This document shows, one piece after another, positions 1 to 64,000 of a stretch of 64,000 nt of DNA (the first letter of the stretch is position 1; each line of letters opens with the position of its first letter). The stretch is from positions 1-64,000 of the forward strand of contig PABP01000008.1 of the NCBI GenBank assembly GCA_002699585.1, read 5' to 3'. The notes under the pieces were generated by a model that was given only the letters and a program-made list of their open reading frames with translations, did not search any database and was not told the origin of the DNA. The position numbers and the translations under genes were made by a program. The DNA is from Anaerolineaceae bacterium (GTDB lineage Bacteria > Chloroflexota > Anaerolineae > Aggregatilineales > Phototrophicaceae).

Positions 1-1331
1 ATACGGAAGAACCAACGGACACGGAAACCGCGACCGATACGGAAACGGCCACCAACACCGAGACGGCCACGAACACTGAAACGGCCACGAATACCGAAAC
101 GGCCACCGATACCGAGGAACCGACCGCGACGGATACCGAAACCGCGACATCAACCTCAACGGGTACGCCGCTGACTTTTGACATCACAGGCATCAGCAGC
201 GGAGAGACGATCACTGACGGGACGCGCACCATCGAAGTCACGATAGGTGCCGACCAACCTGACATTGAATCCGTCGAATTCGTGCTTGATGGCGAAACAG
301 TCGCCACCCTGACCGAACCACCCTACACTTTCGACCTCGATATGGCCGAAGCAGGTGGCGGTGCCCATATCCTGGATATTGTCGTCACCAGCGTGGATGG
401 CGATGAAACCACCACAACCAACGCCTTCATCGTGGATGAAGCAGCCGTGTCTGCTCAGGTCGCCCAGGCAGCAACCGATACCGAAGAGCCGACCGACACA
501 GAAGAACCCACGGATACGGAGGAACCGACTGACACGGAAGAGCCAACGGCCACAGATACCGACGAACCAACCGATACCGCAGAGCCAACGGCAACCGATA
601 CGTCTGAGCCAACAGCCACACCGACCGAAGAACCCAGCGAAACCCCTGTTCCGCTGTCGTTCAACATCACCGGGCTGGCTGCTGATGACATGATCTCTGA
701 TGGCACACTGACGGTCGATATTGACCAGCCAGAAGGCCAGTCCCCGGCGACATCGGTCAGCATCGCGCTGGATGGCGAAGAAGTCGACAGCAGCGACAGC
801 CTGCCCTACTCTTACGAACTTGACCTGATCGGGTTGGGTGCCGGCGCCCATACGCTGGATGTTACGGTCGTGAACGAAGCTGAGGAATCGCTTACGGAAT
901 CGATCCCCTTCACCGTCGATGAAGCTCTGTTCATCACGCCGGAGCCACCCGCGCCACAGTTGGCCTTCAGCATCGAGTCGCTCAACCTGGATGAAGCCAT
1001 CGAAGACGACACGCGCGAGGTGACCATCACCCTGGCCGAGGACCAGCTCCCGGTGACAAGCATCGAAATCGCCGTTGATGACGAACCCTACACCAATGGC
1101 AACATCGTCCCGTTCAGCTTCACGCTCAGCCGTGACGAAATCGGCATCGGTGAACATCAGCTTGACGTCACCGTCGAGAACGAAGCCGGGGAAACACTGA
1201 CGCAGTCGGTGCCCTTCAGCTTCGCCCAATCGCCCTTCGTTGAACTGCTGCCGTGGGCCGCGGGCCTGCTGCTCATCCTGCTGCTGATCGGCGTCTGGGT
1301 TGCTGGCCGCCGTCGTCAAAGCCAGTCATAA
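1..1331 (+). CDS. Thr/Glu/Pro-rich Ig-like surface protein, C-terminal part
   Basis: The reading frame is open from base 3, so the 5' end lies outside the window. Visible are a Thr-rich linker built on TDTEEP/TNTETA units (bases 3-160), an Ig-like domain of about 90 residues, a second TDTEEP linker (about 475-640), then two more domains homologous to the first (shared patterns F-x-I-x-x-L, S/T-x-D-G-T, LDV-T-V-x-N). The protein ends with a hydrophobic stretch (PWAAGLLLILLLIGVWVAG) and a short basic tail, a typical membrane anchor with the bulk outside the cell. Such tails occur on secreted von Willebrand-type proteins in Chloroflexota, but that domain is not in view. Probably a cell-surface or adhesion protein; the ligand is unknown. 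Confidence 0.75.
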   Translation, partial: TEEPTDTETATDTETATNTETATNTETATNTETATDTEEPTATDTETATSTSTGTPLTFDITGISSGETITDGTRTIEVTIGADQPDIESVEFVLDGETVATLTEPPYTFDLDMAEAGGGAHILDIVVTSVDGDETTTTNAFIVDEAAVSAQVAQAATDTEEPTDTEEPTDTEEPTDTEEPTATDTDEPTDTAEPTATDTSEPTATPTEEPSETPVPLSFNITGLAADDMISDGTLTVDIDQPEGQSPATSVSIALDGEEVDSSDSLPYSYELDLIGLGAGAHTLDVTVVNEAEESLTESIPFTVDEALFITPEPPAPQLAFSIESLNLDEAIEDDTREVTITLAEDQLPVTSIEIAVDDEPYTNGNIVPFSFTLSRDEIGIGEHQLDVTVENEAGETLTQSVPFSFAQSPFVELLPWAAGLLLILLLIGVWVAGRRRQSQS

Positions 1332-1352
1332 GAATTACATTGCTAAACAGTC

Positions 1353-1380
1353 GTAGGGGCACAATATATTGTGCCCCTAC
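1353..1380. repeat. Palindromic repeat, family B copy 1
   Basis: A perfect 28-bp palindrome with half-site GTAGGGGCACAATA. It lies 21 bp after the stop codon of the surface protein and just before a terminator hairpin. Further copies with altered but still palindromic centres are at 26053, 26821, 27119, 35095 and 43609. Confidence 0.85.
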
Positions 1381-1400
1381 ACATAAAATCGTAATCAGAA

Positions 1401-1427
1401 GGCTCGTCTACTGGACGGGCCTTTTTA
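1401..1427 (+). terminator. Intrinsic terminator after the surface-protein gene
   Basis: Stem GGCTCGTC / GACGGGCC (one G-U pair when read on the plus strand) with a five-base loop, followed by TTTTT. The wobble pair would be A-C on the other strand, so the direction is plus. Confidence 0.8.
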
Positions 1428-1444
1428 TATGTTTGGGGCTTGGA

Positions 1445-1475
1445 CAAAAAAGAGCGCGACCATCGCCGCGCCCTT
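1445..1475 (-). terminator. Intrinsic terminator of the flavoprotein gene
   Basis: Read on the minus strand: stem GGGCGCG / CGCGCTC around a short loop, then TTTTTT. It lies about 30 bp past the stop of the minus-strand gene 1506-2963. Confidence 0.7.
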
Positions 1476-1505
1476 CTCAATAATCGAATTGTCTGTCAGG
1501 ATCGC

Positions 1506-2963
1506 CTAGAATGTAGCTTCTTCCTGAGGAACAAGCTGCAAAAGGAACTCGATAACCTCAGCCGCGGAGTAGGTCGTCGCGCCATCTTTCATGAACTGCT
1601 TGATGTTGGGCAGATCATCACCGGAGGTAATCACAGGCGGTTCCAGCATGCCATTCTTCTTGAATTGGCTGAAGCCAGCCGCCGCGCCCAGTTGGTTACA
1701 CAGGCACATCCGGCCCACTGTATCTTCAACCTTGCCACCCTTCTTGACATAGCCATCAATTGGGGCGGAGGAACAGCGATAATTGACCTTACCATCGGTA
1801 TCTACAAAAAGCTGGCGCAGATAGCCAATGTCGCAGATACGTTCACGAGCGTTGTAGACATCCTCATCGGATGTGCTACCAGACACCTGCACCACCTTGA
1901 ACGGGAAGCCCGTCGGTGAGGCGGTCGCGCTGGTGACGACATCGACTTCGCCCTTCAGCACCATATCGATGACCTGCTCGCGCAGATGCTTAGCCATGCC
2001 GCTTTCATTGCAATATGCGAAAGCCGTACCGACCTGAACACCTGCCGCGCCTTCGTCCAGCGCTTCTTTCATTTTCTCAGCATTGCCATAACCACCCGCC
2101 AGCCAGAATGGCAGGCCCAGCTTGCGGAACTTCTCCAGGTCGATTTCATCTTTCGCCCCATAGACCGGTTCGCCGCGCTCATTGAAAGCCGCTACACGCG
2201 GCGGTGCGTTGTGGCCCCCGGCAATCGGCATTTCGATGACAAAGCCCTGAATTTCGCCATTGGCGCGTTTCTTGAGGGCATTCGCCAGAATATAGGAGGA
2301 CACAATCGGCAGGAAGTTCGGGCGCTTAAGCGGACCGAGTTTTTCAGTGATGCCGGGGAAAACCGCTTCCGGGTCGAAGGTGATATGCACATCTTCTTGC
2401 GCCCCATGCACATCCAGACGATAGCTAAATGGTTTATGCTGGGACATCTCATCGAGCGCGCCCGGAACCTGCATCGGGATGCCAGCGCCCATAATGACAA
2501 AATCCACACCGGCCAGCATCGCGCCATACAGGGATGAAAGGTTCGGCAGTTGCACTTTTTCCAGCAGGTTGATGCCCACCGGGTTATTGTGCCCTTCTTT
2601 CGCCAGCCAGACCTCAACGAAGTTAGCGACAACCGTAATTTCGTTCAGATGCTGTGGCGGATTGATTGACCATAACGTCGCCCGCTTATAGGGTTGGTCC
2701 GGGGCCTTGCCACCTTCGACGTAATATTTATCAACGATACGCTGGGCGACATCTTGCATGGGGAACGCTGCCAACGCGCGCCGCACATGGCCACCCTCAT
2801 CACCGTCCATCAAACGACCAACCAAGACCAGGGCGACACCTGTACCGGATACCACCCCGAGGTGGCCCAACTTGGATACGGTGTTCGCCAATTGCCAGGA
2901 GGAAACTGCGACTCCCATACCACCCTGGATGATTCTGGGCAGTGATCGTGTTTCAATTGTCAT
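1506..2963 (-). CDS. Nitronate monooxygenase-like FMN protein (NPD/PfaD type)
   Basis: 485 residues. The N-terminus has the IIQGGMGVAVS segment typical of the 2-nitropropane dioxygenase/FabK-like TIM barrels that bind FMN. Other family marks are FVIEMPIAGGHNAPP, WLAGGYGN and GAAGVQVGTAFAYCNESG, which form the flavin phosphate site. The length exceeds classic nitronate monooxygenases (about 320-380) and is nearer the longer PfaD-like branch, with an extra C-terminal Cys-containing segment (GRMCLCNQLG). The substrate could be a nitronate or an enoyl thioester; the sequence does not decide. The start is supported by GAGAGG about 8 bases upstream. It is monocistronic, with its own terminator. Confidence 0.8.
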   Translation of the reverse strand: MTIETRSLPRIIQGGMGVAVSSWQLANTVSKLGHLGVVSGTGVALVLVGRLMDGDEGGHVRRALAAFPMQDVAQRIVDKYYVEGGKAPDQPYKRATLWSINPPQHLNEITVVANFVEVWLAKEGHNNPVGINLLEKVQLPNLSSLYGAMLAGVDFVIMGAGIPMQVPGALDEMSQHKPFSYRLDVHGAQEDVHITFDPEAVFPGITEKLGPLKRPNFLPIVSSYILANALKKRANGEIQGFVIEMPIAGGHNAPPRVAAFNERGEPVYGAKDEIDLEKFRKLGLPFWLAGGYGNAEKMKEALDEGAAGVQVGTAFAYCNESGMAKHLREQVIDMVLKGEVDVVTSATASPTGFPFKVVQVSGSTSDEDVYNARERICDIGYLRQLFVDTDGKVNYRCSSAPIDGYVKKGGKVEDTVGRMCLCNQLGAAAGFSQFKKNGMLEPPVITSGDDLPNIKQFMKDGATTYSAAEVIEFLLQLVPQEEATF

Positions 2964-3042
2964 GCGTAGTGCCTCTCTCTTTACAGGAACTCACCCGGCG
3001 GGAAAACCAGGCATCATGTGGTCTTCATCATATAGTGACTTT

Positions 3043-3138
3043 GTCATATGTCCATAACAATATCAAAAATCATTAGATACGACATTCTCATGATGACAAG
3101 TCAGCACGAATGTCATGGTCGATGCAAGGACATATGAC
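3043..3138. promoter_or_regulatory. Inverted repeat pair between divergent genes
   Basis: The 308-bp gap between the flavoprotein gene and the nucleotidyltransferase holds no gene. It contains GTCATATGTCC at 3043-3053 and its exact reverse complement GGACATATGAC at 3128-3138, each centred on CATATG. The arrangement between divergent genes suggests two operator sites for one regulator; no regulator is encoded next to it. Confidence 0.4.
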
Positions 3139-3271
3139 ATATCGCTCACCTAATGACTCTCCTGAATTGTAATGAATACACGCACGACTGCAACAAATCA
3201 ACACAATAGATCGTAAAGAAGAACGAATAAAATAGTCCTTGCCACAGTTACGCTAGACTGAGAGAAACCTT

Positions 3272-4276
3272 TTGAGTCGTCCCCGCGTCCAAATCAACAA
3301 GCCCAATCAGATAGATGCCCTCCTGGCCCATTTAGACAGCCACTTGCCCCAATTTACCGGGCCACCGGGTGTGGTCGGGTTAACACTCAACGGTGGCCTC
3401 GCACGCGGGTATGGCGACCATCTGTCAGAGATTGACATCACGTTTTACCTGCACTCCGATACTTACCAGCACTGGCAGCAGGGACACGCGCCTTTCGGCG
3501 TGGGCATCCAGCGCTTTGATGGCATGCTCTACGACATCAAGCATGTCGACCTCGCCACAGAGGATGTCGCAACCTGGTCCGATGATGCGCGTTGGGATGC
3601 CTCCTACAGCCAGGTGCTCTATGACCCATCCGGTAAAATCGCCACATTGCTGGCACACAATGAGCAGTATCGGCCAAAGCCAATGGATGCAGGTGGCGTG
3701 CTATTCAGCGCGTGGTGGCACTATAAGCTGGCCGGCGACATCTGGATTTACCGTGATGATCCGCTCCAGGCACACATGATGCTCAATCAGGCCGTTACGG
3801 AACTGGTCAAGGCGGTCTACATGGCCAATGGCGAGTTCATCGCCCATGAAAAATGGCTGATCCATATGAGCCGGACATTGGCCTGGACGCCAGAGCACTG
3901 GCCGGAGCGTCTGGTGCAACTACTGGGCCATGTGTCACCGGATATGGAAAACGTCAAACGCCGCCAGAGGCACATTAGCGCGGTCTGGCAGGAAGTGGAT
4001 GCCTACATCGTGTCGATGTCCGACAAGCCCTACCCTGTCAACGTGACGCAGCGCTTCTTCTATGATCTGCTCACCCTGCTCATCGAAAAACAGTCCATGC
4101 CGCTTGCAGACTGGCAGCAGGTCGCTGGTATGAACATGCTCAACCTTGCGCCTTTTAACCTGTGCGTTTCCGTAACCGAGGACGCGGTTGTGCTGGACAA
4201 AGACAAATTGGCCACCCTCACGCCTGAAGACCTGTATAGCTGGTACTACGAGGTTGTGGAAGCGACCCGTTCTTAA
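3272..4276 (+). CDS. Nucleotidyltransferase-fold protein (MNT/DUF4037-like)
   Basis: 334 residues from a TTG start. The N-terminal segment LTLNGGLARGYGDHLSEIDI fits the polymerase-beta-type nucleotidyltransferase signature (G-G/S, then D-x-D about 10-12 residues on, here E-I-D-I), as in aminoglycoside and lincosamide nucleotidyltransferases and MNT antitoxins. The middle and C-terminal parts are helical and carry no second motif I recognise. The second acidic residue of the pair is Glu rather than Asp. No kinase, HEPN toxin or resistance partner is adjacent, so the substrate is unknown. The ribosome site is weak and a downstream start cannot be excluded. Confidence 0.65.
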   Translation: MSRPRVQINKPNQIDALLAHLDSHLPQFTGPPGVVGLTLNGGLARGYGDHLSEIDITFYLHSDTYQHWQQGHAPFGVGIQRFDGMLYDIKHVDLATEDVATWSDDARWDASYSQVLYDPSGKIATLLAHNEQYRPKPMDAGGVLFSAWWHYKLAGDIWIYRDDPLQAHMMLNQAVTELVKAVYMANGEFIAHEKWLIHMSRTLAWTPEHWPERLVQLLGHVSPDMENVKRRQRHISAVWQEVDAYIVSMSDKPYPVNVTQRFFYDLLTLLIEKQSMPLADWQQVAGMNMLNLAPFNLCVSVTEDAVVLDKDKLATLTPEDLYSWYYEVVEATRS

Positions 4277-4291
4277 GCGCTCGTGGCAACA

Positions 4292-4322
4292 AAAAAGGCC
4301 GATCCACTGGACCGACCTTTTG
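4292..4322 (-). terminator. Terminator of the amidohydrolase gene
   Basis: Near-palindrome between convergent genes. On the minus strand the stem pairs fully with two G-U pairs and is followed by TTTTTT; on the plus strand the same positions are A-C mismatches. It therefore mainly serves the minus-strand gene at 4345. Confidence 0.75.
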
Positions 4323-4344
4323 CATTCTACATGACTTGTCGTGG

Positions 4345-5637
4345 CTAACTACAGAATGCCTCAGTGCAGAATAACGCTTCCCCACCGACATACGTCGCCA
4401 GAATATCAATGTCCTTGATGTCCGCCGGGGCCACCGCCATTGGATTGGCTGAAATGACGATCATGTCGGCGAACTTGCCCGATTCCAGTGTGCCCACATC
4501 ATTCTCGCGGAACAGCGCATAGGCCGCTTCGCTAGTCATCATGCGCAGTACTGTCTCAACTGGGAGCTGCTTGGCTGTCAAGAAGGCCGGAGTTGGGCAC
4601 TCGCCTGCGACACTGATCTCAAATGGCGTGACCATGCTGTATAACGACTCAAAGGGATTGGCCGTACTGACCCAGGGCCAATCGCCATGCCACGTCATGT
4701 GCAAACCCGGATTCGTTGCCAGAAGATCTCGCCAGCGCCATTCCCAAATGGTGTAATCCGTCGGCTCCGCTTCACAGAATGAAAATGAAGCAAACACGAC
4801 TGTCACAATATCATAGGCCCCGTACAGCGGAATCTGATCGGGTCGCGTGACCGCATTATGGTCAATGCGATGACGCATCGTATTCGGGCCACCGCCATTA
4901 ACTGCATTGATGGCCTGCAACGCCACATCAATGGCTTTATCGCCAATGGCATGGAACAATACCTGATAACCCAGATCATCTGCCGTTTGAACCAAGTCCA
5001 CAGCGAGTTCTTCCGACAGGAACGGCGGTTCATCTATATACGAAAGCGCAGGCGAGCCACAGGTACCGCCATCTGCGAAGATCTTGACGCCGCTGGTACG
5101 TAACATGTCATCAGGATCAAATGTGGGTGGGAAGTCCGCCCACCAGTTACCGAAGACCGACCCGCAGTTATCATTCGCCGTCATATACAGCGTTGTGCGG
5201 ACGCTTACTCCACCGGCTGCATCTAACGCAACCATGTCCCGAACGAAAGACTCATCAGAATAGGCGTTGCCAATGGTGGTGTAGCCATTTTGCAAGATGA
5301 ATTTCATAGCTTCGTCCAGCGAACCCCCATAGTCATTGAGCATGTGCGTATGCGGGTCAACGATACCCGGCATCAACGTGCGCCCATCCAGGTCAATCCA
5401 TTGGGTTTCCGATGTCGCCATAGACTCAATATCACCCAGCGATCCCACCGCCAGGATTTCGTCACCCTGCACGGCTAGTGCTTCTTGTTCCCACTCGGAC
5501 ACATCGCCTGCAATTGTCAGAATCGTGCCATTGTAAAAAATCATATCCGCCTGGTCATCCTGGGCAAGAACAAACGAACTGGATGCGAAAATCAGGAGTA
5601 GACCCAAACAAAGCGCAAGCACTTTTATCTGCTTCAT
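4345..5637 (-). CDS. Secreted amidohydrolase, YtcJ-like family
   Basis: 430 residues from the ATG at 5637, which has GAGGA about 8 bases upstream and starts a clear signal peptide (MKQIKVLALCLGLLLIFASS, cleaved near VLAQDD). The reading frame extends 25 codons further upstream without support. Metal-site motifs of the amidohydrolase superfamily are present: VDPHTH early, HAIGDKA and RIDH in the middle, and TLESGKFADMIVI at the end where the beta-sandwich closes. The family usually runs 520-570 residues, so this is a shortened member, with less sequence between the HTH motif and the GVKIFADG strand. Likely exported hydrolase of cyclic amides or related bonds; the substrate cannot be read. Confidence 0.8.
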   Translation of the reverse strand: MKQIKVLALCLGLLLIFASSSFVLAQDDQADMIFYNGTILTIAGDVSEWEQEALAVQGDEILAVGSLGDIESMATSETQWIDLDGRTLMPGIVDPHTHMLNDYGGSLDEAMKFILQNGYTTIGNAYSDESFVRDMVALDAAGGVSVRTTLYMTANDNCGSVFGNWWADFPPTFDPDDMLRTSGVKIFADGGTCGSPALSYIDEPPFLSEELAVDLVQTADDLGYQVLFHAIGDKAIDVALQAINAVNGGGPNTMRHRIDHNAVTRPDQIPLYGAYDIVTVVFASFSFCEAEPTDYTIWEWRWRDLLATNPGLHMTWHGDWPWVSTANPFESLYSMVTPFEISVAGECPTPAFLTAKQLPVETVLRMMTSEAAYALFRENDVGTLESGKFADMIVISANPMAVAPADIKDIDILATYVGGEALFCTEAFCS

Positions 5638-5760
5638 GGTCAAAATCCTCAATAATTTGACAGAGTAACCCACGTTTGCAGTATACAGAAATACAAAAAG
5701 TGCCGCAGACAATCGTCCTGCGACACATCGAAGTTTTATAGGATTTCTACACTTAGCGGA

Positions 5761-7956
5761 CTATTCCACCTCGTACCTGAGCGGACGCATGCCGTTGAGC
5801 GTCACCAGCAACGCCATACCCACATCAGCCAGGATCGCAATCCAGAGCGAGGTCAGGCCGAAGAAGGCCAGCACCAAGAACACCAGCTTAACGCCGAAGC
5901 TAAAGGCCACGTTCTCTTTAATCAACCGACGAGCGAAGCGCGACAGACGCACCACATACGGCAACTGCGTCAGGTCGTCGGCCATCAGAGCGATGTCGGC
6001 GGTTTCCAGGGCTTGCGGGCTACCTGCCCCACCCATCGCAATGCCGACCGTCGCCGCGGCTAGCGCAGGCGTATCGTTGATGCCATCGCCGACCATCGCC
6101 ACATGCTCGTACTGCTCACGTAGTGCCGTAACCGCCGCCACTTTATCTTCAGGTAGCAATTGTGAGCGCACTTCAGTCACGCCGACCGCCGCACCGACCG
6201 CTTCCGCGACCGCTCGATTATCCCCTGTGAGCATGACGGTGGCCGTATCGAGTGCGTTCAAATCACGGATGACGCCCTGACTGGTCTGACGCGGGACATC
6301 TACCAGCGCGATATAACCGCGCACATCGTCATCCTGGGCCAGCAGCATGGTTGTCTTGCCGTTGGCTTCGGCTGAGGTGATTTCCTGGCACAGCGCCGCC
6401 GAATGCGGGAATCGTTCGTCAAATAAACTGTGGCTGCCGATGGTCACCGTATGGCCATCAACCTGACCGCGCACACCGCGCCCCGCCAACGTTTCGACAC
6501 CATCGGCAGCAGCATAAGCCCTCTCTAAATGGCGTTCGTTGGCCGCATTGGCCACCGCCGTCGCCAACGGATGCGAGGCCCGCCGTTCAACAGCCGAAGC
6601 CAGCGCCAGCACATCATTGCATACGGCACACGGCGCTGCTTCAGTACAGGCCGCTGAGTGGTCCGCAATCGCGCGGTAATCGACCACTTTGGGTTCACCC
6701 GCCGTTAGCGTACCGGTTTTATCGAAGGCGAACACCTTGACGCCACCCAGCGCCTCTAAGAATTTGCCGCCCTTAATCAGGACGCCGCGCCGTGCCGCCG
6801 ATGTAATCGCGCTGATGACTGTCACCGGGGTGCTGATGACCAGCGCACACGGGCAGGCGATCACCAACATAGCCAGCGCCCGGTACAGCCAGCCGTGCCC
6901 ATCGGGCGTGTCATAAAATGGCTGGCCGAACAGCAGCGGTGGGATAAAGGCCACACCTGCCGCCAGCGCCACAACCGAAGGTGTGTACCATGTCGCAAAC
7001 TGGTCGATCATGCGCTGGCTGGGGGCACGCACGCCCTGCGCTTCCGCCACCATCTGGATAATCCGGCTGAGGGTATTATCTTTCGCCAACCGTGTGACTT
7101 CCACAATCAGCGTACCTTCACCATTGAGCGTTCCGGCAAAGACCTCATCGTCACTGGCTTTGGAAACCGGCATACTCTCGCCCGTAATCGCCGCCTGATT
7201 CACGGCACTCGCGCCTTCCAGAACGCGGCCATCCATGGCAATGGCTTCACCAGGTTTGATCAGAATGCGGTCGCCAACGGCCAACTGCTCCACTGGAACG
7301 ACCGTTTCGGCCTCGCCATCCAGACGGGTGGCTGTGGGCGGCTTGAGCGACATCAGGCTGCGGATGCTCTGGCGGGCGCGGTCAGCGGTGTAGCCTTCCA
7401 GCGCTTCGCCAATGGAAAATAAGAAAATGACCGTCGCGCCTTCTAGAAATTCGCCGATGATCACCGCCCCAACTGCCGCAATCGTCATCAGCAGGTTGAT
7501 GCTCACCTGGCGATTGATGAACAGCGCCGTGAGGCCGCTTTTAGCCACCGGGAACAGTGCCACCAGCATACCAACTGTGTACAGCACATCAGCGAGGGTT
7601 TCCGGCAAAATGTTGAGGATGCTCAGAATCAGGGTCACCAGCAGGATGGCACCACCGCCCAGCGTGAACTGCGTCTCGCGGCGGCTGACCAGATAATCAA
7701 AATAGCCGAGCACCCCACCGCGCTTGACCTCGCCCAGGTCGATACCTTCCGTCTGGGGCACTTCGATGGTCTTGCCGATGGCTTCTATGCGGCGTTGGAG
7801 TTCGTCATAGGGGGCGTCACCCGTCAGGCGCATCTGCCCGGTGATGAAATCGACGCGCACAGCATCGACCCCGCTGATTTTGCGCACCGTGCCCTCGACT
7901 TCCTGGGCACAATGGGCACAGTCCATATTGCCGATGTTGTAGATGGTCTCTTGCAT
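5761..7956 (-). CDS. zntA: Heavy-metal P1B-type ATPase (Zn/Cd/Pb exporter)
   Basis: 731 residues. An N-terminal HMA domain carries the metal-binding GNMDCAHC (Cys13, Cys16). Membrane helices follow, with the CPC transport-site motif near residue 366, the phosphorylated DKTGTLT near 409 and the hinge GDGINDTPA near 620. The CPC motif with the downstream context fits the Zn2+/Cd2+/Pb2+ exporters (ZntA/CadA) better than copper pumps. A short Cys-rich insert (CTEAAPCAVC) sits in the cytoplasmic loop after DKTGTLT and could add a metal site. The upstream SmtB-like repressor gene (8139-8528) reads the same way, but a 119-bp family A repeat lies between the two. Confidence 0.93.
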   Translation of the reverse strand: MQETIYNIGNMDCAHCAQEVEGTVRKISGVDAVRVDFITGQMRLTGDAPYDELQRRIEAIGKTIEVPQTEGIDLGEVKRGGVLGYFDYLVSRRETQFTLGGGAILLVTLILSILNILPETLADVLYTVGMLVALFPVAKSGLTALFINRQVSINLLMTIAAVGAVIIGEFLEGATVIFLFSIGEALEGYTADRARQSIRSLMSLKPPTATRLDGEAETVVPVEQLAVGDRILIKPGEAIAMDGRVLEGASAVNQAAITGESMPVSKASDDEVFAGTLNGEGTLIVEVTRLAKDNTLSRIIQMVAEAQGVRAPSQRMIDQFATWYTPSVVALAAGVAFIPPLLFGQPFYDTPDGHGWLYRALAMLVIACPCALVISTPVTVISAITSAARRGVLIKGGKFLEALGGVKVFAFDKTGTLTAGEPKVVDYRAIADHSAACTEAAPCAVCNDVLALASAVERRASHPLATAVANAANERHLERAYAAADGVETLAGRGVRGQVDGHTVTIGSHSLFDERFPHSAALCQEITSAEANGKTTMLLAQDDDVRGYIALVDVPRQTSQGVIRDLNALDTATVMLTGDNRAVAEAVGAAVGVTEVRSQLLPEDKVAAVTALREQYEHVAMVGDGINDTPALAAATVGIAMGGAGSPQALETADIALMADDLTQLPYVVRLSRFARRLIKENVAFSFGVKLVFLVLAFFGLTSLWIAILADVGMALLVTLNGMRPLRYEVE

Positions 7957-8001
7957 GGTGTGTTTCCACTTCAGTAGATGATTGTTGGTTGTTGATTTTT
8001 A

Positions 8002-8120
8002 GACCCCATCCTACCCCACCCCTGTTTCCCCTCCCCGAAGGAGAGGGGACTTCCTGATGCCTGCGCGTTCATTAGGCAGGCATCCTTCCTCCTTCGGGGG
8101 AAGGACCGAGGATGGGGGTT
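8002..8120 (+). repeat. Two-hairpin repeat, family A copy 1
   Basis: Full copy, forward orientation: CCCCTCCCCGAAGGAGAGGGG-type hairpin, a spacer, a CCTTCC...GGAAGG hairpin with a TTCG loop, and ends ACCCC/GGGGGTT. It sits inside the repressor-to-ATPase spacer, whereas most copies lie after genes. Confidence 0.85.
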
Positions 8121-8138
8121 ATGGAGGGGTTTGGTTGG

Positions 8139-8528
8139 TTACTTCCCTTTTATGTGCTCCAGGCCAACCTGGAACAACTGCTGCACGTGATGGTCATCGA
8201 GCGTGTAATAGACGTGCCGACCCTCTTTGCGCGATTTAACCAGGCGCATCTGGCGCAGGCCGCGCAACTGATGCGACACCGCCGATTGGGTCATATCCAC
8301 CAGGCTGGCGATGTCGTGGACACACAGTTCATGGTGCATCAACACCGAAATGATCTTCATGCGGTTGCCATCGCCCATCGCCCGGAACAACTCCGCCAAG
8401 TCGACCGCCGCATCATCGTCGAGCAGGTCGTTGGCCGCCGGGTGCTGTTGGCGTTCGTCGGCTTCGCCACAGGTATGGGTTTGCACATCTTCGGATTGAA
8501 TTTCTTCGGATTGCACGTCTGCCAGCAT
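8139..8528 (-). CDS. ArsR/SmtB-family metal-sensing repressor
   Basis: 129 residues with a winged helix (ELCVHDIASLVDMTQSAVSHQL) and wing (RKEGRHVYYTL). Metal ligands can be placed. The alpha-5 site is Asp112, His114 and His125 (D-x-H-x10-H), as in SmtB/CzrA zinc sensors, although the fourth usual ligand is replaced by Gly128. The alpha-3 motif ELCVH has Cys69 but His in place of the second Cys of CadC. Cys20 in the N-terminal extension could join a CadC-like site. The pattern points to Zn2+, perhaps also Cd2+. It should repress itself and the exporter gene downstream through the operator at 8541-8564, only 12 bp upstream of its start. Confidence 0.9.
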   Translation of the reverse strand: MLADVQSEEIQSEDVQTHTCGEADERQQHPAANDLLDDDAAVDLAELFRAMGDGNRMKIISVLMHHELCVHDIASLVDMTQSAVSHQLRGLRQMRLVKSRKEGRHVYYTLDDHHVQQLFQVGLEHIKGK

Positions 8529-8540
8529 GTCATCGCCTGA

Positions 8541-8564
8541 ATATATGAACAGTTATTCATATAA
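8541..8564. promoter_or_regulatory. SmtB-type operator
   Basis: Imperfect palindrome ATATGAACAGTTATTCATAT at 8543-8562, immediately upstream of the repressor start. The core TGAACAGTTATTCA is the 12-2-12 type site of zinc-responsive SmtB/ZiaR-like repressors as I know it. Its position would block the repressor-exporter promoter. Confidence 0.8.
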
Positions 8565-8721
8565 TAACGACAAGTTAGCGCTTGTCAAGTATTTTCCGGG
8601 AGGGGAGCGGGTTAAGATGAGTATTTCAACAGATACCACTGAACACAGGTCTATGATGTGTATAATGTCTACACTCGCCAACGTCCAACAAGAGAATAGA
8701 AAGACTAGGGAGACACCCCAT

Positions 8722-9213
8722 ATGACCGAGCCCCATAGTGCGCCACCCGCAAGCATATCTCGGCAAAGCTTGACACTCGCGCAGTACGTCGAATACCGTA
8801 ATGGTGTGCCTTTGGGTGCGCCCGGTTCTTTACAGATTATGCTCAATCGCTCGCTGGGAGCGAGCACGTTTAAGAGGTTCTGGCAGTACTGGAACCCTAT
8901 CTGGGGCTATGCGCTGGGCCGCTATATTTTTGCCCCAATCAAGCGCTTTTTGCCCGCGGGGATAGCGCTCATCCTCACATTTATCGCCTCCGGTGCCCTA
9001 CACGACCTGGCGACAACCCTGGTGCGTGGTTCGTTGGCCTTCTTTTTTACACCCTGGTTCTTTCTGATGAGTCTTATCGTCGTTGTCGAATACACCCTGG
9101 GTATTGATCGCTCTGATCAGCCTTTCTGGGCGCGCGTGGCCATCAACCTCACCTACATTGTTGGCTGTCTGCTGCTGACAATCCTAATCACACAGGCCAT
9201 GAATCGCGCATAG
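8722..9213 (+). CDS. Small integral membrane protein, MBOAT-like motif
   Basis: 163 residues from the ATG at 8722 (AGGGAGA upstream). Longer in-frame starts run into the repressor operator and are unlikely. At least three hydrophobic segments are visible (LPAGIALILTFIASGALHDL, LAFFFTPWFFLMSLIVVVEY, INLTYIVGCLLLTILIT). The stretch FWQYWNPIWGYALGRYIFAPI followed by SGALHDL resembles the FW-x-x-W...GxxHD region of membrane-bound O-acyltransferases and wax-synthase-like proteins, where the His is catalytic. The protein is far shorter than those enzymes (400 residues or more), so it may be a truncated relative or a separate family. Function unassigned. Confidence 0.6.
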   Translation: MTEPHSAPPASISRQSLTLAQYVEYRNGVPLGAPGSLQIMLNRSLGASTFKRFWQYWNPIWGYALGRYIFAPIKRFLPAGIALILTFIASGALHDLATTLVRGSLAFFFTPWFFLMSLIVVVEYTLGIDRSDQPFWARVAINLTYIVGCLLLTILITQAMNRA

Positions 9214-9259
9214 ATACGCTACAATAAAGGACAATCACAGCCACAAAGAGAGGTCGACT

Positions 9260-10570
9260 ATGACTGATTTAAGCCATTACCAGCCCGACCCCTACGTCAA
9301 GATCACCCACCCGGAATGGTCCAAAAATGCGACCATCTACCAGATCAACACGCGCCAATTCACCGCAGAAGGTACGTTCCAGGCCGCAGAAAGCCACCTG
9401 CCGCGCCTGAAGGAACTCGGCGCAGACATCCTGTGGCTGATGCCCATCCACGAAATCGGCCAGGTGAACCGCAAAGGCAGCCTGGGCAGCCCCTACGCCG
9501 TGCGCGATTACTACAGCGTCAACAGCGAGTTCGGCACCCTGGACGACCTCAAGCATTTTGTCGATGCCGCCCACGATCTGGGCATGCACGTCATACTGGA
9601 TTGGGTCGCTAACCATACCGCCTGGGACTGTGTGCTGGTCGATGAGCACCCCAACTGGTATCTGCGCGACTATCGCGGAGATTTCCGGCCTACGCCCTGG
9701 TGGAATTGGGACGATATCATCGAACTGGACTACAGCCTGCCAGAAGTCCGGCGTTACATGACTGACGCCATGAAATACTGGGTAAGCGAAGCCGACATCG
9801 ACGGTTTTCGCTGTGATGTGGCCGGGTTCGTGCCAACTGATTTCTGGAACCAGGCGCGCAAAGAGTTGGACGCCATCAAGCCCGTGTTCATGTTAGCCGA
9901 ATGGGAAGCGCGTGATTTACACGCCAAAGCCTTCGACATGACCTACGGTTGGCACTGGAACAAGACGCTCCACGAGATTTGCATGGGCCAGGCGGATGTC
10001 TTCGGCCTGCATATTTACTACTCCTGGAACGAAAAAGCCTACCCTGCTGACATCATGCGCATGTTGTTCGTCAGCAACCATGATAAAAATGCCTGGGAAG
10101 GCACCATGTACGAGCAGTTCGGTGAGGGCCTGGAAGCAGCGATTGTGCTGTCGGTCATCAGCGAAGGCATGCCCCTGATCTACAACGGCCAGGAAGCCGG
10201 TAACGAGCGCCGACTGGCTTTCTTCGAGCGCGACCCTATCGACTGGCGCGAGGATAGCATCGGTGACCTGTATAAGCGATTGTTCGCGCTCAAGCATGAA
10301 AATACCGCCCTGTGGAATGCTCATTGGGGCGCGCGCATGGTCCATGTGCCCAGCAGCTCGCCCACGCATATTTTCAGCTTCGTCCGCCAGAACGATCGCG
10401 ACAAGGTATTCGCCGCCTTCAACTTCTCCGATAAAGCGCTGACGGTGTCGTTTGAAGGCACGCTGCATCACGGCGACTATACCAACCTGTTCCGTAACGA
10501 AAACGTGACCATTGACGAGTCCTTCGACCTAACGCTTGCTCCCTGGCAGTACGCCGTGTATGTGAAGTAA
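9260..10570 (+). CDS. GH13 alpha-amylase-family glycosidase
   Basis: 436 residues, a compact GH13 enzyme. The four conserved regions are readable: DWVANHT near residue 114, GFRCDVA near 182 with the Asp nucleophile, LAEWEA near 213 with the Glu acid/base, and VSNHDKNAW near 272 with the transition-state Asp. The C-terminal beta domain (FSFVRQNDRDKVFAAFNFSDKALTV) is present. No signal peptide is seen, so it likely acts inside the cell on alpha-glucans or malto-oligosaccharides. GAGAGG lies 8 bases before the start. It stands alone; the next gene is separated by a family A repeat. Confidence 0.9.
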   Translation: MTDLSHYQPDPYVKITHPEWSKNATIYQINTRQFTAEGTFQAAESHLPRLKELGADILWLMPIHEIGQVNRKGSLGSPYAVRDYYSVNSEFGTLDDLKHFVDAAHDLGMHVILDWVANHTAWDCVLVDEHPNWYLRDYRGDFRPTPWWNWDDIIELDYSLPEVRRYMTDAMKYWVSEADIDGFRCDVAGFVPTDFWNQARKELDAIKPVFMLAEWEARDLHAKAFDMTYGWHWNKTLHEICMGQADVFGLHIYYSWNEKAYPADIMRMLFVSNHDKNAWEGTMYEQFGEGLEAAIVLSVISEGMPLIYNGQEAGNERRLAFFERDPIDWREDSIGDLYKRLFALKHENTALWNAHWGARMVHVPSSSPTHIFSFVRQNDRDKVFAAFNFSDKALTVSFEGTLHHGDYTNLFRNENVTIDESFDLTLAPWQYAVYVK

Positions 10571-10672
10571 GCGACGATCAAAAGCCTGCCCTGGCCATGC
10601 ACTATGACCCTATGGCGGGCAGGCCACCCCGCGCTAAAATAGCAGTGTAATGAACAATACGGTGGCTGGTCA

Positions 10673-10782
10673 GACCCCCATCCTCAGTCCTTCCCCCAAA
10701 GGAGGAAGGATGTCTTTCTCAGACGAAACGCTCGTCAAAGGGATCCCCTCTCCTTCGGGGAGGGGAAACAGGGGTGGGGTTA
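10673..10782 (-). repeat. Two-hairpin repeat, family A copy 2
   Basis: Full copy in reverse orientation: starts ACCCCCATCCTC, ends GGGGTGGGGTT, with both hairpins intact. It lies between the GH13 gene and the epimerase-like gene, close to the latter's ribosome site. Confidence 0.85.
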
Positions 10783-10841
10783 ATAAAGCCAGCAAACCGA
10801 ATTGCTATTGGAATAAAGGCTTATATTTTACGGAGACAAAA

Positions 10842-11738
10842 ATGCTTAAAGTAGCCAATGCCCCTTGTTCCTGGGGTGTGATTGAAAATGTCGGCGGCAC
10901 CCGCGATGGTTATGTGCGCGTCATCGACGAAATGGCCGCAACGGGTTATGTCGGCACCGAACTGGGCGATTGGGGCTTCATGCCCACCGACCCGGCCCGC
11001 CTGACCGAAGAACTCGACGAACGCAACCTGGCCCTGTTAGGGTCCTGGGTGAGCGTATTTTTGCATGATCGCAGCCGCCACGAAGAAGGCATCGCCGACG
11101 CGGTACGCACCGCCAAACTGCTAGCCAAGGTCGGCGGCCTGGATAACGTCATCGTGCTCGGTTTTGACCCCTATGGCGTGCCTGTTCGTACGCAAAAAGC
11201 GGGCCGCATCACCGAAGCCGAGGCCATGACACCCGAACAGTGGGATGCCCTCATCGATGGCAGCATGAAGATCGCCAAAGCGGTCAAGGAAGAAACGGGC
11301 CTGCGCACCGTCGCCCATCACCATATCGGCACCTTTGTGGAAACCCCTGAAGAAACAGCCCATCTGCTGGCCAACACCGACCCCGACCTGCTCGGCTTGT
11401 GCTTCGATACCGGCCACTGGATGTTCGGCGGCGGCGACCCGGTGACGGGCCTCAAAAAACATGCCGACCGCATCTGGCATGTGCACTTCAAAGACTGCGA
11501 CCCCAAGGTCGCCGAGCAGTCACGCATCCATGAGTGGGACGGCGTGAAATCAGTCGGCGAAGGCGTGTTCTGTGAACTCGGCCAGGGCGGTGTGGACTTC
11601 CCGGCAGTCATCGACGCGCTGGAGGACATCGGCTATGACGGTTGGATCGTCGTTGAGCAGGATGTGCTGCCCGGTATGGGCACCCCCAAAGAGAGCGCCC
11701 AACGCAACCGAGATTATCTCAAGTCGATTGGACTGTAA
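10842..11738 (+). CDS. Sugar-phosphate isomerase/epimerase-like TIM barrel
   Basis: 298 residues from the ATG at 10842 (CGGAGAC upstream). Longer in-frame starts would translate the family A repeat and are rejected. AP-endonuclease-2/xylose-isomerase-type barrel marks are NAPCSWG at the start, [12 protein letters not shown], the His pair [26 protein letters not shown] and the closing GWIVVEQD, which supply the metal ligands (E, D, H, E). The N-terminus and the HHHIGT segment resemble IolE (myo-inosose-2 dehydratase), but no other inositol gene is near. It is followed after 18 bp by the deazaflavin oxidoreductase and is probably cotranscribed with it. Confidence 0.82.
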
Positions 11739-11756
11739 GTAGAAAGCCAACACAAC

Positions 11757-12149
11757 ATGGGCTCGATCAAAGATCGCATTCGGCACCTGAACAAGGTTTT
11801 CACCAATCCCATTTTGGGACGGTTAGCCGGGGCACGGATCGGGCCTTTTGCGTTGATTCGGCATAAGGGGCGCAAGAGCGGCAAACAATATGCCACCCCG
11901 GTATGGATCTTTCCGTTTGAGGGCGGCTTCATGGTCGCCTTGACTTACGGGCCGGAGGTCGATTGGTACAAAAATGTGCTGGCGGCGGGCGAGTGTGGCG
12001 TGCGCTGGCATGCACAGGAATATGCTATCAACGATGTCGAACCCGTTTCCAAGGCACAAGCCCTGCCCCACTTCCCGGCGCTGATACGCTCAGCCGTGCA
12101 GCTCATGGGCGTGGATCATTACGTGCGTTTGTCGTTCGCTGAGGACTGA
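11757..12149 (+). CDS. Deazaflavin (F420)-dependent oxidoreductase-like protein
   Basis: 130 residues of the nitroreductase/DUF385 (Ddn-like) split-barrel family. Key marks are NPILGRLAGARIGPFALIRHKGRKSGKQYATPVW, in which the basic GRKSG segment binds the cofactor phosphate, and GPEVDWYKNVLAAG. A second member of the family lies at 43049. The cofactor is inferred from the family; F420 genes are not in the window. It follows the epimerase-like gene by 18 bp with a poor ribosome site, which suggests translational coupling. Confidence 0.85.
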   Translation: MGSIKDRIRHLNKVFTNPILGRLAGARIGPFALIRHKGRKSGKQYATPVWIFPFEGGFMVALTYGPEVDWYKNVLAAGECGVRWHAQEYAINDVEPVSKAQALPHFPALIRSAVQLMGVDHYVRLSFAED

Positions 12150-12242
12150 CTCGCACTGCTATAAGGTATAAGTACGTTGGATGATTAACTTGGGAAATTA
12201 TCTCGAAAAATCAACGAGACAAATAGTAGATATGCGGCTCGA

Positions 12243-12353
12243 AACCCCACCTCTAAATCCCCTTCCCATGATGTGAGGGGACTTTTACCTGCCGCGAGGT
12301 GGCTAAGAACGGCATCCTTCCACCTCACGGGGGAAGGACCGAGGATGGGGGTT
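12243..12353 (+). repeat. Two-hairpin repeat, family A copy 3
   Basis: Full forward copy with a divergent first hairpin loop (CATGATGTGA instead of CCGAAGGAGA) and a CACCTCACG loop in the second. The copy at 21147 shares the first variant, so these two may descend from one subtype. Confidence 0.8.
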
Positions 12354-12409
12354 CGCCAGCAAAACAGTCGCTAACCAAATTCTCGGATAGAAAATTAAGT
12401 CATTTCCCA

Positions 12410-13024
12410 TTACACCCGCAGCAAGCCCCGGAACCCTCTACTGGAGTAAAAAGACTGCGCCCCATTATGCGATGTAAAGACACGACCAAAGCGGTGGTCA
12501 CAGTAGAGCGCACCACCGAGGTCGCGTATCTCCGGCGGCGTCTGGATCCAGCTTGACGTTTTGGTATCAAACGTACCTAGCTTTTGCAGCTCATAATATT
12601 GTTCTTCCGTCAGCAGCTCGATGCCCATCGCCTCGGCTAAATCAACGGCATTGCCGCCTGGGTTGATACCCTTCTTGGTGCGCTGGGCTTCACCCGCGCC
12701 ATCATAGCAAATACTGCGACGACCTTCCGGGCTTTGCGCGGAGCAATCGCAGAACATATAGTCCCCAGAGTCCATATCCTGGCCAATGACGTCCGGCTCG
12801 CCACCTGTACTTTCCATCGCATACAGCGATCCCAGCTTTTCAGGGTGCGCTTCCAGTCTCGCTTGCACATCCGCCCACTTGATACCTTTATGACGGTCCA
12901 TATTGGCTTCAAAACGGGTTTGCAGCGTATCGAGCAGTTCCTCGGCTTGCGCGCCGGATGGCTTGGTTTTCACTTTTACCTTGGGGATCGCGCTGCCGCT
13001 TCCCTTGCCTTTTGACTTTGCCAT
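12410..13024 (-). CDS. DUF4256-family protein
   Basis: 204 residues. A Lys-rich N-terminus (MAKSKGKGSG) is followed by the conserved core: LLDTLQTRFEANMDRHKGI, ESTGGEPDVIG, YMFCDCSAQSPEGRRSICYD, NAVDLAEAMGIELLTEEQYYELQKLG, FDTKTSSWIQTPPEIR and ALYCDHRFGRVFTSHNGAQSFYSSRGFRG. These identify the DUF4256 family, which has no established function. The start is set by GAGGGG 8 bases upstream. The gene is convergent with the upstream oxidoreductase and separated from it by a family A repeat. Confidence 0.88.
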   Translation of the reverse strand: MAKSKGKGSGSAIPKVKVKTKPSGAQAEELLDTLQTRFEANMDRHKGIKWADVQARLEAHPEKLGSLYAMESTGGEPDVIGQDMDSGDYMFCDCSAQSPEGRRSICYDGAGEAQRTKKGINPGGNAVDLAEAMGIELLTEEQYYELQKLGTFDTKTSSWIQTPPEIRDLGGALYCDHRFGRVFTSHNGAQSFYSSRGFRGLLRV

Positions 13025-13204
13025 ATTCTACCCCTCTACATTAACTTTAGTTGGCGTGTTTCCGAATCAAGCCCGCTGGCATAATCCAGAACACGGTATC
13101 TATATTCTATATTAGCGGATTATCCAGAAGGTATTTCTCGAAAATTGCTGAATACGTTAGAAAATATGTGCTAGTATGGTGCAAAAGAGCATAGGAGGCA
13201 GGAC

Positions 13205-13612
13205 ATGAAGCGGGTACAGGGCATAGGTGGAATTTTCCTGAAGGCCAAACAGCCTGAAAAGCTCCAGGCCTGGTATGATACGCATCTCGGCATTGGGCCT
13301 AAAGCAGATAGTCCCTGGGGCGCGGATGATCCCGCGTCGCTCATCGAATGGCGCGATAATGAGCAGCCGGAGCGTAAGTGTTACACGGTGTTTGGCATCT
13401 TCCCCGAAGATACAGATTACTTTGGGCCAGACCAACCATCGTATATGCTAAATCTGCGCGTGGATGATCTCGATGCAGTCCTGGCCCAACTGGCTGAAGA
13501 AGGCATCACGCCCATCAGCAAGATCACACAATTGCCCTTTGGTCGCTTTGTACGTATCCTGGACCCGGAAGGCAACCCACTTGAATTATGGGAACCCGCC
13601 CCCGGCTTCTAA
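13205..13612 (+). CDS. VOC (glyoxalase/bleomycin-resistance fold) protein
   Basis: 135 residues, one full vicinal-oxygen-chelate unit pair. The N-terminal module has GGIFLKAKQPEKLQAWYDTHLGI, the middle YMLNLRVDDLDAVLAQL, and the end GRFVRILDPEGNPLELWEP, where the last Glu is a usual metal ligand. The first His ligand position is not obvious (GGIFLKA), so the metal site may be incomplete. AGGAGG lies 8 bases before the start. Substrate unknown. Confidence 0.85.
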   Translation: MKRVQGIGGIFLKAKQPEKLQAWYDTHLGIGPKADSPWGADDPASLIEWRDNEQPERKCYTVFGIFPEDTDYFGPDQPSYMLNLRVDDLDAVLAQLAEEGITPISKITQLPFGRFVRILDPEGNPLELWEPAPGF

Positions 13613-13933
13613 CTGTCAACGAACGAGGTAGCCGCACTAATCCAGCAGTGGCAATCGCCAGCAAAATCAGACTCAACACCACTCTGCGGCTCATGCGCTA
13701 CCCCTCAAGCTATCCCAATCTGTATCGAAAATAGGCAACATTGACTTTGGCTGATACGTAAGACAAGACACGCACCTTTGTCGCCTGTCCAAGTGGGCAT
13801 AACCAACTGGACCGATCCACATCTTACAACACGTTATACTTGGTTTTCCTGTAGCTGGATGCCTCAATCCCCCGCATCGTACCTTATCCAGCCCATTGAT
13901 TGTACGAAAACCATTTTTGAAAGAAGGAACCTC
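13613..13933. other. 321-bp gap without a supported gene
   Basis: No terminator or repeat-family copy is seen. A minus-strand frame starting at 13697 (MSRRVVLSLILLAIATAGLV) has a hydrophobic start but runs into the VOC gene and lacks support. The last 15 bases carry AGAAGGA, the ribosome site of the aldo/keto reductase gene. Confidence 0.4.
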
Positions 13934-14941
13934 ATGGAGAATCGTTTTCTAGGGAAGACTGGTCTGCGTGTCAGCGAATTGTGCCTGGGTGCGATGACCT
14001 TTGGCCGCGAGGCTGACGAAGCCACCAGCTTTGAAATGATGGATGCTTTTGTCGATGCTGGCGGTAACTTCATCGACACCGCCAACGTGTATTCCAACGG
14101 CCTGAGCGAAGAAGTCGTCGGCAAGTGGCTGAAAACCAAAAATCGCCGTGACATCGTGGTCGCCACCAAAGTACGCTTCCCGATGGGCGAAGGCCCCAAC
14201 GATGTCGGCCTCAGCCGTAAGCACATCATGGATAGCGTCGAGGACAGCCTGCGCCGCCTGGGTACCGACTACATCGACCTGTATCAGGTGCATAACTTTG
14301 ATGTCGCCACCCCGCTGCGCGAAACGCTGACTACCCTCGATACCCTCGTCAAACAGGGCAAGGTCCGTTACATCGGGGCCAGCAACTACAAAGGCTATCA
14401 GCTTCAGAAGGCCATCGACCTCAGCAAGGCCATGAACCTGGAGCCATTCACCTGCCTGCAACCACTTTACAACCTGCTCGACCGCGCTGTCGAATGGGAA
14501 CTGGTCGAGGTCTGCCAGAACGAGGGATTAGGCATCATCCCCTGGTCACCGCTGCGTGGCGGCTGGCTAACGGGTAAATACACCCGCGACATGGAAGGCG
14601 ACATTCCAGAGAACATGCGCCTCAAGCTGGCCACCGAATTCGGCTGGTCGGAAAGCTGGGAGAATTACGGCAACAACCGGACCTGGGACATCCTCGAAGA
14701 GCTGGCCGCTGTCGCCAAAGAAGTCGGCAAATCGGTGCCGCAGGTCGCGCTTAACTGGGTGAAGGACCGCCCCGGTGTCACCGCGCCGATCATCGGTGCC
14801 CGCAATATGAAGCAGCTCACCGATAATATGGGCAGCGTCGGCTGGACCCTGAGCGACGAGCAGCGCCAGCGCCTCGACGACCTCAGCAACATGCCTGGTC
14901 CGTACTACAGCGTCATCGAACAGATGATGACCCGGCGCTAA
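13934..14941 (+). CDS. Aldo/keto reductase
   Basis: 335 residues from the ATG at 13934 (AGAAGGA upstream). Longer starts have no ribosome site. Family marks are the N-terminal [19 protein letters not shown], catalytic Asp and Tyr in [21 protein letters not shown], Lys in [12 protein letters not shown], the [11 protein letters not shown] strand with His, and the NADPH-binding [13 protein letters not shown] near the C-terminus. Closest in style to the YajO/potassium-channel-beta type aldo/keto reductases. Cytoplasmic NADPH-dependent carbonyl reductase; natural substrate unknown. Confidence 0.92.
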
Positions 14942-14950
14942 GAAGTTGAG

Positions 14951-15058
14951 AACCCCCATCCTCAATCCTTCCCCCGAAGGAGGAAGGATGCCTCTAGGGC
15001 GATCCTATTCGCTTGACAAAGTCCCCTCTCCTTCGGGGAGGGGATTTAGGGGTGGGGT
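14951..15058 (-). repeat. Two-hairpin repeat, family A copy 4
   Basis: Full reverse copy filling the space between the convergent reductase and aminotransferase genes. Its right end abuts the aminotransferase stop codon at 15059, and its left end is 9 bp from the reductase stop. It is the only candidate transcription stop between them. Confidence 0.85.
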
Positions 15059-15976
15059 CTAAACGTCCACAACCGCCGCCGCGATTTTCGCCTGATACAA
15101 CTCGCGCAGATGATCAGTCATCGGCTGCGTGCTGCCATCACCGATGGCCCGCCCATCAACCGACCGCACCGGAATCAAGCCAGCGAACGTACCCGTCACA
15201 AAAGCTTCGTCTGCGTCATAAACATCTGTCAACGAAAAATTCTTCTGGAATACAGGGATGCCGTTCTCCTGGCAGACTTCGATCACTTTGCCGCGCGTGA
15301 TGCCATTCATGCAATATTGCCCGGTTGAGGTCCAGACTTCACCACCCCGCACGATGAAAAAATTGGTCGCATTGCAGGTGCTCACAAAGCCGTGAATATC
15401 CAGCATGAGCGCTTCGTCGGCCCCGGCTTGCAGCGCCTGCACCAAAGCCTGAACTTCATGCTGTTTGCTGTGACAGTTCAAGCGTGGGTCGAGGTAATCC
15501 GGCGACCCCCGGCGAATGGTCGAGGTGAACAGGGTAACGCCTGTCTGTATCGTCGCCGGATTAGCCTGTTTGTGCTCCGCAATGATGACAATCGTCGGCG
15601 GGCTGATCGTCAGGCGCGGGTCTTGCGAAGGCGTCTTCTTGATGCCGCGCGTAATCATCAGCCGCACATGGACGTGATCGTGCATCTCATTGGCATTGAC
15701 CGTCGCATACAGGGCGTCGATTAGTTCCTCACGCGTTTTGCCGATGTCCATGAAGATGGCTTTGGCCCCCTGGAACAGGCGGTCGAGGTGTTCATCGAGG
15801 AAGATCAGCTTGCCCTCGTGCAGCCGGATGCCCTCCCAGACCCCATCACCCACTAGATAGCCGCTATCAAACACGGAAATTTTGGCGTCGGCCCTGGGGA
15901 AGAACTCGCCATTCACATAAATCAGGACGTTCTCATTGCGGTTATCGGGCACAGCATCGTGCGTTCCCTGTGGCAT
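15059..15976 (-). CDS. Class IV aminotransferase (D-Ala/branched-chain type), odd active site
   Basis: 305 residues of fold-type IV PLP enzymes: VYVNGEFFP-like start (IYVNGEFFPRADAKISVFDSGYLVGDGVWEGIR), HLDRLFQGAKAI, and the cofactor phosphate segment GITRGKVIEVC. Near residue 175 the usual Schiff-base Lys (20 residues before the A-D/Y-E-A strand in D-alanine aminotransferase) appears to be Asn in DPRLNCHSKQ, with a Lys four residues later. Unless that Lys takes over, the enzyme may be inactive or use different chemistry. AAGGAG upstream fixes the start. Transcription ends at the abutting family A repeat. Confidence 0.82.
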   Translation of the reverse strand: MPQGTHDAVPDNRNENVLIYVNGEFFPRADAKISVFDSGYLVGDGVWEGIRLHEGKLIFLDEHLDRLFQGAKAIFMDIGKTREELIDALYATVNANEMHDHVHVRLMITRGIKKTPSQDPRLTISPPTIVIIAEHKQANPATIQTGVTLFTSTIRRGSPDYLDPRLNCHSKQHEVQALVQALQAGADEALMLDIHGFVSTCNATNFFIVRGGEVWTSTGQYCMNGITRGKVIEVCQENGIPVFQKNFSLTDVYDADEAFVTGTFAGLIPVRSVDGRAIGDGSTQPMTDHLRELYQAKIAAAVVDV

Positions 15977-16265
15977 ATGCGCTCCTTAGTCATTAAAAGT
16001 AAACTAGACGGTATAGTTTAGTCTGGCGAGGTTGATATTTGGCCGCGCCACCGTATAGACGAAGGATACCTTCCCAGGCAACCGCGCCGCAAACAAAATC
16101 CCCCTCTTGTTCGAGATGGGCTTTGTTTCTCAATGATCCGCTTGATCCCACCATTCACCAAACTTGCGAATGAAAAATATACACAAGGATCATCTACGCT
16201 GAATATCCGCATGATACAAAGAGTGAAACAAATGACATGCACACAACCTACAAAGTAGGATCAAC

Positions 16266-16736
16266 ATGGCAACCAAAGCGAAAACGACCCAAAAAGACAA
16301 AGAAAAAATGGTCATTCAAATGCTGAGCGACCACAAGACAACCATGCTCGTGACCCGTGACAAGCAAGGTGGATTGGTAAGCCGCCCGATGACTACCCAG
16401 AAGCCTGAGTTCGATGGCACGGTATGGTTTTTCGTATCCAGCGACGCTGACGTGATTGATGAAATTGCGGCAGATGATGAGGTCAATATCGCCTATGCCA
16501 AAGACAACAACTATATTTCTCTGTCGGGCAAGGCGACCCTCGTCGATGACGACAGCAAGAAAAAAGAACTCTGGTATCCAGAATTAAAGAAGTGGTTCGA
16601 TGGCGCGGGCCCCGAATCCGAAAAAGTGAAGTTGATTAAGGTAGAAGTCGATACGGCCCGCTATTGGGACATAGCGAGTGGGAGCGCTAAGGAAGACGGC
16701 AACCCCATCGAAGAAGGCGTCGTCGAGTACAGCTAA
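16266..16736 (+). CDS. Pyridoxamine 5'-phosphate oxidase-like (general stress) protein
   Basis: 156 residues, split-barrel flavin-binding fold of the GS26 (YdaG-like) general stress group. Marks are TTMLVTRDKQGGLVSRPMT, GTVWFFVSSDADVIDEIAADDEVNIAYA, NNYISLSGKATLVDD, LWYPELKKWFDG and the closing VEVDTARYWD. The N-terminus is Lys-rich. GGAT lies upstream of the ATG. It has its own terminator at 16766. Confidence 0.88.
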   Translation: MATKAKTTQKDKEKMVIQMLSDHKTTMLVTRDKQGGLVSRPMTTQKPEFDGTVWFFVSSDADVIDEIAADDEVNIAYAKDNNYISLSGKATLVDDDSKKKELWYPELKKWFDGAGPESEKVKLIKVEVDTARYWDIASGSAKEDGNPIEEGVVEYS

Positions 16737-16765
16737 GGCCCTCATCGCCATCAACATTCATACAA

Positions 16766-16791
16766 AGGCCCTCACCGCCGAGGGCTTTTTG
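16766..16791 (+). terminator. Intrinsic terminator after the stress protein gene
   Basis: Stem GGCCCTC / GAGGGC(T) around a short loop, then TTTTT; about 30 bp after the stop codon. Confidence 0.8.
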
Positions 16792-16901
16792 CTTTCATTG
16801 GCACAGTTGTGCCCAAACAGCTTGACAAGGCGTCCATTTTCGGTTTTTATTGGGTCTTAAGGGTTCAATATCGATCAAACACATCTGAATGGGCAAGAAA
16901 T

Positions 16902-17465
16902 ATGAACGAAACCATCACTCTGGAAACCGACCGATTGTTACTGCGACCACCCACCGTTGACGATGCCACCCGCATTTGCGAGCTGACAAACGATTGGGAC
17001 GTAGCCAAAACCACCCTCAACATCCCCTACCCAAACCCGGTTGAAGAAGTTGAAAGCTTCATTGGCCGCATCGCGGAAGGCCTCACAACTGGGAACGCCC
17101 ACACCTTCGCCTTGTTCCTGAAAGAAACGGGTGATCTGATTGGTATGATGGGCATTCATCGCAATGAGCGCCACAACCGCGCGGAAATTGGTTACTGGGT
17201 CGGCAAGGCCTATTGGGGGAACGGCTACGCGACCGAAGCCTGTCAGCGGATTGTACGCTTCGGCTTTGAAGAATTGGACCTCAATCGCGTCGAAGCCAGC
17301 TATTTTGTGGGCAATGAAGCCAGCCGCCGTGTGATGGAAAAAGCGGGTATGGTCTTCGAGGGCATCAAGCCGCAGTTCTTCCGGCGCACCAATGAAAGCA
17401 ACAATTACGACGAATACGTCGATGTCGGCTTCTGTGGCCTACTGCGCCAGGATTGGCTGGGATGA
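16902..17465 (+). CDS. GNAT acetyltransferase, RimJ/RimL type
   Basis: 187 residues from the ATG at 16902. The order is ETDRLLLRPPTVDDA, an acceptor region, IGYWVGKAYWGNGYATEAC (the acetyl-CoA-binding Q/R-x-x-G-x-G/A loop in RimJ style), RVEASYFVGNEASRRVMEKAGMVFEG and a C-terminal strand. Such enzymes acetylate N-terminal or small-molecule amines; the acceptor is unknown. The ribosome site is weak, and a start further upstream would run towards the preceding terminator. Confidence 0.88.
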   Translation: MNETITLETDRLLLRPPTVDDATRICELTNDWDVAKTTLNIPYPNPVEEVESFIGRIAEGLTTGNAHTFALFLKETGDLIGMMGIHRNERHNRAEIGYWVGKAYWGNGYATEACQRIVRFGFEELDLNRVEASYFVGNEASRRVMEKAGMVFEGIKPQFFRRTNESNNYDEYVDVGFCGLLRQDWLG

Positions 17466-17493
17466 TTTCAGCCGATTAAGGATCGATCACGGC

Positions 17494-17682
17494 TTATCTA
17501 CGATATGGAAAGCGCATAAATACCAGCACAAAACCAAAGGGGACAAAGACCACAATCGCATCCCAAAACAGCAAATCCCAGTTGGATAGTGCCTGTCGCC
17601 GTAGATGCCTCAGCGCGAATATCATAAGCAGGATTTGTGCCAATGCAAAACCAATAATGGCGACCTGTAAAAGCAATGCCAT
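17494..17682 (-). CDS. Small two-helix membrane protein (PLDc_N-like)
   Basis: 62 residues with two membrane segments (VAIIGFALAQILLMIFALRHL and DAIVVFVPFGFVLVFMRF) and a short basic end. The second half (LSNWDLLFWDAIVVFVPF...) resembles the cardiolipin-synthase N-terminal domain found alone in many small bacterial proteins. TAGGAT precedes the ATG. It is convergent with the acetyltransferase gene, 28 bp away. Confidence 0.6.
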   Translation of the reverse strand: MALLLQVAIIGFALAQILLMIFALRHLRRQALSNWDLLFWDAIVVFVPFGFVLVFMRFPYRR

Positions 17683-17758
17683 GTCAAATCCTAGTCAACT
17701 GCATGATGCAGCTATGATATTATCATATTATGTTAATATCATCCATACGACGGCAGAC

Positions 17759-17801
17759 AAAAATCCCCTCTCCTATGGCGAGGGGATTTAAGGGTGGGGT
17801 T
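17759..17801 (-). repeat. Half copy of family A repeat (copy 5)
   Basis: Only the CCCCTC...GAGGGG hairpin half with the conserved GATTTAAGGGTGGGGTT end, with a loop changed to CTATGGC. The other hairpin is missing. Confidence 0.7.
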
Positions 17802-17977
17802 GCGCGCGAATCGTTTTTTGCATGATGCATCAACCCAGTTTTTCACGCCTCGCCTCTGGTCCCAATGTCCTACCTCATCATGATGTAACGGAGATGTCAC
17901 ATCTTTAGAATGGGGTATAATGAACGAAATCGGTTTGGTAATGCTTATTCCCTGACAATATAGGACCGCGCCACCTC

Positions 17978-20900
17978 ATGGTTTCTCTGGAACATTTCTA
18001 TTACGGGCAGCTTGTTCACTATGGTGAACCCGTGGACGAACGGCGCATTGTCGCGCGCTCGGCCAACATCACCGAGGAGATGGTCAGCGCCGCCAATCGC
18101 TATGCCATGCTCCCCACGCTACCCAATACCAGCATGTCGACATGGGCCGTTGTTCGTGGCGGTCGCAATGCGCCATTTATCATGGTGCAATCAGGGATAG
18201 GGGCCGCCGGGCAGGAAATGCGCCACCTGATTTTCATCAATGGCGACACCCTGCGCGATTTGCAGGGCAACCTGACTCTGCTCACCACCCTGCTGGATGG
18301 CCAACTGCCCACCTTCGAGATGATCGCTAATATTCAAGATCCTCTGGACCTGGCAACGGAAAATATCCGCAGTATCGACCAGCAAACCGATGACATCCTG
18401 ACCTTAATGAGCCTGACGGGCAACAACACGCGCAACCTGGAACCGCTCCTGAGCGCGATTGTCCAGGGCGTGCCACTGGTGGTCATCAACGCCCCGACCT
18501 CAGAGCAAACCCGCACGCAGTTCGTCCAGGGCTTGATTACCCTGCTGCCGCCGTCCACGCGCTTCAGCGTGACCTTCGCCACCTATCGCCAACGAGAAGA
18601 CGGCATCACGGCCCAGATCAGCTTTATGGACCAGGCCCCGGAAGGCGATGCTCTGGTCTATGACTGGACAGATCGCAGCCTGAGCGGCACCCAGACCAAA
18701 GACGATTACAGCCATTACATCACCAGCCAACTACGCCTGGATATTTCCCTGGCGTTGCAGCAAGCGGAAAACCTGACGCAGGTCGCCGGGTGGCGTTTTA
18801 AATCCGGCGATAAACTGGCCGATGCGCTGGCTTATGCTTCTAAGCGGCAGCGGCTTGACGATGCCCTGGACCACAATATGCCCGTTTCGATGGCCGATGC
18901 CGGCGAGGTGCTGGGCAATGACCCAACACTGTCTCCCGATTTGCAATACGCCTATGCCGAGCACCTGATGAATTTGGGGCTGGCGATGGACGAAATGGCC
19001 CAGGCGGATTCAGTCGCGCCCTTGCTGAAGAAGGACGAGGACATCGCCAACATGGTGATTACCAAACTGGATGAAGCCATCCAGGAAAGCCAGGGCACGC
19101 GCGTATTCAATGCCCTATCGCGCTGGATGTCGCGCGAGGATGGGCCAACGGGCGAAGAGTGGACCAACCTCATGCAGCTCTCGACGGTGGCCGCCCTGCA
19201 AGAACTGGTCGCCGACCATGATCTGGAGGGCCTCAACGCCTTCCTGGATGAGGTCCGTCAGGCTGATCCCAAGCTCAGGATTGGCCGCTATGCCACCCAG
19301 ATTATCCATACGGTGCTGCCGCTGGCCTCGCACGATGCCAACCTGGGCGTGCGCCTGTTTGCACTGGCATTGATGCACCTAACCGACGAGCGCTTCAACC
19401 GCCTCATGGAAAGCGACACGTTCCGCAGCCACCTGACCGGACCCGTCACGCGCTACCTGGATGCGCTGCGTAAAACGGGCCGACAGGATGCGCCGCTGCT
19501 GGTCACGGCTGCCGAGTCGCTGGGCAACAGCATCAAGCCGATTGCCCTGCGCCGCCTGACGGAACTGGCTTACAATCAGCAGCGCCTGGACTTGATCGAC
19601 ACCCCTGCCCTGGCGGAACTGCTGCGGCTGGTGCTCCAAAGAGAAAATGATCGCCATGATGTCATGCTGGCGACGGTCGTTTCAGCAGTCAACACCCATG
19701 AACTCCAGAATTTGGTCCAGCCGGGACCGCGTTACATCTTGCAGATTCTGCTGGCATTGGGCCGTTATGATCTGCTGGCCCGCGCCATGATCGACCAATC
19801 GCGCGATTTGTACCCTGGCGAAGGCCAGTACGAATTCATCCGTATGGTGCAGGAGTTCGTCGCCAAGACGCCCTTACCTGCTGATGCCATCCCGGAAGCC
19901 CTGCGCAGCCTGGAAGCCAACGGCATCAAAGGCGTGACAATGGTCGCCATCGCGTCAGGCGCATTGGAAAGCACGCGCTTCGCCCCGGAACTCAAGGGTG
20001 TGGCCCAGCGCTTAATCACCCAGATTGACGAATCCGACGCCTACAAAGAAGTCCTCCAGCCGGAAGTGGTCATGACGCTGATCCGCTACTATAGCCATCA
20101 CAATGCGACTTCTGGCGTGCGCGTGGCTACCAATTTGATGCCCGATGTCGCCGCCGCTAAAGACAACAAAGAGGGTCTCTCCGCCCTCAACCGGACGTTC
20201 CAACTGCTTTGGAAAACCGAGGACTATCGCATCATCGCCTATAACATGCTGCGCCAGTATATCCGTGTGGCCGATGACGTCGCTGCGCGGCGCGTGGTCG
20301 AGTACTTCGGCAAAGAATTGGGCAGTCAACGCGCTCATCAACTGGGCATCACTTACCGTTTTAGCCAATTTATGGGCAACGTCGATGTGACGGTCTATGC
20401 GCAGGTGCTGTCGCAGGTCACGGACCTGCTGGAAAATCACGCTCAGATTTACGAAGATGACGAGTTGTACCCATCGCACCGCCTGCTGAGCACCTTCAAG
20501 CAGACGCTGTACAGCAACCTCAATCTGGATGAGCGTCATCTGCTGGGCGAAGATTTCAAGAAGCTGGCGAATGCCATCTTCGCTATCGGCCAGGATTACG
20601 AACGCAACAGCAAGCGCAGCCCCCACTATACCGATGACATGCTCAAAGGGGCCGCCGACCCCAGCAGCATCGTCGATGTGCTGCACGCCGCCGGGGGCTA
20701 CCTGGCGCAGGGACGTTATTACCGCCTCAAGCTGCGCGGCGGCAGTGGTTATGAGGTTTTGGAAGCGTCACAGTCCAAAGAAGTCACCAACCATATTGGG
20801 CTGGCTGCCGAACTGCTGACCGCCATGACGGAAACGTGGCCACCCTCACAGGGGCCAGTCATGGCCGTGAGCGACCTCAAAAGCGAACTGGAAAGCATGC

Positions 20901-21121
20901 TCAACCAGCTCCCGCGCGACACCATGCGCGAGGTCCGTGACAAGTTGGCCGCCGATTGGCAGCGATTAGCCGCCCTCATCGTGCATATCTACGACCGGGC
21001 CGACCGCAACATCCTCGACCCCAACAATCGCAATGGCCGCGAGCTGGATACGCAAAAACGCCTGCCGGAAAGCGCCGTTGAGTTCTATCGCATGATGTAC
21101 AGCTTCTTCCTGGGGAACTAG
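17978..21121 (+). CDS. 1047-aa protein with GAP1-like N-terminus and helical body
   Basis: The N-terminus (FYYGQLVHYGEPVDERRIVARSANITEEMV...WAVVRGGRNAPFIMVQSGIG...RHLIFINGDTLRDL) has the pattern of the GAP1-N domains of bacterial GTPase-linked conflict systems: a YG strand, a hhARS strand, and then a strand with H and hydrophobics. This is a resemblance by eye. The remaining 850 residues are helical with Leu-rich segments that look HEAT- or TPR-like. No signal peptide or membrane helix is seen. No GTPase gene is adjacent, so if the GAP1 link is right its partner is elsewhere. The gene stands alone, with a family A repeat 26 bp after its stop. Confidence 0.6.
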   Translation: MVSLEHFYYGQLVHYGEPVDERRIVARSANITEEMVSAANRYAMLPTLPNTSMSTWAVVRGGRNAPFIMVQSGIGAAGQEMRHLIFINGDTLRDLQGNLTLLTTLLDGQLPTFEMIANIQDPLDLATENIRSIDQQTDDILTLMSLTGNNTRNLEPLLSAIVQGVPLVVINAPTSEQTRTQFVQGLITLLPPSTRFSVTFATYRQREDGITAQISFMDQAPEGDALVYDWTDRSLSGTQTKDDYSHYITSQLRLDISLALQQAENLTQVAGWRFKSGDKLADALAYASKRQRLDDALDHNMPVSMADAGEVLGNDPTLSPDLQYAYAEHLMNLGLAMDEMAQADSVAPLLKKDEDIANMVITKLDEAIQESQGTRVFNALSRWMSREDGPTGEEWTNLMQLSTVAALQELVADHDLEGLNAFLDEVRQADPKLRIGRYATQIIHTVLPLASHDANLGVRLFALALMHLTDERFNRLMESDTFRSHLTGPVTRYLDALRKTGRQDAPLLVTAAESLGNSIKPIALRRLTELAYNQQRLDLIDTPALAELLRLVLQRENDRHDVMLATVVSAVNTHELQNLVQPGPRYILQILLALGRYDLLARAMIDQSRDLYPGEGQYEFIRMVQEFVAKTPLPADAIPEALRSLEANGIKGVTMVAIASGALESTRFAPELKGVAQRLITQIDESDAYKEVLQPEVVMTLIRYYSHHNATSGVRVATNLMPDVAAAKDNKEGLSALNRTFQLLWKTEDYRIIAYNMLRQYIRVADDVAARRVVEYFGKELGSQRAHQLGITYRFSQFMGNVDVTVYAQVLSQVTDLLENHAQIYEDDELYPSHRLLSTFKQTLYSNLNLDERHLLGEDFKKLANAIFAIGQDYERNSKRSPHYTDDMLKGAADPSSIVDVLHAAGGYLAQGRYYRLKLRGGSGYEVLEASQSKEVTNHIGLAAELLTAMTETWPPSQGPVMAVSDLKSELESMLNQLPRDTMREVRDKLAADWQRLAALIVHIYDRADRNILDPNNRNGRELDTQKRLPESAVEFYRMMYSFFLGN

Positions 21122-21146
21122 GACTGAGGAAAGACCATTTATCTAA

Positions 21147-21255
21147 AACCCCACCCCTAAATCCCCTCCCCATGATGTGAGGGGACTTTTATCTGCTGCC
21201 AAGTTACCAGGAAAGGCATCCATCCTCCTTCGGGGGAAGGAACGAGGATGGGGGT
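21147..21255 (+). repeat. Two-hairpin repeat, family A copy 6
   Basis: Full forward copy starting AACCCCACCCC 26 bp after the preceding stop codon; the first loop is the CATGATGTGA variant also seen at 12243. Confidence 0.85.
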
Positions 21256-21299
21256 CTAGTATCATAAAATTAGCACATATTAGGAGCCACACCGCACGC

Positions 21300-22199
21300 A
21301 TGGCAAAACGTTATCGTCTCATTGATACCAGCACAGCAGGCATCCCGCGCGAACATGATATCCTGAATATCAACGGGCCGTCGCTCATGCGCGTGCCGGA
21401 TTGGCTGCCTAACCCGCTGGGCCGCTACTATCTCTATTTTGCCCATCACAGCGGCGATTTCATCCGGCTGGCCTACAGCGACGACCTGACTGGCCCCTAT
21501 ACCGTCCATGAACCGGGCACGCTGCACCTGAGCGCCACACCCTGTCACGGCCATATCGCCTCGCCCGATCTCCATGTGCTGCCTGATACCCAGGAAATCC
21601 GCATGTATTTTCATGGGCCAGTCGCCCCAGAGCGTGATGGTATGGCCCACTTCGCCCAGGAGCACCCTATTCTGGGACATCAGCGCACGTTTGTCGCCAC
21701 CTCGAAAGATGGTATTCACTTCAAGGTGAACCACAGTAAAGTATTGGGAACATCCTATTTTCGGGTATGGCAGTGGCACGGGACGTGGTACGCGCTGGGT
21801 ATGCCGGGGATTCTCTATCGCTCGCACGATGGCGGCCTGACATTTGAAGCCGGAAAACAACTCTTCCCCGATGAATTTCGGCATGCGGCGGTGGCACTCG
21901 ATGGCGATGTCCTCAGCGTGTATTACTCGCTGGTCGGGGACTGCCCGGAACGTATCCGCTGCTCAACCATCGCGCTATCCGGCAATTGGACGCAGTGGCA
22001 GGCCAGCCCACCCATTGACGTACTAAGTCCAGCCGAAGCCTGGGAAGGCGCGGACCTCCCCATAGAAGCATCTGCACGCGGCTTTGCCAAAGATGCAGTC
22101 CATCAACTGCGCGACCCGGCCATTTACGATGAAGAGGGTCAGCGCTATCTGCTGTATTCCTTCGCCGGGGAACAGGGCATCGGCCTGACGCGCTTGTAA
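21300..22199 (+). CDS. Beta-propeller glycosidase-like protein (GH43/GH32 fold)
   Basis: 299 residues from the ATG at 21300; an upstream in-frame start would translate the family A repeat. Repeated propeller strands are visible: RYYLYFAHHSGDFIRLAYSDDLTGPY, HIASPDLHVLPDTQEIRMYFHGP, TFVATSKDGIHF, WYALGMPGILYRSHDGGLTF, LDGDVLSVYYSLVGD and VHQLRDPAIYDEEGQRYLLYSFAGE. The S/D-P-D and RDPAIY segments resemble the acidic residues of GH43/GH32/GH68 propellers, but a full catalytic triad is not certain. No signal peptide, so a cytoplasmic enzyme or sugar-binding protein. Confidence 0.7.
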   Translation: MAKRYRLIDTSTAGIPREHDILNINGPSLMRVPDWLPNPLGRYYLYFAHHSGDFIRLAYSDDLTGPYTVHEPGTLHLSATPCHGHIASPDLHVLPDTQEIRMYFHGPVAPERDGMAHFAQEHPILGHQRTFVATSKDGIHFKVNHSKVLGTSYFRVWQWHGTWYALGMPGILYRSHDGGLTFEAGKQLFPDEFRHAAVALDGDVLSVYYSLVGDCPERIRCSTIALSGNWTQWQASPPIDVLSPAEAWEGADLPIEASARGFAKDAVHQLRDPAIYDEEGQRYLLYSFAGEQGIGLTRL

Positions 22200-22229
22200 T
22201 TGGGATTAGAGGTGCAGGCCAAGTTCACC

Positions 22230-22336
22230 AACCCCCATCCTCAGTCCTTCCCCCGAAGGAGGAAGGATGCCTTTCTACAACCATCCTGGCCTGTAAAAAT
22301 CCCCTCTCCTTCGGGGAGGGGATTTAGGGGTGGGGT
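22230..22336 (-). repeat. Two-hairpin repeat, family A copy 7
   Basis: Full reverse copy between the convergent propeller and MazG-like genes, 30 bp after the propeller gene's stop. Confidence 0.85.
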
Positions 22337-22396
22337 CTTGACCCAAAACGCAGGTTAGATTCCGCATTTATTTATGAGCAAATTTATTCAAAGCGC

Positions 22397-22729
22397 CTAC
22401 TCATCCTGAATATCGCCAGCGCCATGTTTCCACTCGCGTTTGGCATTGAAGGCGATCTTTTCTTCAAACGCTGCTTCCAGATCAATATCCAGCAAATTCG
22501 CCAGATCAACGGCATTCCAGATTAAATCATAGATTTCCAAACCCAGGCGCGCTTTGATTGCCTCACGCGCTTCGTTGCTGAGGTTGGTATCGGGATGGGT
22601 TAAGTCAATCACCTCATCGACGACTTCGCCCAACTCGCTGACGAGGTACATCACGCGCCGTTCGGGGGTCGCCGTGCTCAGCTGTTGACTCAGTTCTTTC
22701 ACCTGCTGCTGGAACGCCTTGATATTCAT
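22397..22729 (-). CDS. MazG-like nucleotide pyrophosphohydrolase
   Basis: 110 residues, one all-alpha NTP-PPase domain. The metal motif is readable: SELGEVVDEV followed about 30 residues later by LGLEIYDLIWNAVDLAN (E-x-x-E ... E-x-x-D). Such enzymes hydrolyse (d)NTPs, often non-canonical ones. It starts 9 bp after the oxidoreductase stop, so the two form an operon. Confidence 0.85.
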   Translation of the reverse strand: MNIKAFQQQVKELSQQLSTATPERRVMYLVSELGEVVDEVIDLTHPDTNLSNEAREAIKARLGLEIYDLIWNAVDLANLLDIDLEAAFEEKIAFNAKREWKHGAGDIQDE

Positions 22730-22738
22730 CAGGACGGG

Positions 22739-23830
22739 TTAACCCTCAGCCCCGGCCAGGTCATCCAGCCGGACAGCCTGCCCTGTTTCCACTGAGGTAT
22801 AGGCCGCTTCGATGAGAGCCGTCAGGTCCATGCCGATTTCGATATTTTCATCAGCGGAAGTGCCCTTTTGGATGTGCTCGACCCACTGATAAAACGGCGT
22901 CGGCGTCACCTCGGTCGGGATCTCCTGAATTATCCAGTCCACGCCATCAAAATGCGTACTGAGCACATACAAGTTGCCATCTGGCCCTGTATCCGCATAG
23001 TTGGCTGAAGGCTGCATGCCTTTAGCCCGCCGCACCATAAATTCGCCGATGCCCGACTCATTGTAGAGGACGCTTCCCTCAGTGCCATGCACCTCGATAT
23101 TGAAGGGTGCCGCACAGGTGACATACCCGGCGTGGGCCACCCCGATGCTGCCATTGGCATGCTGCATGGTCAGCACGGCATTATCTTCCACATTGCGGCC
23201 CGTCACATAGCCAAAAGATGCCGTAATGCTTTCCGGTCGACCCAGGAAATAGCGCGTCAGATACACGGAATGGCACAAATCGATCAGTACGCCGCCCTGG
23301 GCCAATGCCGGGTCAAGGAACTCATCGCTCAACATGCCGTTGGGACGGTCTTTAGTCGGCAGGATGCCACTGTGACTATCGCGTACCAACACCTGGGTTG
23401 GTTCGCCAACCAAACCCTGCTCAATGACGGACTTGACCGCCAGCGTCGAGGCCATCGGCAGGCGGCGCATGGCCACCACAAACGTAACACCCGCACGCTT
23501 GACCTCATTCAGGATGTCCTCGGCCTCGCGCAGTGTGGCGGCGATCACTTTTTCAGTGAAGATATGCTTGCCAGCCCGTGCTGCCGCTGTCATCACCTCA
23601 TGATGCATGCTGGTCGGTGCCGTGACCACCACACCATCAATATCCGGCTGGGCCAAAAGGTCGTCGAGGTTTTCGTAAAAAGGCACGTTGCGTTTAGACG
23701 CTTCGGCCTGCCCGCGTTTGGGGTCTTCATCCCACACAGCGACGATTTCCGTATCAGGATGCTCTTCTGTCTCGCGGGCATAATCCTTGCCATGAACATG
23801 CCAGAAGCTCAACATAGCCACACGTATCAT
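22739..23830 (-). CDS. Gfo/Idh/MocA-family NAD(P)-dependent oxidoreductase
   Basis: 363 residues. The N-terminal Rossmann fold (IRVAMLSFWHVHGKDYA...EIVAVWDEDPKRG) is followed by VVVTAPTSMHHEV and GKHIFTEKVIAATLREAEDI, where the family's EKP is EKV. The C-terminal substrate domain includes GVLIDLCHSVYLTRYFLGRP (D-x-x-x-H, the usual catalytic His region). Probably acts on a sugar or inositol. First gene of an operon with the MazG-like gene; the ribosome site is weak. Confidence 0.9.
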   Translation of the reverse strand: MIRVAMLSFWHVHGKDYARETEEHPDTEIVAVWDEDPKRGQAEASKRNVPFYENLDDLLAQPDIDGVVVTAPTSMHHEVMTAAARAGKHIFTEKVIAATLREAEDILNEVKRAGVTFVVAMRRLPMASTLAVKSVIEQGLVGEPTQVLVRDSHSGILPTKDRPNGMLSDEFLDPALAQGGVLIDLCHSVYLTRYFLGRPESITASFGYVTGRNVEDNAVLTMQHANGSIGVAHAGYVTCAAPFNIEVHGTEGSVLYNESGIGEFMVRRAKGMQPSANYADTGPDGNLYVLSTHFDGVDWIIQEIPTEVTPTPFYQWVEHIQKGTSADENIEIGMDLTALIEAAYTSVETGQAVRLDDLAGAEG

Positions 23831-24009
23831 AAGATGTGCTTTCTTGTGAGAAATTTATTGTCAAGAATGTCGTTCAGGGGTCATTATACTGTGGCAGTGT
23901 ATATCCAGCGACATCTGCAATCGCATGTAATGTGTAACTAACCGAGAAATCGTATAGCGCGTAATTTAGCCACCAATCCCCTCCCTCGTTCCTGTTACTT
24001 AGTAACATT

Positions 24010-24052
24010 AAAAATCCCCTCTCCTTCGGGGAGGGGATTTAGGGGTGGGGTT
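24010..24052 (-). repeat. Half copy of family A repeat (copy 8)
   Basis: Only the CCCCTCTCCTTCGGGGAGGGG-type hairpin half with its GATTTAGGGGTGGGGTT end. It lies 11 bp past the stop of the anti-sigma gene and could end its transcription. Confidence 0.8.
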
Positions 24053-24063
24053 AAATTCGCAGA

Positions 24064-25374
24064 TTAATCCAATGTCTCCAGGGGAACGGGTGTCATGTTA
24101 TTTTCTGTGAGCGTCGCCACGGCAATCGGCGTGTTGGTCACATCATAGTTGATTTCCGCCTGGGTAGCCGACAGCCAAACCTCAATCGAGGAATTGACCT
24201 GCACCAGGTACCAGATTTCATCTAACTGCACCGACCCCAGTACACGATAGCGATCTCCGGCGATCAGGCTCGTCACGGGCTGCGCATCATAATCCGGCTG
24301 ACTGTAGCCTTCGGTCGCAAAGCGAATGATGGCATCCGCACGGCGGGCCATCGGCACATAGGCCAACTGCGTCGGCGTGTAGTTGGGCGTCGGTGAGGGC
24401 AGCCACAGGTCGTTGCAATTGCCCAATTGTTGCACTTTTTCCGGCGCGACCCAGCCACGGACATAGGTCGGTGGGCCTAAGATCACCTGATACCAGCCCG
24501 ACTGCGTCTTCACCAGACTGCGATACGATTCCCCAGCCAGCATCTGCCCGACGACAATCGGGCTGCCATTGGCCTGGTCATAGATGTCGGTGGTCACATT
24601 GGCGATCAGATAACACTCGTCATCCACGTTGATGCCCGGTCCCGTGTCAGCTGCCCCACCGGAGCCACCATCGCCCCCACCGCCGAAGCCGCCACCACCG
24701 TTCGTTGGCGGGCTATTGGGGAAGGTCGTAGGTAAGACAACCGACGTGGGTGGTAACTGCGCCGTGGGCGGCACATATTGTGTGGGCGTCGGCACAACGG
24801 TAGATGTGGCTGGCGCGGGTGTCTGCTCGATCATCCCCAGGCCTTCATCGCGCGTGACCGTTATGTCTAAAGTCGGCACGACTGAGGCCGTTGAGCTATC
24901 GGCCTCATCCGTCAGTGCTTCCAGCGTCAACGGGGCTGCCGCGACCTCTGTCGGTTCTGGACGGTTGCCATTCAAAAACAGGAAAAAGCCACCGACCAGC
25001 AGCGTTGCCAAGACGGCAGCCGCAGCAGCCAGCGGCGCACGGAACCCGGTCATGGGCCGGCGAATGCGATCTGGCGGGGTGGCGGTCTGTGGTTGGGAGG
25101 ACTGGGGCCGCGGCGGGTTGGCGCTGTAGCGCGACGCCGGTGGTCGGTCCCGGTATTGCAAACGGTTATAGACTTCCTGTGACAAAGGGGGCAGTTTTTG
25201 GGCAGCTTCATCGGCAGCGAACCAGACCGCGCTGGCCACCTGCCGCCATTCATTCACCTCGCGCCGACAAGCGACACAGGTCACCAGATGCTGCTCCAGG
25301 GCTTGCGCCTCCTGCGGGGTCAGCGTCTGCGAAATATAGAATGGGATCATCTCCTGCCAGTCTTGATGGCTCAT
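24064..25374 (-). CDS. Membrane anti-sigma factor with zinc finger and SH3-like domains
   Basis: 436 residues. The N-terminus has the ZAS zinc finger H-x3-C-x2-C (HLVTCVACRRE) expected to bind the ECF sigma factor. One membrane helix follows (APLAAAAAVLATLLVGGFFLFL near residue 115), then a Pro/Thr- and Gly-rich linker (about 150-240), and an outer part with two bacterial SH3-like modules (ECYLIANVTTDIYDQANGS...GWYQVILGPPTYVRGWVAPEKV and a second after about residue 345). The outer SH3 part probably senses the wall or envelope. Its ATG overlaps the sigma-factor TGA (ATGA at 25371-25374), so the two are translationally coupled. Confidence 0.88.
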   Translation of the reverse strand: MSHQDWQEMIPFYISQTLTPQEAQALEQHLVTCVACRREVNEWRQVASAVWFAADEAAQKLPPLSQEVYNRLQYRDRPPASRYSANPPRPQSSQPQTATPPDRIRRPMTGFRAPLAAAAAVLATLLVGGFFLFLNGNRPEPTEVAAAPLTLEALTDEADSSTASVVPTLDITVTRDEGLGMIEQTPAPATSTVVPTPTQYVPPTAQLPPTSVVLPTTFPNSPPTNGGGGFGGGGDGGSGGAADTGPGINVDDECYLIANVTTDIYDQANGSPIVVGQMLAGESYRSLVKTQSGWYQVILGPPTYVRGWVAPEKVQQLGNCNDLWLPSPTPNYTPTQLAYVPMARRADAIIRFATEGYSQPDYDAQPVTSLIAGDRYRVLGSVQLDEIWYLVQVNSSIEVWLSATQAEINYDVTNTPIAVATLTENNMTPVPLETLD

Positions 25375-25955
25375 AGGACCTGCCCTCGTTGACTTAAGAT
25401 GCCTTTGAGTGCTTCTTTGGCCCGATGCAAGCGGCTCTTAACGGTGCCGACCGATATGTCGAGCACCTCCGCTACTTCGGGTCCAGTTAGTTGATGATAA
25501 AACACCAGTACAAGCACCTCTCGCTGGGCTTCTGGCAGTTCCTGCAAGGCATCACGGACGGCATCCTGCGCGTCACTGCGGATGGCCGCGTCCATCGGTG
25601 AGGTATCATCGCTCGATAGCCCGAAGGCATCGTTGATGTCGATCACCGGCAGCCGTTTGCGACGATGTGCGTTAATCGCCCGGTTGCGAGCAATCACCAG
25701 CAACCAGGTCTTAACTTTACTGCGTCCTTCAAACTTCGCGGCATTATCCCACACAGCTAACATCACGTCTTGCAGCAGTTCCTCTGCCAATTGTTGGTTT
25801 CCGGCACGCGCACTTAAGAAGCCTAATAACATAGGTCCATAACGCGCATAAATTTCATTGAGTGCGCGCACATCACCATCAGCCATTGACTGGATGAGCG
25901 ACCAATCCGGGTCATGCTCATCATAGGGTGTGGGCGCTGCATTCTGGTCTAACAT
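25371..25955 (-). CDS. ECF RNA polymerase sigma factor (sigma-70 family)
   Basis: 194 residues from the ATG at 25955, which has GGGGGA 8 bases upstream; an in-frame start at 26045 lacks support. Region 2 is readable as EIYARYGPMLLGFLSARAGNQQLAEELLQDVMLAVWDNAAKFEGRSKVKTWLLVIARNRAINAHRR, and region 4 as LPEAQREVLVLVFYHQLTGPEVAEVLDISVGTVKSRLHRAKEAL. The short region between them is typical of ECF factors. It is held by the coupled anti-sigma factor downstream. The likely target is the envelope-stress regulon, including its own promoter. Confidence 0.93.
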   Translation of the reverse strand: MLDQNAAPTPYDEHDPDWSLIQSMADGDVRALNEIYARYGPMLLGFLSARAGNQQLAEELLQDVMLAVWDNAAKFEGRSKVKTWLLVIARNRAINAHRRKRLPVIDINDAFGLSSDDTSPMDAAIRSDAQDAVRDALQELPEAQREVLVLVFYHQLTGPEVAEVLDISVGTVKSRLHRAKEALKGILSQRGQVL

Positions 25956-26052
25956 GCAATCGTCCCCCAACGTTCTATCACAAGAGACACGCTTATTTAC
26001 AGATTCGTTCCATTTTGCTAGCGAATTCAGGATAAATTTCGCCATCTATAGC

Positions 26053-26080
26053 GTAGGGGCGCAACATGTTGCGCCCGCCA
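26053..26080. repeat. Palindromic repeat, family B copy 2
   Basis: GTAGGGGC followed by a perfect inner palindrome (GCAACATGTTGC). The right arm reads GCGCCCGCC, so the outer end is degraded. It lies upstream of the sigma gene, within 100 bp of its start. Confidence 0.75.
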
Positions 26081-26272
26081 CAGGGTCATAATCCCATCAG
26101 GAGCGTTCATCTTAGCGTATATTTATGGGCATCCTGTCAAAAAACCTGCAAAAACGTTTTTTTGGCCTATTCAATTTGGCATGGTCAATGCCGATGTCGT
26201 GCTTGCCGGGTAAGCATGCTATACTGGCGCACCGTTCCCAGCAGACCCACCTAACACGCAGGACAGTTCACT

Positions 26273-26797
26273 ATGTCAACCGACCTCAACCTGAGCTTGC
26301 GCCCCGCCACCACCGATCAGTTCACCGCGCTGTATGCCATCCTGGCGCTGGCCGGAGAGCATATGCACCGCGCCCTGGATTTATCCTACTGGCATCCCTT
26401 CCCCTCATCAGATAAATTCATCGCGCGCCTGGCCGAACGCGACAATTACGCGGTCTATCTCGATGATACGCTGGTCGGTACATTTGGCATCGGTCCAAAG
26501 CCTGAACCTTACTATCACGAGGATATGTCCGCGTACTGGCACGGTCCTGATGCACAAGCGACCTATTTCAGTACGTTTGCCATCCTGCCGGGGTATCAAC
26601 AACGCGGGATTGGTTCGTGGTGTATGCAGCAAGCCGACCAGATCGCCCGCGATGGCGGCTATGACTGGCTGCGCTTCGACGCAGTCGCACTCAACAACAA
26701 GCTACTCACGTTTTACAGCCGCCTGGGTTATGAACGACGCGGATTGCTGCCTGTCGGCAGCGTGCAGGTCATGTGCTACGAGAAGCATTTGCGCTGA
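26273..26797 (+). CDS. GNAT acetyltransferase
   Basis: 174 residues: LSLRPATTDQFTALYAI start, TFAILPGYQQRGIGSWCMQQADQIA with the Q/R-x-x-G-x-G acetyl-CoA loop (QQRGIGS), and FDAVALNNKLLTFYSRLGYERRG at the end. Acceptor unknown. AGGACA lies upstream of the start. Confidence 0.88.
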   Translation: MSTDLNLSLRPATTDQFTALYAILALAGEHMHRALDLSYWHPFPSSDKFIARLAERDNYAVYLDDTLVGTFGIGPKPEPYYHEDMSAYWHGPDAQATYFSTFAILPGYQQRGIGSWCMQQADQIARDGGYDWLRFDAVALNNKLLTFYSRLGYERRGLLPVGSVQVMCYEKHLR

Positions 26798-26820
26798 ATC
26801 CTGACTTGTCTGTTACCAAC

Positions 26821-26844
26821 GGGCACAATGTATTGTGCCCCTAC
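26821..26844. repeat. Palindromic repeat, family B copy 3
   Basis: GGGCACAATG/TATTGTGCCC core followed by CTAC; the left GTAG end is missing (CCAAC instead). It lies 24 bp after the acetyltransferase stop. Confidence 0.8.
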
Positions 26845-26849
26845 GCTTG

Positions 26850-27075
26850 CCTCTTTTTAAGAGGAATATAGCCTAACTTGTCGGATAGACCTTGAAGGCG
26901 TGTGTGCCTCATCTAAACGTTAGGGTCGGCACATGCCGCTGGACACTGAAGTGCCCAGCTAGCCAAGTACCAAGTCCACTGAAGGGACTATAAAAACGAG
27001 CAGTCGCAGCGGGTCAGAGTGCCTTTAGTGCACTTCCCGCTGCCTTATCGTAGCCGCACGACTTTAGTCTGCGGC
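26850..27075 (+). ncRNA. Candidate structured RNA with complementary hairpin loops
   Basis: No gene fits this 461-bp gap, but seven hairpins follow one another: CCTCTT/AAGAGG (26850), AGGC/GCCT (26896), CGGC/GCCG (26927), GGACAC/GTGCCC with a TGAA loop (26941), AGTCC/GGACT (26973), GCAGCGGG/CCCGCTGC with an inner AGTGC/GCACT (27006), and GCCGCA/TGCGGC with an inner GAC/GTC (27053). The fifth has the exact loop ACTGAAG and the sixth the exact loop CTTTAGT, which are complementary with one G-U pair on the plus strand. ACTGAAG also occurs in hairpin four and CTTTAGT in hairpin seven. I match it to no known RNA class. It could be a stand-alone RNA or a leader of the kinase gene. Confidence 0.5.
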
Positions 27076-27118
27076 AACATCATGGTAAAACCAAATCAAT
27101 CCAAGACGCTTACCTACC

Positions 27119-27142
27119 GTAGGGGCGCAACATGTTCCGCCC
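27119..27142. repeat. Palindromic repeat, family B copy 4 (degraded)
   Basis: GTAGGGGCGCAACATGTTCCGCCC: like the copy at 26053 but with a G-to-C change in the right arm that breaks one pair. It lies between the RNA candidate and the kinase promoter. Confidence 0.65.
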
Positions 27143-27258
27143 GGACCGCGACCGCTGCGACACAAATAGGGGTCTTTTTTCGGATTGCCCGAAGCACGTT
27201 ATAATGAGCACGGGGGCGTGCGGAGCAACAGCCTATAACAGGCTAAATTCATTTTGCA

Positions 27259-30200
27259 GTGGCCGATTCACCCAGTATTGAGAGACCTATGCAAGAATTA
27301 AGCGGGCACACCATCCGCGCGTACGAAATCAAGGAACAAATTGGCGTTGGCGGCTTTGGCAGCGTCTATCGCGCTGTCCAGTCGAATGTCGACCGCGAAG
27401 TCGCCGTGAAGGTGATTTTGCCGGAACACGCCAATCGCCCGGAATTCATCCAGCGCTTTGCGACCGAAGCGCAGTTGGTCGCCCATCTGGAGCACCCGCA
27501 TATCGTGCCGCTGTACGATTATTGGCGCGACCCCAGCGGGGCTTATCTGGTGATGCGCTATTTGCGCGGCGGTAATCTGCGGGAATCCCTGGCGGAAAAC
27601 GGCGCCTGGGAAGCCAAGCCGACCATCACCCTCATCAACCAGATCGCTGCCGCCCTGGACTTCGCCCATCGCAACAACGTCATTCACCGTGATCTCAAGT
27701 CAGATAACATCCTGCTGGACGAAGAAGGCAATGCCTACCTGACCGACTTCGGCATCGCCAAAGACCTCGTCCAGAACACAACCCTGACCAAAGACATGCT
27801 GCTCGGTACACCCGCCTACCTGGCCCCGGAGCAAATCCGTGGGGAAGGCGCAACCGCCCTGAGCGACATTTACGCGCTCGGCATCCTGACCTATGAAATC
27901 CTGACCGGGACCAAGCCCTTCATTGAAAATACCCCGGCGGCAGTCCTGTTCATGCAGTTGAACGACCCGCTGCCGGATGTCACCCACCAGCGTAGCGACC
28001 TCAACGGCGAGGTTGATGAAGTGCTACAACGGGCTACCGCCAAAGACCTCGACAAGCGTTACGAAACGGCCATCGACTTCGCCTATGCCCTGCAATCCGC
28101 CCTACTCGGCGATACCACCCTGGCCCACGATATTGACATCAGCATGCTGGTCAACGATGGCGCGACCGAGATCATCGCCAAGTACAACCCCTACAAAGGG
28201 TTACGCGCCTTCCAGCAAGCCGATGCCGAAGACTTCTTTGGCCGCAGTCAGTTGGTGGAGCGCCTTCTCAATCGACTTTCTGGACAGGACAATAACGGCC
28301 AATTCTTAGCCGTCGTCGGGCCTAGCGGCAGCGGCAAATCCAGCGTGATCAAAGCCGGGTTACTGCCCGCAGTCCGCAGTGGACGCCTTAATGATGAACC
28401 CTGGTACGTCACCGAGATGGTCCCCGGCACGCACCCCTTTGAAGAACTGGAAGCCGCCCTACTCAAAATCGCCCCCAACGATGTGCCCGATCTGCACAGT
28501 ATCGTCACCAGCGACGAGCGTGGTTTGGTACGGGCCATCAAGCGCATTTTGCCGACCAACGAAGCGCGGGTCATGCTGCTCATCGACCAGTTTGAGGAAA
28601 TTTTTACGCTGGTCGATGACGAGAAGCGGCGCAAGCTCTTTTTGGACAGCCTGCTAGCGGCAGCCGCCGACGAGCGCAGCCAGGTGACGATCATCATCAC
28701 CCTGCGCGCCGATTTTTACGACCGTCCGCTGCTGTATGGCGAATTCGGCGAGTTGATCCGTCAGCGCACGGAATTGGTGCTGCCATTGACCAACGCCCAA
28801 TTGGAAGAAGCCATCACCGAACCCGCTCATCGCGTGAATATGGATCTGGAAAACGGGCTTGTGGATGCCATCATCAAGGATGTTCGCCAGCAGCCCGGTG
28901 CGCTGCCCATGCTGCAATATGCCCTAACCGAGCTGTTCGAGCGCCGCGCCGGACGCATGCTGACCCTCGACGCTTACCACGAAATTGGCGGCACATCCGG
29001 TGCATTGGCCCGCCGTGCGGAAGAAATATTCGGCCAGCTTGATGACCTGGAAGCGGAAGCCGCCCGTCAGATTTTCCTGCGGTTGGTGACATTGGGCGAT
29101 GGCACCGAAGACACTCGCCGCCGCGTCCTGATTTCCGAGTTGCTCTCACTGACAACCGACCGCGCCATCATTGAACACGTGCTGGATACCTTCGGCAAGT
29201 ATCGTCTGCTGACCTTCGACCGCGACCCGGTCACGCGCAACGCTACCATCGAAGTCGCCCATGAGGCCCTCATCCGCCAGTGGGAACGTATGCGCGGCTG
29301 GTTAGATGAATCGCGCGAGGTCCTGCGCTTGCAGCGCCAGCTCAACACGGCCACCCGCGATTGGCTCAAAGCCGATCATGACCCCAGCTTTTTGGCGACG
29401 GGCATCCGCTTGCAGCAGTTAGAAGACCTGGCCGCTACCAGCGACATCGTGCTCAATCAGGATGAATCGGCTTATTTACAGGCCAGCGTGGAACAGCGCG
29501 AAGCCCGTCTAGAAACCGAACGCCAGCGTCAGGCCCAGGAAGAAGCGCTCAAGCAGCGGGCACGACGTTTTTTGATGGCTTTCGCTGTGGTGATGGCCTT
29601 CGCCGCCGTCATCCTCGGTCTGCTGGCCGTTTTCGGGTATACGCAGAGTCAATTAGCGACGGAAGCACAGCTTGTCGCCGAAGCCAATGCGGATACTTCG
29701 CGGAGTCTGGCACTGGCCGCCAATGCGCGTAACGCTGCCGCCGAAAATGACCCGCAGCTAGCGCTGGCCCTGGCCCTGGAAGCCGAAAAAGTCCAGGATA
29801 GCAACGCGCCGGAAGTCGTGCGCGTGCTCGGTGACCTGGCCTATGCCCCTGGTCCGGCCTATCGACTGAGCCAGCATACAGGTGCTGTAATGAACGTGGC
29901 ATTCAGTAAGGATGGCCAAATGGCCGCTTCGGTTGGGCTGGATGGCCAACTAGTCATCTGGCAGGTAGACGATCAGACGATCTTGCAGCAAATCGACCTG
30001 CGTGACGAATTATTCGCCTTCGATGTCGTATTCCACCCCACTGAGCGAATAGTCGCTATTGGCCTGGACAACGGTACGCTCCAATTCTGGGACATCGACA
30101 GCGGCGACATGACATTGGCCATCGAGGCCCACGATGGGCCGATCCACAGCCTGGATTACAGCCCGGATGGCAGCCAGCTCGTTACAGGTGGCGCGGATAA

Positions 30201-31860
30201 AGTAATCCGATTATGGGATGCCGACAGCGGCGACCTCATTCAAGAATTTGAGGGCCACACCGGGCAAATATTCCGCGTGGTGTTCTCACCAAAAGGCGAC
30301 CAGATTGCATCCAGCAGTGGCGATGAAACCCTGGCCGACGACGCCGACGATGCTGTTGATCGCACCATCCGTCTGTGGAGCCTGACCAGTGACCGGGTGA
30401 TTACCATCCAGCCCGATTCCGGGTTCCCGCGAGCGCTGGCCTACAGTCCCAATGGTCAGACTATCGCCTACGGTGTGTGGGATAACGACCTGGGCGGCAC
30501 GACGCGCCTGCACGAAACGATCACAGGCATCGAAATCAATCGCTTGTTCGGGCACAGCACCCCGATTAGCGACATTGCCTTCAGCCCGGATGGCAGCACC
30601 CTGGCGACCGCCGCCTGGGACCGCGTCATCAAGCTGTGGGACATCCAACGCGGCATTGAAACGCGCAACTTCACCGGCGTACCCGACCGTATCCTCAGCC
30701 TGGAGTACAGCCCCAATGGCGAATATCTGCTGCTAGGGACGGGCAACGCAGGCGACAACGTGGTCACAGTCGCTAGTGAAGCCAGCATCGCCAGTGATGT
30801 CTGGTTGTGGGATTTGCAGCGCCGGGATGCTGTGCGGCAGTATGCGGAGTATCAGGATTGGCTGTGGGCAGTTGCTATCCATCCCGATGGCGACATCGCC
30901 GCCAGTGCCGGTGGGCCGCTGCGCCTGGAAGCGGGTGCCGACATTGATACCAGCGTCCACCTATGGGACATCCACGCAGGCGAAACCATTGCCATCTTAG
31001 AGGGTCATACCAACACCGTCGATAGCCTCGTTTTCCACCCCGATGGCCAGCATCTGCTTTCCGCAAGTTGGGACGGCGATATTATCCTGTGGGACAGCGA
31101 AACAGGCGAACAAGTCCGTACTTACAGCGATCACGCCGGACGGGTATATGATGTCAATTTCAGCGCCGATGGCAGCCGCTTTGTTTCCGCAGGTGGTTCC
31201 GGGGATGCCACCTCGTATTCCCGCACGGCCATTCTCTACGATACCGACAGCGGCGAGATCATCCGCGTGTTCAGTGGCCACGAGAACGACGTCAACAGCG
31301 CCGTTTTCAGTCCCGATGAAAGCATGATCGCGACCGGGTCCGCCGATGGCAGCATCCGCATCTGGAACGCCGAAACAGGCGAAACGGTCCGCACGCTGGA
31401 AGGCCATAGCAGCAGCGTCAACGAGGTCCTTTTCAGCCCCGATGGCAGCCTGCTGGCCAGCACGTCCTGGGACGATACCGTGCGCCTGTGGAACGTGGAA
31501 ACCGGCGAGGAAATTCGGCAGTTTGTCGGCCACACGAATAACACCTTCGGGCTGGCCTTCTCGCCCGATGGCCGCACCCTGTTGACGACCTCCACCGACC
31601 AGACGTTACGTCTGTGGGACGTCGTTAGCGGCGAGGAAGTGCATCGTTACCTCAACCACACCAACTGGATTCAGGAAGTGGTCTTCACGCCCGATGGCAC
31701 CCAGGCCATTTCTGTCGCTCAGGATGAACTAGCCATTGTCTGGCGCGTGGATGGCAGCGTCGATAGCATCATCAACTTCGCCCAGGGCAATCGCTACCTG
31801 CGCGACCTCACCTGCCAGGAGCGCGAACGCTACAATCTGTCGCTGTGTGAGGCGGAGTAG
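27259..31860 (+). CDS. Ser/Thr kinase - STAND NTPase - WD40 fusion protein
   Basis: 1533 residues from a GTG; the ATG at 27289 has a better ribosome site (GAGAGA) and may be the true start. Domains in order: Hanks kinase (about 20-300) with G-loop GVGGFGSVY, Lys51, HRDLKSDN (143-150), DFG (163-165) and APEQ, all complete. Then the nSTAND1 NTPase starts with NPYKGLRAFQQADAEDFFGR, with P-loop GPSGSGKSS near 353 and Walker B MLLIDQFEEIF near 438. A helical arm with a membrane helix (FLMAFAVVMAFAAVILGLLAVFG near 772) follows, and more than a dozen WD40 repeats (about 870-1510, with repeated SPDGS...IRLWD). A TATAAT -10 box is at 27200. A signalling protein, likely with a WD40 sensor outside the membrane. 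Confidence 0.93.
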   Translation: MADSPSIERPMQELSGHTIRAYEIKEQIGVGGFGSVYRAVQSNVDREVAVKVILPEHANRPEFIQRFATEAQLVAHLEHPHIVPLYDYWRDPSGAYLVMRYLRGGNLRESLAENGAWEAKPTITLINQIAAALDFAHRNNVIHRDLKSDNILLDEEGNAYLTDFGIAKDLVQNTTLTKDMLLGTPAYLAPEQIRGEGATALSDIYALGILTYEILTGTKPFIENTPAAVLFMQLNDPLPDVTHQRSDLNGEVDEVLQRATAKDLDKRYETAIDFAYALQSALLGDTTLAHDIDISMLVNDGATEIIAKYNPYKGLRAFQQADAEDFFGRSQLVERLLNRLSGQDNNGQFLAVVGPSGSGKSSVIKAGLLPAVRSGRLNDEPWYVTEMVPGTHPFEELEAALLKIAPNDVPDLHSIVTSDERGLVRAIKRILPTNEARVMLLIDQFEEIFTLVDDEKRRKLFLDSLLAAAADERSQVTIIITLRADFYDRPLLYGEFGELIRQRTELVLPLTNAQLEEAITEPAHRVNMDLENGLVDAIIKDVRQQPGALPMLQYALTELFERRAGRMLTLDAYHEIGGTSGALARRAEEIFGQLDDLEAEAARQIFLRLVTLGDGTEDTRRRVLISELLSLTTDRAIIEHVLDTFGKYRLLTFDRDPVTRNATIEVAHEALIRQWERMRGWLDESREVLRLQRQLNTATRDWLKADHDPSFLATGIRLQQLEDLAATSDIVLNQDESAYLQASVEQREARLETERQRQAQEEALKQRARRFLMAFAVVMAFAAVILGLLAVFGYTQSQLATEAQLVAEANADTSRSLALAANARNAAAENDPQLALALALEAEKVQDSNAPEVVRVLGDLAYAPGPAYRLSQHTGAVMNVAFSKDGQMAASVGLDGQLVIWQVDDQTILQQIDLRDELFAFDVVFHPTERIVAIGLDNGTLQFWDIDSGDMTLAIEAHDGPIHSLDYSPDGSQLVTGGADKVIRLWDADSGDLIQEFEGHTGQIFRVVFSPKGDQIASSSGDETLADDADDAVDRTIRLWSLTSDRVITIQPDSGFPRALAYSPNGQTIAYGVWDNDLGGTTRLHETITGIEINRLFGHSTPISDIAFSPDGSTLATAAWDRVIKLWDIQRGIETRNFTGVPDRILSLEYSPNGEYLLLGTGNAGDNVVTVASEASIASDVWLWDLQRRDAVRQYAEYQDWLWAVAIHPDGDIAASAGGPLRLEAGADIDTSVHLWDIHAGETIAILEGHTNTVDSLVFHPDGQHLLSASWDGDIILWDSETGEQVRTYSDHAGRVYDVNFSADGSRFVSAGGSGDATSYSRTAILYDTDSGEIIRVFSGHENDVNSAVFSPDESMIATGSADGSIRIWNAETGETVRTLEGHSSSVNEVLFSPDGSLLASTSWDDTVRLWNVETGEEIRQFVGHTNNTFGLAFSPDGRTLLTTSTDQTLRLWDVVSGEEVHRYLNHTNWIQEVVFTPDGTQAISVAQDELAIVWRVDGSVDSIINFAQGNRYLRDLTCQERERYNLSLCEAE

Positions 31861-31934
31861 CACCAATAAGTTTCAATATATAGGTACTCCAGGATGCTAC
31901 ATTGATCTTTCTAGAGGTTATCAAGGGAGTATGA

Positions 31935-32408
31935 ATGGAGAATCGTGAATATCTTCTAAAGTCATGGGAATGCCTGGGCTTGATACGATATAAGGACGTA
32001 TGGAGCCTTCATTACGCCATACCTGAAATGTGGATTCTTGATTTTTCTCAATACGATAGTCAGTATGATCCAGCAAAAGATCCAAATCAGTGGCGGAGGG
32101 GTTTAATAACGATAGGCTCAAACAATGTTGACAGCTATATAGCTTCGTTGGTTAAGATTGAACTGGATGAAGCCTATAGGCTGTCGCAGACAACCGAGGG
32201 CAATGAAGGGATAGTTCTTGACGAATATTATCCTCCTCTTCAGTTTCTGATAGATTTCAATAAGAAACTCTTTATCAACGGTTGGACTGAAATAATACCT
32301 CCATTGCATTTATATATTCCATCCGGGTGGCAAGGTTTGCAAGATAGCCCTTACAAATATGTACCACCTCATATTCTAGATAAACTACACTGGGATAGTA
32401 AAACTTAA
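31935..32408 (+). CDS. Hypothetical protein in AT-rich patch
   Basis: 157 residues, no family recognised. Trp- and Tyr-rich throughout, with a mixed alpha/beta look (WSLHYAIPEMWILDFSQYDSQYDP; PPLQFLIDFNKKLFINGWTEIIPPLHLYIPSGWQGL). No signal peptide or membrane helix. AGGGAG lies 5 bases before the ATG. Base and codon use (many AT-ending codons) differ from the GC-rich kinase gene 75 bp upstream, so it may have been acquired. It could be an immunity-type or effector-linked small protein, but nothing shows this. Confidence 0.6.
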   Translation: MENREYLLKSWECLGLIRYKDVWSLHYAIPEMWILDFSQYDSQYDPAKDPNQWRRGLITIGSNNVDSYIASLVKIELDEAYRLSQTTEGNEGIVLDEYYPPLQFLIDFNKKLFINGWTEIIPPLHLYIPSGWQGLQDSPYKYVPPHILDKLHWDSKT

Positions 32409-32437
32409 AAAAACATAGACATATATCTCGCTGTGCG

Positions 32438-32475
32438 AAACCCACCCCTAAATCCCCTCCCCGAAGGAGAGCCAA
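32438..32475 (+). repeat. Half copy of family A repeat (copy 9)
   Basis: The AACCCACCCCTAAATCCCC end and the left arm plus loop of the first hairpin, broken after GAAGGAGAG; the second hairpin is lost. Confidence 0.75.
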
Positions 32476-32544
32476 GGCCTGGGTCTTTCTATAGAATGAT
32501 TTCCTATGTGGCGTTTTGTTGGTGCGCATTGTAGTGAAATCTAC

Positions 32545-32572
32545 TGGACAGACCCAAAACCTAGTCTATAAT
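32545..32572 (+). promoter_or_regulatory. Sigma-70-type promoter of the interrupted gene
   Basis: TGGACA at 32545-32550 and TATAAT at 32567-32572 with a 16-bp spacer, about 35 bp before the GTG start at 32608. Confidence 0.6.
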
Positions 32573-32607
32573 GTGGGTTGTTGCACTCAATAATATGAGG
32601 GTATTAA

Positions 32608-33357
32608 GTGAATATTGTAAGTTTAGGCGCTTTTTTTCTCACTGCTATAAGTGTTTTTTGGGGAATATGGCAGTAGAAATTACAGAAGAGATTTGATCTC
32701 TATTTTGATATTGCTAGACGGTTTTCATATCTTGCTTTCAAGTTTGAAGATGATTTTCAATATGCTCAAAGTGCAGTTGGCCCATTCCCATATGAGTATG
32801 AAAAACGCCCTAAAGAAGATAATGAATCTGAACTAGAAACACGAAACTTGAATTATCAATATGGGCACCTTGCTCGGCTTAACCCCCTACTAGAAACTAT
32901 CCGAGAAATGAAAGCTGTTAACTGGGAAGCAAAGTCAACAATAGGGCTAGATTTTCAACTATTTATTGACTATTACACTCAGGCTTTCATAAAAGTTCGG
33001 ATAGCAATAATCACTGTTTTTAATCCTCGAACTCAAAAACTGATACAGTCAGGTCTTGCACATGATTCTCTATATGTTTTAGTTGCCGGAGCAGAAGAAA
33101 TTCTTTATGGATATGACTCTGGCAAAGAATTGAGAGATTCTGTCAGCCAGACAACTACAGAACTCACTGCAAAGCTTTCAAAGTATACATTTGGCAAATC
33201 AGAATTACTTCGTCTATCTATCGCAAATGATCGTAAAACACACAAAGATGAAATTGTAAAAACTAAGAGTGTAGACAACTCGGCGAAAGATTTAGCAGAT
33301 GCTCAAGAGCGTTTAAGTGCTATCGAATCCTCCTATAGAACTGAACAACACAATTAG
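32608..33357 (+). pseudogene. AT-rich membrane-anchored protein gene split by in-frame TAG
   Basis: A GTG at 32608 with GAGGG 6 bases upstream opens a frame coding an N-terminal membrane segment (MNIVSLGAFFLTAISVFWGIW). Codon 23 is TAG (32674-32676, context CAG-TAG-AAA). The same frame then continues without another stop to 33357: KLQKRFDLYFDIARRFSYLAFKFEDDF..., ending ...ERLSAIESSYRTEQHN. The part after the TAG is cytosolic, helical at the end and Lys/Asp-rich; no family is recognised. The intact ribosome site, promoter and frame suggest a very recent nonsense mutation, a sequencing error, or programmed readthrough. A shorter protein starting from the TTG at 32848 is possible. Confidence 0.65.
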
Positions 33358-33494
33358 GAAAGTAAGACAAGTAAAAGCAAGTATTAGCATTTTGTTGCAG
33401 TAAGTTCCCCATTGTTAGGCTCATGCAAAACGAGTGAGCCTGACGTTACTAGCCATTGTGGTAGCAATAGACCGTTGGTAGTAGAGTGAAATAG

Positions 33495-34004
33495 TTACCA
33501 CTCCCCCGCATAATCCCGCGAATAGGGTGCGAAGGTCGTGCCAGCATAAGCCCACTGAAGCTCGACAAGTTGGCGCAGGTGCAGCAGATCGTGATTCACC
33601 CAGGCGAGCAGCATATCCCCGGCATGGATCGTGCCCCACGGCCCCGTTATTGAGTTGTCCCAATTAGGATTGTCCAGCTTGGAGAGATACATAATCGACT
33701 TCTCGCGCTCGTCAGCGAACTGGCGCACCATCTCGGCAAAATCACGCTGATTATAGCCGCGCTCCGTCACCCAACCCTGTGGATCAATCCCCGGCGGCAT
33801 GCCCTCAGCCTGCATCAAAATGTGGTCGAGCCGTGTGCGGAAATCCTCGCGTTCTTCGTCCACCAGATGGCAGACGACTTCCAGTATGGACCAGCTATCG
33901 GCATCGGGCTTCCAACGGGCTTGCTCGGCATCAACCCCGGCTAAGACCGCCTGAATCATGGTCGCCTGCCGCTGGAATCGCCTGATTATTGAGTTGAGCT
34001 GCAT
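33495..34004 (-). CDS. DinB-family four-helix protein
   Basis: 169 residues from the ATG at 34004 (GGAGAAGGGG upstream). The DinB/YfiT fold is recognised by the three-His metal site: His in VCHLVDEEREDF, HAGDML, and HDLLHLRQL near the C-terminus. The family includes thiol-dependent transferases, but most members are unassigned. The gene starts inside the 3' end of the flippase-like gene (74-bp overlap, different frame), so the two are cotranscribed. Confidence 0.85.
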   Translation of the reverse strand: MQLNSIIRRFQRQATMIQAVLAGVDAEQARWKPDADSWSILEVVCHLVDEEREDFRTRLDHILMQAEGMPPGIDPQGWVTERGYNQRDFAEMVRQFADEREKSIMYLSKLDNPNWDNSITGPWGTIHAGDMLLAWVNHDLLHLRQLVELQWAYAGTTFAPYSRDYAGEW

Positions 34005-35055
34005 CGGACGCCCCTTCTCCCTCGTTTGGTGGCTGCATGCGCACCGCCAGATACCCCAGCGTACCATAGATCGTGGCAGCCATGACCTGGAACCCGTGCA
34101 GCAAAAAACCAATGGCGACGGCATCGTCAGGAGAGGTATCCGTGAACAGCAGCAGGCCCAATGCCCAGCCACCCTCCACCACGCCGAATCCGCTGACAGA
34201 GAACGGGAACGCCGAGGCGAACTGCCCCATGCTAAGGACTGTTATCATCACGAAAACAGGCACATCCACGCCGACGCTGCGCAGCATGATGTAGTTCAAC
34301 ACCACCGCCGAGCCATACGTGCCGAAGCTAATCAAAAACGCCTTAGCGAACAGTCGCGGCTGGCGCAGGCTGTCCATAGCGATGGCCACGTCATCCAGCT
34401 TGGCGAAGATCGTCATCAGCAGCTTGGGCATGTTCGGCAGAAAAGCCCCTACCACCTTTCGCGTGATGCCCGTCGCTAGCCGAACCAGCGCCCCAGCGAA
34501 ATACAGGCTCAGCAGGCATCCCACAAACAGCACCGGAATCAGCACCGGGTAGAGGCCCGCGTCACCGTGCATCTGGCTGTTCGTCAAGATCAGGCCAATC
34601 GTGGTCATCAGCACGATAATCATCAGTTCGAGGATGCGTGCCCCAAACAGGCTGCTGACGCTGTTTTCCAGGTTGATGTTCAGGCGGCTGCGCAATAGCA
34701 AAATGTAGGACAGCTCACCCAGTTTGAAGGGCAGCACCCGCACCAGGAAATTGTGGTAGAACGTGATCGGCAGCAGCAGACGCAGGGGCGCGTCGTGCTT
34801 GTCCAGCAACACCCGGAAACGGATCGCTCTGAAAAAGTTTTGTGAGCCATAGGCCAGCAGCGCCCCGGCCAGCGCCAGCGGAGAGATGCCGCGCAGCATG
34901 TCGAGCAGGCGCTCCCAATCCAGCTTGCTGAACAAAAACAGCAGCAGCGCCACCGTCACGACGATGCTCACCAGCCGCACCAGCCACTTCCGATTTTTTT
35001 GTTTTCTGGCTGATGGCTGCGCCACCGCGTCTGGTTTAACCACGTCACTGGACAT
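33931..35055 (-). CDS. Flippase-like membrane protein (UPF0104/MprF N-domain family)
   Basis: 374 residues with about eight membrane helices. Family marks are GSQNFFRAIRFRVLL, HNFLVRVLPFKLGELSYILLLRSRLNI, FGARILELMIIV, SMGQFASAFPFSVSGFGVVEGGWALGLLLF and HGFQVMAATIYGTLGYLAV, the signature of the YbhN/AglD/MprF lipid-flippase-type domain. It probably moves or binds a polyprenyl- or phospholipid-linked substrate. The C-terminal tail is polar and short. A family B palindrome lies 40 bp upstream of the start. Confidence 0.88.
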   Translation of the reverse strand: MSSDVVKPDAVAQPSARKQKNRKWLVRLVSIVVTVALLLFLFSKLDWERLLDMLRGISPLALAGALLAYGSQNFFRAIRFRVLLDKHDAPLRLLLPITFYHNFLVRVLPFKLGELSYILLLRSRLNINLENSVSSLFGARILELMIIVLMTTIGLILTNSQMHGDAGLYPVLIPVLFVGCLLSLYFAGALVRLATGITRKVVGAFLPNMPKLLMTIFAKLDDVAIAMDSLRQPRLFAKAFLISFGTYGSAVVLNYIMLRSVGVDVPVFVMITVLSMGQFASAFPFSVSGFGVVEGGWALGLLLFTDTSPDDAVAIGFLLHGFQVMAATIYGTLGYLAVRMQPPNEGEGASDAAQLNNQAIPAAGDHDSGGLSRG

Positions 35056-35094
35056 AAGGTGCTTTCTGGTCGAATTCCACGAAGTTTAGCCAAC

Positions 35095-35120
35095 GTAGGG
35101 GCACGACATATCGTGCCCGA
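35095..35120. repeat. Palindromic repeat, family B copy 5
   Basis: GTAGGGGCACGACATATCGTGCCCGAC: the centre differs from copy 1 at matching positions in both arms (CACGA/TCGTG instead of CACAA/TTGTG). It lies between two minus-strand genes. Confidence 0.8.
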
Positions 35121-35169
35121 CAAGCGCATCATTCTATGCGCTTTTGTTCCGTTTGCTAGTGGGGAATGA

Positions 35170-36357
35170 CTATTGGCTACCTTTGCAGTATTTAGGCCGA
35201 CTCCTACCAACCAATTGTCTGCATGGGTCCCAAAAGCTGCCTGGACCATCATAATGTGGGTCTATGAAGCGTTGTAATTGGATAATACCTCGTTCATCGC
35301 TAGTATCATATTTAGACCCATCGGGCAAAACAGTATCATCTGAAAAATGAGCACCCTGGAATTGAGCATGCCGTAAATTAGCTCCCGATAGGTTTGCGCC
35401 TTTGAAGTTTGCCTCAAATAATTCTGCACGAGTCAGATTCGCATTATGTAGATTGGATTCTCTGAAGTTAGTAGCTACTAGATTCGCCTCTTTAAGATTC
35501 ACATCGGTTAAATTAGCCAACGTAAAATCAACTTCAAATAGATCAGACGACTGCAAATTCGCACGTTCCATGTTCACTTTGCAGAGATTTGCTTTTGGTA
35601 AGCGTGCCCGACTAAGATCAGCGTCCTTAAAACATGTCTCACGAAGATCAGCTTCATCGAAATTGGCACCAACTAGGCTAGCTCGCGAAAAATCTGCACC
35701 TCGCAGGTTTGCTCGCTCAAGAACTGCGTTAGCCAAGTTAGCATTCATAAACCTAGAAAATTCAAGATTAGCTTCCCACAATTTCGAGCCCTCCAAATCG
35801 CTTTTTCGCAGGTCAGCACCTTGAAGATTTGCTTCAAAAAAATCTACTTGTTTCAAGTTGGCACCAAAAAGATTGCAAAATTCGAGATTAGCTTCTGTTA
35901 AATTTGCTTTTTCTAAGTTAGCTTTGCGTAAATCTGACCTAGCCAACAAACTACTCCTGCTACTGTACCAACCACATTCGACATCATACAAACGCAAACG
36001 GTTGACGGCACGGATAGCATCAGAATTGTGGCCGTACTTAATATCAGCCAACAACTCCTTCTTGAGCTGTTCCTCAGCGCGCCGGGCTTGGAAGCGATCC
36101 AGCACAAAAATGGTGATGAGTACGCTAAGCGCCTCTGTGCCAAAGTTCGTCAAATAGCTAAACAGATTGTCCGCTTCCCAATCCGGTGAATAGGCAAAAA
36201 CGAATCCTCCGATTAGCACGCCAATCAGCACAAAAATCACGCCATAGGTCATTGGCTGCTCATTGAATTTGCGCTTGAACGCTTGCCAGGTCTGTTTGTT
36301 GGCGTCGTTCGCCTCTTGTGTGGAATATCCGCGTGGTTCGTGTGTGGCCTGTGCCAT
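35170..36357 (-). CDS. Pentapeptide-repeat protein with membrane anchor
   Basis: 395 residues. Two membrane helices near residues 40-60 and 75-95 (YGVIFVLIGVLIGGFVFAY; YLTNFGTEALSVLITIFVLD), a short charged segment, then a long right-handed quadrilateral helix made of A-N/D-L-x-x repeats (about residues 135-335: LRKANLEKANLTEANL...ANLSGANL). The C-terminal 60 residues are not repeats and end CKGSQ. The codon use is more AT-rich than that of its neighbours, partly from the repeats. AGGGGAG is upstream. The function of such membrane-tethered repeat proteins is unknown. Confidence 0.9.
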   Translation of the reverse strand: MAQATHEPRGYSTQEANDANKQTWQAFKRKFNEQPMTYGVIFVLIGVLIGGFVFAYSPDWEADNLFSYLTNFGTEALSVLITIFVLDRFQARRAEEQLKKELLADIKYGHNSDAIRAVNRLRLYDVECGWYSSRSSLLARSDLRKANLEKANLTEANLEFCNLFGANLKQVDFFEANLQGADLRKSDLEGSKLWEANLEFSRFMNANLANAVLERANLRGADFSRASLVGANFDEADLRETCFKDADLSRARLPKANLCKVNMERANLQSSDLFEVDFTLANLTDVNLKEANLVATNFRESNLHNANLTRAELFEANFKGANLSGANLRHAQFQGAHFSDDTVLPDGSKYDTSDERGIIQLQRFIDPHYDGPGSFWDPCRQLVGRSRPKYCKGSQ

Positions 36358-36445
36358 ACCTGCTCTCCCCTGCTGTCAGTGAGTGATGTTACAGGCATAG
36401 CACAGAAACGCTTTCCGCGCATCCCCTCAACGCTGGGGGTTTTTG

Positions 36446-36554
36446 ACCCCACCCCTAAATCCCCTCCCCGAAGGAGAGGGGACTTTTACAGGCCAGGATA
36501 GTTGCAGAACAGCTTCCTTCCTCCTTCGGGGGAAGGACAGGAGGATGGGGGTTT
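36446..36554 (+). repeat. Two-hairpin repeat, family A copy 10
   Basis: Full forward copy between the pentapeptide gene and the phosphotriesterase-like gene, ending 3 bp before the latter's stop codon. Confidence 0.85.
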
Positions 36555-36557
36555 TAT

Positions 36558-37463
36558 TTATCGCCCAAATGCATTAAACGGATTCACGCGCGTCAATTGG
36601 TCAATTTGGGCCTCGCTGATGCTTGCATCACGCATCTTGGGCACGAATACACTGGGCACATGCGTAAAAATGTTGGCCTGAGACAAATCGTGCCAACCCT
36701 GGTCGTGGCTTAGCAGCAGCTTATCGCCGTAGCCTGCATCCAGCAGCGCTTGCGTATCGGCTAAAAATTCATCATCCTTATCATAGTCGGCATGGATAGC
36801 ATCGAACTCCATCCACAGGCCGCGCTTGGCAATCTCCATGCGCTGGGCCTTATCGGGGTCCGCCTGGGTATGAATCCACAGGAAGCGATCAGCCGTATAG
36901 CCGACTTCCTCGATGATAGCCAACTGGTCCAGCACCACCCGCCCACGAATGGTATGGCTGCCGATGAGCGCATTGGTCTCTTTGCCTGCGCGTGCCGCCG
37001 CCCGCAGAATCTTCTTCTCAGTTTCGGTCATGCCATCGTCGCCCGCACTCAGCTTGATCCAGGCCGCGCGTACGCCCGTTTCCTCGATGCCCTCGGTCAA
37101 TTCCTTCAGCATCCACTCGTAAATCATGTCCTCAGCGGAATAATGCGCCCAGGGCGGTATCCAGGGTTCGCGGTAGATGCCCGTCGGCACCACCACCGGC
37201 AGATTCACGGCTTCGCTAATGGCCTTATCGATGTCCACGCGCCGCCCCACCCCGGTCGGGGAGCACTCCACGATAGCCGTCACACCCGCCGCCATCGCCT
37301 TTTCCACGATAGGCCGCATCGTCTCAACCGCCTCGTCAACATCCTGCTCGCCATAACCGGGCTGATCCCAGGTTTTTAAATCCACAAACAGATGCTCATG
37401 CGGCAAAATCAGCCCAAAGTCATCCAGAGATTTTTCGCCAAGTGTGGTGATCAAAGTCGTCAT
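36558..37463 (-). CDS. Phosphotriesterase-family metal hydrolase
   Basis: 301 residues. The metal-binding set of the PTE family can be placed: H-x-H in LPHEHLF (residues 22-24), bridging Lys in AAWIKLSAG, His in LIGSHT, His in FLWIHTQ and Asp in LLSHDQGW. The order and spacing match the family, whose members are lactonases or phosphotriesterases; the substrate cannot be read. GAGGAA about 10 bases upstream sets the start. The stop is 4 bp from a family A repeat. Confidence 0.9.
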   Translation of the reverse strand: MTTLITTLGEKSLDDFGLILPHEHLFVDLKTWDQPGYGEQDVDEAVETMRPIVEKAMAAGVTAIVECSPTGVGRRVDIDKAISEAVNLPVVVPTGIYREPWIPPWAHYSAEDMIYEWMLKELTEGIEETGVRAAWIKLSAGDDGMTETEKKILRAAARAGKETNALIGSHTIRGRVVLDQLAIIEEVGYTADRFLWIHTQADPDKAQRMEIAKRGLWMEFDAIHADYDKDDEFLADTQALLDAGYGDKLLLSHDQGWHDLSQANIFTHVPSVFVPKMRDASISEAQIDQLTRVNPFNAFGR

Positions 37464-37575
37464 TTTTGTCCCATTCCTCGTAATAGCCCTAAGTTACCTT
37501 AAGTATGGCGAGTGTTGTTGACAGCGTCAAACGACTTGGTTCAAGGTCAAATTACTTATGATAAAAGCGAAACAG

Positions 37576-37604
37576 CAAAAGAGCCGGACAGCAGGTCCAG
37601 CTCT
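37576..37604 (-). terminator. Intrinsic terminator of the secreted protein gene
   Basis: Minus-strand stem AGAGCTGGAC / GTCCGGCTCT around a CTGCT loop, followed by TTTTGC. Located 57 bp past the stop codon of 37661-38122. Confidence 0.8.
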
Positions 37605-37660
37605 CGTGTAACGAATGGGGATTTAGTCAGGGGTTTTCTGCCCTGGTAGAGCAAATCGCG

Positions 37661-38122
37661 TTATTTCACAAACCAGGAATCGTAACCCCCATTCGGCGTC
37701 AGTTCCGGGAAGACCAGCACGTAGGTTTCGCCATTGTATGTCGAGGCGATCAGTTGGAATTCACCACTCGTTAGACGGTATACAGATACGCCACCACCGG
37801 AAGCGATCAAGGTATTTTCTTCCGGTTCCGACGGTACAGCGGCGATTTCTTCAGCGGATACCGTCAGCACGACGTCGGTATGCAGGACGGTGTTGCCATC
37901 GTCATCGGTGAAGGAATACAGCGGCGCCCAGATTTCCAGGCTTTCACCATCGCCATAGACCACCACTGGCGATGCATCGCTGTTGTTGATGCGACCATCA
38001 TCAAAGTGCGGGCCCCCGTCTTCAGTGGCTTCTGCGGCGAATACGGGTGCAACGGCCATCAGGCTCACCATCAGCCCAACGAGAATCAAGAGTGTCGATT
38101 TACGGTTCATGCGAATGTTCAT
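37661..38122 (-). CDS. Small secreted protein of unknown function
   Basis: 153 residues from the ATG at 38122, which has GGAGG 5 bases upstream. A signal peptide is clear (MNIRMNRKSTLLILVGLMVS...APVFAAEA). The mature part is acidic and beta-rich (DGGPHFDDGRINNSDASPVVVYGDGESLEIWAPL, a C-terminal GEFQLIASTYNGETYVLVFPELTPNGGYDSWFVK) and has no Cys. No family is recognised. Its start codon and upstream region are duplicated at 38568-38725. Confidence 0.75.
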   Translation of the reverse strand: MNIRMNRKSTLLILVGLMVSLMAVAPVFAAEATEDGGPHFDDGRINNSDASPVVVYGDGESLEIWAPLYSFTDDDGNTVLHTDVVLTVSAEEIAAVPSEPEENTLIASGGGVSVYRLTSGEFQLIASTYNGETYVLVFPELTPNGGYDSWFVK

Positions 38123-38269
38123 GGTTTCCTCCAAATGTGTTCATGGGTCATATGTAGTAACGGTAAATCCGCCTGATTTACTGCATATTCAGAAAATGTA
38201 AACGTGCTACGAAATGTGATACCCATTCGTAAACTGTACAGAGAACACCTTCAAAAGGTTGGGAATTGC
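38111..38269. repeat. Direct repeat D, left copy (start and promoter of secreted gene)
   Basis: About 159 bp covering the first codons, ribosome site and upstream sequence of the secreted-protein gene. It matches 38568-38725 with about 90% identity by eye (shared blocks CCTCCAAATGTGTTCATGGG, GTAGTAACGGTAAATCCGCC, GATACCCATTCGTAAACT). Confidence 0.85.
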
Positions 38270-38467
38270 TCAGAGCACCCCAGGGCCGCTCCATGTAAGA
38301 AGAGGTCCATCCTGGTCACTAACGGGCCACATGCTCTAACCATAGACTGCATTGCATGGATGATGGTTAACCACACCCTAAATTGGCTTAAATTGGCTTA
38401 AGAGAATATGCGATATTGGTAAATTTGTTGGGGGGTTATCATCGGCATATGACAAATCGGAGCACGG

Positions 38468-38566
38468 CTGGAACGTGGCGTAACGGCTGCACAAGCAGTC
38501 GAGGTCATGGGCCAGTTGATCGAGCAATATGGCCAGTTTGGTTCCGACGTGCCCACCCAATCACAT
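38468..38566 (+). pseudogene. Fragment of C69 dipeptidase gene
   Basis: About 99 bp nearly identical to bases 39855-39953 of the dipeptidase gene (only a few substitutions), with no flanking dipeptidase sequence. It is joined directly to the right copy of repeat D. The resulting minus-strand frame begins MNIR from the copied start and stops after 24 codons. A dead remnant of a duplication followed by deletion. Confidence 0.85.
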
Positions 38567-38567
38567 T

Positions 38568-38725
38568 GCGAATATTCATTGGTTCCTCCAAATGTGTTCA
38601 TGGGTCATCTGTAGTAACGGTAAATCCGCCTGATTTATTGCACGTTCAGAAAATGTAAACATGCTACGAAATGTGATACCCATTCGTAAACTCTACAGAG
38701 AGCACCCTCAAGAGTTGGGAATTGC
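38568..38725. repeat. Direct repeat D, right copy
   Basis: Second copy of the secreted-gene start and upstream region, now fused to the dipeptidase fragment. The remaining part of the 643-bp gap (38270-38467) holds only a short tandem duplication (AAATTGGCTT twice near 38380-38400) and no gene. Confidence 0.8.
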
Positions 38726-38765
38726 CGAAGCGAGTTTCGCCAGATCATCATGAACGGGAACAAGC

Positions 38766-39425
38766 ATGTCACTCACTCTGGAACAGGTCATTCTGCTGAT
38801 TGCGCCGCCTATTCTGGTCACGACGACCTACATGACGTTCAAATATGCGGCACGACGCTTTGGCACTCAGATGGGCTATCTGTGCGGATTTCTCTTTTAC
38901 TGGATCATCTGGTGTTTGCTACTGCCGCTGCTGATTATCGGCCCTAATCGGCTTGGGGAATTGTTCACGCCCGCCGCTGCACCATTTGGCAATCCAGCCT
39001 GGTTGGGCCTCCTATTGTTGATCGGTCCGCCGCTGGCGACATTCTTGACAGGTTTCCGCAAGCGGATTCAAACAGCAAGTCTGACGATCCTCGTCGCATC
39101 AGCTTTGTATGCGCTGGCTAATGGCTCCCTGGAGGAAATCCTCTGGCGCGGCACCTATGTCTCTGTTTTCCCGGATGACTGGTTTTTCGGCTATCTCTAT
39201 CCGGCAATCTGGTTCGGACTGTGGCACATTTCGCCGCAGGTGGTCTATCCTAGCCCGATGGGCAGCTTGCCTTTCGCGTTGATGGCCATCCTGCTGGGTC
39301 TGGTGTGGGGTTTCATCGCCATGACGACCGGGTCTATTCTATGGGTGGTTGTGGCCCATGTTTTGCTCAACTTCGCCGGATTGACAGGTTTTTCGTTCCT
39401 CCGCAGTCCCAATCCAGGCGATTGA
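38766..39425 (+). CDS. CPBP-family intramembrane glutamic protease
   Basis: 219 residues with about seven membrane helices. The Abi/CPBP (Rce1-type) motifs are complete: E-E-x-x-x-R (SLEEILWRG, Glu123/Glu124, Arg128), F-x-x-x-H (FGLWHIS, His154) and H-x-x-x-N (HVLLNF, His198, Asn202). A membrane protease or scaffold. It reads towards the dipeptidase gene, 66 bp away, and the two may be cotranscribed. Confidence 0.9.
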   Translation: MSLTLEQVILLIAPPILVTTTYMTFKYAARRFGTQMGYLCGFLFYWIIWCLLLPLLIIGPNRLGELFTPAAAPFGNPAWLGLLLLIGPPLATFLTGFRKRIQTASLTILVASALYALANGSLEEILWRGTYVSVFPDDWFFGYLYPAIWFGLWHISPQVVYPSPMGSLPFALMAILLGLVWGFIAMTTGSILWVVVAHVLLNFAGLTGFSFLRSPNPGD

Positions 39426-39491
39426 AATGACAAGCCGCTGGCAAAACGGTAAAGTTGAGATGAAAGTAAATTATTTTTTAAGGACAACATC

Positions 39492-40892
39492 ATGTGTGAT
39501 ACATGGGTCGCCCTAGCCGATGCAACCGCCACCCAGCAAGTCATCTTTGCCAAAAACAGCGACCGCCCTACCTTTGACTGCCAACCGCTGATTCGCTACC
39601 CGGCCCAGGATTGGCCAGCTAACAGCCACATTGAACTCGAATATCGCCAGATTCCGCAGGTGCCGCATACCTACGCCAACCTCGGCTCCAGCCCATATTG
39701 GTCCTGGGGCTATGAAGAAGGCATCAACGAGCATGGCGTTGTCATCGGCAACGAAGCCATCTACACGCGCACATTTGGCCAGTTAGCCGCTGCTTATCAA
39801 GCGGGTGAGGCTGTCGAACTGGGCCTGGTTGGCATGGATTTGATTCGCCTGGGCCTGGAACGTGGCGCAACGGCAGCACAAGCCGTCGAGGTCATGGGCC
39901 AGTTGATCGAGCAATATGGCCAGTTTGGTTCCGGCGTGCCCACCCAATCGCATGTTGAGGGCGGCTACGACAATTCCTTCATCATCGCCGACCCGACCGA
40001 AGCCTATGTATTGGAAGCGCTCGGCAAGCGTTGGGCAGCACGGCGCATCACATCAGGCTATGCTGCTATCTCCAACCAGATGACCATCCGCCAACAGTGG
40101 GACCTCGGTTCTGAGGATCTCGAAGCCTTTGCACGGCAATCCGGCTGGCCAGTGGACGCGCCCTTCGACCTGGCGCGCGCCTACATCGACGAGGGCAAAC
40201 CACGCCAGTTATCGCACATTCGCCTGATGCGCTCTCAACAGTTGCTAGAACAGCGCAGCCGGGACATCACCCCGAAATGGATGATGCGCATTGCCAGGGA
40301 CCACTATGAAGATAGCTTTTTGCAGGGGCCTTATTTCGATGCTGCCGAACCGGATTTCCTGTCGATCTGTATGCACGTTTCGCCAGCGGATTTCACCTGG
40401 GGCAATACGGCCAGTTCATGTGTTGCCCCCTTACCAACATCAGAACAGGACCTGCCCTACTTCTGGTGGACGCCCGGACCACCCTGTAACGGCTGCTACG
40501 TGCCCTTCTTCGTCCATAGCAGCCAACTGCCGCCAACCGTCAGCCAGGCAGGGGTCGCGGGTAAGCAAGTTCGCACACCGCCGGATGCCCCCGCCGACCG
40601 CTATGCATCCGACTCCTATTGGTGGCGCTTCCGTCAGTTGATGGACCGCGTCAAGGGCGATTCCATCAGGAGCATCCCCGGCCTATATGCGGAACGCAAC
40701 GCAATCGTGCGCGAGCACTTCGACGCCCTGGAAGCGGATTTCATGAAACAGCTTCCATCTGTCATGCGTCAGGCCACCGCCGACGACTCATTGAACCCGC
40801 GCATACTCGATGCTTTTACAGATGATTGTGTCCATCGGGTGCTAGCAGCCGTTGAAAACCTGCTTGAGCAATTCGGAGAACCCGCAATCTGA
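39492..40892 (+). CDS. C69-family dipeptidase (secernin-like)
   Basis: 466 residues. The N-terminal nucleophile family starts with MCDTWVAL, where Cys2 becomes the catalytic N-terminal residue after Met removal. Further marks are FAKNSDRP, GINEHGVVIGNEAI (with the Asn and Glu of the oxyanion region), and VEGGYDNSFIIADPTEAYVLEALGKRWAARRI. It lacks a signal peptide, consistent with an intracellular dipeptidase. AGGA precedes the ATG. Bases 39855-39953 also occur as a stray fragment at 38468-38566. Confidence 0.92.
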   Translation: MCDTWVALADATATQQVIFAKNSDRPTFDCQPLIRYPAQDWPANSHIELEYRQIPQVPHTYANLGSSPYWSWGYEEGINEHGVVIGNEAIYTRTFGQLAAAYQAGEAVELGLVGMDLIRLGLERGATAAQAVEVMGQLIEQYGQFGSGVPTQSHVEGGYDNSFIIADPTEAYVLEALGKRWAARRITSGYAAISNQMTIRQQWDLGSEDLEAFARQSGWPVDAPFDLARAYIDEGKPRQLSHIRLMRSQQLLEQRSRDITPKWMMRIARDHYEDSFLQGPYFDAAEPDFLSICMHVSPADFTWGNTASSCVAPLPTSEQDLPYFWWTPGPPCNGCYVPFFVHSSQLPPTVSQAGVAGKQVRTPPDAPADRYASDSYWWRFRQLMDRVKGDSIRSIPGLYAERNAIVREHFDALEADFMKQLPSVMRQATADDSLNPRILDAFTDDCVHRVLAAVENLLEQFGEPAI

Positions 40893-40993
40893 TTGAGCAA
40901 TCTGCCCTATTGAACGCTCGTTACGACGACCGTCGTTGAACCAATGTGCGATCAATGGACTTTGCGCCCCATCCCAACATTCGATATGCTTAT

Positions 40994-41023
40994 GGGTGAT
41001 ATACATACCTGCTAATATCACCC
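40994..41023. promoter_or_regulatory. 9-bp inverted repeat in 304-bp gap
   Basis: GGGTGATAT (40994-41002) and ATATCACCC (41015-41023) around a 12-base loop. There is no T-run after it, so it is not a standard terminator. It may be an operator for the VOC-thioredoxin genes downstream or an RNA hairpin at the end of the dipeptidase transcript. Nothing else is seen in the gap. Confidence 0.4.
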
Positions 41024-41196
41024 TGGTGCATCCACGATAATGTGATTATCTGCTTGATTGATGCGGATTTCTTAGGCAAGCATGCTCATTTCATTCGTCA
41101 TTCACATGGCGTAAATCACTTTTCTAGACTGCAATCACCTTTTAGACACAAACAGCAATGTCAATCCGAGAATTTGTTCCAGGTAGGAGTAAATGA

Positions 41197-41622
41197 ATGC
41201 CGACTGAAACCAGCGGAAATTCGATTATCAAGGGATGTGGTACCCATCACATCGCTGTGCAAACCCGTGATTGGGCTGCTTCCATGCGGTTGTATCAGGA
41301 CGTGTTGGGCATGACCCTGGTGGCCGAGTTTGGGTCCCCAGAGCGCAAGATCGTCCTTCTGGATATTGGCGACGGCAGTCACATGGAGTTGTTTGAACCG
41401 ACTGCCGATACGGTGGCGGTCGATGCCCCGGCAGCCAATGACCCGATTATGCATTTTGCCCTGGCGACCACCGATACACGCGCGGCACTTGAACACGTTC
41501 GGCAAGCAGGCTATGAAATTACTGTCGAGCCAAAGGATGTGACCTTAGATACATTGAACGTCACCATCGCCTTTTTCAAAGGCCCAAATGGCGAAATCAT
41601 TGAGTTTTTTCAGACACATTAG
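41197..41622 (+). CDS. VOC-family lyase (glyoxalase I-like)
   Basis: 141 residues. CGTHHIAVQTRDWAASMRLYQDVLGMTLV gives the first His ligand, DGSHMELFEP the Glu of the first module, then MHFALATTDTRAALEHVRQAGYEI gives the second His and IAFFKGPNGEIIEFFQ the second Glu. All four metal ligands seem present, unlike the VOC protein at 13205. AGGAG lies 7 bases upstream. It is followed after 30 bp by the thioredoxin-like gene, with which it forms an operon closed by the terminator at 42272. Confidence 0.88.
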   Translation: MPTETSGNSIIKGCGTHHIAVQTRDWAASMRLYQDVLGMTLVAEFGSPERKIVLLDIGDGSHMELFEPTADTVAVDAPAANDPIMHFALATTDTRAALEHVRQAGYEITVEPKDVTLDTLNVTIAFFKGPNGEIIEFFQTH

Positions 41623-41652
41623 TTCCATACACTAGTTAAGGAGAGAGATGTT

Positions 41653-42234
41653 ATGGCATTTACATTGCAACTCGGAGAATCAGCCCCGGACTTTTCATTG
41701 CCAGCAACCGATGGCAAGACCTATCAATTGTCAGATTTTAATGATGATGTGTTGGTCGTGTTCTTTACCTGTAACCATTGCCCGTATGTAATAGGGTCGG
41801 ATGAAGTCACGCGCCAAACTGCCGAAAAATTCGCGGATCAGGGCGTTCGGTTCGTCGGCATCAATGCCAACAGCGAAAATACCCACCCCGATGATGATTT
41901 TGACCATATGGTCAGCCGCATGGAAGAAAATAACTTCCCCTGGCTGTACCTGCGCGATGAATCCCAGGACGTTGCCAAGGCGTATGGAGCCTTACGGACC
42001 CCGCACTTCTATGTCTTCGATAAGGATCGCAAGCTGGTTTACACGGGCCGCGCTGTAGATAATCCCAAAGATACCAGCAAAATGACGGTCAACGACCTGG
42101 ACCGTGCCTTGGAAGAGCATCTGGCTGGCAAGCCCATCAGTGTCCCCATAACCAACCCGCTCGGCTGCAATGTGAAGTGGGACGGTCAAGATGCCCACTG
42201 GATGCCCGCCGAAGCTTGCGACCTGGTTTACTAA
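41653..42234 (+). CDS. Thioredoxin-like peroxiredoxin-family protein
   Basis: 193 residues. The start [29 protein letters not shown] is typical of AhpC/TSA-type proteins. The active site is the strand [10 protein letters not shown] (C-x-x-C followed by Pro), and [20 protein letters not shown] supplies the cis-Pro loop. The TCNHCPYV type groups with cytoplasmic thioredoxin-like proteins of unclear partner. AAGGAG is upstream; second gene of the VOC operon. Confidence 0.9.
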
Positions 42235-42271
42235 ACAAGAATCGCACCTCATCACAATAAGCTATCTTAGT

Positions 42272-42300
42272 GAGGCATCCACATGGATGCCTCGTTTTTT
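42272..42300 (+). terminator. Intrinsic terminator after the thioredoxin-like gene
   Basis: Perfect stem GAGGCATCC / GGATGCCTC with an ACAT loop, then G and a run of T. Confidence 0.9.
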
Positions 42301-42360
42301 TATGCAGCAGTCCGCCTACCCTATTGACAGCCAGCATGCTCTGGGTATATGCTAACTATA

Positions 42361-42380
42361 AATAACCGACCAGTCGGTAG
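42361..42380. promoter_or_regulatory. TetR-type operator, site 1
   Basis: AATAACCGACCAGTCGGTAG with a perfect ACCGAC-CA-GTCGGT core, ending 6 bp before the TetR start codon. The reverse complement (CTACCGACTGGTCGGTTATT) matches site 2 at 42990-43009 in 18 of 20 bases. Confidence 0.75.
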
Positions 42381-42386
42381 ATTATT

Positions 42387-42971
42387 ATGCCAAGACCTGA
42401 TGTTAGCCAAGAACGTAAAGCACAAATCCTACAGGCTGCACTGGAACTATTCAGCCAATCCGGTTACGAAGCCGCCTCGATGAATGACCTGGCCGCCAGA
42501 TGCAACCTGAGCAAAGCCGCTATCTATCATTACTTTGATAGCAAAGACGCTATCTTGTTGGCCCTCACCGAGTCCATCTTCCAGGCGGATACCCGTGAAC
42601 TGCTGGCCCTGGAGCAAAGCCCCCTGCCAGCCGAAGAACGCTTGCGTACCTATATGCAAAGCCTGGTAGAAGCGATTCAGGCGCTAAAGCCGCTGCATGG
42701 CATGTTCATGGAGTTCTATAGTCAGGCGACACGCACAGACGCTATTCGGGGCCATTTACAGCGGTATTACGATCAGTATGAGCGCACCCTGACGACGATC
42801 TTCCAGCAAGGCATCGACAGCGGCGAATTTGCGGCCCACGACGCCCAGCAGGCTACCCAGGCGCTTATGGTCGCTATCGACGGTGCCATCGTGCTTAGCA
42901 TCATCCGGCAAATCGACCTGGGACAGCTCATCAATCAAGCGCTGGATGTCATTCTGCGGGCTATGCACTAG
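42387..42971 (+). CDS. TetR-family transcriptional regulator
   Basis: 194 residues. The N-terminal helix-turn-helix is typical (RKAQILQAALELFSQSGYEAASMNDLAARCNLSKAAIYHYFDSKDAILLAL), followed by an all-helical ligand domain that resembles the YsiA/TetR_C group. No Shine-Dalgarno precedes the ATG; the operator ends 6 bp upstream, so the transcript may be leaderless. It should repress itself and the deazaflavin oxidoreductase gene through the paired operators. The inducer is unknown. Confidence 0.92.
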   Translation: MPRPDVSQERKAQILQAALELFSQSGYEAASMNDLAARCNLSKAAIYHYFDSKDAILLALTESIFQADTRELLALEQSPLPAEERLRTYMQSLVEAIQALKPLHGMFMEFYSQATRTDAIRGHLQRYYDQYERTLTTIFQQGIDSGEFAAHDAQQATQALMVAIDGAIVLSIIRQIDLGQLINQALDVILRAMH

Positions 42972-42989
42972 TTTTTTTGCCAGAATAAT

Positions 42990-43009
42990 CTACCGATTGG
43001 TCAGTTATT
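42990..43009. promoter_or_regulatory. TetR-type operator, site 2
   Basis: CTACCGATTGGTCAGTTATT, the reverse-oriented partner of site 1, lying between the TetR stop and the oxidoreductase start. Shared consensus: CTACCGAYTGGTCRGTTATT. Confidence 0.75.
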
Positions 43010-43048
43010 GTCATCGATCAAGTGGTTACGAAGTTTGAGGAAACAACC

Positions 43049-43534
43049 ATGACACAAGCAAACACTAAACAAGCCAAATCCCCTACCGGACTCTCACGGT
43101 TGCTGTGGCGTGCGCCGATCTGGTTCTACCGTTTCAACCTGGGCTGGCTGCTAACCGGGCGCATGATGCTCATCAACCATATTGGCCGCAAAAGCGGCAA
43201 ACCACGCCAGAATGTGGTTGAGGTCGCCCGCTATGACAAAGCCACCAACACGCGCTACGTCTGCTCCGGCTTCGGCCAACAGTCGCATTGGTATCGTAAT
43301 TTAGAGGCCCACCCGGATGTTACGATCCAGACCGCGGGCAAAAAACTGGCTGTCCACGCCAAGCTGCTCTCCCCCGATGAAAGCGCCGACGAGATGCAGC
43401 GCTATGTCGAACACAACCCCAAGCTCATCAAGGAGCTACTACGCGTCGTCGGCTATGATGTGCCCGATTCAATGCAAGGTTATCGGCAGCTCGCGCACGA
43501 CAAAATGCCCTTTGTCGCCTTTATTCCACGCTAA
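43049..43534 (+). CDS. Deazaflavin (F420)-dependent oxidoreductase-like protein
   Basis: 161 residues from the ATG at 43049, which has TGAGGA 7 bases upstream (a GTG 27 bases earlier has none). DUF385/Ddn-type split barrel: APIWFYRFNLGWLLTGRMMLINHIGRKSGKPRQNVVEV, with the cofactor-binding GRKSG, then FGQQSHWYRNLEAHPDVTIQTAGKKLAV. A relative of the protein at 11757. The paired operator places it under control of the adjacent TetR regulator, which suggests a role in detoxifying a small lipophilic compound. Confidence 0.88.
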   Translation: MTQANTKQAKSPTGLSRLLWRAPIWFYRFNLGWLLTGRMMLINHIGRKSGKPRQNVVEVARYDKATNTRYVCSGFGQQSHWYRNLEAHPDVTIQTAGKKLAVHAKLLSPDESADEMQRYVEHNPKLIKELLRVVGYDVPDSMQGYRQLAHDKMPFVAFIPR

Positions 43535-43561
43535 AGCTCCATTATCACCTAATTACCTTGC

Positions 43562-43581
43562 GGACGCAGCGTGCTGCGTCC
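43562..43581. repeat. Palindrome related to family B
   Basis: GGACGCAGC-GT-GCTGCGTCC, a perfect 9-bp inverted repeat followed by CTGCG. The outer arms differ from GTAGGGGC, but its position next to family B copy 6 and the shared layout suggest a subtype. Confidence 0.6.
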
Positions 43582-43608
43582 CTGCGCCAGCCCCTAATTA
43601 CGATATAC

Positions 43609-43636
43609 GTAGGAGCACAATATATTGTGCCCCTAC
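43609..43636. repeat. Palindromic repeat, family B copy 6
   Basis: Nearly identical to copy 1 (half-site GTAGGAGCACAATA, one arm changed G to A). In the gap before the beta-CASP nuclease gene. Confidence 0.85.
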
Positions 43637-43660
43637 CCCGACTCTCACTTTCCTCTTTAT

Positions 43661-43732
43661 CTCTGTGCCTCTGTGCCTTCCAGACTTCACGCCTTTGCGT
43701 TATATCTTTTCTCTGTGTGCTCTGTGGTGAAC
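43661..43732. repeat. CTCTGTG-type simple repeat
   Basis: CTCTGTGCCTCTGTGCC followed later by CTCTGTGTGCTCTGTGGTGA. Such CTCTGTG strings are known as dispersed repeats in several Chloroflexota and cyanobacterial genomes; only this one is in the window. Confidence 0.5.
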
Positions 43733-43811
43733 TTTTCTCTTTTCCTCAGCACAGACGATATGTGCTACTATTACCCTCTAAATTTCATCATAGCAAAATG
43801 GACCCTACCCT

Positions 43812-46751
43812 ATGAAAGTCACCTTCCTGGGCGGTGCGGATGAAGTCGGCGCCAGCAGCACGCTAATCGACATTAATGGCACGCGCATCCTGGTGGATGC
43901 TGGCATCCGTATTTCGCCGCGCAGCAGCCGGGGCATCGCCAACAGCCAACTGCCCGACCTGCAACTGATTAGCGAAGCTGGCGGCCCGGATTTCATCCTC
44001 GTCACCCATGCCCACACCGACCATACAGGCGCGCTGCCGATGGTCGTCGAGCAGTACCCCAATGTGCCCGTTATCATGACGCGCCCGACCTTCGCCCTGA
44101 CACAGGTGCTGCAAAAAGACGCCCAGCGCATCATGAAAAGCAAGCAGGAAGAAGAAGGCGAACTCCCTCTTTTCGACGAAATCAGCGTCAATCGGCTGAT
44201 GGACGCCGTACAGTTGGTCGAATTCAACCAGCCAGTTAAGCTCGGTGACAGCATCCAGGTGACCTATTACGTCAGTGGGCACATTGCCGGGGCTGCCCTG
44301 CTAGTCATCGAAAGCAGCCATGGCACGCTGGTCATGTCTGGTGATGTCTCCAAATCGCCACAGCGCACCGTCAAGAGCATTGAAGTGCCACGCCTCAAGG
44401 CCGATGCCCTCGTGCTGGAAAGCACCTACGGCGGGCGCCTGCACGCCAACCGCCACAGTGAAGAAATCCGCCTGATGGATACCCTCAAGCGCGTGACTGA
44501 GCGTGGCGGCAAGGTGCTGATCCCGGCGTTCGCCCTGGGACGCGCCCAGGAAGTCGTGCAAATCATCCTGGCTTACCGCGACCAACTCGACTGCCCGGTC
44601 TTCGTCGATGGCATGGTGCGCAGCGTATGCGAGGCCTACAACGGCTTTTCCGACCTGCTGCCCAAGCAAACTGTGCGGGCATCCGGTGAAGAACATTTGT
44701 TCTTTCGAAGCAATATACGCGGTATTCGCAACATCCAGCACCGCAGCGATGTCGCCATGCGTCAGGAACCATGTGTGGTGGTCGCCAGCAGCGGCATGCT
44801 GACCGGAGGCGCGTCTGTTTTCTATGCCAGCCACTTCGTCAGCGATGAGCGCAACGCCATTTTGCTGACCGGATACCAGGACGAAGAAGCCCCCGGACGC
44901 TTCTTGCAGCGCATCATGCGCGAGAAGGATCAGGGCCAAACGCCGACCCTGAATCTGGCGGGTAAACAGGTCAGCGTGCGTTGTGAAATTGATACGTATT
45001 CGCTCAGTGCCCACGCCGACGAAAGCGAACTGGTAGCCATCGCTCAGGCCCTCAAGCCCAGCGAAGTCATGCTCGTTCATGGCGATTCCGGGGCACGCCA
45101 CAGCCTGGCGACAGCCCTGCGTCAACGTGAAATCAAGGTGACAACGCCCCGTGTCGGTACGGTCCGCAACTTCGATTTTGGCGAGAAACCCTGGGCGATT
45201 GGCGCCCAGGTCAGCAGCGGCTCGCAAACAGGTGCAGTCGATCTCAAAGCGCTGTGGGAATCACTTAAAGCGCAGGCTGGCAGCACCTTCAGCACCCGTG
45301 AATTGGCCCAAATCTGGTGGGGAAACGGTGAACGTGCCAACGAAATACAGACGCTTCTCGAATCGGATGCAAACCTTTATTTTTCGCAGCATTGGCGCAA
45401 CAAAAACAGCTTCGCCGTGAAGAGTGAGCAGCAGGTCCAGCGGACGCAGTTGCAGCGCGCCATCATGCTAGCCAACCCGGACATCGTCGGTAAGCTGGTT
45501 GTGCTGCGCAACAGCAATGATCAGCCGCGCCTGGGTGTCGTCCGCGATGCCGCCATCGACAGCTTTAGTGCTGAGGTCGCCAATGCGCGCGGCAGTCAGT
45601 ACCCGGCGGATGGCTTGTTATGGGCCATTGGTCCCTGGGAAAAAAGCGGCGACGGCAGTACCAAAAAGCAGCTCTCTGACCTGTTCAAAGTTGCTAAAAG
45701 CCATACCGATGTGCTGCTGCCATACGACAAACGGCAGGCCCTGGTCGATGCCGACAAGGCCGTCAATCCGGCTGATTTGCTGCCTGCGGACCTACCCGAA
45801 AATGTCACCAAACAAGCGGCTCTAGTCAGCATTGTACTCGGGCTGGCAGCCGATCACGCCGTGCTGGAACAAGGCGGCCTCAAGCCACAGAGAGCGCGTC
45901 AGCATGGGCCGCTGGAACAAAACGAAGCCCGCGATCTGGTCATGAATTCGCTGCCCAAAGAGGCCCGTTTACGCAAAGTTGGCATGAATGTACCGCGCAT
46001 GCGCTTGACGCTCACATTTGATTTTCCGCAGCAAGCCCAGCAGCAATATGCCGATGAAATCGACCAGCTCATCGACCAGACAGGCTGGCAAATTGAGGTC
46101 AAGCAAACGACCAATCAGCAGGCGTTGGCAGGCGCATTAAGCGAGCTTTTGCCCAACAGTGCGACCATCACCAAAGGTCCCTCGATCTACACCGCATCCG
46201 GTGAAGTCGGTGCGAAAATACAGGGGCTTGAGGATGCCAATGCGCTCAAAAAAGCCTACCTCAACCTGACCGGATTCCGCCTCGTACTGGACGATGACGA
46301 CAGCGACAACGCACCGACAGGTACGCTTGGCAACGCGCCCAAAAGTGGCGTTCCGCAGATGGAAATCAACGCCGCTTACGGCCTGATTCGCGCGACGCTC
46401 AACACCGATGCGCTGCAAAAAACCAGCCTCAAACAGGGCCAGATTGTGCTGACATTCATCTCGCCAGAAGTCGGCCAGCGCTATACTGAACGGCTCGAAA
46501 AAATGTCGGAGCAAGTCGGTTATGGGCTGACCATTCACCCGCATCCCAACCAGCAGCAGATCCTGCTCACGGCCCGTCAACTTGCTGAAAAAGCGGGTTG
46601 GGAAATCCGCAAAGGTCCCGGCATCCACACCGACCGCGCCCTGGTTTCAGTCACCTTAGCGAGCCTGCCAGGTGCCGCTGAAATCGAAAAACTGCAAGCC
46701 GAATTGGAGCAGCAAACAGGCTACACATTCGAGGTCACTCCCGCGCAATAA
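43812..46751 (+). CDS. Beta-CASP metallo-beta-lactamase nuclease with duplicated C-terminal module
   Basis: 979 residues. The first 470 are a metallo-beta-lactamase/beta-CASP nuclease: MBL motif II THAHTDHTG (residues 65-73), GHIAGAALLV (motif III), SGDVS (motif IV), motif A as Glu in LVLESTYGG, motif B as YSLSAHAD and motif C as LVHGDSGARH, all typical of CPSF73/RNase J-like RNases. The remaining 500 residues carry a helical linker and two copies of a 60-residue module (LTLTFDFPQQAQQQYADEID...ITKGPSIY near 735 and IVLTFISPEVGQRYTERLEK...IRKGPGIH near 877). Probably an RNA processing or decay enzyme; the tail may bind RNA or a partner. Ribosome site weak. Confidence 0.9.
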   Translation: MKVTFLGGADEVGASSTLIDINGTRILVDAGIRISPRSSRGIANSQLPDLQLISEAGGPDFILVTHAHTDHTGALPMVVEQYPNVPVIMTRPTFALTQVLQKDAQRIMKSKQEEEGELPLFDEISVNRLMDAVQLVEFNQPVKLGDSIQVTYYVSGHIAGAALLVIESSHGTLVMSGDVSKSPQRTVKSIEVPRLKADALVLESTYGGRLHANRHSEEIRLMDTLKRVTERGGKVLIPAFALGRAQEVVQIILAYRDQLDCPVFVDGMVRSVCEAYNGFSDLLPKQTVRASGEEHLFFRSNIRGIRNIQHRSDVAMRQEPCVVVASSGMLTGGASVFYASHFVSDERNAILLTGYQDEEAPGRFLQRIMREKDQGQTPTLNLAGKQVSVRCEIDTYSLSAHADESELVAIAQALKPSEVMLVHGDSGARHSLATALRQREIKVTTPRVGTVRNFDFGEKPWAIGAQVSSGSQTGAVDLKALWESLKAQAGSTFSTRELAQIWWGNGERANEIQTLLESDANLYFSQHWRNKNSFAVKSEQQVQRTQLQRAIMLANPDIVGKLVVLRNSNDQPRLGVVRDAAIDSFSAEVANARGSQYPADGLLWAIGPWEKSGDGSTKKQLSDLFKVAKSHTDVLLPYDKRQALVDADKAVNPADLLPADLPENVTKQAALVSIVLGLAADHAVLEQGGLKPQRARQHGPLEQNEARDLVMNSLPKEARLRKVGMNVPRMRLTLTFDFPQQAQQQYADEIDQLIDQTGWQIEVKQTTNQQALAGALSELLPNSATITKGPSIYTASGEVGAKIQGLEDANALKKAYLNLTGFRLVLDDDDSDNAPTGTLGNAPKSGVPQMEINAAYGLIRATLNTDALQKTSLKQGQIVLTFISPEVGQRYTERLEKMSEQVGYGLTIHPHPNQQQILLTARQLAEKAGWEIRKGPGIHTDRALVSVTLASLPGAAEIEKLQAELEQQTGYTFEVTPAQ

Positions 46752-46771
46752 CATCACCACAGCCACACACA

Positions 46772-46819
46772 GGCACCCGGACACATAGCTGATTTTCATT
46801 GTGAACCGGGTGCTTTTTT
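46772..46819 (+). terminator. Intrinsic terminator after the nuclease gene
   Basis: Stem GCACCCGG (46773-46780) / CCGGGTGC (46806-46813) with a long loop, followed by TTTTTTG. Confidence 0.75.
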
Positions 46820-46948
46820 GATTCGGTTTTTCGCTCAGAATTTGGCCCCAAAAAACGTTCCATATGGAAACCTCAAGCCCCACAAAATGTGTTACGCTGA
46901 TGCCGCAGCGACACGGCTTGGCAGTCATCAACACGCGCTGCACACAAC

Positions 46949-46997
46949 AAAAAACGCCTGCTTCCATACCGCAGTTTACGCGACAGAAGCAGACGTT
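46949..46997 (-). terminator. Intrinsic terminator of the small winged-helix gene
   Basis: Minus-strand stem ACGTCTGCTTC / GAAGCAGGCGT followed by TTTTTTG, about 30 bp past the stop codon of 47028-47279. Confidence 0.7.
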
Positions 46998-47027
46998 ATG
47001 ATGCTCTAAATTTACCAAAACCAGTAG

Positions 47028-47279
47028 CTATTCTAGTGCGCGTCTTAGCTCCTCAGAGAGGTCGTATTGATAACCCTGAACACCATTTTTGAAGGTCACA
47101 ATCGAGCGTGCCAGGTAGCCTTCTTCGACCAGGCTGTCGATGAGCGCGATGAGGTGCGGCGTCTTGGTGCGCTGCAAAACGCGGGCGATCTGGGTGCGCG
47201 TCAGCGGGCCGCCTGCCGCCAAAATCGCGTCCACGATCAACTGTCTGGATTGGTCTTTTGGCCTGTGGTCCTGGGACAT
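47028..47279 (-). CDS. Small winged-helix DNA-binding protein
   Basis: 83 residues. The core is a winged helix: QLIVDAILAAGGPLTRTQIARVLQRTKTPHLIALIDSLVEEGYLARSIVTFKNGVQGYQYDL, with helices 1-3 and a two-strand wing. It resembles small MarR- or plasmid-type regulators. It is divergent from the parA/parB module and shares its upstream region with the GATAAGT repeats, so it may control that module. No clear ribosome site was seen before the ATG. Confidence 0.65.
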   Translation of the reverse strand: MSQDHRPKDQSRQLIVDAILAAGGPLTRTQIARVLQRTKTPHLIALIDSLVEEGYLARSIVTFKNGVQGYQYDLSEELRRALE

Positions 47280-47388
47280 AAATGCCTCGTCTCCGGGTCG
47301 GGAACCGATTCAAGTTGGGCTGGGCTGATGCCCCCATTTTTGCAGGATTTTTACAGCTTCGCCAGTCACCATTTGCGGACTACGCATG

Positions 47389-47484
47389 CCAGCGACCCAC
47401 CTAACGACCGTACCTACAGGTGCGGTCCGCTGGCGCCAGCAGTCTGCCGCGTGGGGCAACCCCCTACGGGGGAGAACTTTTTTT
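47389..47484 (+). other. Hairpin cluster before the iteron-like repeats
   Basis: Part of the 415-bp gap upstream of the module. Nested hairpins CCAGCG/CGCTGG (47389/47428) and ACCG/CGGT with an inner ACC/GGT and a TACA loop (47407-47426), then CCCCC-TAC-GGGGG (47460-47472) followed after five bases by TTTTTTT. The last could end a plus-strand transcript or be part of a replication-control RNA. No gene is seen in the gap. Confidence 0.45.
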
Positions 47485-47486
47485 GC

Positions 47487-47589
47487 GATAAGTTAGGAGC
47501 CACTTCTATCCCGATAAGTTATAGCTTTATCCGCCTCGCGCACACGATTATTCCGCTGATAAGTCCGCCATAATCGACTTGGGATAAGT
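47487..47589 (+). repeat. Four GATAAGT iteron-like repeats
   Basis: GATAAGT occurs at 47487, 47513, 47558 and 47583, all in the same orientation with spacings of 26, 45 and 25 bp (near multiples of a helix turn). An AT-rich stretch with GATA-AAAC-TATC follows at about 47640-47660. Such direct repeats beside parAB and a primase gene fit an iteron/centromere region. Confidence 0.6.
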
Positions 47590-47694
47590 CGCTCCCGCCC
47601 TGCAACTCCCCCACCAACGGGGATGGGTTGCTTGCTTTAATGATAAAACTATCATATTATCCTAGCAGGATGCTAACATACTACCGGGTATTTC

Positions 47695-48045
47695 ATGATG
47701 CATGTGTTGGAATTGGATACGCTGCTGCGGTCACTGACACCCCATCAATTGAAGATCGTTCAGGCACTTTATGACAGCGATGGGGAGTGGCTCACGCGCT
47801 CAAAAGTAGCGCGTTCTATCGGCAAAAAACGCCTGACGCCATACGACATCAACTGCCTTGATTTACTGACAGAGCGGGGCCTGATTAAGACATCAACCAA
47901 GCCGACGAATGCGCCTGGTTCTGACTTTGCTTATATTTATAATATGACAGAAGACGTGGCAAATCTGATCGCATATTGGGATGATATGCGAGAAAAAGAC
48001 GAGCTGCCACAACGGCGCAAGCGCGTCAATTTGGTTGAAGATTAA
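47695..48045 (+). CDS. Winged-helix protein, first gene of the par module
   Basis: 116 residues. LRSLTPHQLKIVQALYDSDGEWLTRSKVARSIGKKRLTPYDINCLDLLTERGLIKTS is a winged helix with a MarR-like layout, followed by DFAYIYNMTEDVANLIAYWDDM and a basic C-terminus (RRKRVNLVED). The parA start lies 22 bp past its stop, so it is the first gene of the same operon and may be an accessory partition or autoregulatory factor. The AT-rich segment and GATAAGT repeats lie just upstream. Confidence 0.7.
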   Translation: MMHVLELDTLLRSLTPHQLKIVQALYDSDGEWLTRSKVARSIGKKRLTPYDINCLDLLTERGLIKTSTKPTNAPGSDFAYIYNMTEDVANLIAYWDDMREKDELPQRRKRVNLVED

Positions 48046-48067
48046 GGCCGTACAGGCTGGAGAAATA

Positions 48068-48850
48068 ATGCACGTCATCACGCTGCTGAACGAAAAAGGC
48101 GGGGTTGGCAAAACCACTTTGGCGACACATATCGCTGCCGGTTTAGCTGTCCTGGGTTATCGCGTCATTTTAGCCGATGCCGACCCACAGGGTCATGCAA
48201 CCGTCAGCCTGGGCGTCAAACGCGGCCCCGGGCTTTATGATTTATTGGTGCGCGAAGCATCGTTCCGCGATGTGCTCGTGCCGGTGCAACCCGAGGTCTA
48301 CGGGCCACCTAATCGCAAGGTCGATGGCCAGCTATACGTCATCTCATCCAACGAAGAAACGCGCGCCATCCCGTTGATGACATCCGACGGATTGATCGTC
48401 CTCAAGCGCCTCAACGAACTGGGCGATGCCATCGACGTCGTGCTGTTCGATACGTCACCGACACCGTCGTTATTGCACTCGTCGATCTACATGGCGACCC
48501 ACAGCATCGTGTACCCAACTGAGTGTGAATATCTCTCGCTCGATGGCCTCAACCAGAGCCTGCGCCACCGCGATATGATCCAGCCGACGCGCAGCCAATG
48601 GGGCCTGGATTTGATCGAAATCATGGGCATCGTGCCGATGAAGTTCCGCGCGAAGACCATTTTGCATCAGCACAATCTAAAGAAAATGCGCGAGCAGTTT
48701 GGCCGCAAAGTTTGGCCGCCGCTGGCGCTCAGGACCATCTGGGGCGAAGCCTCATATATGCGTAAACCTGTATTCAACATGGCACCGGATAGCGTCGCCG
48801 CAAAAGAAATCTGGCAGGTCGTCAACCGGGTCCAGGAGGCCATTTCATGA
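48068..48850 (+). CDS. parA: ParA-family partition ATPase
   Basis: 260 residues from the ATG at 48068 (GGAG upstream; longer starts overlap the preceding gene). The deviant Walker A KGGVGKTT (residues 10-17) with the signature Lys10, the DADPQGHAT strand and VVLFDTSPTPSL identify the ParA/Soj family. Without the helix-turn-helix of type Ia, it is a type Ib-like partition ATPase. Its stop overlaps the parB start (ATGA at 48847-48850). Confidence 0.92.
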   Translation: MHVITLLNEKGGVGKTTLATHIAAGLAVLGYRVILADADPQGHATVSLGVKRGPGLYDLLVREASFRDVLVPVQPEVYGPPNRKVDGQLYVISSNEETRAIPLMTSDGLIVLKRLNELGDAIDVVLFDTSPTPSLLHSSIYMATHSIVYPTECEYLSLDGLNQSLRHRDMIQPTRSQWGLDLIEIMGIVPMKFRAKTILHQHNLKKMREQFGRKVWPPLALRTIWGEASYMRKPVFNMAPDSVAAKEIWQVVNRVQEAIS

Positions 48851-50049
48851 GCAAGAAACGCTACCTGGAAGACAACGATCCCTTTGCGGATTTTGGCAAG
48901 CCAGTGGATAGCTCGGCAGCTTCGATTGACGCCGAATTATTCGGCGCTCTGCAAAAAGTGGACCAGAATCGGCAATCGGCCAGCCCGGTCAGCATTTTCG
49001 ATATTTTGCCGGATCCGGCCCAGCCGCGCCGCGCCATTCCGACAGTCATTCGCCAGCAGTGGGATGGCACCACAGAAGGCGTTAAGGCCATGTTCAACGC
49101 CTGGGTCGATGCCATCCGCGACGAGCGCAACAGCAACTTCAATTTGCAGCTTTATCTGGAAGCCGATACCGACATCGAACGCCCTGAAAAAGTTGGTCCT
49201 TTGGAGACAGCTTTACTCGAGATTATCGAGCTAGCTGTCAGCATCCGCGATGCCGGTTTGACCAATCCGATTACCGTTTTGCCCAATGGCTTGAAATATG
49301 CGTTGGAGACAGGTGAACGTCGCTGGCTGGCGTATCATTTGCTGTATGCCCACACCGAGGATGAGCAGTTTGGCAAGATCGCGGCCCGCACGGTCGATTC
49401 ACTCAATTTGTGGCGGCAAGCCGCGGAGAATAATGCCCGTGCCAACCTCAACGCCATCAGTAAAGCGCGCCAGCTTGCCGTGCTGTTGATGGACTTGCTG
49501 AACGAAAAAAGTGGCAAGACATTCCGACCATTTACCATGTTCGAAGACGAGCAGGAATACTACGCTCAGGTGGCCGATGGCAACAAGTTCCGCACACCAC
49601 CGAACACCAGCGAACGGCTGCTGGCTGCGACCGGACTTAAGCACGAAAAACAGGTCCGCGATTATCGCAAGTTGCTGCGTCTGCCGAGCCTGGTTTGGCA
49701 GCTCGCCGATGATCTCAACTGGACCGAGTACTTCATCCGCAACTTGGTGGAAAAGGCCGATAACGATCACGACAAGATCATCGTGGCGGCAGTCAAAGCA
49801 GCCCGTAAACAGGGCTACACCGCACCTGTAGGTACGGTCCCGGAAATTGACAAGCCATTAAAGTCGAAGAAAAAAGACGACGAGATCGCTGCACCAGGGA
49901 CCAAACAATACTACTCGCAGATGACGCGCCTCATGCGAAAAATCGGCCCAGGCAAGCGCGATGTCAACAGCGCCGCACTGGAACGCATTCGTGAGTTCCG
50001 GCGTTGGTTAGACGAGCAGGAGATGCTGGTCGAGCAATATCTGGACTAG
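48847..50049 (+). CDS. parB: ParB-family partition protein
   Basis: 400 residues. The ParB/Sulfiredoxin-like CTPase domain is recognised by FDILPDPAQPRR (residues 51-62), GLTNPITVLPNG, the CTP-binding ETGERRWLAYHLL (154-166) and QAAENNARANLNAISKARQLA. A 70-residue insert lies between the first two motifs, longer than in chromosomal ParB. A helix-turn-helix-like part follows (NTSERLLAATGLKHEKQVRDYRKLLRLPSLVWQL), then a basic linker and a helical C-terminus (dimerisation). Chromosomal parS is not visible; the GATAAGT repeats are candidate sites. Confidence 0.88.
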   Translation: MSKKRYLEDNDPFADFGKPVDSSAASIDAELFGALQKVDQNRQSASPVSIFDILPDPAQPRRAIPTVIRQQWDGTTEGVKAMFNAWVDAIRDERNSNFNLQLYLEADTDIERPEKVGPLETALLEIIELAVSIRDAGLTNPITVLPNGLKYALETGERRWLAYHLLYAHTEDEQFGKIAARTVDSLNLWRQAAENNARANLNAISKARQLAVLLMDLLNEKSGKTFRPFTMFEDEQEYYAQVADGNKFRTPPNTSERLLAATGLKHEKQVRDYRKLLRLPSLVWQLADDLNWTEYFIRNLVEKADNDHDKIIVAAVKAARKQGYTAPVGTVPEIDKPLKSKKKDDEIAAPGTKQYYSQMTRLMRKIGPGKRDVNSAALERIREFRRWLDEQEMLVEQYLD

Positions 50050-50222
50050 GGCAGTTGAGGGGCTAAACAGCGGGCGCAGGGCATTAACTTGCGCTCGGAT
50101 CATTTTGGCGCTAGATTAATGAGTGCCTGTTAGGAATAGGTTTAACTTAGGTATATCTTGAAATCAGAGAAGGACAAGCATTTTGGTGAAGTAAAGTAGC
50201 ACAGCGGCAACGGCAGTTATGC

Positions 50223-50313
50223 AAAAAAAAAGGGGTGTGAACAGCTTTCGCTGATACACACTCCAAAAAGAAACCAGTGACACGGCTTGGCAATCCTTAT
50301 GTCACTCCAATGC
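50223..50313 (-). ncRNA. Candidate small RNA opposite the primase leader
   Basis: The 336-bp gap between parB and the primase-polymerase has no gene. On the minus strand there is TTGCAA (50348-50343), a 17-bp spacer and TACAAT (50325-50320), then about 90 nt ending in GGAGTGTG / CACACCCC with an inner CAGC-GAAA-GCTG, followed by nine T (50231-50223). A promoter plus a strong GNRA-capped terminator with no gene in between suggests a discrete RNA antisense to the primase leader. Antisense RNAs that limit replication initiators are well known in plasmids; this one is inferred. Confidence 0.5.
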
Positions 50314-50385
50314 ATGTATATTGTACGTCCAAGTGCTTTATTTTGCAACCCAATTTTGCTTGATCCCCGTTAAGAGGGATTAAGA

Positions 50386-52557
50386 ATGTCAAATTCGGGA
50401 AGCAAATCAGGCGCGAGAAGCCTGATTATGGCTGCGACCGGATACCGACACATGGGTTACTCGGTCATTCCGGTCTTCGGTAAGTCACGGCCCGGTAGCG
50501 AAAAAGTCGCCGCCGTACCGTGGAAAGTGTTTCAACAGCGGCAAGCAACAGAAAACGAAATCGACCAGTGGTACAATCAAAACGCCTTTGCTGGCTTGGC
50601 CATCATTACTGGGCGCATCAGCGGATTAGTTGTCCTCGATTTCGACGATGAGGTCATGGCGCAGGCCTTCGCTCGTCAGTTGCCGCATCTCACACAAACG
50701 CGGACCATCCGCTCAGGATCGCGCGGTCTGCCACATTATTATTATCGGATGCCAGCACACCTCAATATCGGTACCCGCAAATGCCCCGGGGTCGATCTCC
50801 AGGCTGAGGGCCGTTATGTGGTGACATCGCCTACAGACGGCTACACGCTGGAACGCGGTGGTCAGCCGCTGATGTTGACCAAAGCCGACATCAACGCCAT
50901 AGAAGGCTTTCTGGATCGGTTGGTGGCTTCTGTACCTGCGTCACAGCCGGAGCCATCATTACAAAGTATTACAAATGACATTACGGAACCCATTACCATC
51001 TCGCCCGATGACCTGCGCGACTTGTATGTCGATAGGGCGGGGCGCATGGGTCGTAATAATGCGTTATTTCAGACAACGATGCAGGCGCGTGATGCCGGAT
51101 ATGATCAGGCCAGTGCTAGTCAACTGCTGCTTGATCTGCATGCGAAGGTGCTCTGCCAGCCTTCAGAACGGCCTAAAGAGCGTTTTGCAGAAGCCAGGAA
51201 GACGATTACCAGTGCTTACTCGCGTCCAGCCCGTAAACGGACAGAAACGCATCATGGACTGCCCAACAGTGTGCGTGAACATTTTTTAGCACATCAGCAA
51301 ACGGCTTTGGTGCGTGTACTCGATGGTCTGTACATCAGTGGCTTAAGAGGAGGGGACGTGCTCACAGAGCGTCAAATTCGTGAGCGTTTAGCTGCTGTCG
51401 TCGGGCGATATTCTGTTTTACAGGCCCTCAAAGCGACTTTTGAGGATGGATCGGCTATTTTTCGGACTTTAGAAGACCCTTCCCCCAGACCCCCATCCCC
51501 AACTGACGTTGCTCGGCTGGGGTGCAATAGCACAAACAATATATGCATATTGTTTAGCGGGACAGCATCAGACAAAAATAATCAGGGCCAAAAACGAGGC
51601 CGCCGACCACGCCGTTATATCCTGCCGAGCGTCAGCGAAATCTGTCAGAAGCTGAGTGTGGACAACAAAGGCAGCGATGCTCTCGATATGGCCGACATGC
51701 AGACCCCCGCCAGCTACCGCCATGCGGTCAATCGCGGCCTGATCCAGCGGCGACCGGGGCGTTATACGCGCCAATGGTTGGCCGAGCGTGTCGGTGTCTC
51801 CCTGCGGACGTGGCAGCGCTACCTTAAAAAAGGGCAGATTCAGGCGCGGGCGACCTTCCATGAGTTTGCCATTACCTGGCGCAATCTGAACAGCGTACCG
51901 GCTGGCCTGGACCTGGGTGGGGCTTTTTTGCGCGATGAGCGTGGGCGGCGTTACCCGGCTTTGCAGACCATCGCCCGCCGTTTACTGGGCAAGGGCCGCC
52001 GCGTGACCTATGTTCGTCAGGATGCCAACTGCTATTGGGTGGGGCCAGTCGCACCAGAAATCGCCCAAAAACAGCCTGAATTGGCCCCAAAACGGGCAAA
52101 ATCGGCATTAAAGCACCGCGAATGGGCACCTTTGCCTGTCGCGGCTGTGAGCGCCTCGCAGACGGCAAATCAGCCAGAAAGTGTGCCCCAGCCGCTGCCA
52201 TTACCAGCTACCGAAAAGACCCTTGTGCCAGCGCTGCGGACGGTTGCCGTATTGGATCGTCAGCCACAGAATATCAAACGGCCCAAGCGCTACTATCGGC
52301 GCGAGTTGCCAGATGACGGCCTGGAGCGTTTGGCAAGGCGGCTTTATAAACAGGTAGCGGCGCTATGCACGGGCCAACGCAGCCATCTGAGCCTATCGAA
52401 TGCCCGTAAATTGGTGGTGCAATATGGTCAAAAACTGGTACAGAAAGCGTTGCGTGTCCTGCAAAAGCGCGACCATATCGAGAACCCTGCCGGCTTTGTA
52501 TGGGCCTTTGTCCGCAGCGAGGCACTCGTTCAACGGCGTTTTGTGATGCAAACCTGA
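50386..52557 (+). CDS. Primase-polymerase (Prim-Pol) replication protein
   Basis: 723 residues. The bifunctional primase/polymerase domain is at the N-terminus: LVVLDFDDE (Asp85, Asp87 as catalytic acids), SGSRGLPHYYY with His117, and CPGVDLQAEGRYVVTSPT. A PriCT-like helical domain follows (RNNALFQTTMQARDAGYDQASASQLLLDLH). The rest has helix-turn-helix-like stretches (RPGRYTRQWLAERVGVSLRTWQRYLKKGQI) and a long basic C-terminus, but no helicase motifs. This is the layout of plasmid- or phage-borne initiators. AGAGGG lies 8 bases before the ATG, and the leader is overlapped by the small RNA candidate. Confidence 0.85.
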   Translation: MSNSGSKSGARSLIMAATGYRHMGYSVIPVFGKSRPGSEKVAAVPWKVFQQRQATENEIDQWYNQNAFAGLAIITGRISGLVVLDFDDEVMAQAFARQLPHLTQTRTIRSGSRGLPHYYYRMPAHLNIGTRKCPGVDLQAEGRYVVTSPTDGYTLERGGQPLMLTKADINAIEGFLDRLVASVPASQPEPSLQSITNDITEPITISPDDLRDLYVDRAGRMGRNNALFQTTMQARDAGYDQASASQLLLDLHAKVLCQPSERPKERFAEARKTITSAYSRPARKRTETHHGLPNSVREHFLAHQQTALVRVLDGLYISGLRGGDVLTERQIRERLAAVVGRYSVLQALKATFEDGSAIFRTLEDPSPRPPSPTDVARLGCNSTNNICILFSGTASDKNNQGQKRGRRPRRYILPSVSEICQKLSVDNKGSDALDMADMQTPASYRHAVNRGLIQRRPGRYTRQWLAERVGVSLRTWQRYLKKGQIQARATFHEFAITWRNLNSVPAGLDLGGAFLRDERGRRYPALQTIARRLLGKGRRVTYVRQDANCYWVGPVAPEIAQKQPELAPKRAKSALKHREWAPLPVAAVSASQTANQPESVPQPLPLPATEKTLVPALRTVAVLDRQPQNIKRPKRYYRRELPDDGLERLARRLYKQVAALCTGQRSHLSLSNARKLVVQYGQKLVQKALRVLQKRDHIENPAGFVWAFVRSEALVQRRFVMQT

Positions 52558-52703
52558 TCTGACACGCTGGCTGAGCAATCGCTTAGAGCTGGCAACTGGG
52601 AATGCCCAGCAGGGCGGGTCCGTGATAAAGTTCTGTCATAGAGAGCAATGTTTCACATAGAATCCTTTATCATGATAAATAATCACTTTAAACAGGATCG
52701 GTC

Positions 52704-53675
52704 ATGACGAATCCCGTGCAAAATGCGTCAGATCAAGGGATGAATACAGTCCCCAAGCCCAGCAAGCGCGAGGCCTGGTTCCGAGCGATGCGCCCGCGTG
52801 TGTTTGTCGCGTCATTTGTGCCGATGGGCATCGGCGCGATGCTGGCCATAGAAGATGGGGCCTTTAACCCGCTGTTCTTCATTCTGGCGCTGATTGGCGT
52901 CATGTGCTTGCAGACAACGGCCAACTTAGTCAATGAATACGCTGATTTCCATCGTGGGGCCGATGACCTGAAAGAAGAAGGGCAGGGTATGGCCATCAAG
53001 AAGATGGGCCTGACGCCGCAGGAAGTGCTTTTTGGGGCGATTTTTGCCACGGTTGCCGGGTCAGTTATTGGCCTTTTCCTGCTCAGCCAAAGTGGGCCGC
53101 TACTGTGGGCGATAGGCATCGGCGGTGTGCTAGTGGCCATCACCTATACAGCGGGGCCGTTCCCCTTGGCTTATAACGGACTGGGAGAGGTCGCAGCGGG
53201 TATCTTTATGGGGCCGATGGTCGTCCTCGGTGCGTATTACGTCATGCAGCCGGAAATCAGCAGTGAGCGCCTCATCCAGATTTTGCTGGTATCGTTCCCG
53301 GTGATGTTCACGACCGCAGCTATTCTCCATGCCAATAACATCCGTGACCTGGAAGCCGACCGCGCAGCCAACAAACGCACATTGGCGGTCTTGTTCGGAC
53401 GAGAAGCGGCTCGTGTGGAGTACAAACTGCTGTTAGGGGCTTGTTACTTATCGCAAGTAATTTTAGTGATCGTTGGCTGGATGCCTATCACTACGTTACT
53501 GATCCTGATAACCATCCCCCAGGCGCGGCGTTTGGCGCACATTTTCGATACAGAAACAGCGGTCGCGCCGCTGCATGCCGCCCAGGGCGGAACAGCTAAA
53601 TTGCACGGTCAAATTGGCCTGTTAACGGTGATTGGTTGGGTTATCTGGCTGGTAGTAGGGGCGCTAATAGGGTAG
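52704..53675 (+). CDS. menA: 1,4-dihydroxy-2-naphthoate prenyltransferase (UbiA family)
   Basis: 323 residues with about eight membrane helices. The two Asp-rich prenyl-diphosphate sites are NLVNEYADFHRGADD and HANNIRDLEADRAANKRTLAVLFGREAARVE, the latter close to the MenA pattern N-N-x-R-D-x-x-x-D-R-x-x-x-K-x-T-L-x-V. It should attach the polyprenyl chain in menaquinone synthesis. A UbiA relative with another acceptor is possible. AGGAT is upstream. It begins after the replicon-like module and is not part of it. Confidence 0.82.
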   Translation: MTNPVQNASDQGMNTVPKPSKREAWFRAMRPRVFVASFVPMGIGAMLAIEDGAFNPLFFILALIGVMCLQTTANLVNEYADFHRGADDLKEEGQGMAIKKMGLTPQEVLFGAIFATVAGSVIGLFLLSQSGPLLWAIGIGGVLVAITYTAGPFPLAYNGLGEVAAGIFMGPMVVLGAYYVMQPEISSERLIQILLVSFPVMFTTAAILHANNIRDLEADRAANKRTLAVLFGREAARVEYKLLLGACYLSQVILVIVGWMPITTLLILITIPQARRLAHIFDTETAVAPLHAAQGGTAKLHGQIGLLTVIGWVIWLVVGALIG

Positions 53676-53779
53676 GCTATAGACAAGTTGACGGGGCAGC
53701 ACGGACATAAACTACTCTCGCACATTGGACCGAATGTGCTATCCTATCTGTAACCAATTATCTCTAATACGGAACCATC

Positions 53780-54724
53780 ATGGATAGTGATCAACTCAAA
53801 TCTTTTGCCGAAGATGTCGCTAAACAGCTTAATGAGAACAGCGCGGACCCTGTCCGTCAGATTGCCCTCATTGCGGAGCACCTCGGCACGGATTTTGTCA
53901 AAGAGAATCTCGAAGAAACCCTCAAAATAGAAGCTGAGGGCGGCATGATGACGCAGGAAGGCGAGCGTCGTCGTACCCCCGGTGGGGTCTTCTTCTATCT
54001 GGTAAAGGGCAAGATGGAACCCAATGTCCGCCAGATTATTTTCCCCAACTTCGGCCAGCAAGCCAAAGGTGGGGTCGTCGAGTGGAAGGACCGCGGTGAA
54101 TTCGTGGAAAAGGCCATGCAAGACCGAGGTGATCTACGGCGGGTGAGTATCACCGTTGTCGGACGCCCATCTAATGTCGTTATTGAAGAAAACTCGGTGT
54201 TTGCGGTGTTCAATTATGAGCATCCCAATGCGCCATACCCGCGTGGTGTGCCACAACCACCGGAAAAACCCGATACCTACGTGATCTATATGAGCATGAA
54301 GCACTGGGAACCGGTCGCGGAAGCCGTTCAGAACCCCAAAGATGAACTCATCGTGGATGGTACGTTGTCCTGGGATGATGAGCATCAATGTCTGGCGATT
54401 TTCGGTACGCGCGTCACCACCCGCCTGACGGAAAAACGTCAGCGGCGCCAGGAACGGGCCAAACAGGAATCCCAGAAGCCCAAGAAGGCCGACACACCGG
54501 CTGCAAAGGCGGACACGGGTAAGTCCTCGTCTGTAACAAGCGCTTTCGCGGGGGATTTGCCGGGAGATACGGCGGCTGAAATCCGTAAATTGGAGCAGGC
54601 TGCCAGCACGCTCAGAGAGCGCATCGCGGCCAAAACAGCCAAAGGCCAGAAGGCCAGCATGGAAGAAAAGCTCCTGCGCAATAATGAGCGTCAGATCGCC
54701 AAGCTGAAGCAAACACATAGTTAA
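53780..54724 (+). CDS. Protein with PHAX-like RNA-binding domain
   Basis: 314 residues. The N-terminal 85 residues (QIALIAEHLGTDFVKENLEETLKIEAEGGMMTQEGERRRTPGGVFFYLVK) match the pattern of the PHAX (RNA_GG_bind) domain: LG-x-x-x-x...T-x-x-x-E-x-x-GG-x-x-x-x-x-x-x-RRRTPGGVF-x-x-L. In animals this domain binds snRNA; bacterial copies are known but unexplained. A middle domain of about 120 residues (VSITVVGRPSNVVIEENSVFAVFNYEHPNAPYPRG...) is of unknown family. The C-terminus is basic and coiled (RQRRQERAKQESQKPKKADTPAAKA; LRKLEQAASTLRERIAAK). Predicted single-stranded RNA binder. Confidence 0.75.
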   Translation: MDSDQLKSFAEDVAKQLNENSADPVRQIALIAEHLGTDFVKENLEETLKIEAEGGMMTQEGERRRTPGGVFFYLVKGKMEPNVRQIIFPNFGQQAKGGVVEWKDRGEFVEKAMQDRGDLRRVSITVVGRPSNVVIEENSVFAVFNYEHPNAPYPRGVPQPPEKPDTYVIYMSMKHWEPVAEAVQNPKDELIVDGTLSWDDEHQCLAIFGTRVTTRLTEKRQRRQERAKQESQKPKKADTPAAKADTGKSSSVTSAFAGDLPGDTAAEIRKLEQAASTLRERIAAKTAKGQKASMEEKLLRNNERQIAKLKQTHS

Positions 54725-54842
54725 ACATCTTTGAGGGATAACGAGCAGCTTATCAAGTTCATCGATGTCAGGTGAACAGGATTTATGTTGCTAGTACAAC
54801 TGTGAATGCCTATAACGGAGAAAATTATTAGGGTTAGTGAAC

Positions 54843-55886
54843 ATGCAAAAAGAACAGACTTTACGAGTTGGTATCGTTGGTGCTGGTAACAATACGCGCA
54901 CTCGACACATTCCCTTGCTCAAAGCCATCGATGATGTGGAAATCGTCAGCCTTGTCAATCGATCTCCCGAATCGTCGCAGCGCGTAGCTGACGAATTTGG
55001 CATTCCCAAAACATATACAAACTGGCGCGATCTGGTTTATGCCGATGATACCGATGCGATTGTAATTGGCACATGGCCTTACATGCACCATCCGGTGACT
55101 TTGGCAGCGATTGATGCCGGAAAGCACGTCATGGTTGAGGCACGTATGGCCATGAATGCCACAGAAGCCCAGGAGATGGCCACAGCGGCGCACCAGCATC
55201 CTGAACTGATTACGCAAATCGTGCCATCACCGATGACGCTCCACCTGGATACCACCATAAAACGACTTATCGCCGAGGGTTATCTGGGCGACATCATCGC
55301 CATCGAATTACAGACCAAAGGCGATTTTGTAAATGTGGATGGTCCCCTGCATTGGCGCCACAATAGGCGCTTGAGTGGGCTGAACATTATGTCGATGGGC
55401 ATCTGGTACGAAGCCATTATGCGCTGGGTCGGCCCCGCCAAAACGGTGATGGCGATGGGCCAAACTGTTGTAAAGAGCCGCGTTGATGACAATGGAAATC
55501 GCCTTGCGATACAGATTCCTGATTATGTGACCATCATGGCAAAGATGATATGTGGGGCGCAGCTTTCCATGCGCGTGACGAGCGTGACAGGCCTGGAACC
55601 ACCCGGAGACGTGCTGTCTATCTTTGGGACAGACGGCACGCTGCAAATACGCAATGCGACCTTGTATGGTGGCCAGCGCGGAGATAGCGACCTGCTGCCG
55701 ATTGAGATACCCGACCATGAAAAACAGGGTTGGCGTGTTGAAGAAGAATTTGTTAGCGCGATTCGTGGATTTGAGCCGATTACCCATACCACCTTCGATG
55801 ATGGTCTGGCTTATATGCAATTCACTGAAGCGGTCCATCGGAGTATGGATAGCCAACAAGCGGTAACGCTGCCCCTCATGATCTGA
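54843..55886 (+). CDS. Gfo/Idh/MocA-family oxidoreductase
   Basis: 347 residues from the ATG at 54843 (AGGG 9 bases upstream; the GTG two codons earlier is too close). The Rossmann fold RVGIVGAGNNTRTRHIPLLKAIDDVEIVSLVNRSPE is clear, then AIVIGTWPYMHHPVTLAAIDAGKHVMVEARMAMNATEAQEM, where EKP is replaced by EAR. The Lys normally found there takes part in catalysis, so activity on the usual substrates is uncertain. The C-terminal domain has GLNIMSMGIWYEAIMRWVGPAK. Substrate unknown. Confidence 0.87.
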   Translation: MQKEQTLRVGIVGAGNNTRTRHIPLLKAIDDVEIVSLVNRSPESSQRVADEFGIPKTYTNWRDLVYADDTDAIVIGTWPYMHHPVTLAAIDAGKHVMVEARMAMNATEAQEMATAAHQHPELITQIVPSPMTLHLDTTIKRLIAEGYLGDIIAIELQTKGDFVNVDGPLHWRHNRRLSGLNIMSMGIWYEAIMRWVGPAKTVMAMGQTVVKSRVDDNGNRLAIQIPDYVTIMAKMICGAQLSMRVTSVTGLEPPGDVLSIFGTDGTLQIRNATLYGGQRGDSDLLPIEIPDHEKQGWRVEEEFVSAIRGFEPITHTTFDDGLAYMQFTEAVHRSMDSQQAVTLPLMI

Positions 55887-55936
55887 GGTAAAAACGTCTC
55901 TGTGCGAATGCCAGATTGACAGTCCATACATCAACG

Positions 55937-55963
55937 AAAAAGGCACCGCTTTGGGTGCCTTTT
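55937..55963 (+). terminator. Bidirectional terminator between convergent genes
   Basis: AAAAGGCACC / GGTGCCTTTT with a GCTTTG loop. The T-run is present on both strands, serving the oxidoreductase gene and the pilin gene. Confidence 0.85.
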
Positions 55964-55990
55964 CTGTTACCTGTTGCTATACGAACAAGA

Positions 55991-56512
55991 TTATTCCACG
56001 TTGAAGATCAACGTAAAGGTTGGGCCGGACTTCCCAGATGCGCCATTGCCGGCATAGGGCGTTCCTTTGAGGGTATATGTCCCGGCTGATAGATTGCCCC
56101 CAGCGAAGTTGCCCGCGGGTTCGTCACCAAATAAGGCCCAGGGAATTTCGTTTTCGGTACGGGTTTGGGATACCGGGCCTTCCAACTCCAGATAAACGCT
56201 CTGGATGGCTTCCGACCGCGTAACGGCGCTAAAGCTATAGTTGCCGGCATCCAGCGTTTCCAGGCAGCCCATTTGCCTGATGACATCGTTCGATGCGGGA
56301 TCAATTAACTCAAAGCCGTAAATTGACCCGACGTCATTGGGGGGCAGGGCCTGCACGTTGCTGGCGATACACTGGTAGACCGCCTGTAACTGGCTGCCAA
56401 ACACCGTCAGCGCAGCGACCACTGCCAAAGCGACTAGAACGAGAATGAGCGCGTACTCGACAAGACCTTGTCCTTTTTCCTCCGTAGCAGGTTGTGAATG
56501 TCTAATAAACAT
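55991..56512 (-). CDS. Flp-type pilin fused to a secreted beta-domain
   Basis: 173 residues from the ATG at 56512 (AAGGA upstream). The N-terminus is a short leader ending before the Flp/Fap pilin core EEKGQGLVEYALILVLVALAVVAALTVFGSQL, with the Glu expected at position 5. After the core comes a 110-residue domain (GFELIDPASNDVIRQMGCLETLDAGNYSFSAV...VYLELEGP...ENEIPWALFGDEPAGNFAGGNLSAGTYTLKGTPYAGNGASG...FTLIFNV), a beta-domain seen in secreted and adhesive proteins. The pilin would carry this domain on the fibre. The leader before it is structured (56538-56613). No other pilus genes are in the window. Confidence 0.85.
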   Translation of the reverse strand: MFIRHSQPATEEKGQGLVEYALILVLVALAVVAALTVFGSQLQAVYQCIASNVQALPPNDVGSIYGFELIDPASNDVIRQMGCLETLDAGNYSFSAVTRSEAIQSVYLELEGPVSQTRTENEIPWALFGDEPAGNFAGGNLSAGTYTLKGTPYAGNGASGKSGPTFTLIFNVE

Positions 56513-56537
56513 GATGAGTCCTTCTGATAGATCAATG

Positions 56538-56613
56538 AACGGCAGGCTGTTACCAGCCTCTCTTTGGGACGGTCGCCGTTGATGGGGTATCCATAAAGTG
56601 GATGGGCCGCATC
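56538..56613 (-). promoter_or_regulatory. Structured leader of the pilin gene
   Basis: Read on the minus strand: hairpin ATCCA-CTTTA-TGGAT (56603-56589) inside GATG/CATC, then AACGGC ... GCCGTT (56580-56575 with 56543-56538) enclosing AGGCTG-GTAA-CAGCCT with a GNRA loop. The start codon is about 26 bases further. It could be a riboswitch-like control of pilin production; c-di-GMP riboswitches control pilin genes elsewhere, but the GEMM consensus is not matched here. The rest of the 283-bp gap is unremarkable. Confidence 0.45.
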
Positions 56614-56795
56614 GATAACTGTGACAGCAACAGACCGGACGGAGTGCCTTTATGTATTGTAATGCGCAAAAATGGACTTTTTGTTCCAAATTGTACATAG
56701 TTTGTCTAAAAGCGTACGAAAATGCCAATTTAGGTGGGTTTCACACCCGGACGAAGCGCTCAGAATGGCTGGACGTTCGTTTATATGCTGTTTCA

Positions 56796-57251
56796 TTAAG
56801 GATTTTGGGCCAATTCGTCATCGGTGGGGCGCTCGAACATAGCGAGCCACACATCCAGGTTAGATGGATGAATCGGCACAGTATCAGGTGGCAGATTGGC
56901 ATTGCGCGCGGACAATCGCCGATGCAGTTCCTCACGGGGTACATCCAAAAAGTGAATTTTCATGCTCGCGCCGACCGCTGCGGCTTGCTGCCGAAAATCA
57001 TCGCGTTCTTGCTTCGACCAGAAGCCATAATCCAGCACCACATCGCTCCCGAGCGTCAATACGCGCGCGGCGATCTCCCACAGCATAGCCTCCACAATAG
57101 CCCGTTTGGGTTCGTCATAGGCATCTTCCACGACCTTGAGCATCCACTCATCCGGCGTCAGACGCAGGGCAGGCAGATCGTGCTCTAGCTGCTTTGCGAG
57201 GGTCGTCTTGCCGGAGCAGGGCAGTCCGACCATCAGGTGCAGGGTGGCCAT
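56796..57251 (-). CDS. P-loop kinase-like ATPase
   Basis: 151 residues from the ATG at 57251 (AAGGAC upstream; an earlier in-frame ATG at 57281 has none). GLPCSGKTTLAKQL is the Walker A loop near the start, followed by RLTPDEWML and a DVVLDYGFWSKQERDDFR strand, then FLDVPREELHRRLSARN, the arginine-rich lid of small-molecule kinases such as the zeta-toxin and chloramphenicol phosphotransferase group. Length and layout fit the AAA_33 family. It follows the aminoglycoside-kinase-like gene by 49 bp, in the operon that starts at 61221. Confidence 0.82.
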   Translation of the reverse strand: MATLHLMVGLPCSGKTTLAKQLEHDLPALRLTPDEWMLKVVEDAYDEPKRAIVEAMLWEIAARVLTLGSDVVLDYGFWSKQERDDFRQQAAAVGASMKIHFLDVPREELHRRLSARNANLPPDTVPIHPSNLDVWLAMFERPTDDELAQNP

Positions 57252-57300
57252 GAGGATGTCCTTAGGTTTTGCGTAGGGCATGCTGCGCCCGGGCTAAGCG

Positions 57301-58119
57301 TTAACTGTCTAGCACTGGCTCAATCAAACGGGCGATTTCCAATGTTGCTGATGCATCACCCGCATCTTCTAGGGTCCAACTGGCGCTGAGGCAGGCATAA
57401 GCAAACGTGAAGTGCAGCACGCGCTGTAAATCCGTGTCGATAGCATCCGCCAGAATACGCGCATTGGCCAGAATGCGATCCTGATTGAGCACGATGTCCA
57501 GGGCGTTGGGCGGGTTGCAGAGCGTATTGGCGCAGTCGTAAGTACGCTCGCCGATGATGCCCTTGGGGTCGATGGCCAGCCAACCGCGCGGACTGTGGCG
57601 CACATTTTCATGGTGAACATCGCCGTGCAGTACGACCACATTTTGCGGCGAGGCAAGCAATTTTTCCGCGATGTGGGCCGCACGTTTGAACAGGGCTGCC
57701 TGTGGGTCGGTATCTGTTTCCGCTTGAAGGAACATCGCCCGGAACCAGCGGCGCAGACTGGGCAGTGGCAGATCGTGATCGACCGGATGACTGTGCAGCG
57801 CATTCAACACACCGCTGATGATCTCTGTCGCTTGTTGGTCGTCACCGCGTGTGACGTGCGCGACCAGGTCAGGGCCAGGGGCGTATTCCAGTAATTGTGC
57901 GCCATCGTCATAGGCAAGGGGCACAATCGCCCCCTGGGCATCCCAATGCTTGAGCGCCAGCACCCCGCGCCGTTCTTCCTCAGCGTGGTTTTTCAGCAGC
58001 TTGAGCACGACCGTCTGGTCACTCCGCTGTGCCCGATAGACGGTGCTGGTATGTGTCTCAGCAAGTTCCTCAAGCTCAGATAGTTGCCACAGCTTCGTAT
58101 AGTCATCCAGAGAGGTCAC
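57301..58119 (-). CDS. Aminoglycoside/hydroxyurea kinase-like protein (APH(6) family)
   Basis: 272 residues, APH fold. ELAETHTSTVYRAQRSDQTVVLKLL forms the nucleotide-binding beta-sheet with Lys, and VVLHGDVHHENVRHSPRGWLAIDPKGIIGERTYDCAN the catalytic loop (HGDVHHEN, Asp as base) and the DPK metal segment. The DPKG-x-x-GE-x-x-YD string is typical of the APH(6)/streptomycin 6-kinase group. Such genes in environmental bacteria need not confer resistance; the substrate may be another sugar or hydroxyl compound. It lies 3 bp after the glycosyltransferase gene and is cotranscribed with it. Confidence 0.85.
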   Translation of the reverse strand: MTSLDDYTKLWQLSELEELAETHTSTVYRAQRSDQTVVLKLLKNHAEEERRGVLALKHWDAQGAIVPLAYDDGAQLLEYAPGPDLVAHVTRGDDQQATEIISGVLNALHSHPVDHDLPLPSLRRWFRAMFLQAETDTDPQAALFKRAAHIAEKLLASPQNVVVLHGDVHHENVRHSPRGWLAIDPKGIIGERTYDCANTLCNPPNALDIVLNQDRILANARILADAIDTDLQRVLHFTFAYACLSASWTLEDAGDASATLEIARLIEPVLDS

Positions 58120-58122
58120 AAA

Positions 58123-61100
58123 TTAGCTTTTCTTACTAGACCTTGATTGCAGCCACGGCTTGTCGAACTTGCCTTCGTAGTAGCTTTGGTTGGCCTCCCA
58201 GAGTTGTTGATACTCGTCTTGTGGCAGTAGCTTGAACGACGCTTGCCCGTGATGGTGGATAAACACATCGCGCGTGCAGACAATATCATATCCAGCGGCG
58301 CGGGTGCGTTCGGCGTAGTCATCATCCTCAAACATGCCGATGCCATAGCTTTCGTCCAGCAGGCCCACCTCGTCAATCAGACTGTGGCGCATGGCCACGC
58401 AGTACATGGCCAGCATGTCGATCTCAAAAGTATCCCCACGATGGGCGTGCATCCACTCATTGGCGAAAACTTCCATCTCCTCGACCGTCTTGTAGGGCAC
58501 GTCGATGCGGGCGGCATTACCCACAAAATTGGTGACAGGCCCAACCATGCCGATTTTCTCGTCTTTGAGATAGCGACCCAGGCCAGTCAGCCAGCCGCGT
58601 GTGACAATCGTGTCGTTGTTCAGCAGTACGACGTTCGCGCCAGTCGCCACCTTGATGCCCTGATTGTTAGCCGCTGCAAAGCCGCGATTCTCGTCATTCA
58701 GGATGACCGTCACCCGCTCTTCGTTGTCTGCCAGGGACCGCAAATAATCGGGCGTGCCATCGTCGGACGCATTATCCACGATGATGATTTCGTAGTTGGG
58801 GTAGTCCGTGTTGCGCAGGATGCTCTCGACGCATTGTTGGGTGAGGTCGAGGTTCTTCCAGGTGACGATCACGATGCTAAAAGACGGATAGAACGCCTCG
58901 ACCGCCGCCTGTAACTGCTCGACCCGATGATGCCAGTCATTGGCCTTAGCCAGCTCGATGCGCTGCTGGGCCAGGGCCGGGTCGACTTCTGCCAGCGCCT
59001 TATCGATCTGTTCCAAAAACTGCTCATGTGTATCTGCCAGGTACAGCACATCCTCATAGTGCCGCAGTTCCAGGATGCGTGCTGCAACCACAGGCTTGCC
59101 CGCGCTCAGGTATTCGTACATCTTCACCGGGTCAACCGCATCGGTGATCTTGTTGATCTTGAACGGAATCAGGCAGACGTCGAAGTGATACAAATAGAGT
59201 GGCATTTCTTCGTGCGGCTTGCGACCCAGTAGATGCACATTTGGCAGGGCCTTCAGGTCGTCAACATCAACGAAAATATCCCCCAGCATGATGAACGTCC
59301 ATTCGGGGCGCTGCTTAGCCACGTACATCAGCAAATCGTAATCGACCCACTCGGCCAGCGCGCCATAGTAGCCAATGATGGGATGCTCATAGTCACTGGC
59401 AATATCATTAGGCACGACATGCTCGGCAAACAGGTCGAAGGCGACCGCATTGCGCAGCAACAGCGCTTCGCGCGTTTGCTCGGCATATTTATCGTAAAGC
59501 ACCTGCGCCGTCATGGTGACGAGGTCGCTGTCTTTTAGAAGCTGCTTTTCACCATCGAGCAGAGCAGGTTGAATGCCGGGGAAGTCTTCCCATTCGTCCA
59601 TACAATCGTAGATTACTCGCCAACCATAATCATCCCGTGTCCTAAAGCTCAGTCCGACCCAGAAGGGCAGTTCGACGATCTGCAAAGCCGTGTGAATGGC
59701 GTTCTGCTCAAACAGAACCTGGAGGTGGTCACTGAACTCATCCTCTAAAGCGGGAGAGATCAACTCGTTATAGATCGCAGGTTGTTTGGTCGCTCGTAGG
59801 ACTATTTCGTATAGATTGGGTGCCATTTTCCGTAGGGCGTATGGGCGATTGTCACTTGCAGGCAAAAATTTGGCACTGCTGATATAGAACACCCTGAGTC
59901 CAGCCGCTGCGAGATGGGCCGCCATCTGTTGCGGACGTTGAAAACGAGCTTCTAGCTCAATGATGGAATAAATAATGATGTCATAACTGGTATAGGTTGT
60001 TTGCGGTTCGCCAACGATGGTATGTAGCGTTTTTTCGATTTCCGATAACTTTTTAGGTGGTTCAAGTCGCTTTTCCGATGTGCGACTTTTGCCCTTCGGT
60101 AGTGCAGCAGTCATCGGCTTGTACTCTGCTGGGCGACCGGGTAGGGCAGCTCGCTCGGTGACTTCCGGTAAGCTGGCTACAGCAGCTTTTTGCCGACCCC
60201 GCCGTTGTAGTATGTTTCGCAAGCGACGGTACGGTGCGCTCCAACGCCAGATGTTCGATTGTGTGACTTGCTTAAGCTTGCGGCTGGTATCGGCCTCCCG
60301 CCGCTCAGCTAGCATGAGTTCTTTCTTGAGCCAATCGCGCGCTTCACACGCTTCTTCGAATTTGGCGCTCAAATCCTCATATTGCTTAATCTGGACCTGT
60401 AGTTGCCTAATTTGATCCGAGTGGCGGTTCTTCAAAGTGGTTAATGCTTCGACCTTGTCCTGTAAGGATGCCTGGGCATGCTGAAGGCTGGCGTATTGTT
60501 GCTTTGCTTGATCGCGATCAGCGAGAATCGTCGCGCGCTCTTCCTGGAAGAGGTTAATTAGCAGATGTGTCCTATCGATCTGGATGTCGACTGGCGGGAA
60601 CTGCTCGCGTTCTTCGATGTACGAAGGGCTGCCATACACGGCCACAATCTGCTCACCATGCCAAAACTTGCTATCCGTCCGCACAACAGATGTATACAGC
60701 TTGCTAAAGCCGTTCACCTCGTCAGGGAAGGATTCTTCCCTGAATTGGGACATATGTTGATCGATCAGCGGGCGCTCTTTATAGGGCACCATCGCGATAT
60801 AGACTTTTTCACACTGTTCAATGTGATCTCGCATCCATTGTAGTGGCTCGTCGAAGTGCTCCAGGCAGTTGGACACGAAAATGACGTCGAATTTGCGGGG
60901 AATGTGGTCGCTGCAAATGAAGTCCAGGCTAGGATACCATTCCGAAGCCGTCTCCGTGGCTTCTTGGGCGAAGTCCAGTCCATGCACGTCAGCTTCTTTG
61001 AACGCCCGTGCGATCAGGTCCGTACCCTGGCCGTAGGCACAGCCCCAATCCAGCACGGTTGTCCCTGCCCGGTTTAGCAGGTATACCTCTGGCGCTGCGA

Positions 61101-61221
61101 GCTGCTCCAGCAGACGCAGCATGAAGTGGTGGGTTTGCTGCGGACCATTGTTCTGGTCCCAATGCTCACGGAAGTAATCGTTCCACCATTCTTCAGAGTT
61201 CATTTTTAGAACAGGTTGCAT
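58123..61221 (-). CDS. Methyltransferase - glycosyltransferase - glycosyltransferase fusion
   Basis: 1032 residues from the ATG at 61221 (GGAGAA 8 bases upstream). Residues about 1-220 are a class I SAM methyltransferase (TTVLDWGCAYGQGTDLIARAF; FDVIFVSNCLEHFDEP). About 225-330 are coiled coil (QAKQQYASLQHAQASLQDKVEAL...), 400-760 a GT-B-type glycosyltransferase (PIIGYYGALAEWVDYDLL; LLGRKPHEEMPLYLYHFDVCLIPF; VDPVKMYEYLSAGKPVVA), and 770-1032 a GT-A family 2 domain (FSIVIVTWKNLDLTQQCVESIL; IIIVDNASDDGTPDYL; NRGFAAANNQGI; LLNNDT as the DxD region). Multi-domain enzymes like this build or decorate surface polysaccharide. First gene of an operon with the APH-like and P-loop kinase genes. Confidence 0.88.
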   Translation of the reverse strand: MQPVLKMNSEEWWNDYFREHWDQNNGPQQTHHFMLRLLEQLAAPEVYLLNRAGTTVLDWGCAYGQGTDLIARAFKEADVHGLDFAQEATETASEWYPSLDFICSDHIPRKFDVIFVSNCLEHFDEPLQWMRDHIEQCEKVYIAMVPYKERPLIDQHMSQFREESFPDEVNGFSKLYTSVVRTDSKFWHGEQIVAVYGSPSYIEEREQFPPVDIQIDRTHLLINLFQEERATILADRDQAKQQYASLQHAQASLQDKVEALTTLKNRHSDQIRQLQVQIKQYEDLSAKFEEACEARDWLKKELMLAERREADTSRKLKQVTQSNIWRWSAPYRRLRNILQRRGRQKAAVASLPEVTERAALPGRPAEYKPMTAALPKGKSRTSEKRLEPPKKLSEIEKTLHTIVGEPQTTYTSYDIIIYSIIELEARFQRPQQMAAHLAAAGLRVFYISSAKFLPASDNRPYALRKMAPNLYEIVLRATKQPAIYNELISPALEDEFSDHLQVLFEQNAIHTALQIVELPFWVGLSFRTRDDYGWRVIYDCMDEWEDFPGIQPALLDGEKQLLKDSDLVTMTAQVLYDKYAEQTREALLLRNAVAFDLFAEHVVPNDIASDYEHPIIGYYGALAEWVDYDLLMYVAKQRPEWTFIMLGDIFVDVDDLKALPNVHLLGRKPHEEMPLYLYHFDVCLIPFKINKITDAVDPVKMYEYLSAGKPVVAARILELRHYEDVLYLADTHEQFLEQIDKALAEVDPALAQQRIELAKANDWHHRVEQLQAAVEAFYPSFSIVIVTWKNLDLTQQCVESILRNTDYPNYEIIIVDNASDDGTPDYLRSLADNEERVTVILNDENRGFAAANNQGIKVATGANVVLLNNDTIVTRGWLTGLGRYLKDEKIGMVGPVTNFVGNAARIDVPYKTVEEMEVFANEWMHAHRGDTFEIDMLAMYCVAMRHSLIDEVGLLDESYGIGMFEDDDYAERTRAAGYDIVCTRDVFIHHHGQASFKLLPQDEYQQLWEANQSYYEGKFDKPWLQSRSSKKS

Positions 61222-61493
61222 AAAGATGTTCTCCAGCTATTTGTCGTTTCAAGGCCCCATGCTCGACCGGGAAAAATGCAGAAGCTGCAATAGTAATCGT
61301 CATATTTGTGATTGTCCAATAGATATTGTAACGGAAGCCTCTTTGAACGCCAGAGTGTGAACACGTCCTGGCCAGTTGACCAGGCCAGTATCCCTGGCCG
61401 GTAACTGTGCACCTGCATGATGTGTGAATGTTATTTCTTGCGTATTGTGATGGTATCGGTCCCATTAGGGTCAGAACATTAGGGATTGTACCA

Positions 61494-61880
61494 ATGGCAT
61501 TTGAATTCGACCGCCGTATCCGCATTATGGTCGCTGACCGCGATGCATTTACCCTCCAGATGTATCGCCTTATCTTCCAGGCGTATGATACATTTGACCT
61601 TGTCGCCGTTGCCGAGACGGGCATCGAACTATTGCGCCTGTGCCAGCGTCAGCAGCCAGACGTCGTATTGATCGATCTGGGCCTGCCACACTTTAACGGC
61701 ATCAAAGCAGCTCGTTTTTTGCGCATGTTATATCCGTGGCTGACGATCATCGGCATTGCACGCGGCACGGTTCATGAAGAAACGCGCCAGCAGTTCATGC
61801 AAGCCGGGGCCAATCGCTGCCTATCGAGTATCGGCAGTATTCATGACCTCATCGATACGGTTTACGACGCCTATCGTTAG
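61494..61880 (+). CDS. Stand-alone receiver-domain protein, degenerate
   Basis: 128 residues from the ATG at 61494 (AGGGAT upstream). Receiver fold: IRIMVADRDAFTLQMYRLIFQAYDTFDLVAVAETGIELL gives the acidic pair Asp15/Asp17, VVLIDLGLPHFNGI gives phospho-acceptor Asp61, then LTIIGIARGTVHEE and AGANRCLSSIGSIHDLIDTVYDAY. The Thr/Ser switch residue near 89 is Ala or Arg, and the invariant Lys after the sixth strand (usually Y-L-x-K) is Ser. No output domain. It may bind partners without normal phosphorylation control. Confidence 0.82.
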   Translation: MAFEFDRRIRIMVADRDAFTLQMYRLIFQAYDTFDLVAVAETGIELLRLCQRQQPDVVLIDLGLPHFNGIKAARFLRMLYPWLTIIGIARGTVHEETRQQFMQAGANRCLSSIGSIHDLIDTVYDAYR

Positions 61881-62062
61881 GTCATCTTCGCTGTAGTCCA
61901 CCGTCATGGCTAAAACTTGACCTCAAAGTGCGCAGGGTGTTCCCCAGGGTTGGCTGGATTAGCCCAATTCTCTCGTTTCTGCTGTCCCTAAACGCAGCAA
62001 AGTATGTATACTGATAGTATGCAAAACGTTTGAATTTTCCGAACTATGGTGGGAGCCTGACT

Positions 62063-63076
62063 ATGCTGCGGTTTAAGGGGAGAGTGTTGCTGGCTACGGT
62101 GCTGGTATTAGGCATGGCGCTGGGTATTGTGCAATCACAATCAGACCGCGCCGCGATTTTGGAAGTGTTATCCCCAGGTGTAGAAATCTTGCGCACAGGC
62201 ACCGACAATTGGTTGCCCATTTCTGTGGAATCCGTGGTCGGTGTGGGCGACATCGTACGCACCGACGACACCGGGACAGCCCGCGTCACCTTCTTCGCCG
62301 ATGGTGTTGATACCGAAGTACTGCCCAACAGTGAATATCGCATTGATGCCTTCCAGGGTGATGACACTAGTTTTACCCTGCGGGTGAGTGTGCTTTTTGG
62401 TCAGACGCGCCAGCGTCTACAGCGCGTGCTGGATGCCGCCTCATCGTATAGCATCGATACCCCCGGTATGACCCTGGCTGCGCGTGGTACCCAATTTGCG
62501 GTTCGTGTGGAAGACACCGGGCGCTCGGCCATGTTGGTCTCTGAAGGTGTTGTAGCGGCGGATGGGGCCTCTGATGAAACGGAAGTTCCGGCGGAATTTG
62601 GCATTCGTGCGCCGGAAGATGGCCCGCTGAGTGATGTGGTCCGCGCCAGCACTTTCGATGAACTCGACAGCGCCCTGGATGGTTGTACTGTCACGGTCAC
62701 GACGCCTGACGACGTCAGCATCAACGTACGCAATGCCCCCAACGTCGATGCCGAGTTGATTGGCTATGCAAACGCTGCCGACATCGGCCTGTTCTATGGC
62801 CGCACGACCTCAACAGGTTGGTACCGCATCGTCTTTGAAGACCAGTACGGTTGGATTCTGTCATCCTCTGCCCAAATCACCGATAGCTGCTCCATGCTGC
62901 GCGAATTTGACGACGACTACGTCGAAGACGGGTCCTCAGTACTGCCGCAGTCGGTCACCAGTGGCGATGCCGAAGCGACCGAAGAACCCGCGCCAGATGA
63001 CGCGAGCGACGAAGCAGCCGAACCCACTCCAGAGGCCACAGAAGAAGCTACGGAAGAAGCAGGCAGCGGATCGTAG
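62063..63076 (+). CDS. Secreted FecR-domain protein with SH3-like domain
   Basis: 337 residues from the ATG at 62063 (GGGAG 8 bases upstream). Signal peptide MLRFKGRVLLATVLVLGMAL. The FecR-type domain is readable as VLSPGVEILRTGTDNWLPI...VGVGDIVRTDDTGTARVTFFADGVDTEVLPNSEYRID...YSIDTPGMTLAARGTQFAVRV. Residues about 205-285 form a bacterial SH3 module (VSINVRNAPNVDAELIG...GWYRIVFEDQYGWILSSSAQI), and the C-terminus is a Glu/Thr/Pro-rich tail. It is followed after 29 bp by the CHASE2 gene, with which it likely works at the envelope. Confidence 0.87.
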   Translation: MLRFKGRVLLATVLVLGMALGIVQSQSDRAAILEVLSPGVEILRTGTDNWLPISVESVVGVGDIVRTDDTGTARVTFFADGVDTEVLPNSEYRIDAFQGDDTSFTLRVSVLFGQTRQRLQRVLDAASSYSIDTPGMTLAARGTQFAVRVEDTGRSAMLVSEGVVAADGASDETEVPAEFGIRAPEDGPLSDVVRASTFDELDSALDGCTVTVTTPDDVSINVRNAPNVDAELIGYANAADIGLFYGRTTSTGWYRIVFEDQYGWILSSSAQITDSCSMLREFDDDYVEDGSSVLPQSVTSGDAEATEEPAPDDASDEAAEPTPEATEEATEEAGSGS

Positions 63077-63105
63077 TCATGCGTGACGACAGTGCCTGAC
63101 ACGTT

Positions 63106-64000
63106 ATGGAAAATGCCACACCGCAATTAAGACGCCGACTTGCTCTCTGGGTCATGCAGATGCGCCTGGCCCAGTCGTTGTGGGTCGGTGTTTTGTTGGC
63201 CGGCTTGTTGCTCCTTTTCTGGTGGAACAACGCCTTTGTTCAGCTCCAACTGAGTACATTTAACGCCTATTTCATCCCCCAGACGACCTCTGGCAAGGTC
63301 GTGTTGGTTGCGCTCGATGATGCCAGTCTGTCGCGCTATGGCAGCACCCCGGCAGAGTGGTCGCGCAGTGTCTATGTGGATTTCATCGATGCCATTGCGG
63401 CTGCCAACCCACGCCTGCTGGCCTTCGATCTGATTTTTAGTGAGCCAGACGAAGGCGATCAGGATTTTGCGGATGCCCTCGGTCGCTTGCGTCAGAACGA
63501 TGCCGGTACACGGACCTTGATGGCCGTCGCCGGGGCCAATCAAGCTGTGGTGACGGACGAAGTAGGCGACTTTGGTCCGGGGCTGGTCTACTCGCAAGCG
63601 CTGGTGCCTGTGCCCACACTCGCTGAACACGCCGACTATCTCGGCGTGGTCAACGGCTTCCCCGACGCTGATACGCGCGTTCGTCGTCAGCTATCGCATG
63701 CCGAACTCAACGGGGAAACCTATCTGTCGTTCAGCCTTGCCGCCTATATGGGCTACCGTCGCATTCCTGCTTCGCTCTTCAGCGAACTGATTGCCTACAC
63801 CGATGATGGGTTGCTGCTCAACGAGCAAACGGGCTTTGTGCTGCCCGTCGATGAACGCGGCCTGTGGGAGCAGAACTTCTTCGGCCCACCATCGACCGAG
63901 AACCGGCTGACGTTCCCGGTTGTGTCCTTCGTCGATGTCGTTGATGGTCAGTTTGACCCGGCGCTTTTTGCGGATAAATCCGTGTTGGTCGGCCTGGAGC
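63106..64000 (+). CDS. CHASE2-domain sensor protein, N-terminal part
   Basis: The frame is open to the window edge; 298 residues are visible from the ATG at 63106. A membrane helix (LWVGVLLAGLLLLFWW) leads into the outer CHASE2 domain: TTSGKVVLVALDDASLSRYGSTPAEWSRSVYVDFIDAIAAANPRLLAFDLIFSEPDEGDQDFADAL and, near the end, PPSTENRLTFPVVSFVDVVDGQFDPALFADKSVLVGL. After CHASE2 such proteins usually have three helices and an adenylate cyclase, kinase or GGDEF output, which lies outside the window. The pairing with the FecR gene 29 bp upstream is common in cyanobacteria and Chloroflexota. Confidence 0.88.
   Translation, partial: MENATPQLRRRLALWVMQMRLAQSLWVGVLLAGLLLLFWWNNAFVQLQLSTFNAYFIPQTTSGKVVLVALDDASLSRYGSTPAEWSRSVYVDFIDAIAAANPRLLAFDLIFSEPDEGDQDFADALGRLRQNDAGTRTLMAVAGANQAVVTDEVGDFGPGLVYSQALVPVPTLAEHADYLGVVNGFPDADTRVRRQLSHAELNGETYLSFSLAAYMGYRRIPASLFSELIAYTDDGLLLNEQTGFVLPVDERGLWEQNFFGPPSTENRLTFPVVSFVDVVDGQFDPALFADKSVLVGLE

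Follow-up and report, generated by a model that had tools for sequence, protein, structure and literature searches.

Between two genes of an Anaerolineae genome, seven hairpins follow one another on the plus strand, and two of them carry seven-base loops that are complementary over their whole length. A preliminary description of this DNA proposed that the two loops kiss within a structured RNA. Is the locus an RNA gene, or does the match between its loops have another origin?

The locus and its fold

Coordinates refer to the window, the whole stretch of 64,000 nucleotides that was analysed. The element discussed here is flanked by a GNAT acetyltransferase gene (26273–26797) and a kinase-nSTAND1-WD40 gene (27259–31860), which share their direction of transcription; the sole listed open reading frame of at least 60 aa that overlaps it encodes 61 aa (27019–27204). 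The seven successive plus-strand hairpins in 26850–27080 were confirmed by RNAfold, which gave −89 kcal/mol where shuffled sequences averaged −68 (z −4.5; none of 200 reached so low a value). The minus strand of this segment also folds (z −4.8), and the element alone (26935–27078), folded as DNA, reached z −5.1 on the plus strand and −4.0 on the minus strand.

Direct reading bore out what had been described of the two hairpins with matching loops. Both stems and loops are exact, the first (hp2 in Table 1) with its loop at 26978–26984 and the second, the core of hp3 at 27017–27035, with its loop at 27023–27029, and in this copy the loops are exactly complementary with one G-U pair. Each heptamer occurs a second time, ACTGAAG at 26945–26951 and CTTTAGT at 27062–27068, in the first and the last, respectively, of the final four hairpins.

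The locus had also been said to match no known class of RNA, and no Rfam family exceeded its gathering threshold in the window (0 matches). At E up to 5, MicL alone appeared, at 27115–27181 and outside the hairpins, with a chance-like score of 17.4 bits where 56 are needed. A known RNA family was therefore rejected, as was a tRNA or tmRNA, none being present at the locus. A loop-centred scan of the window recovered one hairpin of the element and, elsewhere, nothing beyond chance.

A dispersed repeat of four hairpins

The segment 26935–27078 is one copy of a dispersed element of about 140 bp with four hairpins (Table 1). When 26800–27200 was searched against the 42 contigs (6.70 Mb) of the window's own genome, other places matched parts of 26936–27079, eight of them over at least 65 bases and with 78–85% identity to the window copy. 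There were zero matches in 26859–26935, so that the first three of the seven hairpins lie outside the repeated unit, which is made up of the other four. A unique RNA gene was rejected, since the sequence recurs in its own genome. The element does lie upstream of the kinase-STAND-WD40 gene, as described; however, the flanks of the own-genome copies cannot be aligned with one another, and this gene is thus just the neighbour of the window copy.

The same four hairpins are found in folded copies from relatives. A covariance model, R1, was built from 11 copies from five genomes; at E up to 0.01 it matches 12 distinct places in the window's own genome and finds the element in 44 of 98 family genomes, and at E up to 0.001 it has matches in 61 of 154 genomes across the order. 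For several genomes the numbers of copies are lower bounds, as at most 32 candidates per genome were scored in the family search and 20 in that of the order. The stems covary among these relatives. Standard pairs fill 84.2% of the pair cells when the 11 sequences are aligned, compared with 75.7% in shuffles and 32–44% in slid controls; the structure having been drawn on the window copy, the comparison with slid versions is biased in its favour. Of 36 pairs, 14 changed on both sides (9.4 in shuffles), including five of the eight pairs of helix 1 (hp1), while a measure of further pair types was not above the shuffles (26 against 30.7). Across 70 copies the internal stems include the compensating sets AGCCC/GGGCT, AGCGC/GCGCT, AGTCC/GGACT, AACCC/GGGTT and AGTCT/AGACT. 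The same-genus genome G001 has no match to the window locus and so is uninformative on an empty site; no insertion polymorphism was found in this comparison.

Table 1. Features of the window copy of the four-hairpin element
Feature	Position	Strand	Basis
Four-hairpin element (one copy)	26935–27078	+ (as modelled; roughly symmetric)	R1 covariance model
hp1, left terminal hairpin, GCTGG.CAC[TGAA]GTG.CCAGC	26938–26959	−	folds; minus-strand loop TTCA
hp2, left internal hairpin, AGTCC[ACTGAAG]GGACT	26973–26989	−	direct read, covariation; minus-strand loop CTTCAGT
hp3, right internal hairpin, GCAGCGGG TCA GAGTGC[CTTTAGT]GCACTT CCCGCTGC	27006–27043	+	direct read, covariation
hp4, right terminal hairpin, TAG foot, GCCGCA.GAC[TTTA]GTC.TGCGGC	27051–27075	+	direct read, covariation

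Two halves in inverted orientation make up the element: hp1 is roughly an inverted hp4, and hp2 an inverted hp3. Because the halves are inverted, R1 matches 91 of 95 copies, from 30 genomes, on the opposite strand too (E up to 1e-6). These copies, for each of which one strand was chosen by hand, come from a set of 94 loci; the partial own-genome copies L055–L062 and L078 (the same place as L179) were left out, and the second elements in L072, L082 and L086 were omitted. In the partial own-genome copies, hp3 is the best preserved hairpin.

Both loop heptamers are preserved among relatives, as ACTRAAG in hp2 and CTTYAGT in hp3, and, on the matching strand, the internal loops can be taken as a C-TTYA-G tetraloop enlarged by a single T. 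By eye, the feet of the terminal hairpins are YAGCC-like, and a C-TTYA-G apex is frequent. A GT[AG]G motif does not characterise the palindrome feet, and the GTAG at hp4 of the window copy is owed solely to the variable first base. Sequence beyond the hairpins is conserved in several genomes (by eye), so that the true ends of the element may lie further out.

A second family of repeats occurs nearby. Short palindromes that end in GTAGGGGC flank the element at 26820–26845 and 27119–27142, and the own-genome matches also cover two short palindromes near 26820–26858 and 27111–27143. The window holds 10 sites of GTAGGGGC, eight of them beyond the flanking pair, where 1.35 are expected; the palindromes that end in it have many near-identical copies in the genome and resemble GTAG-tagged REPs. 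GTAGGG-type palindromes were seen near the element, often on both sides, at L141, L153, L158, L160 (G041) and L063 (G021); judged by eye, this appears, as in the window, to be a nested or preferred arrangement.

Complementary loops and strand asymmetry

Pairing between the internal loops was assessed in 70 of the 95 copies, the other 25, which include L052–L054 from the window's own genome, being without a strict heptaloop in both internal hairpins. At the variable position, R in ACTRAAG and Y in CTTYAGT, the loops form a Watson-Crick pair in 33 of the 70 copies. Shuffling the hp3 loops within genomes gives a mean of 38.5, and 99% of such shuffles reach the observed value. With G-U allowed, 49 copies pair on the plus strand and 54 on the minus strand, against 51.8 and 56.8 expected. 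This small deficit may be due to chance. GCTRAAG (15 copies) never occurs together with CTTYAGC (3 copies), and the remaining loop positions are near-invariant and hence uninformative. The stems of hp2 and hp3 are identical within a copy in 12 of 70 cases, compared with a permutation mean of 13.2.

Wobble pairs provide a further test, since every hairpin of an RNA should favour G-U over A-C when read on the RNA's own strand. Each distinct terminal hairpin having seven pairs and a TTYA loop was counted once; these were drawn from 15 of 95 hp4 and 38 of 95 hp1 hairpins and belong to mutually related copies. In hp4 the ratio of G.T to A.C is 7:1 on the plus strand (12 distinct hairpins), and in hp1 it is 22:1 on the minus strand (23 distinct hairpins). 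The hp1 wobbles come from 12 genomes and those of hp4 from four, with the lone A.C in a fifth; in both hairpins they concentrate at the sixth pair from the loop (five of seven in hp4, 12 of 22 in hp1). The internal hairpins are without clear strand asymmetry (hp3 7:1, hp2 4:4). The terminal hairpins of the two halves are thus maintained foldable on opposite strands, in each case where the loop reads TTYA.

The match between the hp2 and hp3 loops is most likely a product of these mirror-image halves and not of kissing RNA loops: the loops are complementary because the two halves are inverted versions of each other. As this case shows, perfect complementarity between loops can come from the inverted halves of a mobile element, which is a pitfall in any search for kissing RNAs in raw sequence.

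A neighbouring Y1 transposase

A search of the same 98 family genomes for the Y1_Tnp domain (PF01797) led to genes beside copies of the element. When 31 Y1 loci were scanned with R1, an element lay within 161 bp at 16 of the 17 loci of one subfamily (L104–L120, except L111), whereas it did so at one of the 14 other Y1 loci (L097, E 0.004). The same was true of 15 of a further 18 genes of this HUH/Y1 clade (not L195, L234 or L237) and of all four of another four, which brings the total to 35 of 39. The genes scanned comprise the partial gene L204 and 38 of the 54 matches scoring more than 130 bits, a threshold set after the score list had been inspected. Elements often flank the transposase gene on both sides, for example at L104, L194, L202 and L222. 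As background, at the threshold used for elements in these scans, a second element lay within 1.5 kb at three of 34 element-centred loci, in one case within 161 bp; by its coordinates L086, one of these three, itself contains a clade transposase gene.

Gene and element also occur together across genomes. The element is present in 33 of the 35 genomes that carry the gene and in 28 of the 119 others (Fisher p 1.6e-14, uncorrected for relatedness); two genomes have the gene and no element, and the 28 with the element and no clade gene above 130 bits include the window's own. Its assembly is 96% complete and yielded no clade gene, the best match being its IS200 (78 bits), so that its copies of the element are probably orphaned; the gene may have been lost or be missing. 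That the element is a substrate of the resident IS200 (L047) was rejected, as there is no R1 match round L047. Gene-adjacent copies were clearly nearest to sampled copies from the same genome in three of 13 tests (twice in G034 and once in G030), with one more marginal case, and gene-adjacent and dispersed copies are often of different subtype.

Several arrangements around these genes deserve mention. At L138 (G034:C53), two direct elements that are 96% identical (446–584 and 1090–1228) bracket a transposase gene, resembling a small element-gene-element unit. At L236 (G064:C157), at least five tandem copies of the element (109–860) lie right beside a transposase gene. A plasmid search for the transposase gave, among the matches listed (30 of 1036), proteins all below 60% identity, many of them named IS200-type, and a further plasmid search gave none.

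Assignment of the transposase

The clade proteins are about 137 aa long and carry the motifs DH[IV]H (28 of 31), WQ (31 of 31) and Y[IV]..Q..HH (27 of 31). WQ is found in none of 11 IS200-type proteins, and the two groups split cleanly (support 0.996) in a comparison for which 31 of 32 clade and 11 of 13 IS200-type proteins were recovered. Five clade proteins scored 75–98 bits as IS200/IS605 transposases (cut-off 55) and at most 35 bits as NCBIfam REP_Tyr_transpos (cut-off 80), and the clade profile matches the solved ISHp608 TnpA (E 4e-24). Full-length genes above 130 bits number one to four per genome in 35 of 154 genomes, and their proteins are 40–60% identical to the first sequence of their alignment. 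Among 24 relatives in a contig database, 23 are named Anaerolineae, Anaerolineaceae, Aggregatilineales or Chloroflexi, and one Bacteroidetes.

By motif, the clade corresponds to subclass 1.2 of TnpA_Y1 as published by Quentin et al. 2018 (PMC6006769). The sections of that study on this subclass give the motifs DH[IV]H, WQ and YIKNQKEHH, a median length of 148 aa, 1.7 copies and 36% identity, and place it near the IS200 transposases, mostly in Cyanobacteria and Bacteroidetes, with REP entered as 'no', generally without IS-type ends and without a known role. The clade agrees in its motifs and in its low copy number and low identity between copies within genomes. It departs in having the element beside 35 of 39 genes, so the putative membership is one of motifs. 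A repeat beside subclass 1.2-type genes is the new point here, these genes having been published as without REPs.

Other relatives of the Y1 domain were noted. Once per genome in many genomes, a weak Y1_Tnp-like domain occurs in long proteins (open frames of about 550–1470 aa); in one of these (L048, G000:C23:574489-574815) no HxH motif was found, and the domain is possibly a domesticated, inactive HUH domain. In G001, of the same genus as the window's genome, 11 equally scoring IS200-type copies indicate a recent IS200 expansion, where the window's genome has one relative (L047).

Interpretation and alternatives

We consider it probable that the window locus is a copy of a non-autonomous, REPIN-like family of elements of Anaerolineae that is read as folded ssDNA by a subclass 1.2 HUH transposase. 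Each half would comprise a terminal hairpin, with a YAGCC-like foot and often a C-TTYA-G apex, and the adjoining internal hairpin with loop CTTYAGT, and one half would be displayed on each DNA strand, namely the strand on which the terminal loop reads TTYA. The hairpins would form while the DNA is single-stranded, for example at a replication fork, and a short HUH transposase of the IS200/IS605 type, assigned to subclass 1.2 on its motifs, would then recognise them through their loop and irregularity, cut and rejoin the DNA near them, and so spread the element in trans. Transposase binding, cleavage and movement of the element are what we infer; the anatomy of the element, its dispersal and its company were observed.

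Three other explanations have to be weighed against this. A structured plus-strand RNA, with the hp2 and hp3 loops kissing over seven bases, has in its favour the exact complementarity of the window loops, the retention of both heptamers among relatives and the strong plus-strand fold. Yet the variable loop position shows no co-variation, the terminal hairpins place their wobbles on opposite strands, which is unexpected from one RNA, and the element is multi-copy and dispersed, with inverted halves. The kissing-loop RNA is thus not supported and we regard it as very improbable. It is unlikely, to a lesser degree, that a different transposase mobilises the element, which would then be a DDE-type miniature element (MITE) or would hitch-hike on other repeats, Y1 genes being just a preferred neighbour. 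The frequent difference in subtype between gene-adjacent and dispersed copies would suit such an origin, as would the conserved, partly inverted sequence outside the hairpins within several genomes (by eye), which lies near GCACCAACTTAA and TTAATCTGGTGC in G041 and G021 and takes the form of AGGACTTACGCA and TGCGTAAGTCCT in G023 and of GTTGCAAAG and TTTGCAAC in G006. These outer sequences vary by genome, however, while the hairpins persist, and among transposases of the Y1 family, the one searched, the element keeps close company with a single clade, often on both sides of the gene.

A decayed mobile element retained for a role in the host, such as termination, protection of mRNA ends or nucleoid binding, as proposed for REPs, likewise appears distinctly unlikely as the explanation. 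The modest identity of the eight longer own-genome matches, the failure to find a cognate gene in that genome and the position between two co-directionally transcribed genes are in keeping with it, but it accounts for the maintenance of the element and not for its anatomy, and it is compatible with the REPIN-like reading.

On the REPIN-like reading, the element beside the clade genes is a concrete candidate ssDNA substrate for a group of transposases described as having none. A more specific proposal, to which we give slightly better than even credence, is that the orphan TnpA_Y1 subclass 1.2 has here its missing substrate, a two-headed, four-hairpin element offering one transposase-readable pair of hairpins per strand. 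The system would be another kind of REPtron, intermediate between IS200/IS605 and TnpA_REP, and would have spread through an order of Anaerolineae.

Comparison with known systems

No four-hairpin element of this kind was described in the titles and abstract openings of the papers found on subclass 1.2 (after 2018), on REPIN/RAYT in Chloroflexota or Anaerolineae, or on Chloroflexi IS200 or MITE hairpins. In the relevant part of one study, 2,724 REPs are counted in Anaerolinea thermolimosa, with no link there to a four-hairpin element (PMC12306157). As far as subclass 1.2 is set out in PMC6006769, the clade resembles it in its motifs, its length of about 137 aa and its few divergent copies per genome, and is unlike it in occurring in Anaerolineae and beside a repeat.

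With IS200/IS605 elements such as IS608 and ISDra2 the system shares an HUH/Y1 transposase, homologous to ISHp608 TnpA. The ends of IS608 have been described (extract of PMC5934647), and, in the passages on it in PMC8266576, its transposase contacts an unpaired T17 and a loop T10, which the loop T and extra unpaired T of the hairpins described here recall. Unlike in IS200/IS605, the repeats far outnumber the genes, and these are divergent single copies, in contrast to the 11 equally scoring IS200 copies of G001. TIRtrons and their TIRYT genes (Di Nocera et al. 2013, PMC3733652) are similar in that Y1 transposases are flanked by non-GTAG repeats, some of them double palindromes; the portion of that paper concerned tells of GTAG repeats in Chloroflexi and of Y1 genes with inverted repeats of other kinds on their flanks, but its TIRYT section holds no Chloroflexi example, and the likeness is one of description.

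The closest parallel in organisation is the REPtron, in which REPINs or BIMEs accompany a TnpA_REP (RAYT) gene. In the accounts given in parts of PMC6006769 and PMC8266576, short palindromes occur in inverted pairs and in many copies, and repeats adjoin low-copy Y1 transposase genes, as they do here; guide tetranucleotides lie 5' of the palindromes, GTAG being the one used by TnpA_REP (PMC8266576). The present element differs in having four hairpins and not two, and a YAGCC-like foot in place of GTAG, and its clade transposase has Y...Q without the ...NP motif and falls below the REP_Tyr_transpos cut-off. The pair of element and transposase may link insertion sequences with the domesticated REP transposases.
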